Shown: piece by piece, positions 1 through 39,826 of the stretch | Numbering within the stretch: position 1 is the stretch's first letter | Layout: each line of letters begins with the position of its first letter | NCBI GenBank assembly: GCA_007693765.1 | Contig: RECZ01000090.1 | Coordinates: 1 to 39,826 of the forward strand | DNA from: Phycisphaerales bacterium | GTDB lineage: Bacteria; Planctomycetota; Phycisphaerae; Phycisphaerales; UBA1924 | DNA: 39,826 nucleotides | Reading direction: 5' to 3' | Made by a program: the position numbers and the translations under genes | Notes under the pieces: generated by a model | The model's database searches: none | What the model was told of the DNA's origin: nothing | The model's input: the letters and a program-made list of their open reading frames with translations, nothing else

Positions 1-10
1 ATCACCAGCG

Positions 11-667
11 ATGAACAAGACCGCGACACTGACAGCCAAGCGACGCGAGCGTGTCGGCTCCCGCTACGCCCGTCGCATCCGCGAGAGCGGCGGCCTGCCC
101 GCCGTGCTCTACGGGCACGGCGCCGACCCCCTCGCCCTGACGCTCGACCTGCGCGACACGGTCCGCCACGTGCTCGCCGGCGAGAAGGTCTTCGGCCTCG
201 CCGTCGAGGGCGAGAGCGCCGAGGCGACCGTTCTGCTCAAGGACATCCAGTACGACTTCCTGGGCGACTCGATCATCCACCTCGATTTCGCCCGCGTCGA
301 TCTCGACGAGGAGGTCGAGGTGCACGTGCCCGTGCATCTGGTGGGCGACGCCGTCGGCCTCAAGAGCGCCGGCTCGGTGCTGCTGCACCCGATCACCGAG
401 CTCACGATCCGCTGCAAGGTGACCTCGATCCCGGACTTCATCGAGGTGAACATCGCCGACCTCGACGTCGGGCACTCGATCCACCTCCGCGAGGTCACGA
501 TACCCGCGGGCATCGAGGTGCTCGACGACCCCGAGGCCGTGCTGGCGACGATCCACACCAAGACCGAAGAGCCGACCGCGGAGGAGACCGCCGTCGCCGG
601 CGAGGGCGCCGAGCCCGAGGTCATCCGCGAGAAGAAGGACGGCGACGACGAGGACGCGAAGGAGTGA
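11..667 (+). CDS. rplY: 50S ribosomal protein L25 (bL25, CTC/TL5 long form)
   Basis: 218 aa. The N-terminus carries the L25 core pattern (R-x-R-x-G-S-R-Y-A-R-R-I-R, then G-x-L-P-A-V-L-Y-G-H-G at about residues 28-37). An acidic beta-rich second domain follows, as in the two-domain CTC/TL5 proteins, which bind 5S rRNA on the large subunit. From about residue 185 the tail is Glu/Asp-rich and probably disordered. The ATG at 11 is close to the window edge, so the promoter and ribosome binding site are not visible. The stop overlaps the start of pth, and rplY-pth adjacency is a widely conserved gene pair, which supports both calls. Confidence 0.95.
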   Translation: MNKTATLTAKRRERVGSRYARRIRESGGLPAVLYGHGADPLALTLDLRDTVRHVLAGEKVFGLAVEGESAEATVLLKDIQYDFLGDSIIHLDFARVDLDEEVEVHVPVHLVGDAVGLKSAGSVLLHPITELTIRCKVTSIPDFIEVNIADLDVGHSIHLREVTIPAGIEVLDDPEAVLATIHTKTEEPTAEETAVAGEGAEPEVIREKKDGDDEDAKE

Positions 668-1290
668 AGCTGATCGTCGGACTGGGCAATCCCGGCGCCG
701 AGTACGAGAAGACCCGCCACAACGCGGGCTTCCTCGTGATCGACCGCCTCGCGGAGCGGCACGCGCGCGGCCAGGTCGCGCGCGCCCGCTTCCACGCGCT
801 CACGTTCGACGCCAACCTCCCCGGCGCCGGCAAGGCCATGCTCATGAAGCCCCTCACCTACATGAACCGCTCCGGCCTCGCGGTGGGCGAGGCGGTGCGG
901 TTCTTCAAGATCGACCCGGTCGCCGACGTGTTTGTGATCGTCGACGACATCGCGCTGCCCGCGGGCGCGATCCGGATCCGCGCCGAGGGCGGGCCGGGCG
1001 GGCACAACGGGCTGATCGACGTCCAGCGTGCGCTGGGCACGCCCGCCTACGCCCGTTGCCGCATCGGCATCGATGGGCCCGGGCGCGTGCCCCAGGCGGA
1101 CTACGTGCTCGGGCGCTTCAGCCCCGAGCAGTGGGCGGCGGTCGAGCCCGCGCTCGTCGCCGCGGCCGACGCCAGCGAGACATGGGCTCGTGAGGGCGTG
1201 ACCGGCGCCATGAACGCGTTCAACACCAAGGCGCCCAGCAAGGACGCCGCCAACGGCCCCCAACCCCGCGACGGCGCGGCGACGGAATAA
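664..1290 (+). CDS. pth: Peptidyl-tRNA hydrolase
   Basis: 208 aa, the usual size for bacterial Pth, which releases peptides from prematurely dropped peptidyl-tRNA in the cytoplasm. Family signatures are clear: the N-terminal V-G-L-G-N-P-G-x-x-Y with the catalytic His in T-R-H-N (about residue 19), K-P-x-T-Y-M-N-x-S-G near residues 60-69, the V-D-D motif near 97, and G-G-x-G-G-H-N-G-L near 113-121. The start is GTG at 664, inside the end of rplY (sequence GTGA, TGA being the rplY stop), so the two are probably translationally coupled. The last 20 or so residues form a polar tail beyond the catalytic fold. Confidence 0.95.
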   Translation: MKLIVGLGNPGAEYEKTRHNAGFLVIDRLAERHARGQVARARFHALTFDANLPGAGKAMLMKPLTYMNRSGLAVGEAVRFFKIDPVADVFVIVDDIALPAGAIRIRAEGGPGGHNGLIDVQRALGTPAYARCRIGIDGPGRVPQADYVLGRFSPEQWAAVEPALVAAADASETWAREGVTGAMNAFNTKAPSKDAANGPQPRDGAATE

Positions 1291-1349
1291 ACCAACCCAG
1301 CGCGCCGCCGGCGCGCGACGAACGAATCGAGAGAAAGGCAGCGCATCAC

Positions 1350-1814
1350 ATGTCCAAGGACCAGAAGAAATACTACGAGGCGATGTTCCTCATCAGCCAG
1401 GCGGTCGCGGCGGACTTCGCCGACGCCATCGCCCACATCCGCGAGATCCTCTCGCGCGCCGGCGCCGAGGTCGTCGCCATGAAGAAGTGGGACGACCGCC
1501 GCCTCGCCTACGAGATCGACAAGCAGAAGCGCGGCGTCTACATCCTCGTCTACGCCGCCCTCCCCGGCGACGGCGTCGAGAAGATCCATCACGATTGCAA
1601 CCTCTCCGAGAAGATCATGCGCGTCATGGTGATCAAGGCCGACCACCTCACGCTCGAGGAGATGCAGGCCAACGACGACGCCGCATCCCTCACCATGGAG
1701 GCGAACCTGCGCTCCGGCCCCCGCGAACGCGATGAGCAGGCGATGGCCGGCGCCGCGGCGCCCGCGGCCGACGCAGACGCCGAAACTGTGGAAGACATCG
1801 ACGACGAAGACTAA
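1350..1814 (+). CDS. rpsF: 30S ribosomal protein S6 with acidic tail
   Basis: 154 aa. The S6 fold covers about residues 8-105: the Y-E-A-M-F-L-I opening strand, the K-W-D-D-R-R-L-A-Y-E-I segment near residues 46-56, and the strand ending in R-V-M-V-I-K. S6 binds 16S rRNA with S18 on the small subunit. The C-terminal 40 residues are Ala/Asp/Glu-rich and longer than in many bacteria. The ATG at 1350 has an AAAGG-type ribosome binding site about 11 nt upstream. ssb follows after 54 nt, a classic rpsF-ssb arrangement. Confidence 0.95.
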   Translation: MSKDQKKYYEAMFLISQAVAADFADAIAHIREILSRAGAEVVAMKKWDDRRLAYEIDKQKRGVYILVYAALPGDGVEKIHHDCNLSEKIMRVMVIKADHLTLEEMQANDDAASLTMEANLRSGPRERDEQAMAGAAAPAADADAETVEDIDDED

Positions 1815-1868
1815 TCACACGCTCGCGCCCGACGCCGACGCAATAGGCGCCTTACCGGAGAATTCGTC

Positions 1869-2342
1869 ATGGCAGGCAATTTCAACCGTGTCTTCCTGAT
1901 GGGCAACCTCACCCGCGACCCCGAGCTTCGCCACACGCCCAGCAGCATGGCGGTGGCCAACATCGGCCTCGCCGTCAACCGGCGGTTCCGCGACTCCGCC
2001 GGCAACAACCAGGAGGAGACCACCTTCGTCGACTGCGAAGCGTGGGGTCGCACCGCCGAGGTGATGTGCCAATACCTCGCCAAGGGGCGCCCCGTCTTCG
2101 TCGAGGGTCGGCTCAAGCTCGATCAGTGGCAGGATAAAGAGGGCGGCAACCGGTCCAAGCTCAAGGTTGTGATCGAGAACTTCCAGTTCGTCGACAGCCG
2201 CACCGAAGGCGCCCCCGGTGGAGGCGGCGGCGCGAGCGGCGGTGGCGGCCCCCCGGCGCAGCGCAGCGCCGGCTCGCAGCCCGCGCGGCAGGGCACTACG
2301 CCCGCGTACGAGCCCGTCGAGGACGACGACATCCCCTTCTGA
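1869..2342 (+). CDS. ssb: Single-stranded DNA-binding protein
   Basis: 157 aa. The OB-fold occupies residues 1-110, with the typical start N-R-V-F-L-M-G-N-L-T-R-D-P-E-L-R, then F-R-D near residue 43, the E-A-W-G segment near 57-60 and Y-L-A-K-G near 69-73. A Gly-rich linker follows and the protein ends in the acidic tip D-D-D-I-P-F that recruits SSB partner proteins in other bacteria. It coats single-stranded DNA in replication, recombination and repair. GGAG lies 8 nt before the ATG. It sits between rpsF and rplI, where rpsR is normally also found but is missing here. Confidence 0.96.
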   Translation: MAGNFNRVFLMGNLTRDPELRHTPSSMAVANIGLAVNRRFRDSAGNNQEETTFVDCEAWGRTAEVMCQYLAKGRPVFVEGRLKLDQWQDKEGGNRSKLKVVIENFQFVDSRTEGAPGGGGGASGGGGPPAQRSAGSQPARQGTTPAYEPVEDDDIPF

Positions 2343-2479
2343 ACCACACGCATCACCGCCCGCGCCACCGAACGTGCGCCGGGCGATTCACCCCCCCACG
2401 CTGGGGGCGCGAGATCGCCGAGACATACCCGGCGCCCCGCGCTTCCTAACTCCAACCCCTTGAGAGGACAGCGACAGCC

Positions 2480-3085
2480 ATGTCAAAGACCGTTCAACTC
2501 CTGCTGACCGAGAGCGTCGACAACCTCGGCATCGTCGGCGACGTCGTCACCGTGCGCACCGGGTTCGCCCGCAACTTCCTGCTGCCCAACAGCCTCGCCA
2601 TCACGCCCACCGACGAGGCGATCGCGGCCCTCGCCGAGAAGCGCGCTGTGGCGGAGCGTGAGCAGGCCGCCCTCCGCGCCCAGCGCGAGCAGATGATTAG
2701 TGAGCTCGATGGCTTCGAGATCACCCTGCAGCGCTCCTGCAACGATTTGGGCATGCTCTACGGCTCGGTCACCCAGCAGGACATCGCCGACGCCCTTGCC
2801 GAGCAGGGCCATATCGTCAAGGCCCGCGAGGTGCGCCTGCCGCACACCATCAAGCGCATCGACAGCTACATGGTGCCCGTGAAGGTCGCCAACGACCTTG
2901 AGGCTGAGATCAAGGTGTGGGTCGTGCCCGACCGCGAACTCGACGTCGACGACCGCGACGAGATGGAGTTCGACAACGAGGGCAACCTCATCGAACGCCG
3001 CCCCGGCGCGAAACGCGACGCCGACGCCCCCACCCCCGCCCCCGGAAGCGCGCCCGGAAGCGCCCCCGAGGCGCCCAGCGTCTGA
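2480..3085 (+). CDS. rplI: 50S ribosomal protein L9 with extended tail
   Basis: 201 aa. The N-terminal RNA-binding domain has the L9 signature N-L-G-I-V-G-D-V-V-T-V-R-T-G-F-A-R-N-F-L around residues 16-35. A long charged helix covers about 45-75, and the C-terminal domain includes G-M-L-Y-G-S-V-T near 90-97. From about residue 150 the protein has an extra Asp/Pro/Ala-rich tail of some 50 residues beyond the usual 150-aa L9. A GAGGA ribosome binding site lies upstream of the ATG. It ends the rplY-to-rplI block; a strong terminator begins 32 nt after the stop. Confidence 0.95.
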   Translation: MSKTVQLLLTESVDNLGIVGDVVTVRTGFARNFLLPNSLAITPTDEAIAALAEKRAVAEREQAALRAQREQMISELDGFEITLQRSCNDLGMLYGSVTQQDIADALAEQGHIVKAREVRLPHTIKRIDSYMVPVKVANDLEAEIKVWVVPDRELDVDDRDEMEFDNEGNLIERRPGAKRDADAPTPAPGSAPGSAPEAPSV

Positions 3086-3116
3086 ACAGAGCCTCATCAG
3101 CGCACCGACCCCGCAT

Positions 3117-3153
3117 AAAAAGCCCCCGATGCGCAACGCATCGGGGGCTTTTT
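3117..3153. terminator. Bidirectional rho-independent terminator
   Basis: A 17-bp perfect inverted repeat (3117-3133 and 3137-3153) with a 3-nt loop, flanked by A5 on the left and T5 on the right. It therefore reads as hairpin plus U-run on both strands. It separates the converging rplI (+) and the CvpA-like gene (-). Confidence 0.93.
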
Positions 3154-3207
3154 CGTGGCGTTTGTTGTCGCCCGCGCCGTGTGCGGGCGGTCCGCGCTCA
3201 AGTGGGA

Positions 3208-4968
3208 TCAGCGCGGCTGACGACGGGGCGGCGGGATGGTCATCCCGATGCCGTCCTCGATCACCTGCTGCCCGAGCGTGAACTGCTCGATCGTGACCTG
3301 AGCGCTCACGCGGAAGATCAGGGTGAGCCGCTCGTTGGGTCGGCTGTTGCTGAGTTGCGGCAGGTTCTCCATCGCGCGGATAGGTGAGCCGGGGGTGAAG
3401 CGAATGGCGGTGTCGTTGTTGGTGCGGTGGATGAAGCCGATGGCCTCGTAGCGCTGCCCGAGGTTGTCGACGAGCAGCGGAGGGAGCAAGCGCTCGGCCG
3501 CATCGACCGCGCGCCCGAAGAGCGTGACGCGACTCGGGATGCTCACGTCGACCTGCACGATGTAGGTGTCGGGGCCGTCCGCGAACGCTTCCACCATGAG
3601 GTCGCGGGCGATGCCGATCTCGTTGAACGCGGAGTTCGGGATGCGGTGCTCGCCGTCGATGATCTCGTTCTGCTCGTTGAATCGGATGCTGCCGCGGAGC
3701 ACGGAGCGGTTCACGGGGCCGGGGAGGCGGTTGATCCGCCGGATCGGCTCTCGCTGCGGCGTTGCGGCCGCGGCGCGATCCGGCGGGCCGCCTTCGCGCG
3801 CGGTGAGCGTGACGCCGAGCGACTCGAAGAGCGAGCGGTCGCGGATGGCCGAATCGCGCTCGGCGCTCGATGTGAAGACGAACTCTGGCTCGCCCGCGAC
3901 GGGGACGCGCACGTTGCGCACGATCAGGTGCGTGGGCCGGACGCCGGGCGGGACCACGAACTCAAAGCCCATGGTGGTGGTCGAGCCGCCGCCGACGGAC
4001 GAGATGAAAACCTCGCTCGCGTCGAAGCGCCAGCGGTAGATGTCCAGAGCCCACGCCTCGCCCTGCGAGATCGCCGCGATGGGGTGCATGGCCACGGCCT
4101 CGCCGTCGTCGCGCACGCCGACGAGACGGAAATGACCGGGCGACGCGACGAACTGCCCGTTTGTCTCCCGCGCTCCGGACTCGAACCGGATGACGAACCC
4201 CTCGATCCGCGATCCCGCGGGAACGGACTCGCCCTGCATGGTGCGCGCGATCTGGGGCACGGGGCTGCCGTCGGGGGCGCGGGGGGCGAATGTGTCGGCG
4301 AGGAGGTCGCGCACGTCGTTCGACTCGACCTGGAACCGCCCGAGCACGCTGAAATCATCCGGTGCGATGGTCGTGCGCCCGCGGTCGCCGACGGTGAACC
4401 GCACCAGCGTCGCCTGCTCGTGCAGCGAGGGGGCTAGCTTGGCGAGCGGGCGCGACGTGGCGAGCGCGCCGCTGCTGAGCGTCTCGTAGAAGCCGATGGT
4501 GAGCCGGTCGGCGGGCAGCAGGAGCGACGAACCACGCACGATGTTGCCGTTGGCGTCGTACTCCACGGGCTTGTAGCCCATGAAATCGGAGGGGATGCGG
4601 AAAAACCCGATGCTCACGAGCACGATCCCCGCCGTCAGCACGCCGGAGAGCGCACCGAACGCGAGGCCACCGACGAAGTTGGTGGTGTCGTCCATGTCGA
4701 GGTTGGCCGGGATGAGCTTGTCCATCGCCAGCCGCAGCACGACCAGCGAGACGAGGAAGGGGACGATCAGGCCGATGCCCCACGCGTAGTCACGCAGCGC
4801 GCCGACGCCCATCAGCACGCCGTAGACCAGCGGCTCCCACACCGCGAAGGCGATCGCCCCCGCCGCCACAACGCAGGCGAAGTGCAGGAACGCAGAAAAC
4901 AAGCCCTGCGCCGACCACAGATAGGCGATGAGCGCCACGGCGACGATGACGAAGATGCTCAGCAACAT
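3208..4968 (-). CDS. CvpA-like membrane protein with large extra C-terminal region
   Basis: 586 aa. The first 130 residues hold about four hydrophobic segments (near 1-20, 25-50, 62-83 and 98-125) arranged as in the CvpA/colicin V production family, whose members are small inner-membrane proteins of poorly defined envelope function. The remaining 450 residues have no membrane segment, look beta-rich, and match nothing I recognise; their orientation is unknown. The ATG at 4968 has GAGAGG about 10 nt upstream. It is the last gene of the minus-strand block that includes the PilT-type and degenerate GspE-type ATPases, 105 nt after the latter. CvpA membership is judged from topology and position only, so it is moderately secure. 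Confidence 0.6.
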   Translation of the reverse strand: MLLSIFVIVAVALIAYLWSAQGLFSAFLHFACVVAAGAIAFAVWEPLVYGVLMGVGALRDYAWGIGLIVPFLVSLVVLRLAMDKLIPANLDMDDTTNFVGGLAFGALSGVLTAGIVLVSIGFFRIPSDFMGYKPVEYDANGNIVRGSSLLLPADRLTIGFYETLSSGALATSRPLAKLAPSLHEQATLVRFTVGDRGRTTIAPDDFSVLGRFQVESNDVRDLLADTFAPRAPDGSPVPQIARTMQGESVPAGSRIEGFVIRFESGARETNGQFVASPGHFRLVGVRDDGEAVAMHPIAAISQGEAWALDIYRWRFDASEVFISSVGGGSTTTMGFEFVVPPGVRPTHLIVRNVRVPVAGEPEFVFTSSAERDSAIRDRSLFESLGVTLTAREGGPPDRAAAATPQREPIRRINRLPGPVNRSVLRGSIRFNEQNEIIDGEHRIPNSAFNEIGIARDLMVEAFADGPDTYIVQVDVSIPSRVTLFGRAVDAAERLLPPLLVDNLGQRYEAIGFIHRTNNDTAIRFTPGSPIRAMENLPQLSNSRPNERLTLIFRVSAQVTIEQFTLGQQVIEDGIGMTIPPPRRQPR

Positions 4969-5073
4969 GATTCGGTGACCTCTCGCATGGACTCGTCAAA
5001 CGGGGACGGGGGCACTGGATAAGACGCGTTCGGCGCCCCCGCGGTTCTGGCCCCTTCGCTCGGGGCGGGTCGA

Positions 5074-6765
5074 TTACTCGGCGCCGCTGGCGGCCGGCGC
5101 CTTGGGCTTGGGTTTGGCCCCGCCCGGCGACGTGGAGATGCGCACGACTTCCTCGACGCTGGTGATCCCCTCCATCGCCTTGCGCAGCGCGCTCTCCTGG
5201 ATGGAGGGTTCGCGCCGCTTGCGGAATGCGTCTCGGAGGGCGCCGAAGTTGCCCTTGGCGATGTGGGGTCGCGTCTCGGCGTCGATGGCGTGCACCTCGA
5301 AGCACCCGTCCTGCCCGAAGTACCCGCCGCCGTTGCAGACGGGGCAGATCTCGGGCTTATTCTTGATGAGCACCTGCCCGCCCTTGCGATGGAGCTGCTG
5401 CACCTTGTCGGGCATCCCGAGCTTCTTGAGCATCTCGGGCGTCGGCTGGTACGCGGCCTTGCAGTTGGGGCAGAGCCGCCGCAGCAACCGAAACGCCACA
5501 ACGCCGTGCAGGCTCTTGGCCGCGATGTTGGCGTCGCCGACCGCCTTGGCGTAGATCTGCACCGCCTGCAGCGCCGTTTCGGCGCGGATGTTCAGGTAGG
5601 TGCGGGTGCGGTCGTGATCAGCGCGGGCGATCTCCTGGGCGGTCTCGGGATCGGGGGTCTCGGAGACAGCGAGCACATCCGGGTCGCGGCGAAGGAGGGA
5701 ACGAACGGTGGTGCTGAACTCGGCGCCGTCGACCTTGGGGTCGAAGACGTTGTGGCGCACGCCGTCGATGTACGACTCGGGCTCGATCTCGAGCGTCTGC
5801 ACGTTCGACGTGTAGGCGTCATGCGTGCGCAGGATGGCGTACATCGTGCTGGTTCGGCCCGATCCGGGGGGCGCGGCGAGCAGCACGACGCCCTTCTGCT
5901 CGTCGATGATGCGACGCAGTTCTTTCTCCTGCCCCTCGAGCAGCCCGATCTCATCGAGCGTGCGCAGCACCTGCTTGTCGGGATCGATGGTGCCGGTGAT
6001 CCGCAGCCCGCCGGGGACGCCCTGCGAGACGAGGCGCACGCCGTGGCGAACGCCGGTGCGCGCGATGGTGAACTCCTTGGACTGCCGCTTGCGGCGCTCG
6101 CCGACCTCCATCCCGCTCAGGGCGCGCAGATAGTCGATGGCGGCGACCGCCTGCTGCGAGGGGATCGTATCGCCGGTCTGTCGCACACCATCGACGACGA
6201 GGCTGACGGCGTACGACGACTCGGAGGCGGGGGCGACGTCGAAGCGCACGGCGCGGGACTCGAGGGCGGCGGTGAGGAAGCCCTCGGCGATGAGGCGCAC
6301 CTCGTACTCGGGCGTGCCCTCTTCCGGCGGCGGCATGACGCCCTTGGGCCCGCTGAGTTCGACCTCGCTCTTGGAGAGCTTGCGCCGCTTGGAGCGCTCC
6401 TCCGCGCCGGCCGACACCTGTTTGGCGAAGTTGAGCGACCAGCGGGCCTCGGCGGGCACGCGATGGTCTTTATTCCGCATCACGTAGTAGACGCCGAGGT
6501 CGGCGAGCAGGACGAGCGCCATGAGCGGCAGCGCGATCCAGAAGATCGGCGTGAACAGGCCCACGCACAACGCGAGCGTGGCGACGCCGACGTGTACCAG
6601 GTTCCACTGGCGACGCTTGAAGTAGAAGCGTGCGGCGTCTTTGTCGTAGATCGTCGAGACGATCCACGCCCACACGCCCAGCAGCGCGAGAAGAATGACG
6701 GCCTTCCAACCGGAGACGAGCCATGCCGGCTCGGCGGCGCCGAGCGTGAGGAGGGTGAGATTCAT
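5074..6765 (-). CDS. Membrane-anchored GspE/PilB-like ATPase with degenerate catalytic motifs
   Basis: 563 aa. Two or three hydrophobic segments (about 20-40 and 57-95) precede a GspE/PilB/PulE-type domain, whereas normal family members are soluble. The ATPase core is recognisable but altered. Walker A is PPGSGRTST near residues 299-307, with Arg for the invariant Lys at 304. The Asp box reads E-I-E-P-E-S-Y. Walker B is DPDVLAVSETPD near 361-372, keeping E369 but losing the G-E-I-R-D pattern. The second His-box histidine is gone (LNIRAETA). The C-terminal tetracysteine zinc site is intact (C432-P-N-C435 and C474-P-V-C477). ATP hydrolysis is therefore doubtful; a structural or regulatory role beside the neighbouring PilT-type motor is more likely. 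pilT ends 73 nt upstream, suggesting an operon. Confidence 0.82.
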   Translation of the reverse strand: MNLTLLTLGAAEPAWLVSGWKAVILLALLGVWAWIVSTIYDKDAARFYFKRRQWNLVHVGVATLALCVGLFTPIFWIALPLMALVLLADLGVYYVMRNKDHRVPAEARWSLNFAKQVSAGAEERSKRRKLSKSEVELSGPKGVMPPPEEGTPEYEVRLIAEGFLTAALESRAVRFDVAPASESSYAVSLVVDGVRQTGDTIPSQQAVAAIDYLRALSGMEVGERRKRQSKEFTIARTGVRHGVRLVSQGVPGGLRITGTIDPDKQVLRTLDEIGLLEGQEKELRRIIDEQKGVVLLAAPPGSGRTSTMYAILRTHDAYTSNVQTLEIEPESYIDGVRHNVFDPKVDGAEFSTTVRSLLRRDPDVLAVSETPDPETAQEIARADHDRTRTYLNIRAETALQAVQIYAKAVGDANIAAKSLHGVVAFRLLRRLCPNCKAAYQPTPEMLKKLGMPDKVQQLHRKGGQVLIKNKPEICPVCNGGGYFGQDGCFEVHAIDAETRPHIAKGNFGALRDAFRKRREPSIQESALRKAMEGITSVEEVVRISTSPGGAKPKPKAPAASGAE

Positions 6766-6838
6766 GGAAGCGTTGGGTCTCCGCGGTTGCGCGGCGGGGA
6801 GGGCCCGGCGCGCTCAGGACGTCTGGAGAAAACGAGGC

Positions 6839-7993
6839 TCAGCCGATGCCCTTGAGGCGCATCGTGAGCTCGTCGGCGTTGGGGGTCGCGTCCATCGCGA
6901 CGCGGGTGTGAATGTATTCCCGCTCCACGAGGTCCACAAGCGAACCGTTGAAGTCGATCATGCCCATGCGGAGCGACTCGGTCGTCTTCATCACCTCGTG
7001 CAGTTCGCCTTCGCGCCCGTCGAGGATGTACTTGCGCACCACCGCGTTGTTGATGAGGATCTCGAGGGCCGGGATGCGGGGGATGTCCTTGTGGAGCGTC
7101 GGCAGGAGCTTCTGATAGACGATCGCGCGCATCTGGTACGCGAGGATCTTCCGCACCTGATCGCGCTCGTTGGGCTCGAACAGGTCGTAGATACGGCTGA
7201 ACGTCTCGGGGGCGCTGGAGGCGTGGATCGTTCCGAACACCAAGTGGCCCGTCTCGGCGGCGTGCAGCGCGGCCTCGAACGTCTCGGAGTCGCGCATCTC
7301 GCCCACCAGCACGATGTCGGGGTTCTCACGCACCAGAGCGCGGAGGGCGATCTTGAAGTCCGAGACGTCGATGCCCACCTCGCGCTGGTGGATCACCGCC
7401 TTCTGGTCGGAGAAGATGTACTCGATCGGGTCTTCGATGGTGATGATGTGCACGGGCTTGCGTGCGTTCACGTAGTTCAGCATCGAGGCGATCGTCGTCG
7501 ACTTGCCCGAGCCCGTCACGCCCGAGAGCAGCACGATGCCCTGCGGCTGCATCGCGATCTCGGACATCGCCTCGGGCAGGTGCAGGTCCTCGAACTTCTT
7601 GATGTCGCTGGTGATCAGACGGGCGGCGATCGAGAGCTTGCCGCGCGACTGGAAGAGGTTCACGCGGAAGCGGTTGTTCTCGTCGTAGTCGTACGCGAAG
7701 TCGACGGAGCCGAGGCGGCGCAGGTCTTCGAACTGCTCCTCGGTCAGGATGTGCTTCGCGATCGAGATGAACTCCTCGTGCGTGACGGCGTCCGTCTCGA
7801 GCGGCTTGAGCGAGCCCCGCAGCCGGATCACCGGGGAGCGACCCGTCTTGATGATGATGTCCGACCCGCCGAACTTGATGCACGCCTGCAGGAACTTGCC
7901 CAGCCGGGTGGCGTGGGGATCGTGCTTGGCGTCGGGGTCGAGCGCCGTGCGCGCCGTGGGGACGGTTGTCTGCTCGCTCTGGGTTGGGGTCAT
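6839..7993 (-). CDS. pilT: PilT/PilU-family twitching/retraction ATPase
   Basis: 384 aa. All ATPase motifs are canonical: Walker A GVTGSGKSTT at about 158-167, Asp box TIEDPIEY near 185-192, Walker B DIVLVGEMRD near 226-235 and His box TGHLVFGTIHAS near 248-259. PilT-family hexamers power pilus retraction at the inner membrane. The C-terminal A-I-R-N-L-I-R-E motif of PilT is replaced here by a variant around residues 317-327, so PilU or another paralogue is equally possible. The first 28 residues are an unusual polar extension. It lies between a stand-alone MshEN-domain gene and the degenerate GspE-like gene. No pilin or platform-protein gene is present in the window. Confidence 0.9.
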   Translation of the reverse strand: MTPTQSEQTTVPTARTALDPDAKHDPHATRLGKFLQACIKFGGSDIIIKTGRSPVIRLRGSLKPLETDAVTHEEFISIAKHILTEEQFEDLRRLGSVDFAYDYDENNRFRVNLFQSRGKLSIAARLITSDIKKFEDLHLPEAMSEIAMQPQGIVLLSGVTGSGKSTTIASMLNYVNARKPVHIITIEDPIEYIFSDQKAVIHQREVGIDVSDFKIALRALVRENPDIVLVGEMRDSETFEAALHAAETGHLVFGTIHASSAPETFSRIYDLFEPNERDQVRKILAYQMRAIVYQKLLPTLHKDIPRIPALEILINNAVVRKYILDGREGELHEVMKTTESLRMGMIDFNGSLVDLVEREYIHTRVAMDATPNADELTMRLKGIG

Positions 7994-8237
7994 CCTGCTC
8001 TCTGCCTGTCGTCCGATGGGTGAGAAGACCGGTGCGGCCCGATCGCGGCGCCCGCCGCGGGCGCCTCCGCACGGCCGAACCCCTTTCGGGGCCCGCTCCG
8101 GAGCGGTTGCGTCTCGTCATCGTACGCGAGGCACGCCCCCGGCGCACACCCACGACCCCTACCCCCTCCCCCACGGGCCCGCCCCCCGCCGGGGGGGCCT
8201 GTCCATCGCCGGCGCTTCCCGACGCCCTCCACGCGGC

Positions 8238-8726
8238 TCACGCGCCGGACATCACCGCCGCGACGCCGCCGTCCACGCACGCCGGGGTGAGCCCCGCGAG
8301 CGGGTACCGACGGACCAGAGCCTCGCCCAGGGCCTGCGCATCGGCCGTCACGAAGTGGCTGGGCGTGCGCAGCTTGCGGTACACGAAGTTGATCGCCCGC
8401 GGCAGGTGCGTAGGCGTGGTGCAGACGACGAGCTCCTGCCGGTCGAAGCGGAGCGGCAGCACGCGGAACTGCCACGCCTGCCGGGCGCTGAGCAGCGTGA
8501 GCGCATCGGGGTCGACACGCTCGGTCCGCGGGTCGACACGCTCGGCGATCGAGGCGTACTGCTCGACCCACGCGCCCTCAACGGCCTTGGGGCAGACTCC
8601 GAACATGCGCTCGGCCAAAGCGCCGAAGGGCACGCCGCGGAGCGCCTGCTCCTCCAGCACCAGCCGCACCTGCTCTTCGGTCAGCAGGCCGCGAGCCACC
8701 ATCAGTTCACCGAGTCGGAGGGTCAT
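8238..8726 (-). CDS. Stand-alone GspE N-terminal / MshEN-like domain protein
   Basis: 162 aa. The opening R-L-G-E-L-M-V-A-R-G-L-L-T-E-E-Q and the later pattern L-P-L-R-F-D-R-Q-E-L-V-V-C-T-T-P follow the N-terminal domain of type II secretion/type IV pilus assembly ATPases. Some of these (MshEN domains) bind c-di-GMP. Here the protein ends after this domain, with no ATPase part. GGAG lies 8 nt before the ATG. It is 244 nt upstream of pilT in the same direction, so it may be a detached regulatory domain for one of the two downstream ATPases. Whether c-di-GMP-contacting residues are kept cannot be judged by eye. Confidence 0.7.
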   Translation of the reverse strand: MTLRLGELMVARGLLTEEQVRLVLEEQALRGVPFGALAERMFGVCPKAVEGAWVEQYASIAERVDPRTERVDPDALTLLSARQAWQFRVLPLRFDRQELVVCTTPTHLPRAINFVYRKLRTPSHFVTADAQALGEALVRRYPLAGLTPACVDGGVAAVMSGA

Positions 8727-9103
8727 GCGAGCGTCTCCAATGGGGGCGGCGGCGTGCCGTCCCAGCGACCCCTCTCATCGACGCACGCCGGCCGATTCCC
8801 CACGCTCGGGGAGGTTCTCACGCACGTGATGCGTCGGTGCTACGGCGTGTGCGAACGTCGCGAACTGCAGTGATCGCGCGGCGTCGGCGCGGCCGAATTC
8901 GATCGCGCCGGCTTGCATTCCAGGGAATGATTTGTTCGGCCGCACCGGGCCCGGGAACGTCCACGCCCACGACATCGGGGCTGGCGCCCGCCGAGGCATA
9001 ATGGTTATCGGACGAATTAATCGGGCGTCCAAGCCGGGAAATTCTCGCCGAACCCTGCCGGGCCGCGGTCTGGTCGCCCAGTGGCTCGCCCAGAGAGGCG
9101 GGG
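8727..9103. other. 377-nt gene-free region with a small palindrome
   Basis: No convincing reading frame lies between the MshEN-like gene and clpS. The stretch contains the perfect inverted repeat CATTCC-AG-GGAATG at 8916-8929. A locally AT-rich patch near 8995-9020 could hold a promoter for the minus-strand ATPase block. No T-run terminator or known RNA motif was recognised. It probably holds the promoter region of the downstream minus-strand genes. Confidence 0.35.
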
Positions 9104-9433
9104 TTATTCGCCCGGCTCGATCGACACCGAGAGCCGCTTGGTGCGGAACTGGTCGCGGTAAAGCTCCGCCCGTTCCTTGTGGGTGACGAGGATGAGCGAG
9201 ACACCCGTCTCGTGGGCCTCCACGGTGCGGTGGAACGCCTCCTCCTTGCGGAGGGGGGTCAGTTCGACGATCGAGGCGACGACGTGCCCGACCTCGTTCA
9301 CATCGTCGTTGTGCAGGAGCACCTTGTAGGGCGGAAGGCGGTCGAGACGCGGCGGGGCCGGGCGAGTCGCCGTAGCGGTGGCGTTCTCAGACCCTGACGA
9401 TGCGTGTTCGATCTCGGGTTCTCGGGTCGTCAT
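9104..9433 (-). CDS. clpS: ATP-dependent Clp protease adaptor ClpS
   Basis: 109 aa from the ATG at 9433, preferred over an upstream in-frame ATG because an AGGAGGG ribosome binding site lies 11 nt before it. The ClpS core is clear from about residue 40: Y-K-V-L-L-H-N-D-D-V-N-E-V with the N-degron-binding Asp/Asn, V-V-x-S-I-V near 59-64, and E-A-H-E-T-G-V-S-L-I-L-V-T-H-K-E-R-A-E near 81-99. ClpS delivers N-degron substrates to ClpA/ClpC. The first 35 residues are a Thr/Ala-rich disordered leader. No clpA/clpC is adjacent. The gene is divergent from the Ser/Thr kinase. Confidence 0.93.
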   Translation of the reverse strand: MTTREPEIEHASSGSENATATATRPAPPRLDRLPPYKVLLHNDDVNEVGHVVASIVELTPLRKEEAFHRTVEAHETGVSLILVTHKERAELYRDQFRTKRLSVSIEPGE

Positions 9434-9527
9434 GATTCGGCTCGCCCTCCTGGCTGCGGTGAGGTGATCGTTCCAACACTGTATGCGGGCAAGGGGTCCG
9501 AACCAAGCAGGCGCGGCTTCTCGGACC

Positions 9528-9572
9528 TTCTCCAATCCGGGCCTTGCTCTACACTCGGCGACCGCTCAGGAA
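9528..9572 (+). promoter_or_regulatory. Putative promoter and ribosome binding site of the kinase gene
   Basis: TACACT at 9550-9555 is a plausible -10 box, with a weak TTCTCC 16 nt upstream at 9528-9533. AGGAA at 9568-9572 sits 6 nt before the GTG at 9579 and decides the start choice. Predicted from sequence pattern only. Confidence 0.35.
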
Positions 9573-9578
9573 GCCGCT

Positions 9579-12281
9579 GTGACCGATCACGACGAGACCA
9601 GACCGACACCCCCGGAACCACGGTTCGACCCCGTCGCCGGCGCCTCGCCCGGCGAGAGCGACCGGCCGCGCTCGGGCTCCGACCCGGACGCCACCACATC
9701 CCCCACCGGCTCCGGGCGGCGGCGCGCCCGGTTCCAGCCGGGGGCGGTCATCGGCGAGCGGTACCGGATCGCGACGTTTCTTGGGCGCGGCGGGATGGGC
9801 GAGGTGTACCTCGCCGACGACATGCGCCTCGACCAGCAGGTGGCGTTGAAGTTCCTGCCCGAGCAGGCGTCGCAGGACGCCTCGTGGCGCGAGCGTCTGC
9901 AGAACGAGGTGCGCCTGGCGCGGCAGGTCTCGCACAAGCACGTCTGCCGCGTGTACGACATCGGAGAGACGAGCACGCCCGACGGCGCCCTCCTGTACCT
10001 GAGCATGGAGTACGTGGACGGCGAAGACCTCGCATCGCTGCTGCGCCGGATCGGACGCCTGCCGCGCGACAAGGCGGTGGCCATCGCCCGCCAGTTGTGC
10101 GCCGGGCTGCACGCGGCCCACGCGGAGGGCGTGCTGCACCGCGACCTCAAGCCCGCCAACATCATGCTCGACGGGCGCGGCGACGCCCGCATCACGGACT
10201 TCGGCGTCGCGGGCGTCGCAGAACAACTCACCGCCGAGGACGCCCGCGCCGGCACGCCGGCGTACATGGCGCCCGAGCAACTCCGCGGCGAGTCCGTCTC
10301 GATCCAGAGCGACATCTACGCGCTAGGGCTGGTCCTGTACGAACTGTTCACCGGCTCGCGGGCGCACAGCGGCGAAACCGTCGACGCGCTGCGGCACGAG
10401 CGAGAATCCTCCGCGCCCAGCGCGCCGTCCACGGTCATCCACGACATGGACCCGGTGGTCGAACGCGTGATCCTGCGCTGCCTGTCCCCGGAGCCGCACG
10501 ATCGCCCGGCCTCGGCGATGAGCGTCGCGGCGGCGCTGCCGGGCGGAGACCCGCTCGCCGCGGCGCTGGCGGCGGGCGAGACGCCCTCGCCCGAACTGGT
10601 CGCGGCGTCGGGCGGTGAGGGCGCGATGCGCCCGCGGACGGCGCTGCTCTGCGCAGCGCTGACGCTGGTGATGGCTGCGGCGTTCGTGTGGTCCAACCAG
10701 CCGCTGAAGCGATGGGGTTTGCTCGAGGGCATGGTTGCACCGGCGGTGGCGGAGGACCGCGCGCGCGAGGCGCTGCGGGTCGCGGGGCACGATCCGAGGG
10801 CGGCGCACGAGCGGTTGGGCGTCGAGACCGATCACCCGTTGCTGACGCATATCCTCCAATTCGAATCGGACCGCGCCGCGCGCATCGCGCTCCAGCGCAG
10901 CGCGCGCCCCAGCACGGTCGCCTACATCTGGCGCGGCTCTCCCATGCCGATCGTGACGTCGCACGAGGACATCCACCCGGCGGGGATGTCCTCGTGGGAT
11001 CCGCCCTTCTGGATGCCCAACGAGCGCATGGTGCACCTGCACGCCGACGGCTCGTTGCGGACGCTGCGCGTGCTGACGCCGTGGATGATGACGCCCGGCG
11101 CGGCGGACGTGCGCCCCGACTGGCCCGCGCTCTTCGCGCTCGCGGGGCTGGACTTCGACGGCTTCGAGCCCGACGAGCCCACGCTCTTCCCGCCGCTGAA
11201 CGCCGAGTCTCGGCTCGCGTGGAAGCGAACGGGCGCGGACGCGGACGATCCGTTCATCCCGGTGCGGGTGGAGGCGGCGGAGCGGGCCGGTCGCGTGGTG
11301 TTCTTCCGCGCGCTGTACGGGTGGGACATGACCGGCGCGTCCGGGAATGTCGAGCAGACACGCTCGCTCATGTACTGGATCCAGATCGTCACGCTGATCC
11401 TGATGATCTCGATCGGCGTCGGCTCGATCGTGATGGCGTGGCGGCACGTGCGCATCGGGCGGGGCGACCGGCGCGGGGCGATGACGCTGATGGCGATCGC
11501 GTTCCCGCTCACGCTGCTGGCGACGGCGCTGGCGATGGTCGTGTCGCCGCTGGTGCTGGGGACGCACTTCCCGCGCGTCATCGGGATGTCGCTGTTCAGC
11601 GCGTTCTTCCTCGGCGTGATGTATCTGGCGGTGGAGCCGATCGTGCGTCGATCGTGGCCGCAGGTGCTGACGGCGTGGTCGCGGCTGCTCGCTGGGCGTT
11701 GGCGCGACCCGCTGGTCGGGCGCTCGCTGCTGCTGGGCGCCGTCGCGGGCGCCGCGGCGGGGATGCTGCACCAGAGCGGGAACCTCGCGTCGTTCCTGAC
11801 GACAGGCGTCGCGGCGGACGCGGGGCGGGCGTCGCCGCTGGACTGGCTGAGCATCCGCTGGGGGTTCGTCGGTCTGGCCGCGGTGGCGATCGCGGCGCCG
11901 CTGATGTCGTTCCTGTACGTCGTGCTGCTGGTGGCGCTGCGCGCCGCGCTGCGGAAGCCTTGGCTCTGGGCGCCCGCGTTCCTGCTTCTGGGAACGCTGC
12001 TGCTCGAGCGGGACCTGTTCTACAACGCGACGATTCTGCCCGGCGCGCTCATCATCACCGCGCTGCGGCTCGTGCTGATCATGCGGTGCGGCGTGCTGGC
12101 CGCGGCGGCGTTCGAGGGGGTGCGGATGATCCTGCGCCACACCCCCCTGCTGCCGGACCTGCAATCGTGGCAGGGCGCGACGACGGTGTTCTGGGGCCTC
12201 GTGCTGCTGGCGTTCCTGGCGTACGCGACGCACACGGCGATCGGCGCTCACAGGCCTACCCGCGCCCCGGCGAGCGTTTGA
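9579..12281 (+). CDS. PknB-like Ser/Thr protein kinase fused to a polytopic membrane domain
   Basis: 900 aa from the GTG at 9579, chosen for its AGGAA site; an upstream ATG at 9483 has none and would run through the clpS promoter. A Pro/Asp-rich leader (1-55) precedes a complete Hanks kinase domain (about 61-320): Gly loop GRGGMGEV at 69-76, Lys91, HRDLKPAN at 187-194, DFG at 207-209 and APE at 231-233, so it should be active. A membrane segment at about 353-372 leads to a roughly 220-residue, probably exported domain. About seven further hydrophobic segments follow between residue 600 and 885. I do not recognise the exported or polytopic parts. The design suggests envelope sensing with cytoplasmic phosphorylation. 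The gene appears monocistronic. Confidence 0.88.
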   Translation: MTDHDETRPTPPEPRFDPVAGASPGESDRPRSGSDPDATTSPTGSGRRRARFQPGAVIGERYRIATFLGRGGMGEVYLADDMRLDQQVALKFLPEQASQDASWRERLQNEVRLARQVSHKHVCRVYDIGETSTPDGALLYLSMEYVDGEDLASLLRRIGRLPRDKAVAIARQLCAGLHAAHAEGVLHRDLKPANIMLDGRGDARITDFGVAGVAEQLTAEDARAGTPAYMAPEQLRGESVSIQSDIYALGLVLYELFTGSRAHSGETVDALRHERESSAPSAPSTVIHDMDPVVERVILRCLSPEPHDRPASAMSVAAALPGGDPLAAALAAGETPSPELVAASGGEGAMRPRTALLCAALTLVMAAAFVWSNQPLKRWGLLEGMVAPAVAEDRAREALRVAGHDPRAAHERLGVETDHPLLTHILQFESDRAARIALQRSARPSTVAYIWRGSPMPIVTSHEDIHPAGMSSWDPPFWMPNERMVHLHADGSLRTLRVLTPWMMTPGAADVRPDWPALFALAGLDFDGFEPDEPTLFPPLNAESRLAWKRTGADADDPFIPVRVEAAERAGRVVFFRALYGWDMTGASGNVEQTRSLMYWIQIVTLILMISIGVGSIVMAWRHVRIGRGDRRGAMTLMAIAFPLTLLATALAMVVSPLVLGTHFPRVIGMSLFSAFFLGVMYLAVEPIVRRSWPQVLTAWSRLLAGRWRDPLVGRSLLLGAVAGAAAGMLHQSGNLASFLTTGVAADAGRASPLDWLSIRWGFVGLAAVAIAAPLMSFLYVVLLVALRAALRKPWLWAPAFLLLGTLLLERDLFYNATILPGALIITALRLVLIMRCGVLAAAAFEGVRMILRHTPLLPDLQSWQGATTVFWGLVLLAFLAYATHTAIGAHRPTRAPASV

Positions 12282-12320
12282 CGCGCCCGCGAGCCTGGAC
12301 GGAGCGCGCTGGCGCGCACG

Positions 12321-12357
12321 AAAAAGCGGCGTGAGCGCTGTGAGGCGCCCACGCCGC
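12321..12357 (-). terminator. Rho-independent terminator of the dockerin-tagged gene
   Basis: On the minus strand an 8-bp stem GCGGCGTG/CACGCCGC (12350-12357 with 12326-12333, 16-nt loop) is followed directly by T5 (12325-12321). It lies 28 nt after the stop of the gene at 12385. There is no T-run on the plus side. Confidence 0.75.
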
Positions 12358-12384
12358 GGGATGCAATCATGCATTGGGTCGGGA

Positions 12385-14559
12385 TCAGTCGTCGAGATGC
12401 CACGTCTCGGCGGCCATGAAGCGGTCGTCGCCGCCCTCACCGTCGCCGAACTCCATCGCGAGGCCGACGCAGGGGATGTAGCCCAGCCCCGCGACGCGGG
12501 CGACCTCGGCCTGCACTTCGGCGTCGGTCGGGGGCTTGCCGAGGGCGCTGGTGAGGCGGTCGCGACGGATCAGGCCCCAGGTCTCGTGGCCGGGGATGAG
12601 GTAGTCAGCCAACGCGTGGGGCTGCTCGAGACGAAGGTGGAGTTGGTTCGCCGGACGCGTCGCGACGAGGAAAGCGGGGGCCAGCGTGTGGATGAGGTCG
12701 CCGCAGGGCGGCTCGGTGATGAATGTCACGTGGGGGGCGCGACGCTGCATCATCTGCAGCCACTGCCACGCGTCCCACGGCTGCAGCCTCCGGAAGGAGT
12801 CGAGGCCGATGGTGCGCACACCCGCCGCGACCGCGCCATCGAGCTCCTCAAACGCGAGCGCGACATGTTCACGGTTGTTGGGATCGAGCTGCTCCCACTC
12901 GTCGGTATTCCACGAACGCATCACGCGCACCGATGATCCCCACCACAGCCCGAGGTTGCCGCCCACGCTGGAGACGCGCTGCAGTTGCTGCTGCGCATCG
13001 GCCATGTTGTGGCCGTACTGAGCGCCCTTGGACCAATGGCTCGTGAAGAGGAATGGGTTTTGCATCTCGTCGTGGTTCACGAACAGTCCCGTTGGTCGCC
13101 AGAGCATGAAGCGCGACCACCCCTGATCAACGGCGTTCACAAATCGGTCCGCCCAAGGCTGCCAGCCGTACAAATCTGGGCGTAGCGTGTCATGGCCAAA
13201 TCCGTATGGGTTGCTGGACGTTTGATTCCCAACTTGGGCCGCTGAACGCGCGTTGACAGGCCGCGCGTCGCGTGTGTAACGGACTGGGCCGTAGAGTGAC
13301 TGGAAATAATCGCGGTAGGGCTCGAGGGTGTGGATCCAATCCACGTCGCCCTTTACAACACGCACGGCGAGGACATAGACGCGCACTTCCCCGGGATGTA
13401 AATCGCCTTGGGGATTGTATTTGTTCGGATCGCTCTCGGTGTTGGGTATGACCTCGACCGCCCAGTTTAACCCGCTGTGCGAAGCTGCGCCGCCGGGCGT
13501 GCGAATGCGGAGTCGCACTTGGTGCTTATACTCGAGTACGGGGTAATGCAGGCTGACGCCAACTTTGTAAGGAGCCTCGCCAAACACAACTACAGGTGAG
13601 TACTGACCACCAGGATAGAACCAACCTCCGGGCGCAATCGGCCCGCCGTTGTTGTTGATCTCGTAGGGCTTGCCGTCGAAGCGGAAGTCGTGCGCCTCGA
13701 TGATCTGGCCGAAGCGGAAACCACCGACGGTGAACTTGCCCAGGCCCGCCATCGCGCCGGTGTTGTTGGTGAAGGTGTAGACGACGTTGAAGCCGTTGCT
13801 GACCGGCACCATCTGGATGCTCGGCGACACGCTGGTGGGGTGGTTGGAGTTGTTGCTGCCCGACCAGAGCCGCTGGCCGTTGGGCTTGATGATGTACGTT
13901 CCCGTGTCCACGTCCATCATCTCGATCTTGTTGCCGTCGACCAGCGTCGTCGCGACCGTCACCGCGGGCGCCGGCGCTGGCGGGGAGGACGGCGCAGGTT
14001 TGCCGGGGGGCGTGGACGGGCTGGGCGGAGTGACGATGTCGTCGTACGTCTCGCCCACACGGCGAAGGAGCTCGAAGAGGTCGTGCGAATCGACCACGCC
14101 GTCGCCGTTGATGTCCAGACTGGGGCCGTTGGGGTCGAAGGGGGCGCCGAAATACAGCTTGAAGAGCGCCACGTCCGCGGCGTCGACGACGCCGTCGTTG
14201 TTCAGGTCCGGGCTGGCGCCCCGCGAACCCGTGGCCGCCGCTGGGGCCGTCTGACTCGGCGGCGACGAGACGAGCACGAGCGGCACATCAGGCTGTGCGA
14301 TCGGCTGCGCAATCCCCAGTCTGGCGGCCTGCCTCGCCGCCTGCATCGCCGCACGTTCCGCCTGCCTCGCTTCCCGTGCCTGTTGCCTGGCGAACTGGCG
14401 CGCCTCCCTTTCAGCCTGCCTCTGGGCCTGCCGCTCCGCCTTGAGTTGGGCCTTGGTGAGGGCCGCATGAGACGCCGAGGTCAGCATCGCGAATGTGATT
14501 CCCGCCACAATCACGAATTTCGCGACGCGGGCCGGCTCCGTCCTACTCCGTGTCGTCAT
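12385..14559 (-). CDS. Secreted dockerin-tagged protein of an unrecognised family (paralogue A)
   Basis: 724 aa. A signal peptide (about 1-33) is followed by an Ala/Gln/Arg/Glu helix or coiled coil (34-80). Two dockerin-like calcium loops follow: DLNNDGVVDAADV at about 118-130 and DINGDGVVDSHDL at about 149-161. A Pro/Ser linker (176-200) leads to a roughly 520-residue domain shared with the lipoprotein encoded 277 nt away. Shared motifs include G-G-F-R-F-G, E-Y-K-H-Q-V-R, P-Y-R-D-Y-F, N-P-Y-G-F, W-L-x-M-M-Q-x-R-A-P, A-P-A-F-L-V-A-T-R-P, P-H-A-L-A-D-Y-L and P-G-H-E-T-W-G-L-I-R-R-D-R-L. An AAAGGAG site lies 8 nt before the ATG. A glycoside-hydrolase-like or carbohydrate-binding role is only a guess. 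Part of the coding region (13.15-13.64 kb) is visibly lower in GC. Confidence 0.72.
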   Translation of the reverse strand: MTTRSRTEPARVAKFVIVAGITFAMLTSASHAALTKAQLKAERQAQRQAEREARQFARQQAREARQAERAAMQAARQAARLGIAQPIAQPDVPLVLVSSPPSQTAPAAATGSRGASPDLNNDGVVDAADVALFKLYFGAPFDPNGPSLDINGDGVVDSHDLFELLRRVGETYDDIVTPPSPSTPPGKPAPSSPPAPAPAVTVATTLVDGNKIEMMDVDTGTYIIKPNGQRLWSGSNNSNHPTSVSPSIQMVPVSNGFNVVYTFTNNTGAMAGLGKFTVGGFRFGQIIEAHDFRFDGKPYEINNNGGPIAPGGWFYPGGQYSPVVVFGEAPYKVGVSLHYPVLEYKHQVRLRIRTPGGAASHSGLNWAVEVIPNTESDPNKYNPQGDLHPGEVRVYVLAVRVVKGDVDWIHTLEPYRDYFQSLYGPVRYTRDARPVNARSAAQVGNQTSSNPYGFGHDTLRPDLYGWQPWADRFVNAVDQGWSRFMLWRPTGLFVNHDEMQNPFLFTSHWSKGAQYGHNMADAQQQLQRVSSVGGNLGLWWGSSVRVMRSWNTDEWEQLDPNNREHVALAFEELDGAVAAGVRTIGLDSFRRLQPWDAWQWLQMMQRRAPHVTFITEPPCGDLIHTLAPAFLVATRPANQLHLRLEQPHALADYLIPGHETWGLIRRDRLTSALGKPPTDAEVQAEVARVAGLGYIPCVGLAMEFGDGEGGDDRFMAAETWHLDD

Positions 14560-14706
14560 CGCGTCGACTCCTTTCTACGCGGGCGTCATGGCCACGCGAG
14601 TAGGAAGCTCATCGACTGCGATGAGGACGAGGGTGACGGCGGAGGCGCGCGAGACGACGGTCCCGGGGGGATGGCGCAGGACGCGCAAAGCTGCGCGTGC
14701 ATATGG

Positions 14707-14721
14707 TCACCAAAGTGGTGA
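14707..14721. promoter_or_regulatory. 15-bp operator-like palindrome TCACCA-AAG-TGGTGA
   Basis: A perfect 6-bp inverted repeat with a 3-nt spacer lies in the 277-nt gap between the two paralogues, about 150 nt upstream of the dockerin-tagged gene start. Size and symmetry suit a dimeric repressor site. No assigned regulator or confirmed promoter is adjacent, so this is tentative. Confidence 0.3.
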
Positions 14722-14836
14722 TTCTTCGACCGCCGCGCTTGACGCAGCGCGATTCGTATCCCACACGGGAGGCGCCCCGCGCGCGGACCCCACACCGGCC
14801 CCCCGCGGTCATGGTTATCGAGCACACGCCTTGGGC

Positions 14837-16606
14837 TTAGTCAACGTCCCACGATTCCGCGGCTTCGAAGGCCCCGCGGGCCTCGATGTGGAAGCCCACC
14901 ACCGGCACGTACCCCAGCGCCGCGACGCGGCGCGCTTCGCTCGCGGCGTCGGCGTCAGTCGCGCTGCGGCCGAGAAAACTCTCGAGGCGGTCGCGCCGGA
15001 TCAGCCCCCACGTCTCGTGCCCCGGCAGCAGGTAGTCGGCGAGGGCGTGCGGCGCTTCGAGGCGCAGGTCCGCCGCCTGCGCCGGGCGCGTCGCCACGAG
15101 GAAGGCCGGGGCGAGGCGGTGCAGCACGTCGCCGCTGATGGGCTCGAGCACGAACCGCACCCCCGGCGCCCGGTCCTGCATCATCTCGAGCCACCGCTCG
15201 GCGCGCCACGCCGGCATCCGCCGGAACGCGCCGAGGCCGATGGTCGTTACGCCGGACTCCACGGCGAGGTCGAGTTCTCGGAACGCGCGGGCGACGTGCG
15301 TCGGGTTGTCCGGGTCGAGCTCCTCCGGATTCTCGTCGCTCCAGTCGTCGAGCACCTGCGCCGAGCGCCCCCACCAGAAACCGAGATCGACGCCGTTGAG
15401 CCCCACGCGCCGGAACTCCGACACGCCGTCGCCGGTGCGCATGCCGCGCCCGGCCGCGTCCATCCACGGGGAGACGAAGCGGAAGACGTGCGCGCGGTCG
15501 GCGCCGCCCGGCGCGACGCCCGAGGGCGACCACACCATGACGCGCTCCCACCCGGTCTGGCGTCGCGCGACGAGGAGATCGACCCAAGGCTTCCAGCCGT
15601 GCCGGTCGGGGCGGAGGTTCTCGCGCGTGAAGCCGTAGGGGTTGTCGCGCGACTGGCGCCCGCGCACCGCGACGCTCACGCCGTGAACGGGGCGCGGGTC
15701 GCGCTCGTACGCCACGCCGCCGTACGTCTGGTGGAAATAATCGCGGTAGGGCGCGAAGGTCTCGACCCACGGGCGCCCCTGGCGCGCGATGCGCACCGAG
15801 ACGACGTAGCGCCGACGCTCGCCCGGCGCGAGGTCGCCCTCGGGCGAGTACTTGTTGATGTCGGGCGCTTCGGGGTTGAGGAAGATCTCCGCGACCCACG
15901 GCAGGCCCTCGCGGGCGAACCGGCCGCGTGTGGTGGCGACGCGCATGCGCACCTGGTGCTTGTACTCCATGATCGGGTACTGCACGCTCACGCCGACGGT
16001 GTACGGGTCTTCGCGCAGCGCCAGCACCGGGGCGTACCAGCCGTCGGGGTAGTACCACCCGCCCGGGGCCACCGGCCGCCCGCTGTGCTCGAGCGTGCTC
16101 TCCTTGCCGTCGTAGCGGAAGTCACGCGTGTGGATGACGTTGCCGAAGCGGAAGCCGCCGATCGTCACGCGCCCCAGCGACGCGCGGCGGTTGGTCGTGT
16201 TGTGGTACTCGAGGATCAGGTCGAAGCCGTCGCCCGTCGGCGCGAGCGTGAGGCGGGGGCGCGATGCGGGGTTGGACTGGTCGAGCGGCTCCCACACGGG
16301 CTGGCCCGTCGGTGAGAGGATCACATGGTCGGTGCGGGCGTCGACCATCTCGATCGCGTCGGCGCCGACCATGCGTGTGCGCACGAGCGGGGCCTCCGCG
16401 ATCGGGATCCCCCTCGGGCTCGGCGCGGGCGACGCATCCGGCGCGGGCGTACGCGGGGGCGTGGTGCGCGCGTCGCTCGGAGCACGGGCGGCGGGCTCGC
16501 GGTCCGGCGTGCGCCCCACGGGGCGCGCGTCGCACGCGGCGAGCGACGCCACGAGCAGCGCGAGCGCGACGGCGACGCCGCGTTGATGGGCGCGTCGGCG
16601 ACGCAT
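14837..16606 (-). CDS. Lipoprotein of the same unrecognised family (paralogue B)
   Basis: 589 aa. The N-terminus MRRRRAHQRG followed by a hydrophobic stretch ends in the lipobox L-A-A-C (Cys25), so this is a predicted lipoprotein. A Pro/Ala/Arg-rich tether (26-70) leads to the same roughly 520-residue domain as paralogue A, collinear through to the C-terminal P-H-A-L-A-D-Y-L-L-P-G-H-E-T-W-G-L. It lacks the dockerin pair and the Gln/Arg-rich helix. The ATG shares its A with the TGA of the P-type ATPase gene (TGATG), which implies translational coupling. A much longer open frame to 17839 exists, but its extra part is the antisense-frame shadow of the ATPase gene. Confidence 0.75.
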   Translation of the reverse strand: MRRRRAHQRGVAVALALLVASLAACDARPVGRTPDREPAARAPSDARTTPPRTPAPDASPAPSPRGIPIAEAPLVRTRMVGADAIEMVDARTDHVILSPTGQPVWEPLDQSNPASRPRLTLAPTGDGFDLILEYHNTTNRRASLGRVTIGGFRFGNVIHTRDFRYDGKESTLEHSGRPVAPGGWYYPDGWYAPVLALREDPYTVGVSVQYPIMEYKHQVRMRVATTRGRFAREGLPWVAEIFLNPEAPDINKYSPEGDLAPGERRRYVVSVRIARQGRPWVETFAPYRDYFHQTYGGVAYERDPRPVHGVSVAVRGRQSRDNPYGFTRENLRPDRHGWKPWVDLLVARRQTGWERVMVWSPSGVAPGGADRAHVFRFVSPWMDAAGRGMRTGDGVSEFRRVGLNGVDLGFWWGRSAQVLDDWSDENPEELDPDNPTHVARAFRELDLAVESGVTTIGLGAFRRMPAWRAERWLEMMQDRAPGVRFVLEPISGDVLHRLAPAFLVATRPAQAADLRLEAPHALADYLLPGHETWGLIRRDRLESFLGRSATDADAASEARRVAALGYVPVVGFHIEARGAFEAAESWDVD

Positions 16607-18672
16607 CAGGCGCCGGCGGGCGAGGTGAGCGTGGCGCCGCGACGCATGGTCGGGGCGCGCTCGGCTCGCTCCTGCGTCTCGGGCTGGGCGGATTCGGCGT
16701 AGTTCTCGCCGAAGCGCACGAGCCTGAAGGAGTTGGCGATGACGAAGACGTCGCCGACGAAGTGGTAGAAGACGGCGAAGAGGATGGCGAGCGAGCCCGT
16801 CGCCGCGAGCACCAGTCCGATGAGCGCGATGACGATCGAGGCGACGATGTTCTGCACGATCACGCCGCGGGTCTTGCGGGCGAGGTCGATCAGGAACGGC
16901 ACGCGGCTGAGGTCGTCGCGCATCAGGGCCACGCCGGCGCTGTTGGTGGCGATGTCCGACCCGCCGAGGCCCATCGCGACGCCCACGTCGGCCGTGGCGA
17001 GAGAGGGGCCGTCGTTGATGCCGTCGCCGACCATCATGACGCGCCGGCCCGACTCCACGAGCTGCACGATGAGGTCGTGCTTCTCTTCGGGGAGGCACTC
17101 GGCCTCCACGCGGTCGACGCCCACGACGCCGCCGACGCGCTTGGCGACCTCGAAGCGGTCGCCGGTGAACATGAGCACCTGCCGCACGCCCAGCTCGCGC
17201 AGCCGCTCCACAGAGACCTGGGCGTTGCTGCGCACGCGGTCTTCGAGGCCCACCGCGCCGAGGTAGCGCCCGTCGCGCATCACGTGCACGCCGGTCATGC
17301 CTTCGATCTTCTTCTCGACCCGCTCCACCTGCTCGCGGATCTCGGGCTTGAGCTCCGTGAGCCAGCCGGCGCGCCCCGCGAGCACTTCCGAGCCGCCCTC
17401 GGCGCGGGCCTTGACGCCGCGCCCGTGCACTTCTTCGTACGCCTCGACGTTCGCGGGCGTGACGCGGGCCTGCCGCGCGGTGGCGATGATCGATTTGGCC
17501 AGCGGGTGGTTGGACTGCTGCTCGGCGTCGGCGGCGCTCTGGAGCAGGTCGACGCCGTCCACGCCGTCGGCCGGGGCGAGCCTGCCCACCGCGAAGACGC
17601 CGGTGGTGATGGTGCCCGTCTTGTCGAGCACGACGGTGTCGATGTTGGCCGAGCTCTCGAGGTAGTTCGTCTGCTTGATCATGATGCCCAGGCGGGCCGC
17701 GGCGGCGAACGCGGCGACCATGGCCGTGGGGCTCGAGAGCAGCAGCGCCGAGGGGCACACCACGATGAGCACGGTGATCGCCGTCTCGGTGGCCCGCGCC
17801 GCCGTCGCCGGGTCGCTTGACTGGCTCATCAGGTACCACACGAGGCCCGCGGTGCTGATGGCCACGGGGACGAAGTACGCCGCGACCTGCTCGATGAGCA
17901 ACTGGCGCGGCGTGCGGGAGGACTCCGCCTCGCGGATGAGCTGCGTGACCTTGCCGATCGTGGTGTCGCCGCCGACGCCGGTCACGCGCACGTCGAGCGA
18001 GCCGGTGAGGTTGGTCGTGCCGGCGTACACCAGCGCCCCGGGCTGCACCTCGGCGGGCACGGCCTCGCCGGTGAGGCTGGCCTGATTGATGCTCGACGAG
18101 CCCGTGACGACCTCGCCGTCCACCGGCAGGTTCTCGCCGGGACGCACACGGACCACGGCGCCCACGCGCACCTCGCCCAGCGAGACCTCGCGCTCGGCGC
18201 CCGCCTCCACGATGCGGGCCGTGTCAGGCGTCAGCTTCACCAGTTGCTCGATGGCGCGCTGCGCCCCCGACGCCGTGCGCCGGACGACCTGATCGGCGAT
18301 GAGCAGGATGAAGGCGAGGAAGCCGCCCGTGACGTACTCACCCGTAGCCACCGCCGCGATGATCGCCACCGAGGCCAGCGTGGAGCTGGTGGCGCGGCCG
18401 CGCATGATCTCGCGCACGCTGGCCTTGAAGAGCGGAAAGCCCAGCAGCAGGGCGCCGACGAGCGCGGGGATGCTGGCGACCTCGGTGGCGGCGCCGGACC
18501 ACTCCGCGATCTTGGTCGTCAGAACCAGCACGCCGCCCACGAGGTAGACGACGATCCAGCGTTCGAGATCGATCTCGTGGTGCGAGCAGCAGTGCTCGCC
18601 GCCGGGGTGGAGGTGCGCCTCGTCGGTGAGGTCGTGGTCGTGCTGGTGGCTGTGCGTCGAGGCCTTGGACAT
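16606..18672 (-). CDS. Heavy-metal P1B-type ATPase with His/Cys-rich N-terminus and CPS motif
   Basis: 688 aa from the ATG at 18672, which has GGAG 7 nt upstream. The N-terminus has a dense His/Cys cluster (residues 7-32, including E-H-C-C-S-H-H-E) in place of an HMA domain. P1B landmarks follow in order: actuator motif TGEAVP at 201-206, transmembrane metal motif CPS at 306-308 (most copper/zinc pumps have CPC), phosphorylated D350-K-T-G-T, the SNHP locus with H389, GDGIND at 549-554, and a final membrane pair. About eight membrane helices are expected. The likely role is export of Zn, Cd, Co or Cu; the ion cannot be assigned because of the CPS variant. It is divergent from gpsA and coupled to the downstream lipoprotein gene. 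Confidence 0.88.
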   Translation of the reverse strand: MSKASTHSHQHDHDLTDEAHLHPGGEHCCSHHEIDLERWIVVYLVGGVLVLTTKIAEWSGAATEVASIPALVGALLLGFPLFKASVREIMRGRATSSTLASVAIIAAVATGEYVTGGFLAFILLIADQVVRRTASGAQRAIEQLVKLTPDTARIVEAGAEREVSLGEVRVGAVVRVRPGENLPVDGEVVTGSSSINQASLTGEAVPAEVQPGALVYAGTTNLTGSLDVRVTGVGGDTTIGKVTQLIREAESSRTPRQLLIEQVAAYFVPVAISTAGLVWYLMSQSSDPATAARATETAITVLIVVCPSALLLSSPTAMVAAFAAAARLGIMIKQTNYLESSANIDTVVLDKTGTITTGVFAVGRLAPADGVDGVDLLQSAADAEQQSNHPLAKSIIATARQARVTPANVEAYEEVHGRGVKARAEGGSEVLAGRAGWLTELKPEIREQVERVEKKIEGMTGVHVMRDGRYLGAVGLEDRVRSNAQVSVERLRELGVRQVLMFTGDRFEVAKRVGGVVGVDRVEAECLPEEKHDLIVQLVESGRRVMMVGDGINDGPSLATADVGVAMGLGGSDIATNSAGVALMRDDLSRVPFLIDLARKTRGVIVQNIVASIVIALIGLVLAATGSLAILFAVFYHFVGDVFVIANSFRLVRFGENYAESAQPETQERAERAPTMRRGATLTSPAGA

Positions 18673-18767
18673 GCGCTGACTCCGGGCGATGTCGGGAAGA
18701 AACGGCCCGGCGACGCGGCGGCGCCGGGCTGGAGAGCGTGCGTCGGCACGGGGAGGGTGTGGGAGCG

Positions 18768-18776
18768 AATATAGTA
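18768..18776. promoter_or_regulatory. AT-rich -10-like site between the P-type ATPase gene and gpsA
   Basis: An isolated AT-rich patch in the divergent intergenic region reads TATAGT (18770-18775) on the plus strand and TATATT on the minus strand. Either could be a -10 box for gpsA or for the ATPase gene. No good -35 hexamer is visible on either side, so direction is undecided. Confidence 0.3.
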
Positions 18777-18880
18777 CGCTCACCGCTCGTGGTTCTTCGT
18801 GCGTGGGGTGCGAGGGGTTCGCCCACCCTCCGGAACAACCCCGAACATCGCCCCTCACGCCCACGCAACGGGAGACGCGC

Positions 18881-19921
18881 ATGACGACGATCCGACGCAT
18901 CACGGTCCTTGGCGACGGCCAGATGGGCCTCGTCTGCGCCGCCATTCTCGCGCAGCAGGAGCAGATCGGGGCGCCCAAGCCCGTCGTCACCCTCTGGGGC
19001 CATCAGGCGCCCGAGGTCGGCTCGCTGGCGACGCGGCGAACCTCCACGCGGCTCGCGGCCTTCACCCTGCCCGAAGACGTGCGCGTCGTGCCCGACGACA
19101 AACTGGCGCTGGAAAAGGCCGACCTCATCGTCTCCGCCGCACCGACGCAGCACATCCGCTCGGTGTGGGACCGCCTGCGCCCCCACGTGCCGCACGGCGC
19201 CGGGGTGGTGAGCGTGGCCAAGGGCGTCGAGAACGAGACGTTGCTCCGCCCCACCCAGATCATCGCCGACGCCCTGCAGGACGACCCCGACGCCAAGCCC
19301 CGCCCCTACGCCTCGCTCTCCGGCCCCACCATCGCGGCGGAGCTCGCCCGCTGCCTGCCCGCGACGATGGTCGCCGCCAGCGACGACCAAGGCTTCGGCG
19401 CGACGGTGCAGTCGCTCTTCACCACGAGCTGGCTGCGCGTCTACACCAACCCCGACCTGCTGGGCGTGGAACTGGCGGGGGCGATGAAGAACGTGATCGC
19501 CATCGCCGCGGGCGTGCTCGACGGGCTGCAGGCGGGGTTCAACGCCAAGTCCGCCCTGCTGGCGCGTGGGCTCGCGGAGATCACGAGGCTGGGCGTCGCC
19601 ATGGGAGCCCGCAACGACACCTTCTTCGGCGTCGCCGGCGTGGGCGACCTCACCACCACGTGCTTCAGCCCCGAGGGACGCAACCGCTCCTGCGGCGAGG
19701 CGCTGGGGCGCGGCGAGTCGCTCGACGCGTACCTCAAGAAGAACAATCACGTCGTCGAGGGCGTGGCGACGACGAAGTCCGTCATCGACCTGGCCCGCAA
19801 GCACCGCGTCGAGATGCCCATCACCGAGGCCGTCCACGCGGTCCTCTTCGACGGCGTGGACCCCATCGACGCCATCGCAATGCTGATGACGCGCGAACCG
19901 AAGGCGGAGCGGGTGGGCTGA
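18881..19921 (+). CDS. gpsA: NAD(P)-dependent glycerol-3-phosphate dehydrogenase
   Basis: 346 aa from the ATG at 18881, which has GGGAG 6 nt upstream. The Rossmann start I-T-V-L-G-D-G-Q-M-G-L (canonical G-x-G-x-W/M-G) binds NAD(P). Family motifs follow: S-V-A-K-G-V-E, S-G-P-T-I-A-A-E, E-L-A-G-A-M-K-N-V-I-A-I-A-A-G with the catalytic Lys, and the G-D-L-T-T-T-C-F-S-P-E-G-R-N-R region. It reduces dihydroxyacetone phosphate to sn-glycerol-3-phosphate for phospholipid synthesis in the cytoplasm. No other lipid gene lies nearby. It is followed by a large inverted repeat that may terminate its transcript. Confidence 0.94.
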   Translation: MTTIRRITVLGDGQMGLVCAAILAQQEQIGAPKPVVTLWGHQAPEVGSLATRRTSTRLAAFTLPEDVRVVPDDKLALEKADLIVSAAPTQHIRSVWDRLRPHVPHGAGVVSVAKGVENETLLRPTQIIADALQDDPDAKPRPYASLSGPTIAAELARCLPATMVAASDDQGFGATVQSLFTTSWLRVYTNPDLLGVELAGAMKNVIAIAAGVLDGLQAGFNAKSALLARGLAEITRLGVAMGARNDTFFGVAGVGDLTTTCFSPEGRNRSCGEALGRGESLDAYLKKNNHVVEGVATTKSVIDLARKHRVEMPITEAVHAVLFDGVDPIDAIAMLMTREPKAERVG

Positions 19922-19966
19922 CCAACGCCACCCGCCACCACGCCCCTTACGCGCCTCCGCGCACGT

Positions 19967-20048
19967 AACGAAACGCGACTGTAAAGGAGCGTGCTGGTCT
20001 CCCGCGCGGATAGACGTTGAACACGCTCCATGACTGTCGCGTTTCGTT
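19967..20048. repeat. 82-nt nested inverted repeat (long stem-loop) downstream of gpsA
   Basis: Outer arms of 13 bp (19967-19979 with 20036-20048) and inner arms of 8 bp (GGAGCGTG 19986-19993 with CACGCTCC 20022-20029) lie in exactly the same register. They are separated by a 6-position partly paired segment, with a 28-nt loop. The right arm runs into a moderately T-rich sequence. It could be a large terminator for gpsA, a regulatory stem upstream of the next promoter, or a palindromic mobile-type repeat; only one copy was noticed in the window. Confidence 0.6.
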
Positions 20049-20056
20049 TGTTGGGC

Positions 20057-20085
20057 TTGGGGAAGCCGGGCGGGAGCCCTATCCT
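20057..20085 (+). promoter_or_regulatory. Putative promoter of the MBL-fold hydrolase gene
   Basis: TTGGGG (20057-20062) and TATCCT (20080-20085) are 17 nt apart and the ATG begins 10 nt after the -10 box. No Shine-Dalgarno sequence is visible, so the transcript would have almost no leader. Confidence 0.45.
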
Positions 20086-20094
20086 CTGTCCGCC

Positions 20095-21027
20095 ATGCGC
20101 TTCCTCTTCCTCGGCACCGGCACATCCGCCGGCGTGCCGATCATCGCGTGCGATTGCGAGACGTGCGTCAGCGACGACCCGCGCGACGTGCGCACGCGCA
20201 CCGGCGCCGCGGTCGCGTGGACGGACGACGCCGGGCAGGAGCGCCTCGTGCTGCTCGACACCACGCCCGACCTCCGCCAGCAGGCGCTGCGGCACGACCT
20301 GCGCCGCTGCGACGCGATCCTCTACACGCACAACCACGCCGACCACGTCTTCGGGCTCGACGAGGTGAGACGCTTCAACGCCGCGATGGGCGGGCCCATC
20401 GACGTCTACGCCGAAGAGCGCACGATGCAGGACCTGCGGCGGATCTACCGCTACATCTTCGAGAAAGAGAAGAACATCAACACGTCGTTCATCGCGTGGC
20501 TCACGCCGCACGTGCTCGACCCCGACCGCCCGCTCGACCTCTGGGGCATGCGGTTCACGCCCGTCCGCCTGCTGCACGGCCGGCTGCCCGTCCTCGGCTT
20601 CCGGATCGAGCCCATGCCGGGCTCGGCCCTCGCCAAGCGCGAGGGGCTGCGGGCGGACTCGCCCTTCCCGCTGGCCTACTGCACCGACGTCTCGGGCGTG
20701 CCCCCGGAGTCCTGGCCCCCGCTGCGCGGCCTGCGGACGCTGGTGCTCGACGCCCTGCGGTTCCGCAAGCACCCCACGCACTTCACGATCGATCAGGCCT
20801 GCCGCGTGGCCGAGCAGGCCGGGGCGGACGCGACGTGGTTCGTCCACATGAGCCACGACGTGCTGCACGCTCGCGACGACGCGGCCCTGCCCGAAGGGGT
20901 GCGGTTCGCGTGGGACGGGCTGTGCCTGTCTTCGCGGCCAACCGATACGCCCGTGGGTCCGGGGCGATCCATCGGGCGGCATGGGGCCGGCCCGGAACCC
21001 CCGCCCGGGGCGGCGTCCGAGGCCTGA
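20095..21027 (+). CDS. MBL-fold metal-dependent hydrolase, PhnP-like
   Basis: 310 aa from the ATG at 20095; an in-frame upstream ATG at 20017 lies inside the inverted repeat and is unlikely. The opening F-L-G-T-G-T-S-A-G-V-P and the adjacent C-x-C-x-x-C cluster (about residues 19-24), then HNHADH at 79-84, mark the PhnP/RNase Z-like branch of the metallo-beta-lactamase fold. PhnP members are phosphodiesterases acting on cyclic ribosyl phosphates. There is no C-P lyase operon nearby, so the substrate is open. The last 30 residues are a Pro/Gly-rich tail. Confidence 0.82.
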   Translation: MRFLFLGTGTSAGVPIIACDCETCVSDDPRDVRTRTGAAVAWTDDAGQERLVLLDTTPDLRQQALRHDLRRCDAILYTHNHADHVFGLDEVRRFNAAMGGPIDVYAEERTMQDLRRIYRYIFEKEKNINTSFIAWLTPHVLDPDRPLDLWGMRFTPVRLLHGRLPVLGFRIEPMPGSALAKREGLRADSPFPLAYCTDVSGVPPESWPPLRGLRTLVLDALRFRKHPTHFTIDQACRVAEQAGADATWFVHMSHDVLHARDDAALPEGVRFAWDGLCLSSRPTDTPVGPGRSIGRHGAGPEPPPGAASEA

Positions 21028-21093
21028 TTCGGGGCCGTCGCGACTGACCGGGGCCCCGCAGCCGGCCCCCCGGCGGCGCACGGGTCCTGCGGC

Positions 21094-21099
21094 TATACT
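21094..21099 (+). promoter_or_regulatory. Putative -10 box (TATACT) of atpG
   Basis: TATACT ends 10 nt before the ATG at 21110 in an otherwise very GC-rich spacer. No -35 or Shine-Dalgarno sequence is evident. It suggests atpG has its own short-leader promoter. Confidence 0.4.
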
Positions 21100-21109
21100 C
21101 TCCGCCCCT

Positions 21110-22009
21110 ATGGGTAAGACTCGCGAAATCCGGATCCGCATGAAGGCCGTGGCCAACATCCGGCGCATCACGCGCACGATGCAGATGATCGCCACGAGCA
21201 AGTTCTCCAAGGCCCAGCACCGCGCCACCGCGACCAAGCCCTACACCGAGGGCGTGTTCGACCTCGTGACGCAACTCGGCGCCACCGCCGGCAACGTCGC
21301 CCACCCGCTCATCACCGGGGTCGCGGGCGCCGAGAAGAAGCCCGAGCTCATCCTCGTCATGACCTCCGACCGCGGCCTGTGCGGCGCCTACAACGGCTCC
21401 GTGCTGCGCACCGCGATGCGGCACATCCGCGCTCTCCGCGAGCAGGGGCTTGAGATCGAGACCGACCTCATCGGCAAGAAGGGCGTCGCGTTCTTCCGCT
21501 ACAACGACGTGCCCGTCTCGCGCCGCCTCACCGAGTTCGGCGATGAGCCCCGCTACGACGACGTCGTGCGCCTCGCCGAGGGGTACATGGAGCGCTTCAC
21601 GAAGGGCGAGATCTCGCGCGTGAGCCTGATCTACATGCGGTTCATCAGCGCCGGGCGCCAGCGCCCCGAGGCGCTGCAACTGCTGCCCCTCAAGGCCCCG
21701 GAGAAGCCCGCCGCCGCCGATGAAGAGACGAGCGCCGAGGGCGGGTACAACGTGATTTACGAGTTCTCGCCCGACCCCGAGGAGCTGCTCAACCAGTTGC
21801 TGCCCGAGGCGGTGAAGTCGACGCTGTTCCAGGCGATGAACGACTCGATCGTGAGCGAGCACATCGCCCGCATGGTGGCCATGAAGAGCGCCACGGACAA
21901 CGCCGCGAAGATGGGCAAGCTGCTCACGCGTCAGTACAACCGCGCCCGTCAGGCCCAGATCACGACGGAGCTGACCGAGATCGTCACCGGCGCCGCGGCG
22001 CTGGAATGA
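21110..22009 (+). CDS. atpG: F1F0 ATP synthase subunit gamma
   Basis: 299 aa from the ATG at 21110. The N-terminal helix has the gamma signature I-R-x-R-M-K-A-V-x-N-I-R-R-I-T-R-T-M-Q-M, then S-D-R-G-L-C-G-A-Y-N in the Rossmann-like middle, and the C-terminal helix with M-x-A-M-N-D-S-I and A-R-Q-A-Q-I-T-T-E-L-T-E-I-V-T-G-A. Gamma is the central rotor stalk of F1. Length is normal, with a Lys/Glu/Ala-rich insertion near residues 195-210. It is separated from any other atp gene in the window. Its TGA meets the TGA of the converging FG-GAP gene with no intervening base. Confidence 0.95.
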   Translation: MGKTREIRIRMKAVANIRRITRTMQMIATSKFSKAQHRATATKPYTEGVFDLVTQLGATAGNVAHPLITGVAGAEKKPELILVMTSDRGLCGAYNGSVLRTAMRHIRALREQGLEIETDLIGKKGVAFFRYNDVPVSRRLTEFGDEPRYDDVVRLAEGYMERFTKGEISRVSLIYMRFISAGRQRPEALQLLPLKAPEKPAAADEETSAEGGYNVIYEFSPDPEELLNQLLPEAVKSTLFQAMNDSIVSEHIARMVAMKSATDNAAKMGKLLTRQYNRARQAQITTELTEIVTGAAALE

Positions 22010-23485
22010 TCAGTCGCAGGTCGTTCCGAAGGCGCCGAGCACGATGCTCAGGTCTTGGAAGTCCACGACGCCGTCGGCGTTGAGGTCGCCCGTGAGCGCG
22101 CCCTGCTGACCCATCTGCGAGAGCACCAGCGCGATGTCCGCGAAGCCGACCGCGCCGTCGAAGGTCGCATCGCCGGGGCAGGGCGTTGGCAGCCGGAAGA
22201 CGAACGCGTACGCGCCGTTGCCCTCCACCCCGCCGGTGCTGCGGAAGGCCCGCACCAGCAGGGCCGTGGGCGCCTCGGGCGAAGCGCCCATCACATCCAT
22301 CGACGCGCCAAACGCATCGAACGCGGACCCGCCGACGTACGCCACGATCGGCGTGCGCGTGCGCCCGCAGTACAGGGTGACACGCCCGACGTTCAGCGCC
22401 CCGTCGGGCCCGGGGGCGCCGGCGGTTCCGGGGGCGCCGGGGGCGCCGGGGGCCAGCGGCTCGGCCATCACGAAGTCGGGCACGCCGTCGCCCGTGACGT
22501 CGCCCACGCTCAGCGCAGAGCGCAGGGCGTCTGTGTCGTCGAATCGCAGGTTGAAGATCGCCTCGCCGGTGGCGCCGCTGTAGGCGCGCAGCCGGTTCGC
22601 CCCCGCGACGAGCACGTCGCCCACGCCGTCGCCGTCGAGATCGCCCGCGGCCGCGGCGCTCCGGTTGACGCTCAGGTTGCGCACGAGGTGGGTGCGGATG
22701 ATCTCCCCGGTCTGCCCGCTGAAGACGTAGGCGCCGAAGGTGAAGTCCGGTTCGGTGGCGACGAAATCGTCGTAGCCGTCGCCGTTGATGTCGCCGAGGT
22801 TCGCGAGCCACTGCGCGAACGAGGGTGTGGGGCCGTCGCCGAGGGTGAAGAGCGTCGGCGGGGCGCCGAGGTCATCCGTCGCGTACCCGCGCGCCACGCC
22901 CGGCCCCGGCGAGGAGACCAGTAGCCGCTGATCGCCATCGGGCCCGCGCACCGTCGCCAACGAGAAACCGAAACTGGCGAACTCGGTCGGCGTCGTCGTG
23001 AGATCGCCCAGCGGCGCGCCGCTGGCGCCGGACACCAGCGACACGATCCCCAGCCCGAACACGCCCACCGCAACGTCCGGCGCGCCGTCGCCATCGATGT
23101 CGTCGATGAACGCGGCGCTGACGCCGTAACGCCCCGTGTTGGTGTCGCCCGCCGCCGTCCAGACCGCTTGCGGCGGCGAGCCGGTGAACCGCACCGCCAA
23201 CCCGGGCAGGATCGGGCCCGTCGCCAGCACGTTGCGGTCGGTGGTGAGCAGGAAGTCGGGCGCATATGCGCTCGAGCCCGGGGCGGCGATCACGACGCCG
23301 CGAAACGTTGTGCCCTCGGGCATCTCACGCGGCATGGCGATGCGGACAACAGCGTCTGCCTCCGCTGCGCTCCGCACGACGGAGGCGCCCGCCAGCGCCG
23401 GCCCCGCCGCCAGCGCGAGCAACGCCCCCACCGTCGCGACGGGTTGTCGCCGGACTCGGGGGGTGGCTGATGGTGACGCGGGCAA
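22010..23485 (-). CDS. Secreted FG-GAP/VCBS-repeat protein with dockerin-like tail
   Basis: 491 aa from a TTG at 23485. I prefer this start over the ATG at 23572 because AAGGAG lies 6 nt upstream and it gives a compact signal peptide (M-P-A-S-P-S then a hydrophobic stretch ending A-L-A-G-A, about residue 34). The body has integrin-alpha-like FG-GAP calcium loops such as DDIDGDGAPDVAVG, GDINGDGYDDFVA, GDLDGDGVGDVLV and GDVTGDGVPDFVM, predicting a beta-propeller. A short Gly-x-y collagen-like run interrupts the last part. The C-terminus has two dockerin-like loops (GDATFDGAVGFADI and GDLNADGVVDFQDL) and ends G-T-T-C-D. It is probably an exported surface or extracellular protein. Confidence 0.82.
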   Translation of the reverse strand: MPASPSATPRVRRQPVATVGALLALAAGPALAGASVVRSAAEADAVVRIAMPREMPEGTTFRGVVIAAPGSSAYAPDFLLTTDRNVLATGPILPGLAVRFTGSPPQAVWTAAGDTNTGRYGVSAAFIDDIDGDGAPDVAVGVFGLGIVSLVSGASGAPLGDLTTTPTEFASFGFSLATVRGPDGDQRLLVSSPGPGVARGYATDDLGAPPTLFTLGDGPTPSFAQWLANLGDINGDGYDDFVATEPDFTFGAYVFSGQTGEIIRTHLVRNLSVNRSAAAAGDLDGDGVGDVLVAGANRLRAYSGATGEAIFNLRFDDTDALRSALSVGDVTGDGVPDFVMAEPLAPGAPGAPGTAGAPGPDGALNVGRVTLYCGRTRTPIVAYVGGSAFDAFGASMDVMGASPEAPTALLVRAFRSTGGVEGNGAYAFVFRLPTPCPGDATFDGAVGFADIALVLSQMGQQGALTGDLNADGVVDFQDLSIVLGAFGTTCD

Positions 23486-23732
23486 TGCACGCTCCTTGCG
23501 GGTGCGGGGCGCATCGCGGCGGATCGTCGCGTCGGCGCCCCCCGGGATGACGGTAGGTCGCCGGACGCGCACGGAAGCGTCGAAGAGGGGGGATCGCCGA
23601 ACCTCGCCCCATCACGCCGCGGCGTCGTCGCGGGCTTCTCGGGGGCACGACGCGGCGGGGAACACGCCCGCGAGCGATCTATCGGGCGTTCTCGCGTCGG
23701 GAAGACCCTACGGTGCAGCCGCGGCCGCCTGC

Positions 23733-23738
23733 TAGACT
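23733..23738 (+). promoter_or_regulatory. Putative -10 box (TAGACT) giving a leaderless cystathionine beta-synthase mRNA
   Basis: TAGACT is followed by 7 nt and then the ATG at 23746. A start 7 nt downstream of the -10 box would place the transcript 5' end at the ATG itself. No Shine-Dalgarno sequence is present. Confidence 0.45.
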
Positions 23739-23745
23739 GGCCCGC

Positions 23746-25197
23746 ATGACCGCACGATCGGAGAACGCAACCATCGCCGGACGCCCGCGCGCCGGCGTCT
23801 ACGCCAACATCCTCGAGATGGTGGGCAACACGCCCCTGCTCGAACTCAGGAAGCTCGACACCGGCCCCTGCGCGCTCTTCGCCAAGATGGAGTCGCTCAA
23901 CCCGGCCAACTCGATCAAGGACCGCATCGGCGTCTCCATGATCGAGTCGGCGGAGCGCGAGGGGAAGATCGACCCGAACGCCGACCCCAAGCCGACGATC
24001 ATCGAGGCCACCGCCGGCAACACGGGCCTCGCGCTGGCGCTGGTCGCCGGGCAGCGCGGCTACAAGCTGCTCGTCGTGGTGCCCGACAAGATGAGCCAGG
24101 AGAAGATCCAGCACCTGCGCGCCATGGGCGCACAGGTGGTGATGGCGCGCTCGGACGTCACCAAGGGCCACCCGGAGTACTACCAGGAGGTCGCGGCCCG
24201 CATCGCCAAGGAGACGCCCAACTCCTACTACATCAACCAGTTCTGCAACGAGGACAACATCCGCGCCCACTACGAGACCACCGCCCCGGAGATCTGGGAG
24301 CAGATGGAGGGCAAGGTGGACGCGGTCGTGGTGGGCGTCGGCTCCGGCGGCACGCTCACGGGCATCGGGCGCTTCATGAAGGAGCACAACCCCGAGTGCA
24401 AGATGATCCTCGCCGACCCCAGCGGGTCGATCCTCTGGCCGCTGGTCAACGAGGGCAAGACGGTCGAGCCGGGCTCGTGGCTGATCGAAGGCATGGGCGA
24501 GGACTTCGTGCCCGACATCTGCGACATCGAGATGGCGGACGAGGCCGTGCCGGTGACGGACGCGGAGGCGTTCCTCGCGGCGCGCGAGCTGCTCGCCAAG
24601 GAGGGCGTGCTGGGCGGGTCGAGCACGGGCTGCCTGATCCACGCGGCGATGGTGTGGTGCCGCAAGCAGACCAAGCCGCTGCGCGTCGCCACGTTCGTGT
24701 GCGACTCGGGCGCCAAGTACCTGTCGAAGATGTTCAACGACTACTGGATGATCGACAACGGCTTCATCCAGCGCGAAACGACGGGCGACCTGCGCGACCT
24801 GATCGCGCGCCGCCACGAACTGCGTGAGGACCACACGGTCGAGCCGGACATGCCGCTCAAGCAGGCCTTCAAGATGATGCGCCTCTACGACGTCTCGCAG
24901 ATCGCGGTGCTGGCGCCGCCCGCGCGGGGGCAGAAGCACGAGCGCGTGGTGGGCATCATCGATGAGAGCGACGTGCTGCTGGCGATGCATCACGAATCCG
25001 GCGCCTTCGACCGGCCCGTCTCGGACTTCATGACCAGCCGCCTCGAGACGATCCCCCCCACCGCCAGCGTCAACGACCTCATGCCCATCTTCCGCGCCGA
25101 CCGCGTCGCCATCGTCAGCGACAAGGACGGCGCGTACCACGGCCTGATCACGCGCATCGACCTCATCAACTACCTGCGCAATCAGATGCCGCAGTGA
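23746..25197 (+). CDS. Cystathionine beta-synthase (PLP domain plus CBS pair)
   Basis: 483 aa. The fold-type II PLP domain (1-335) has V-G-N-T-P-L-L-E-L near 26-34, the Schiff-base Lys58 in N-S-I-K-D-R, the A-T-A-G-N-T-G-L-A-L phosphate-side motif near 88-97, and the G-S-G-G-T-L-T-G-I-G loop near 203-212. A linker leads to two CBS motifs (about 350-480), as in cystathionine beta-synthases that sense adenosyl ligands. It condenses serine and homocysteine to cystathionine, though cysteine synthase activity is possible. The gene downstream (43 nt) encodes the matching gamma-synthase/lyase, which supports a transsulfuration role. Confidence 0.88.
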   Translation: MTARSENATIAGRPRAGVYANILEMVGNTPLLELRKLDTGPCALFAKMESLNPANSIKDRIGVSMIESAEREGKIDPNADPKPTIIEATAGNTGLALALVAGQRGYKLLVVVPDKMSQEKIQHLRAMGAQVVMARSDVTKGHPEYYQEVAARIAKETPNSYYINQFCNEDNIRAHYETTAPEIWEQMEGKVDAVVVGVGSGGTLTGIGRFMKEHNPECKMILADPSGSILWPLVNEGKTVEPGSWLIEGMGEDFVPDICDIEMADEAVPVTDAEAFLAARELLAKEGVLGGSSTGCLIHAAMVWCRKQTKPLRVATFVCDSGAKYLSKMFNDYWMIDNGFIQRETTGDLRDLIARRHELREDHTVEPDMPLKQAFKMMRLYDVSQIAVLAPPARGQKHERVVGIIDESDVLLAMHHESGAFDRPVSDFMTSRLETIPPTASVNDLMPIFRADRVAIVSDKDGAYHGLITRIDLINYLRNQMPQ

Positions 25198-25240
25198 GCC
25201 CCGCGGCCCACGCCCGCACCCCCAAAGAGCACACCACCAG

Positions 25241-26428
25241 ATGTCCCACGACAGCAGCCGTATCGGCACGATGTGCATCCACGCCGGCCAGCGCCCCGAC
25301 CCGACCACGGGCGCGGTGATGCCGCCGATCTACACCTCCTCGACGTACGCCCAGGAATCGCCGGGCGTGCACAAGGGATTCGAGTACTCGCGCTCGCACA
25401 ACCCCACGCGCTATGCGCTGGAGCGCATGGTCGCGCGCCTGGAAGGCTCCGCCATCACCGAGGAACAGGACGCCTCCTTCGGCGGCTTCGCCTTCGCCTC
25501 GGGCCTCGCCTCCATCGGCACAGCGCTCGAACTGCTCAACGCCGGCGACCACCTCGTGGCCATGGACGACCTCTACGGCGGCACCAACCGCCTCTTCTCG
25601 AAGGTGCGCGAGCGCTCGCAGGGGCTGAAGGTCTCGTACGTCGACCTCAGCGACGCCTCGCGCCTCGAGCACGCCGTCACCGACAAGACGCGCATGGTCT
25701 GGGTCGAGACGCCCAGCAACCCCACGCTCAAGATCGCCGACCTGCGCGCGATCGCGAAGATCGCCCGGGCGAAGAACCCAAAGATCATCCTCGCCTGCGA
25801 CAACACCTTCGCCTCGCCCGTGAACCAGCGCCCGCTCGAGCACGGGTTCGACCTCGTGATGCACTCCTCGACGAAGTACCTCGGGGGCCACTCCGACGTC
25901 GTTGGCGGGCTGCTCGCGACGAACAACGCCGAGCTCGCGGCCCGCCTGCGCTTCCTGCAGAACGCCATCGGCTCCGTCATGGGGCCCTTCGACGCGTACC
26001 TCACCCTCCGCGGGATCAAGACGCTGGCGCTGCGCATGGAGCGCCACAACGAATCGTCGCTGCGCATCGCGCAGTGGCTCGAATCGCACAAGGCGGTCGA
26101 GCGCGTCGTCCACCCCTTCCTGCCCAGCCACCCCCACCACGAGGTCGCCAAGCGCCAGATGTCCGGCGGGGGCGGCATGATCACCATCTACCTCAAGGAC
26201 GGCCTGAAGTCCGCGCGACCCATGCTCGAGCGCGTGCGTATCTTCGCGCTGGCCGAGTCGCTGGGCGGCGTCGAGTCACTCATCGAGCACCCCGCGATCA
26301 TGACGCACGCCTCCGTGCCCCCCGACCAGCGCAAGACGCTGGGCATCTCCGACGGCATGGTCCGCCTGAGCGTGGGCGTGGAGGACTGCGACGACCTGCT
26401 CGAAGACCTCGAACAGGCCCTGCGCTGA
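25241..26428 (+). CDS. Cystathionine gamma-synthase/gamma-lyase (Cys/Met metabolism PLP enzyme)
   Basis: 395 aa, normal for the family. Landmarks: an N-terminal I-H-A-G-Q near 13-17, Y-S-R-x-x-N-P-T-R-Y near 49-58, A-S-G-L-A-S near 86-91, D-D-L-Y-G-G-T near 109-115, the D-N-T-F-A-S-P aspartate strand near 187-193, and Lys212 in H-S-S-T-K-Y-L-G-G-H-S-D. Paired with the upstream cystathionine beta-synthase, the lyase direction (cystathionine to cysteine) is favoured, but sequence alone does not separate lyase from synthase. The ribosome binding site is weak. It probably shares a transcript with the upstream gene. Confidence 0.9.
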   Translation: MSHDSSRIGTMCIHAGQRPDPTTGAVMPPIYTSSTYAQESPGVHKGFEYSRSHNPTRYALERMVARLEGSAITEEQDASFGGFAFASGLASIGTALELLNAGDHLVAMDDLYGGTNRLFSKVRERSQGLKVSYVDLSDASRLEHAVTDKTRMVWVETPSNPTLKIADLRAIAKIARAKNPKIILACDNTFASPVNQRPLEHGFDLVMHSSTKYLGGHSDVVGGLLATNNAELAARLRFLQNAIGSVMGPFDAYLTLRGIKTLALRMERHNESSLRIAQWLESHKAVERVVHPFLPSHPHHEVAKRQMSGGGGMITIYLKDGLKSARPMLERVRIFALAESLGGVESLIEHPAIMTHASVPPDQRKTLGISDGMVRLSVGVEDCDDLLEDLEQALR

Positions 26429-26440
26429 ATCGGCGCGGCG

Positions 26441-26446
26441 TACGAT
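26441..26446 (+). promoter_or_regulatory. Putative -10 box (TACGAT) before thiE
   Basis: TACGAT lies in the 26-nt gap between the gamma-synthase/lyase stop and the thiE start, 8 nt before the ATG, with no Shine-Dalgarno sequence. It could give an independent near-leaderless thiE transcript. Co-transcription with the upstream pair remains possible. Confidence 0.33.
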
Positions 26447-26454
26447 CCTGCGCC

Positions 26455-27537
26455 ATGCGCGACGCCCGACGCATCATCGACGCCAACGCCAACCGCGCCC
26501 GCGAGGCGCTGCGCGTCATGGAGGACGTCGCCCGCTTCGCGCTCGATCACCAGCCCCTGTGCGCCGAACTCAAGTCGATCCGCCACGCCCTGCGCGACGC
26601 GCTCGGTGCGGCCGGGCTCGACGCACTCGAGCTCGCGTCGTCGCGCGACACGCCTGGCGATGTGGGGACGGTCGTCGCCACGCCGAGCGAGGGCGACCGC
26701 GACGGGCTGCGCGGCGTCGCCCTCGCCGCGGGAAAGCGCCTGAGCGAGGCGCTGCGCTGCGTCGAAGAGACCGCCAAGACGCTGCCCGATGGCGGGGCCC
26801 TCGCCCACGCGATCGAGCGCCTGCGCTACCGCGCGTACGACGCGGAGGGCGCCCTCGTGCGGGCGATGGGGACAGGGCGCGCGCGACAGTGGCGGGTGTG
26901 CGTGATCCTGACGTCCGCGCTCTGCCCCGGCGGGGACTGGGAGCGCGTGGTCCGCGCGGCGGTCGAGGGCGGGGCCGACTGCCTGCAACTGCGCGAGAAG
27001 GACCTGCCCGACCGCGAATTGCTGGAGCGGGCGCGACGGCTGGTCGGTCTCGCGCGCGAGCACGCGCCGACGCCCGATCAGCGCGCGAGCGTGATCGTCA
27101 ACGACCGGCCCGACATCGCCCTGCTCGCGGGCGCCGACGGCGTGCATCTGGGCCAGTCCGACCTGACCGTGCGCGACGTGCGCGCCCTCGCGGGCTCGCG
27201 CCTGCTCGTGGGCGTGAGCGCGTCGAACATCGGCGAGGCGGAGCGGGCGCTGCGCGACGGGGCGGATTCCTGCGGCGTCGGCGCCATGTTCCCCACGAGC
27301 ACGAAGCGCAAAGACGCGATCGTCGGGCCCGGCCTCCTGCGCGACTACCTCGCCCACGAGCCGGCGCTGCCCCCCCACCTCGCGATCGGCGGGGTCACGC
27401 CGGGGAACATCGGCGCCCTCGCGGCGCTGGGCGCGCGGGGCGTGGCGGTCTGCGGTTGCGTCTGCGCCTCCCCGGAACCGGCGCAGGTTGTGCGCGCGTT
27501 GCGCGACGCGCTGGAGCGCGCGCCCGCGAACGTGTGA
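26455..27537 (+). CDS. thiE: Thiamine phosphate synthase with N-terminal ThiD2-type domain
   Basis: 360 aa, about 140 longer than ordinary ThiE. Residues 1-130 match the ThiD2-type domain found ahead of ThiE in cyanobacteria and other phyla (start R-I-I-D-A-N-A-N-R-A-R-E-A-L-R-V-M-E-D). Residues 145-355 are the ThiE TIM barrel: C-L-Q-L-R-E-K-D near 179-186, V-N-D-R-P-D-I-A near 218-225, G-V-H-L-G-Q-S-D, G-V-S-A-S-N, G-A-M-F-P-T-S-T-K, and A-I-G-G-V-T-P-G-N near the end. It joins the pyrimidine and thiazole phosphates to thiamine phosphate. No other thi gene and no THI-box riboswitch were noticed nearby. Its stop abuts that of the converging gene. Confidence 0.9.
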   Translation: MRDARRIIDANANRAREALRVMEDVARFALDHQPLCAELKSIRHALRDALGAAGLDALELASSRDTPGDVGTVVATPSEGDRDGLRGVALAAGKRLSEALRCVEETAKTLPDGGALAHAIERLRYRAYDAEGALVRAMGTGRARQWRVCVILTSALCPGGDWERVVRAAVEGGADCLQLREKDLPDRELLERARRLVGLAREHAPTPDQRASVIVNDRPDIALLAGADGVHLGQSDLTVRDVRALAGSRLLVGVSASNIGEAERALRDGADSCGVGAMFPTSTKRKDAIVGPGLLRDYLAHEPALPPHLAIGGVTPGNIGALAALGARGVAVCGCVCASPEPAQVVRALRDALERAPANV

Positions 27538-29055
27538 TCACGCCGCGAGGTCGCGCGGGCGCGGGTTGAAGACACGGACGCAGTTCCGCCCGGACCCCTT
27601 GGCCGCGTAGACGGCCTGGTCGGCGGCCCGGACGAGCTTGTCGACGGTGGAGAAAGCATGCGCTGTCTCCGGCTCGATCGCGGCGACGCCGACACTGGCC
27701 GTCACCGTCACGGCGCCGCCGGGCGAGCCGCGACGCCCGAGCATCAGCGGGTCGTTGGCCTGGCTTTCGCGGAAGCTCTCGGCGAGCAACGCGGCCTCGG
27801 CGCGACCGTGGCCCTCGAGCACCACCGCGAACTCTTCGCCGCCGTACCGGAACACCACACCCCCGGCGGGCTCGAACGCGCGCTTGAGGCGCGAGGCGAT
27901 TTCGACGAGCGCTTCGTCGCCGGCCTGATGGCCCAGCGTGTCGTTGATGTTCTTGAAATGATCGGCGTCGATGAACACGACGCTGACCGAGGCGTGCTCG
28001 GCGATGGCGCGCCGGTGCGCCTCGCGCACGATCTCGTCGAAGTGGCCGCGGTTGGCGATGCCTGTGAGCGCATCCGTCACCGCGGCGTGCTGCAACTCGG
28101 CGTTGCGCTGGTTGAGCGTCTCCGTCTCCATCCGCTGCGCCATCGTGATCTCAACGATGCGCTCGCTGGCGATGTACAGCAGTTCCTCGACGTCCACGCC
28201 CTCGCCGATGTCGATGTTCAGCAGCGTGGCGACGCTCTGCGCCTCGTCCGCGACACGGCCCAACAACTCTCGCGCCTCTTCGGGGCTCACGCCGAGCCGC
28301 TCCTGCCCCTTGGCGACGAACTCCTCCGGCGGCGCCTTCGGGCCGCCCTCGGAGAGCGTGTCCGCCGCGAGCCCGCCGAGCGACAGGCATTGCAGCAATC
28401 GCTCCGTCTCCGCGGTCGCTTCGTCCGGGCGCTCGTGCAGGCGCACGCACTCGACGAGCCGATCGGCGAACTTCCACCGTTTGAGCATCTCAGCGCCCAC
28501 GGTCGCGTGGTCAAACCCGAACGCTTCCATCTCGAGCTTGCACAAGGCGCGGTGGTCGCCCTCGCACGCCGCGACGACTCGGGCGTACTCGTCACCCAGA
28601 GCCTGCAGCATGGCGATCACGCCGACGTCCTGCAGCACACCCGCGAGGAAGACCTCCTCGGGGTCGACGCCCTCCACCGAGGCCGCCACCGCCCGAGCGC
28701 CGACGGCGCTGTGCACGCCCCGGCGCCAGTAGGAGGCGTAATCGAACGTGCCCTGCGGCTGCATCCGCACCGCGCTGACCAGACTGAAGCTCAGCGCCAG
28801 CGACTTCACGGCGTTCACGCCGAGCGCCACCATAGCCTGCTGCAGCGTCGTGCAGTTCTGTTTAAGGCCGAAGGCCGAGGAGTTGACCAACCGCAGGATT
28901 TTGGCGTTGAGGGCCTGATCGTGCTTGATCGTCTCTGCGAGATCATGCATCGAGACGTCCGGCCGTTCCGTCAACGAGACGACCTGCAGCGCAACCTTCG
29001 GGAGGGAAGGGATCCGCGGTGACGCAAGCACCTGCTCCAGCAACTCATGGTTCAT
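27538..29055 (-). CDS. HDOD-GGDEF signalling protein (putative diguanylate cyclase)
   Basis: 505 aa from the ATG at 29055, which has GGAG 9 nt upstream; a start 13 codons earlier is open but lacks a site. Residues 5-215 are an HDOD domain (P-S-L-P-K-V-A-L-Q-V, then L-R-L-V-N-S-S-A-F-G, then the G-V-L-Q-D-V-G segment). A helical linker follows. A GGDEF domain spans 325-500, with D-A-L-T-G-I-A-N-R, F-I-D-A-D-H-F-K-N-I-N-D and the signature GGEEF at 405-409, consistent with c-di-GMP synthesis. The RxxD inhibitory site five residues before the signature is absent, so product inhibition at that site is unlikely. The HDOD input ligand is unknown. Confidence 0.9.
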   Translation of the reverse strand: MNHELLEQVLASPRIPSLPKVALQVVSLTERPDVSMHDLAETIKHDQALNAKILRLVNSSAFGLKQNCTTLQQAMVALGVNAVKSLALSFSLVSAVRMQPQGTFDYASYWRRGVHSAVGARAVAASVEGVDPEEVFLAGVLQDVGVIAMLQALGDEYARVVAACEGDHRALCKLEMEAFGFDHATVGAEMLKRWKFADRLVECVRLHERPDEATAETERLLQCLSLGGLAADTLSEGGPKAPPEEFVAKGQERLGVSPEEARELLGRVADEAQSVATLLNIDIGEGVDVEELLYIASERIVEITMAQRMETETLNQRNAELQHAAVTDALTGIANRGHFDEIVREAHRRAIAEHASVSVVFIDADHFKNINDTLGHQAGDEALVEIASRLKRAFEPAGGVVFRYGGEEFAVVLEGHGRAEAALLAESFRESQANDPLMLGRRGSPGGAVTVTASVGVAAIEPETAHAFSTVDKLVRAADQAVYAAKGSGRNCVRVFNPRPRDLAA

Positions 29056-29167
29056 AGACGCCCGCTCCGTCACTCTCTCCCCCGGAGCGCACATGTCACG
29101 CGGCGGGCGGCTCGTGCCACCCCATCCACGGGATCACCCGATTCATCGGCGGACACCCCACGCGTCT

Positions 29168-30052
29168 TCAGCCGCCTGAAACCGGCGATTCGATCTTCAG
29201 GCAATATTCGACGAACGGCGCGTACGACGGGGGGCGGCGGCCGAGAATCTCGCACAGGTACGCCCCGAGCAGGCGTGCGGCGCCCGTCCACGCCCGTGCA
29301 GACGTCGCACCCGGCGCGTCCCCTGTTGCCCCTCCGCCTGTGGGCCCCGGCGCCGTCGCGCCGTCGAGCGTGCGCAGCACGGCGATTGTTTCAGGACGCA
29401 CCCGCCAAACCCCCGCGTCGCGCTGGCCGGGGTCGCTCGTCACACCCCCCGCGACCGGGCTGAACCCAAGAACCGGCGCCCCCGGCAGAGCCGCACCCGT
29501 GCGGGCGTCGCGGTCCAGAACGGGGCGGTACCCCGTCTCCACCAGCACCGCCCACTGCACCCGCACCGACGCCCGCACAGCGTTGAGCGATACCCCCTCG
29601 CCCGCCGCCGAAGCGCCTTCTGGTGTGTCATCCCCACGGTTCGCCGGGAGGGCGTCCGAGTCGCTCTGGGGCTTGCCCAGGGCGCGCAGGCCATCGACAA
29701 GGGCCTCGTATAGCTCCCGGTGCGGGTCGTGATCGGTGATGGCGTGGGCGATCAGGTCCACGAAATACAGCGAGGCGTAGTGGGAGCCGAGGTCGCGACG
29801 GGCCGCCCAGAAGACCTCCTGCAGGTCCCATTCGGTGAGCGTGGCCAGTTCGGCGCTGGGCTTGACGATCGCCACCACCTGCCCGCGCGTGAGCAGGTCC
29901 ATCCCGCCCGAGAACCGCGCGTGCGGCCGGCGGGCGCCCTTGGCGAGGCCCCGCAGCACGCCGTGCTCGCGCGTGAACAGCGACGCCGTCTGCGACGTTT
30001 CGGAGAAGTCCCAGAGCCGCACAACGACGGCCTCGTCCACGATCGTGGGCAC
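29168..30052 (-). CDS. recO: DNA repair protein RecO
   Basis: 294 aa from a GTG at 30052; a nearby ATG at 30060 is out of frame. The N-terminal OB-fold shows the RecO pattern A-V-V-V-R-L-W-D-F-S-E-T-S, F-T-R-E-H-G-V-L-R-G-L-A-K-G-A-R-R and D-L-L-T-R-G. The helical C-terminal part contains Y-F-V-D-L-I-A and E-L-Y-E-A-L. It loads RecA with RecR and anneals SSB-coated DNA. It is about 50 residues longer than common RecO because of two low-complexity insertions (around 125-155 and 250-275). The Cys zinc motif of some RecO proteins is absent. It is divergent from parA. Confidence 0.86.
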   Translation of the reverse strand: MPTIVDEAVVVRLWDFSETSQTASLFTREHGVLRGLAKGARRPHARFSGGMDLLTRGQVVAIVKPSAELATLTEWDLQEVFWAARRDLGSHYASLYFVDLIAHAITDHDPHRELYEALVDGLRALGKPQSDSDALPANRGDDTPEGASAAGEGVSLNAVRASVRVQWAVLVETGYRPVLDRDARTGAALPGAPVLGFSPVAGGVTSDPGQRDAGVWRVRPETIAVLRTLDGATAPGPTGGGATGDAPGATSARAWTGAARLLGAYLCEILGRRPPSYAPFVEYCLKIESPVSGG

Positions 30053-30058
30053 GGGGCC

Positions 30059-30064
30059 ATCCTA
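30059..30064 (-). promoter_or_regulatory. Putative -10 box (TAGGAT) for leaderless recO
   Basis: On the minus strand TAGGAT (30064 to 30059) is followed by 6 nt and the GTG at 30052. The same AGGA could instead act as a Shine-Dalgarno sequence 7 nt from the GTG; the two readings cannot be separated here. Confidence 0.35.
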
Positions 30065-30122
30065 CGTCCCCGGGGCGGGCCGTCCGGGATGGTCGCGCGA
30101 TTCCAACGCCACCGCGAAGCTG

Positions 30123-30128
30123 TAGACT
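30123..30128 (+). promoter_or_regulatory. Putative -10 box (TAGACT) for leaderless parA
   Basis: TAGACT is followed by 6 nt and the ATG at 30135. A weak TTCCAA lies 16 nt upstream (30101-30106). There is no Shine-Dalgarno sequence. The same hexamer at nearly the same distance precedes the cystathionine beta-synthase gene. Confidence 0.45.
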
Positions 30129-30134
30129 GGGGCC

Positions 30135-31061
30135 ATGCCGCAGGAGCCCACGCCGCGCCAGCACACGCTCACCCGATCCGTCGCGGTCATGAACCAGAAG
30201 GGCGGCGTGGGCAAGACCACCACCACGGTGAACCTCGCCGCGGGCGTCGCCCGGCTGGGACGGTCGACGCTGATCGTCGATCTCGACCCGCAGGCCCATG
30301 CCTCGCTGCACCTCGGCGTGGACGCCGAAGCCGACGGCGCGCCCACGATCTACGACCTGCTGCTCGACCCCGAGGGCCCCATCGACGGCGCCGTTCGGGA
30401 CGCCCGCCCCAACCTCTCCATCATCCCCGCCGTGGTCGACCTCGCCGCGGCGGAGACGGAGCTCGCCGACGCCCCCAACCGGCACGGGCGCCTCACGCGG
30501 GTGCTGGAGCGGCTCGCGGGGCGGTTCGAGTTCGTCTTCATCGATTGCCCGCCCTCGCTCGGACTGCTGACGCTCAACGCCCTCGGCGCCTCGCGCGAGG
30601 CGCTGGCCCCGATGCAGGCGCACTTCCTCGCGTTGCAGGGGCTGGGCAAGCTCTTTGAGACGGTTCGCCTCGTCGGGCGCGGCGTGAACCCGCGCCTGCG
30701 CATCTCGGGCGTCGTGCTGTGCATGCACGAGGAGACGACCAATCTCGCACGCGAGGTCGTCGCCGACCTGCACGCCTTCTTCGAGGGCGCCCGCGCCGAG
30801 GACGTGCCCTGGAAGTCGGCGCGTGTCTACACGCCGCCGATCCGGCGCAACATCAAGCTCGCCGAGTCCCCCAGTTTCGGCAAGACCATCTTCGAGTACG
30901 CCCCCGGCGCCCCCGGCGCGCAGGACTACGCGGCCCTCGCCGAGACGTTCGTGCGCGAGTGGGACGCGATGCTCGCCCGCCGGGCGGGCGGCGCCGGCGG
31001 GAGCGCCGCGCCGGAGATCGTCGTGCCGGAACGCGCCGACGCCGCCCGCGCCGAGGCATGA
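30135..31061 (+). CDS. ParA/Soj-family ATPase
   Basis: 308 aa. It has the deviant Walker A loop KGGVGKTTTT at about 22-31, including the signature first Lys, V-D-L-D-P-Q-A-H-A-S-L near 49-59, and F-I-D-C-P-P-S-L-G-L-L-T near 135-146. The C-terminal segment R-R-N-I-K-L-A-E-S-P-S-F-G-K matches chromosomal ParA/Soj. These dimerise on ATP and bind DNA to position chromosome origins or other cargo. No parB or parS-like site is evident next to it, so cargo is unknown. The stop overlaps the next gene by ATGA, and the following genes concern the envelope. The last 35 residues are Ala/Gly-rich and probably disordered. Confidence 0.9.
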   Translation: MPQEPTPRQHTLTRSVAVMNQKGGVGKTTTTVNLAAGVARLGRSTLIVDLDPQAHASLHLGVDAEADGAPTIYDLLLDPEGPIDGAVRDARPNLSIIPAVVDLAAAETELADAPNRHGRLTRVLERLAGRFEFVFIDCPPSLGLLTLNALGASREALAPMQAHFLALQGLGKLFETVRLVGRGVNPRLRISGVVLCMHEETTNLAREVVADLHAFFEGARAEDVPWKSARVYTPPIRRNIKLAESPSFGKTIFEYAPGAPGAQDYAALAETFVREWDAMLARRAGGAGGSAAPEIVVPERADAARAEA

Positions 31062-31489
31062 ACATCGAGCGTGTGATCCCGCCGCGACGGCACCGTCGCG
31101 CCCTCTTCGCGCTCTACGCCCTGGCGCTCTTCGCCGGCACGCACTGGCCGAGCCTCGAGCTCGCGCCCGTGGGCGGCATCAACCGTTTCGATCTTGTGCT
31201 GCACTTCACGGCCTTCTTCGGTTGGACGGTGCTTTGCATCGGCTGCGCATGGTTCGGACCGATGCTCAGCGCCCGAAACGTGCTGCGGTGCGCCCTCATC
31301 TCGATCGTCTACGCCGCGTTCGACGAGCTCACACAGGGCCTGCCAGGCATCAACCGGCATGTGGCGCTCGACGATTTCCTCATGAACGGCGCCGGCGTGG
31401 CGTGCGCCACCGGCTGCGCGCTGCTTGCCGGGCGCCTCGCGCCGCTGCGCCCGCTTGTGCGTCCGGATGACGGTTCCGGCCGATCCTAG
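31058..31489 (+). CDS. VanZ-like integral membrane protein
   Basis: 143 aa from the ATG at 31058, which overlaps the parA stop (ATGA). Four hydrophobic segments are visible. The family signature is present: D-K/R-x-x-H-F type region read here as F-D-L-V-L-H-F near 44-50, and D-E-L-T-Q-G-L-P-G-I-N-R-H near 89-101 followed by L-D-D-F-L-M-N-G-A-G-V. VanZ-like proteins are small membrane proteins; VanZ itself raises teicoplanin resistance, but most members have no known function. Position between parA and murJ suggests an envelope role. Confidence 0.8.
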   Translation: MNIERVIPPRRHRRALFALYALALFAGTHWPSLELAPVGGINRFDLVLHFTAFFGWTVLCIGCAWFGPMLSARNVLRCALISIVYAAFDELTQGLPGINRHVALDDFLMNGAGVACATGCALLAGRLAPLRPLVRPDDGSGRS

Positions 31490-33167
31490 TGTCGCCACAG
31501 CCGCCGAGCCGCACCCCATGACGCCACCGCCCCCGCCACCGCCACACCGCGACGACGATCACGCCGCCGACGAGCGCGCGCACCGGGGCGTCTTCTCCGC
31601 GATCCGCACGGTCGCCGGCTTCACGCTCTTGAGTCGATTCGGCGGCCTGCTGCGCGACGTCACCACCGCCCGTGTCTTCGGCGACACGGCGATCGCCAGC
31701 GCGTTCGCCTTCGCGTTCCTCATCCCCAACGTCTTCCGGCGGCTCTTCGGCGAGGGCGCTCTGGCCGCGGCCTTCATCCCCGAGTACGCCCGCCTCGACG
31801 CCCAAGACCCGGCCCTCGCCGCCCGCTTCGCGTCGTTCACCATGGGCATGCTCGTGGTCGTCACCAGCGCTATCGCCATCCTCGCCGACGCGGCCATCTT
31901 CCTCGCCATCGCCCTCACCGACCCCGGCGAGAACACCCGCCTCGTGCTCGAGCTCACGGCGATCATGCTGCTGTACATGCCCATGATCTGCGCCGTCGCC
32001 GTGCTCGGCGGCATCCTGCAGGTGCACGGGCGCTTCGCGATCGTCGCGTTCTCGCCGGTGCTGCTCAACGCCTGCATCATCGCCGGGGCGTTGTTGGCGA
32101 TCGGGCCGATGGGGCTCGACCCGCGCGGCGCGACGTACGTGGTGTCGGGCGGCGTGCTGCTCTCGGGCGTCGTGCAACTGCTCTGGTCGCTCGCCGCCAT
32201 CCGCAGGCACGTGCGGTGGACGCTCGCCTTCGCGGGCTCACGCGACTCGGTGCGCACCATGCTCCGCCGCTTCGTCCCCGCCGCCATCGGGCTGGGCACG
32301 CTGCAGCTCAACACCCTGTTCGACGGGTTCATCGCCTCTTGGCCGATCCTCGTCGGGCCGACGATCCTCGGCGTGGCGTACCCGCTCGACGAGGCCAGCG
32401 CGGGCATCATCTCCTACTCGCAGCGGCTCTACCAGTTCCCGCTGGGCGTCTTCGGCATCGCGGTGGCGACGGCCGTCTTCCCGGCGCTCTCCCGCGCCGC
32501 CGATCAGCCCCGCCTCTTCACCGAGATGCTGCGCCGCGGCGTGCGCCTCAGCCTATTCATCGCGCTGCCCGCGACGCTGGGCCTCCTGCTCGTCCGGCAC
32601 GACCTCGCCTACGTGCTCTTCCGCGGCGGCAACTTCTCCGAGGCGGGCGTGGACCGCGCCGCGTTCATCCTGCTCGGCTACGCGCCCGCGGTGTGGGCGT
32701 ACTCCCTCTCGCACGTCTTCATCCGCGCCTTCTACGCCCGCGGCGACACCGTCACGCCGCTGCGCATCGCGGTGTCCATGGTCGCGCTCAATCTCCTCGG
32801 CAACGTCACCCTCATCTGGATCCCCGGGCTGGGCGAGGCGGGGCTGGCGTGGTCCACGGCGATCTCCTCGACGGTCCACGCCCTGCTGCTGATGCGCAGC
32901 GCCCGCCGGCTCACCGACGGAGCGCCCGCAGTCGACCGCACCACGATGCAAGCGCTCGGCGTCAGCCTCGCGCTCGCCGTGGGCATGGCGTTTATCGTCG
33001 GCCTGTTCATGCTCGCCGTGCCGCGTCTCGACGGCTGGACGCACGCGCTGCTCCGCCTGCTCGGCGCCTGCGCCCTCGGGTCCGCGGCCTACATCGCCGG
33101 GGCGGTCGCACTGCAACGCACCGAGCTGCGCTGGCTGCTCTCGCGCCGGAGCGACCCCGACGCCTGA
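31467..33167 (+). CDS. murJ: Lipid II flippase MurJ (MviN family)
   Basis: 566 aa if started at the ATG at 31467, which overlaps the VanZ-like frame by 23 nt; an ATG at 31518 is the alternative and neither has a clear ribosome binding site. A cytoplasmic Pro/His/Asp-rich leader (about 1-45) precedes the MurJ core of some 14 membrane helices. The opening T-L-L-S-R-F-G-G-L-L-R-D-V and F-L-I-P-N-V-F-R-R-L-F-G-E-G-A-L-A-A-A-F-I-P are typical. It flips lipid II for peptidoglycan assembly. Presence of murJ fits the view that many planctomycetes make peptidoglycan. Confidence 0.92.
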   Translation: MTVPADPSVATAAEPHPMTPPPPPPPHRDDDHAADERAHRGVFSAIRTVAGFTLLSRFGGLLRDVTTARVFGDTAIASAFAFAFLIPNVFRRLFGEGALAAAFIPEYARLDAQDPALAARFASFTMGMLVVVTSAIAILADAAIFLAIALTDPGENTRLVLELTAIMLLYMPMICAVAVLGGILQVHGRFAIVAFSPVLLNACIIAGALLAIGPMGLDPRGATYVVSGGVLLSGVVQLLWSLAAIRRHVRWTLAFAGSRDSVRTMLRRFVPAAIGLGTLQLNTLFDGFIASWPILVGPTILGVAYPLDEASAGIISYSQRLYQFPLGVFGIAVATAVFPALSRAADQPRLFTEMLRRGVRLSLFIALPATLGLLLVRHDLAYVLFRGGNFSEAGVDRAAFILLGYAPAVWAYSLSHVFIRAFYARGDTVTPLRIAVSMVALNLLGNVTLIWIPGLGEAGLAWSTAISSTVHALLLMRSARRLTDGAPAVDRTTMQALGVSLALAVGMAFIVGLFMLAVPRLDGWTHALLRLLGACALGSAAYIAGAVALQRTELRWLLSRRSDPDA

Positions 33168-33186
33168 CCCGCAGGCCGCACCGGAC

Positions 33187-34116
33187 TCAACAGGGGGCCG
33201 GTTCGATCTCTTCGCCGTGCGCGATCATCACCCGATCGCGCCCGGCGTTCTTCGCCGCGTAGAGCGCCTTATCGGCGGCCTCCATCCACGCGCTCGGCTC
33301 CCACGACCCGCCCACGCCGCGATCGGCCACGCCGAACGAGCAGGTGATGGCGCGATCGGGGTGCCGGGGCCAACACACGCCCGCGAGGCTCGCGCGGATC
33401 CGCTCCAGCACCGCGATGCTCTCCTCGACGGTCGTGTCGGGCAGGAGCAGCGCGAACTCCTCGCCGCCGAGCCGGAAGGCCACATCCGCCTCACGCAGCT
33501 CGCCCAAGAGGATGTCCGCAAAGCCCTCGAGCACGGCGTCGCCGGCAGAGTGGCCGTAGGTGTCGTTGACGCTTTTGAAGTGATCGAGATCGCCGTAGGC
33601 CAGTGCGAGCGGGGCGCCGTGGCGCGCTGAAGTGGCGAGCGCATCGGCGAGGCGGGCGTCGAAGTGCTCCCGGTTCCACAGGCCCGTGAGGCCGTCGATT
33701 TGCGCCCGCCGCGCGAGCATTTCCAGCAGCCGCTGCGTGCGGAGCGCCACGCGGAGACGCGCGCTCAGCTCGTAGTGATCGAACGGCTTGCAGACGTAAT
33801 CCACCGCGCCCATGTCGAGGCCGCGGACCTTATCTTTCGCGTCGTCGCTGCCAGAGAGCACGATCACGGGGATGCTGTGCGTGCGGTCGTTGTCCTTGAG
33901 GTGGCGGAGCACCTCGAAGCCGTCCATGCCGGGCAAGCCGAGGTCAAGGAGGATCAGCGCCGGCGGATCGGCGAGGACCGCGGCGAGGCCCTCGGCGCCG
34001 CTCGCCGCGGACTCCAGCACGAGCCCCTCACGCTCCAGACGCGCACGCAGAATCGCGTGAATGTCCTCCGAGTCGTCGATCGCCAGCACGCGAGTTACGG
34101 GGGCACTACCGGACAT
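33187..34116 (-). CDS. Response regulator with GGDEF output (REC-diguanylate cyclase)
   Basis: 309 aa from the ATG at 34116, chosen because AGGA lies 8 nt upstream; two earlier in-frame ATGs lack this. The receiver domain (8-125) has acidic pair D14-D15, phospho-acceptor D58 in L-I-L-L-D-L-G-L-P-G-M-D-G, and Lys110 in C-K-P-F-D. The GGDEF domain (137-300) has D-G-L-T-G-L-W-N-R, D-L-D-H-F-K-S-V-N-D and GGEEF at 217-221. The inhibitory RxxD (R208-E-A-D211) lies exactly five residues before the signature. Phosphorylation should drive c-di-GMP synthesis with product feedback. The Hpt gene 64 nt upstream is a candidate phosphodonor. Confidence 0.92.
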   Translation of the reverse strand: MSGSAPVTRVLAIDDSEDIHAILRARLEREGLVLESAASGAEGLAAVLADPPALILLDLGLPGMDGFEVLRHLKDNDRTHSIPVIVLSGSDDAKDKVRGLDMGAVDYVCKPFDHYELSARLRVALRTQRLLEMLARRAQIDGLTGLWNREHFDARLADALATSARHGAPLALAYGDLDHFKSVNDTYGHSAGDAVLEGFADILLGELREADVAFRLGGEEFALLLPDTTVEESIAVLERIRASLAGVCWPRHPDRAITCSFGVADRGVGGSWEPSAWMEAADKALYAAKNAGRDRVMIAHGEEIEPAPC

Positions 34117-34180
34117 GGCGGACATCCTGGGTGGGAGAGAAACGGAACGCTTACCTGCTCGACCGATATCCCCGGATGAT

Positions 34181-34519
34181 TCAGACACTGGCCCTGCGGC
34201 ACAGCGAGGCGAGCTCGTCCATGCTCGCGCGCAACTCTTCGTGCGAAGCGCCCGCGTCCACCGATCGCTCCAGCGCGCCCGCGGCGGCGCTGATCGGATC
34301 GAACCCGTAGCCGCCGCCGGCGCCCTTGAGCTGATGCGCCGCCCGGCGGAGCTCCGCCGTCTCGCCCCCGAGCAACAACGACTCGAGAAGCGTCACCCGC
34401 TTGCCCAGCGACTCGACGAACTGGCCCACCAGCTCGCGCATGTCGGGATCATCCGCCAGTGTGCTACGGAGCTCGCCGCCATTGCGGAGCGCGTGCGGCC
34501 GGGTGTCGGGCTGGTGCAT
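34181..34519 (-). CDS. Histidine phosphotransfer (Hpt) domain protein
   Basis: 112 aa from the ATG at 34519, which has GGAG 8 nt upstream. The single domain is a four-helix Hpt bundle with phospho-acceptor His62 in A-H-Q-L-K-G-A-G-G-G-Y-G-F, matching the H-x-L-K-G-x-x-x-x-x-G pattern. Stand-alone Hpt proteins shuttle phosphate between a hybrid kinase receiver and another response regulator. The downstream REC-GGDEF gene, probably in the same transcript, is the obvious receiver. The donor is not evident: the nearby histidine kinase lacks an obvious intact receiver. Confidence 0.88.
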   Translation of the reverse strand: MHQPDTRPHALRNGGELRSTLADDPDMRELVGQFVESLGKRVTLLESLLLGGETAELRRAAHQLKGAGGGYGFDPISAAAGALERSVDAGASHEELRASMDELASLCRRASV

Positions 34520-34923
34520 GGTCGTCGCTCCGGGCGGGTACATCCCTGATCCCGCCGAGGTTCCTCCGGTCATCGACCACAACGCCCCCCGGGTTCACCC
34601 TTGTCTCTTGTTCACAACCGCCCCATGCCGGTGCGAGGATCGCCCCCCCCGGTTTGCAGGTCGCCGATTCGGCAAGGGCGGCGGCGGGAAGCGCACGGCT
34701 TCGCACATACCCAGAGCACTCGATCGCAAGAGGGCGAGCGACCCTGCAAGACGTTCCCGCGTGCACATCCGCTGCGCGAGGCCACTGCCTTCGCAGAGGC
34801 GTAGACGTGCAGAAGTTGACGGCCGTTCCGACGCCCTCCACACGACACAGCGGCCGGCCGGGGAGCAGCGCAGGGTCAACCGGAGAGGAGCGACGGCACA
34901 GGCGCGAGGCCCGATGCTTGCGA
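34520..34923. other. 404-nt gene-free region between the two signalling operons
   Basis: No reading frame here shows recognisable protein features. It should hold the promoter of the Hpt/REC-GGDEF pair and the 3' end of the kinase/regulator transcript. A short palindrome TTGT-TC-ACAA is visible near 34608-34617. A 7-bp inverted repeat CGAGGCC/GGCCTCG (34905-34911 with 34927-34933) spans the stop of the LuxR-type gene but has no T-run. Nothing else was recognised. Confidence 0.35.
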
Positions 34924-35715
34924 TCAGGCCTCGGCCAAACCCTCGCGTATCGCGTAACGGAGGAGGTCTGTCCGGGTGGAGACGCCCAGCTTCCTCATCA
35001 TGCGTTCCTGATGCCCGTCGATGGTCTTGGCGCTGCGGAAGAGAGTCGCCGCGATCTCGCTCCGAGACAACCCCTTGCCGATCAAGCGCAACACCTCGAT
35101 CTCTCGCGCGGTGAGCGATTCGAGCGCAGACCTTGGCGCACTGGCGTCCGCAGCGCGAGGCCGCGCCGCGCCGAGTTTCGTCGAGGCGAGACGCTGCCGC
35201 ACCTTGGGCCCCATGACGAAGGCGCCGCCCTCGCTCGCCGCAACTTCCTTCACGCCGTCGACGATCGCTTCGAGGTCGTCGGCTTTGGAGAAGTAGCCCC
35301 ACGCCCCGCACTTGTACGCCGCGGCGAGATACCCGTCGCGGATGTGCGCGCTGAGAAAGACGCACTTCGCTTCCGGTCGGCTGGTCCTGAGGCGGTCGGC
35401 CGCCTCGAAAACATCGGGGCCCGGCATCTCGATGTCGAGCAGGACGACATCGGGGCGCAATCGGTCGGCCTCTTGAAGCAGGTGCGCCGCGGATGAAAGA
35501 CTCCCGACGACGCACACGCCGCCATCGACGCCGAAATGCGTCTTCAGCCCCTCGATGAGCACGGCGTGGTCATCAACGCACAGCACGCGGACGCCGACCG
35601 TGGGATCAGGTTCGGACGGCGTGGCGCGCTTCGCGGCACGGGCGACGTCGGGTTGCGTGCGCGAATCGGCGCCGCCCATGCTCATCGACGCAGCGGATCG
35701 TTGCGTGCGTTTCAT
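34924..35715 (-). CDS. LuxR/NarL-type response regulator
   Basis: 263 aa. A 40-residue polar N-terminal extension precedes the receiver domain (about 42-160), with acidic pair D48-D49, phospho-acceptor D94 in V-L-L-D-I-E-M-P and Lys144. The C-terminal helix-turn-helix (about 198-258) has L-T-A-R-E-I-E-V-L-R-L-I-G-K-G-L-S and S-A-K-T-I-D-G-H-Q-E-R-M-M-R-K-L-G-V, typical of NarL/FixJ regulators. Its ATG overlaps the stop of the histidine kinase gene by ATGA, so the two form a coupled two-component pair. With the FixL-like PAS of the kinase, a FixL-FixJ-type arrangement is possible. Confidence 0.92.
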   Translation of the reverse strand: MKRTQRSAASMSMGGADSRTQPDVARAAKRATPSEPDPTVGVRVLCVDDHAVLIEGLKTHFGVDGGVCVVGSLSSAAHLLQEADRLRPDVVLLDIEMPGPDVFEAADRLRTSRPEAKCVFLSAHIRDGYLAAAYKCGAWGYFSKADDLEAIVDGVKEVAASEGGAFVMGPKVRQRLASTKLGAARPRAADASAPRSALESLTAREIEVLRLIGKGLSRSEIAATLFRSAKTIDGHQERMMRKLGVSTRTDLLRYAIREGLAEA

Positions 35716-37913
35716 CTTGCTGTCGCCTCCGGGAAGTCCGCACGGAGCGCTTCGGCTACGAGCGCACGCACCGCATCAACCTCACCATTATTGATGATCA
35801 CGTGCGCATCGAGCGAATTCCATACGTCCATGTGCTCTTGACCTGGCCGGACGAAGACGATGAGCCGCCCGCCGGGCGATCGCACGCGCCAACTCTGCGC
35901 CGTCCGGGCGTCCACCGCGTTGGGATCGACGATCCATACCCTCGCGTCGCCCGGCCCATTCCCGACGTCCACGACCGCACGCCCCGCGGATTCGCACAGA
36001 TCGCGAACGAGCATTGCAGCGCGACCGTCCCGCATGGTGAGCGCGATCTTCGATTCGCCGTCGCACACGGACGCGGGCCCGTCGGGCTCGACAGCGGGAA
36101 ATGTCATGGTGAACGTGGAGCCGACTCCCGGCTCGGACTCGACCCGGATGGAGCCGCCCGCGCGGTCGACGACCTTGTGCACAAGCGGCAACCCGAGACC
36201 GGTGCCCATGCTGCGCGCCTTTGTCGTGTAAAACATCTCAAACACACACCGCTTGACGTCCTCGGTCATGCCGATTCCGTTGTCGGAGACGGCGATGCGC
36301 ACGATCCCGCGTCCCGCGTCGTCGGTGGCTCTTTCAGCGACGATGCGGACCAGGCCCTGCTTCCGCTTCCGCGCCGGCGGGCCGGGGATCGCCTCACCCG
36401 CGTTCACGACAAGGTTCAGCACGGCCTGGGTGAGCCCGTGCGCGGGCACGCCGACCCTCGGCAGCGCAGGCTCGAACTTCCACACGACCCGCACGTGCTT
36501 CGGCACGGCCTTGGAGAGCAGCGAACCGACGCTGTCCCGCCACTCAACGAGATCGGTCGAGCCACGCTCGTCGGCGTCTTGGTCGGGGTTCATCGCGAGG
36601 TAGTGAAGCCCGTCGGCGAGTTGTTGCAGGTACGACACACTCTTGCGGACGGCCTCAATATGGGCGTGCGCCATCTCGGACAGCGCACCCCGATCGTGTT
36701 CCACACGCAGCGCATTCAGCCGCGCACGCACGGGCAACAGCACGTTGTTCATATCGTGGCCAAGACCCGCCGCGAGCGTGCCGATCGACGCCATTCGGTC
36801 TACAAGACGCAATCGCTCCCGACTCTTCATCAGTTCGTGCGTGCGATGCTCGACCGTTTCCTCGAGCCGCAACCGGTGCTCCGCCAGGGCTTCCTCCACC
36901 TGCTTGCGCAGGATGAGCGGGCCGAGCGGCGCGATGGCCGACCGCACGAGATCGAGCATTCTCCGATCCTCGCGCCGCGCGCGGCGCACGAAGAACACGA
37001 GCACGCCGATCGTCTCGTTGTCGGCCCGGACCGGAACGGCCGCGGCGGCGTTCAGGCACGCCTCACGCGCCTCCTCCAGGCGACAGAACTCCGTATCGCT
37101 CAGACGCGATAGGTCGCCGAACCAGACCGCGCGTTGCTCCGCCCATGCGCGCCCGGGGAGCCCGACTCCACGCACGAACCGGCATCGTTGCCCGGCCTCG
37201 GAAAACTGTCGGTAATCGTGGCCGGGACGGCCCCAGCACGCGGCGAGCGCGAGCGAGTCATCCGCTTCGTTCGCCGTCCACAACTCGCCGTAATCCCACC
37301 CGGTGGCGTCGGCGATGATTTGGATCGTTTCGACGAAGGCGCCCGCAACGCTCGTCGCGGCGCCGATGGCCACCGCGAGGGTCTGGATGAGCCGCAGCTC
37401 GCCCTCGAGCCGCTTGCGCTCGGAGATGTCCTTGATGATGCCCACGAAGAACGGCGCGTCGGACCCGGGCACATCGACGCGCGACACGGAGAGCTCGATT
37501 GGGAACCGATCGCCGCATTTGCGCACGGCCTCAAACTCACGCGTGCGTCCGAGGATGTTCGTTTCACCCGTGCGCCGGTGCTTCACGAGGTACCCCTCGT
37601 GTGCGGAGCGGTGCGGCTCGGGCATCAGCATGTTCACGTCACGCCCCACGAGTTCATCGGGCGCCCAACCAAAGACACGATATACCGAATCGCTGGCAGA
37701 TCGGATGACGCCGTATGCGTCGATCGTGATGATCGGGTCGAGCGCCGCGGCGAGCACGGCGTGATCGTGCGCCGCGATCAGCGCGGGGTCGTGTTCCGTG
37801 AATCGGTGCGCGCCGTCGTTGGCGGCGTCGAGATCGCCCGCGTGCGAAGGCGCGGAGCCATCATCGTCGAGCGACGATCGACGACCGTCGGCGCTGTTCG
37901 TATTCGCGGCCAT
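35712..37913 (-). CDS. PAS-GAF sensor histidine kinase with FixL-like PAS domain
   Basis: 733 aa from the ATG at 37913; no membrane segment, so probably cytoplasmic. The PAS domain (about 45-165) contains L-M-P-E-P-H-R-S-A-H-E-G-Y-L. H105 aligns with the proximal haem His200 of Bradyrhizobium FixL and R125 with distal Arg220, at the same 20-residue spacing. A GAF domain follows (about 172-335), then a short coiled coil. The kinase core has H386 in G-L-G-H-D-M-N-N, N-box Asn504, S-D-N-G-I-G-M (D544), F-Y-T-T-K and G-T-G-L-G-L-P-L. Residues 615-733 resemble a degenerate receiver. It is coupled to the downstream LuxR-type regulator. Haem binding is inferred. Confidence 0.9.
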   Translation of the reverse strand: MAANTNSADGRRSSLDDDGSAPSHAGDLDAANDGAHRFTEHDPALIAAHDHAVLAAALDPIITIDAYGVIRSASDSVYRVFGWAPDELVGRDVNMLMPEPHRSAHEGYLVKHRRTGETNILGRTREFEAVRKCGDRFPIELSVSRVDVPGSDAPFFVGIIKDISERKRLEGELRLIQTLAVAIGAATSVAGAFVETIQIIADATGWDYGELWTANEADDSLALAACWGRPGHDYRQFSEAGQRCRFVRGVGLPGRAWAEQRAVWFGDLSRLSDTEFCRLEEAREACLNAAAAVPVRADNETIGVLVFFVRRARREDRRMLDLVRSAIAPLGPLILRKQVEEALAEHRLRLEETVEHRTHELMKSRERLRLVDRMASIGTLAAGLGHDMNNVLLPVRARLNALRVEHDRGALSEMAHAHIEAVRKSVSYLQQLADGLHYLAMNPDQDADERGSTDLVEWRDSVGSLLSKAVPKHVRVVWKFEPALPRVGVPAHGLTQAVLNLVVNAGEAIPGPPARKRKQGLVRIVAERATDDAGRGIVRIAVSDNGIGMTEDVKRCVFEMFYTTKARSMGTGLGLPLVHKVVDRAGGSIRVESEPGVGSTFTMTFPAVEPDGPASVCDGESKIALTMRDGRAAMLVRDLCESAGRAVVDVGNGPGDARVWIVDPNAVDARTAQSWRVRSPGGRLIVFVRPGQEHMDVWNSLDAHVIINNGEVDAVRALVAEALRADFPEATAR

Positions 37914-37920
37914 GACAGGA

Positions 37921-37926
37921 ATTCTA
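37921..37926 (-). promoter_or_regulatory. Putative -10 box (TAGAAT) for a leaderless kinase transcript
   Basis: On the minus strand TAGAAT (37926 to 37921) is followed by 7 nt and the ATG at 37913. No Shine-Dalgarno sequence is present. This supports the start choice over the in-frame ATG at 38012. Confidence 0.45.
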
Positions 37927-38051
37927 GCCGGCGACGCCCGGCGCATCCGCTGTCCCGATAGGGGAAATTTCCGGGTGGTCTCCGCGATCGTCGGGGGGCA
38001 TGATCTGAGCAATGAAATAACGCATCAACCGCGACGAGCCGGAGACCGCCC

Positions 38052-38396
38052 ATGACGCAATTTACAATCCGTCCAATGTCGAACCCCGCCCTCGAGATCG
38101 ACGTGACCCACCGCTTGGTCGCGGCGATCGCCGAGGAGCTCTGGCGAGCATGCGGCGGAAACGACGAACTGAACTGGCTCGAAGCGGAGCAGCACCTGAT
38201 GGCGATCGCGCAACGAATGGACGCCGCAGATGCGCCCACCGCACGCGGCGCATCATCCGATTGGCCGGTGGCCGACCGGCCGCGCATACCGTCGAAGCGC
38301 CTCGACCGCTTGGAGGCGTCTCCCGCGCGGCGACGTTCGGAGCACGTCGGAGCGCAGATGAAGCATCAACTGCCCCGCGCGTCGGCGGTGGCCTGA
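38052..38396 (+). CDS. Small DUF2934-like protein
   Basis: 114 aa from the ATG at 38052, which has GGAG 7 nt upstream. Residues 22-51 (L-V-A-A-I-A-E-E-L-W-R-A-C-G-G-N then L-N-W-L-E-A-E-Q-H-L) follow the DUF2934 layout of a helix, short turn, W-L-x-A-E and second helix, with a shortened turn. The C-terminal 50 residues are Arg/Ala/Ser-rich and probably disordered. Function of the family is unknown. It opens a row of four small same-strand genes ending with a second DUF2934 gene. Confidence 0.6.
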   Translation: MTQFTIRPMSNPALEIDVTHRLVAAIAEELWRACGGNDELNWLEAEQHLMAIAQRMDAADAPTARGASSDWPVADRPRIPSKRLDRLEASPARRRSEHVGAQMKHQLPRASAVA

Positions 38397-38469
38397 GCGC
38401 GGAGAGAACGCCGCGCACCAGATGTGCGGCGCGAGAGGGGTGTTTTTGTCTTGCAGCGCACGGACAGTG

Positions 38470-38700
38470 ATGGCGATCTACGGCATCCGTGACAACGAGG
38501 GACGCGAGCGCGTGGAGGAGTCGCTCGAGTCCACGATTGGAGCGATCTCGGTGGATGTGAGTTCGTTCCTGGGGCGAGCGGTTGTCGAGCACGCCGCGTC
38601 GTGCCCGCCGAACAGGCTGCTGCGATCCGTCGAAGACGCTGGCTGCTTCGCCGAGATTCTGTCCGTGCGCAAATCAACGCTGATGTTCGGTTATTTCTGA
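38470..38700 (+). CDS. Small HMA-like domain protein lacking the CxxC metal site
   Basis: 76 aa from the ATG at 38470. The layout matches a heavy-metal-associated ferredoxin-like fold: an I-Y-G-I strand, R-E-R-V-E-E-S-L helix, I-G-A-I-S-V-D-V strand, G-R-A-V-V-E-H strand, L-L-R-S-V-E-D-A-G helix and F-A-E-I-L strand. The loop that would read G-M-x-C-x-x-C reads G-I-R-D-N-E-G, so both metal cysteines are replaced. The ribosome binding site is weak and a GTG directly before the ATG is possible. It is 43 nt before the CBS gene. The domain call is by eye and needs a profile search. Confidence 0.55.
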   Translation: MAIYGIRDNEGRERVEESLESTIGAISVDVSSFLGRAVVEHAASCPPNRLLRSVEDAGCFAEILSVRKSTLMFGYF

Positions 38701-38743
38701 GCGCACACCCGCACGATCACACCCGCACCCCAAGGAGCGACCC

Positions 38744-39214
38744 ATGCCCAGCGCCACAACGAAGCACACAGCCAAGGACGTCATGACGCCCGATCCGGTG
38801 TGCATCCGCCCGTCGGCGACCATCCGCGAACTGGCGCGCTTGTTCGAGGTCAACGAGATCTCCGGCGCGCCGGTGATCAATCAGGCCGGGATGTTGATCG
38901 GCGTCGTTTCCAAGACGGACCTCATCCGCAAATGCGCCGAGGGCACGGTGGACATCCCGCCCGCCTACCTGTTCGAAGCGCTGGCCGAGCAGGGCGAGAA
39001 CGACGAGGAGGAAAACGAATACATCCCTGAGCCGATCGTCTGCGTCGAAGACTTCATGACCGAACACCCCCTGACCGTCACGCCCGAAACCCCCTTGCGG
39101 GAGATCGCGCGAGCGATGGTCGACGGCAGGTTTCATCGGGTCGTAGTGGTGAACGAGGAAAGCGCGCCGATCGGCGTGATCACCACGTTGGACCTGCTCG
39201 CGACGTTCTCCTGA
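38744..39214 (+). CDS. CBS-domain pair protein
   Basis: 156 aa made of two CBS motifs and little else. The first (about 10-65) has V-M-T-P-D-P-V-C-I-R-P-S-A-T-I-R-E and G-A-P-V-I-N-Q-A-G-M-L-I-G-V-V-S-K-T-D-L. The second (about 100-155) has F-M-T-E-H-P-L-T-V-T-P-E-T-P-L-R-E and G-V-I-T-T-L-D-L. An acidic linker with E-N-D-E-E-E-N-E separates them. Such stand-alone Bateman modules bind adenine nucleotides and often regulate partners under energy or stress conditions. AAGGAG lies 6 nt before the ATG. The partner is unknown. Confidence 0.9.
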   Translation: MPSATTKHTAKDVMTPDPVCIRPSATIRELARLFEVNEISGAPVINQAGMLIGVVSKTDLIRKCAEGTVDIPPAYLFEALAEQGENDEEENEYIPEPIVCVEDFMTEHPLTVTPETPLREIARAMVDGRFHRVVVVNEESAPIGVITTLDLLATFS

Positions 39215-39295
39215 TCGTCAAAGATCCGCACCGCGGAACGCCGCACGACCCTCGTAATGCACACCCGATTGATCTATACAACTCCGGAGGCGCAT

Positions 39296-39520
39296 ATGGG
39301 CGCAATCGCAAGAAAATCATCACTCAAGTCGAAGCGAACGGTTTCCGACCAGCCACAGCAAACCGCGACGCAGCCGGAGATCCGCACGCGGGCATACCAG
39401 ATCTATCTCGAGCGCAAGGAGGCCCCAGGAGACGCCATGTCCGATTGGCTCCGTGCCGAGCACGAACTCCACAGCGGAGCCGAGCAGACGGACGCGGCCA
39501 CAGGCCGGCGACAACGCTGA
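39296..39520 (+). CDS. DUF2934 protein
   Basis: 74 aa from the ATG at 39296, chosen over an ATG at 39257 because CCGGAGG lies 5 nt upstream. After a Lys/Ser/Thr-rich leader, residues 32-61 carry the DUF2934 pattern: I-R-T-R-A-Y-Q-I-Y-L-E-R, a short turn, then M-S-D-W-L-R-A-E-H-E-L. Function is unknown. It is the second DUF2934-type gene within 1.3 kb. The 253 nt that follow contain no supported gene, only a small GC hairpin (7-bp arms near 39522-39545) and the terminator of the opposing tRNA. Confidence 0.8.
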   Translation: MGAIARKSSLKSKRTVSDQPQQTATQPEIRTRAYQIYLERKEAPGDAMSDWLRAEHELHSGAEQTDAATGRRQR

Positions 39521-39712
39521 AAGCCGCCCCGACAAGCCGGCGGCTCGAGTGGCCACCAACCAGCCGTCCGCCACGAATCCCTCCGTCACACGACGCCTGT
39601 CCACGGTCGAGGTCACGATCAAAATATTGCGATGGAATGACGCATCCAACCGCGCTGGCCCCAACGCCGCGACCAAGCGTCGCCGCAACGCTCCAGAGAA
39701 TGCGCAACCCCC

Positions 39713-39750
39713 AAAAAACGTATCCCCCGCGGCGGACCGCGGGGGATACG
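39713..39750 (-). terminator. Rho-independent terminator downstream of tRNA-Glu
   Basis: On the minus strand a 14-bp perfect stem (39750-39737 with 39732-39719, 4-nt loop) is followed by T6 (39718-39713). It lies 24 nt after the tRNA 3' end. A second small hairpin CTCGTTT-G-AAACGAG (39756-39770) sits between the two. Confidence 0.92.
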
Positions 39751-39773
39751 TACGTCTCGTTTGAAACGAGCAA

Positions 39774-39826
39774 TGACCCCACGGGGATTCGAACCCCGGT
39801 TTCCAGGATGAGAACCTGGCGTCCTG
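39774..39826 (-). tRNA. tRNA-Glu (anticodon CTC), 5' part cut by the window edge
   Basis: The minus strand shows the end of the D-arm (C-A-G-G-A-C-G-C), a 5-bp anticodon stem CCAGG/CCTGG with loop TTCTCAT (anticodon CTC at 39812-39810, reading GAG), a 4-nt variable loop, and a T-arm CGGGG-TTCGAAT-CCCCG. The 3' acceptor strand is TGGGGTC plus discriminator A. CCA is not encoded. The D-arm remnant GGACGCC is typical of glutamate tRNAs. The 5' acceptor strand lies outside the window. Confidence 0.93.

Follow-up and report, generated by a model that had tools for sequence, protein, structure and literature searches.

A class-wide block of PilT-type ATPase, membrane-anchored pseudo-GspE and CvpA-like genes in Phycisphaerae

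Genes resembling parts of a secretion or pilus ATPase stand side by side at one end of a contig from a Phycisphaerales bacterium, and the locus raises the question of which of them belong together and what they could do in the cell envelope. The window, that is, the whole stretch of 39,826 nucleotides analyzed here, is one contig (RECZ01000090.1) of a 2.9 Mb draft genome. A preliminary description of it had proposed an undescribed module of four same-strand genes, in which the parts of a single ATPase are divided among a lone MshEN domain, an active PilT, an inactive GspE and a CvpA-like protein. Four minus-strand open reading frames (ORFs) encoding CvpA-like, GspE-like, PilT and MshEN proteins indeed lie at the coordinates first given for them, as listed below with the elements discussed in the text.

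3115-3153, no strand assigned: inverted repeat flanked by A and T runs, read directly from the sequence
3208-4968, minus strand: CvpA-like membrane protein with a large C-terminal extension, 586 aa, third gene of the block
3220-3756, minus strand: second beta-sandwich domain of the CvpA-like protein, residues ~405-583, predicted by the model
3853-4371, minus strand: first beta-sandwich domain of the CvpA-like protein, residues ~200-372, predicted by the model, with weak fold matches
4606-4968, minus strand: CvpA-like membrane domain, residues 1-121, from profile, model and hydropathy
5074-6765, minus strand: membrane-anchored pseudo-ATPase of the extension type (GspE/PilB-like; PF00437), 563 aa, second gene of the block
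5335-5472, minus strand: tetracysteine (zinc) site C432/C435/C474/C477 of the GspE-like protein
5848-5874, minus strand: degenerate Walker A APPGSGRTS of the GspE-like protein with Lys replaced by Arg304, from sequence and alignment
6469-6711, minus strand: three predicted membrane helices of the GspE-like protein, residues 19-99, from model and charge distribution
6839-7993, minus strand: PilT-family ATPase (TIGR01420), 384 aa, first gene of the block
7019-7042, minus strand: position of the AIRNLIRE motif (PMC6762196) in PilT, here VVRKYILD
7496-7522, minus strand: intact Walker A GVTGSGKST of PilT, from the alignment of orthologues
8238-8726, minus strand: stand-alone MshEN-like protein (PF05157), 162 aa, a neighbor outside the conserved block

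No pilin, platform (PF00482) or secretin (PF00263) gene is present among the ORFs adjoining the block, as had been noted before, and the T2SSF platforms and secretins of this genome are on other contigs. The inverted repeat lies 3′ of both the block and rplI and is terminator-like on both strands, and it is absent from the sequence-scan listing. A promoter scan, whose model says little for this bacterial group, found no sigma-70-like promoter in the region. A defense system was considered and rejected, as PADLOC returned weak P-loop matches to PilT only and none for the other three proteins. Farther along, an ORF at 9483-12281 (932 aa as listed) seems from its reading to encode a serine/threonine protein kinase with a multi-helix membrane part after it, and is divergently oriented relative to a ClpS gene.

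Gene order was compared over 112 loci of the class, counted after duplicate removal and chosen via the GspE-like gene or the coordinates of its neighbors; most neighborhoods were retrieved by the GspE-like gene alone, and five (families f7-f9) via CvpA. The CvpA gene is directly downstream of the GspE-like gene in 111/112 loci, the remaining one being a contig edge. The PilT gene is directly upstream in 86/112, farther upstream in 7, at a contig edge in 5 and not upstream in 14. Among 61 relatives from the family and order, 59 have a GspE-like orthologue at 33-54 percent identity, one of these being truncated at the start of a contig and another divided between two contigs. A dedicated PilT, counted with its non-adjacent cases, is found in 57/61 at 442-686 bits, the lowest score coming from a copy truncated by a contig end, against 405 bits for the next-best PilT paralogue. 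In other families, PilT scores at least 420 bits in 22/22 genomes. The rpsF-ssb-rplI genes stand tail to tail with the block in several relatives and are absent there in others. Thus, the PilT, GspE-like and CvpA-like genes are a conserved block with its order kept across the class, and like ordering of three of the four genes on this scale is far beyond chance. Incidentally, records titled Leptolyngbya, Cyanobacteria and Isosphaera (L219, L223 and L235) contain Phycisphaerales-like versions of the block, so those assemblies are probably mislabeled.

The fourth gene does not share this order. Its product matches PF05157 with 31 bits (cut-off 23.1), and the first 24-residue c-di-GMP motif fits, but the second departs from the published pattern with PFG for RLG and a shifted glycine. 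An orthologue exists in most relatives, near-universally in the order, at sites other than the block; among the block loci read, it came near the block once, ~10 kb away and on the opposite strand. Because the orthologue is unlinked in relatives, membership in the block was rejected, and the MshEN gene is a neighbor and not part of the module. What stands of the four-gene proposal is the run of PilT, pseudo-GspE and CvpA, whose order is conserved in relatives, contrary to the refuting condition that the preliminary description had set. The MshEN-like family carries a signature, RRQAWQF (L085-L114), and a ClpS-like gene occurs within its 1.5 kb flanks in 7/30 loci, the window included.

The central protein of the block was described beforehand as an inactive-looking, membrane-bound GspE without its N-domain, which holds. 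T2SSE (PF00437) matches residues 157-542 with 129 bits, and a profile search found neither MshEN nor the GspE N-domain (N1) in the protein. Its AlphaFold model (mean pLDDT 90.3) combines three membrane helices with an N2-like domain and an ATPase fold, with PilF, the pilus ATPase of Thermus, as the closest solved structure (5oiu, E 1.8e-33). From the charge distribution in 30 orthologues, the N-terminus is predicted to be outside and the ATPase domain inside. Several orthologues outside the class have a signal-peptide-like start ahead of the same membrane region.

Besides the lysine of Walker A, the window protein has lost the glycine and arginine of Walker B, and its His box. This is not a pseudogene specific to the window, since catalytic loss is class-wide: the Walker A lysine is kept in 0/120 class sequences, its place being taken mostly by Arg in the family of the window and by other residues outside that family. 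At Walker B and the His box, too, the residues have mostly changed across the same 120. But the four cysteines of the zinc site are kept in 116/120, which indicates that selection maintains the fold although catalysis is gone. Such a tetracysteine site occurs in secretion and pilus-assembly ATPases and not in retraction ATPases (PMC5061722), so its retention marks the dead protein as extension type. Judged from its residues, the GspE-like protein is a conserved pseudo-ATPase.

Its origin is suggested by relatives outside the class. Genomes from families f32, f39, f53 and f82 encode a protein related to the anchored GspE, whose gene is followed by CvpA, preceded by PilT, or both. All three genes occur together in 7/18 outside loci, which is no unbiased rate because these loci were partly picked through CvpA or PilT. 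In f32 and f39, all catalytic residues checked are kept in 13/13 aligned sequences, and further members of f32, f39 and f53 also have the Walker A lysine. With the lysine lost throughout the class and intact in f32 and f39, the conserved pseudo-ATPase derives from a working extension-type motor. This also disposes of the idea that one ancestral ATPase was split into four proteins, since the same anchored protein exists outside the class with an intact ATPase site, and what replaces the N-domain is the membrane anchor rather than a detached MshEN. In a sample of the phylum, only 43/294 genomes reached the threshold, so presence of the module throughout the phylum is unsupported.

The module proteins cluster together in the GspE tree, separately from the canonical ATPases of the genome (bootstrap 80). 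One outside genome, G224 of family f82 (L315), carries all three genes of the block together, and the Walker A lysine is missing from its anchored GspE as well (GLTTT). The GspE tree groups G224 with the class (bootstrap 98, long branches), at odds with the PilT tree, which groups it with f32. With its placement in conflict between the two trees, the lysine may have been lost once or in parallel, either being possible.

The first gene encodes a protein that looks catalytically active, as previously suggested. It scores 394 bits against TIGR01420 (cut-off 319), and the core residues of Walker A (GVTGSGKST), Walker B (VLVGEMRD) and the His box (GHLVFGTIH) are invariant in 20 orthologues. AIRNLIRE, a C-terminal motif of PilT that is absent in PilU (PMC6762196), is missing from all module PilT orthologues compared. 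With the motifs of the PilT/PilU family intact and AIRNLIRE missing, the protein is best called a PilT/PilU-family motor, not a canonical PilT. The pilus-cluster PilT of the same genome (contig C106) has AIANLIRD, and module PilTs form a dedicated clade apart from it. Two further observations concern paralogues. First, the same genome encodes a second degenerate PilT-like protein (L083:3-1001, minus strand, contig C12), whose Walker A reads GAAGSGRST with Lys replaced by Arg and whose Walker B has lost GE. Second, another PilT paralogue group without AIRNLIRE, at ~345-405 bits against the module profile, occurs in many relatives (L320, L321, L331 and L333).

The third protein is CvpA-like with an extension of ~460 residues beyond the membrane part, close to the 450 first proposed. 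Colicin_V (PF02674) scores 19 bits on the window protein, below the cut-off of 29.3, but is matched by 29/29 members of the orthologue alignment (best 5.5e-7), with relatives reaching 34.7 bits. The model (pLDDT 89.6) consists of four membrane helices, at residues 2-21, 23-52, 56-85 and 94-121 in agreement with hydropathy, and two beta-sandwich domains. An extension of this size with two predicted sandwich domains occurs in most of the order. Total length is 413-422 aa in family f4 and mostly ~355-377 aa in families f7-f9, with 582 aa in G116; the ORFs of f32 have 233-270 aa and match over the membrane part only. The extension is probably periplasmic; the charge bias pointing this way is weak. 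Foldseek gave no match at E 0.001 for the whole model, which is no proof of a new fold, and the best VIA-align Z was 5.4, a weak match. Internal duplication as the source of the sandwich domains is unsupported (hhalign probability 3.7 percent).

We propose, with a probability of roughly 0.4, that the block encodes a three-part envelope module in which PilT is the sole working motor. PilT would be a cytoplasmic ring ATPase. The pseudo-ATPase, tied to the inner membrane by its three helices, would probably form a fixed, non-hydrolyzing ring and in this way dock, couple or brake PilT at the membrane. In the same membrane, the CvpA-like protein would extend one or two beta-sandwich domains into the periplasm, and may link the motor to the cell-wall side, either by contact or by a signal coming from there. 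The most likely target of the force would be a pilus-type platform whose gene lies at another place in the genome. This proposal takes the observed gene order, catalytic-residue loss and co-occurrence together with predicted helices, folds and topology, from which we infer a physical complex. A dead ring that lets its partner work has a precedent in V. cholerae, where Walker-dead PilT still allows PilU-powered retraction (PMC6762196). Against the proposal stand the 14 class loci without an adjacent PilT and the 7 more with PilT farther upstream. Pilin, platform and secretin genes are never part of the block in the loci examined closely. PilC-type platforms exist in 61/61 relatives, with five platform loci in this genome, but a partner that is universal is uninformative, and co-occurrence is therefore no indicator of the platform as the target. 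A motor rewired for surface or secretion functions, as the preliminary description had it, is a possible outcome.

The same genes could instead be accessory to ordinary pilus dynamics, which we consider a distinctly less probable reading. Module PilT would then be a second retraction motor, the dead ring would compete with PilB or cap the platform and so hold pili retracted, and CvpA would be a mere membrane helper. Such roles fit a dead protein of extension type, by its tetracysteine site, beside a PilT of the retraction family, and platforms are available in every relative; this genome also has a canonical PilT next to two PilB-like genes and a platform on contig C106. However, module PilT departs from that pilus-cluster PilT in lacking AIRNLIRE, a mere helper leaves unexplained why CvpA is the most constant neighbor (111/112), and the anchored ATPase is intact outside the class.

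That constancy is what favors a third reading, slightly less probable again, in which the module is centered on CvpA and works without pili, the rings driving or gating a CvpA-based membrane channel or a stress response. The block is without a pilus gene, and in enteric bacteria CvpA, a protein that has been compared with small transporters, is required for deoxycholate resistance (PMC6705877). However, CvpA is short or without the extension outside the order. Moreover, no PilT-family motor is known to act without a platform. A specific form of pilus-free machine, in which a pilus-type ring ATPase acts on a CvpA-family protein via a membrane-fixed pseudo-ATPase ring, would imply two originally working motors, one of which lost its catalytic site no later than the base of the class. 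We regard it as unlikely, but if true, it would be a new output for the PilT motor family.

Finally, slow decay of the GspE-like gene, with survival owed to its place beside housekeeping genes and no shared function, is very improbable: its catalytic residues are lost and variable, and rplI and its neighbors also stay close by in some members of the family, but orthologues are full length in 59/61 genomes, the zinc site is kept, and the block order persists at the many loci where ribosomal neighbors are absent.

The literature searched, whose coverage leaves out most subscription journals, contained no published description of a PilT/pseudo-GspE/CvpA module. Such a grouping, of a PilT-type motor with a pseudo-ATPase of extension type and a CvpA-like protein, is thus undescribed as far as these searches show, and it is deeply conserved. 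Here an extension-type motor has lost catalysis in nature, throughout a class, yet the protein has been kept. Because an active version exists in living relatives, the non-catalytic role of such rings is directly testable.

Among known systems, the PilT/PilU pair of type IVa pili is similar in that it joins two ring ATPases from the same superfamily, and one of them can be catalytically dead while the other works (PMC6762196). Module PilT passes the PilT/PilU model and, like PilU, is without AIRNLIRE. However, its partner in the module is not a second retraction ATPase: it is of the extension type, has membrane helices and a zinc site, and is dead throughout the class. There is also a third gene, CvpA. 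GspE and PilB of type II secretion and type IV pili share the N2-like domain, the ATPase fold and the tetracysteine site with the module protein, which in turn has three membrane helices in place of the docking N-domain, no Walker A lysine in the class and no adjacent platform or secretin gene. The stand-alone window gene passes the model of the MshEN c-di-GMP receptor with a good first motif, but differs from it in its atypical second motif and is unlinked to the block. With the Colicin V production protein, the module CvpA shares a predicted four-helix membrane domain and the Colicin_V match of its whole alignment, differing in the long extension and in the score of the window copy below the cut-off. 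MarP-type mycobacterial proteases likewise combine a CvpA-like membrane domain with a large C-terminal domain outside the cytoplasm; the layout is similar, whereas the module protein has two predicted beta-sandwich domains and no protease domain. CvpA, a widespread family of unclear function, gains a strong genetic partner in this block.
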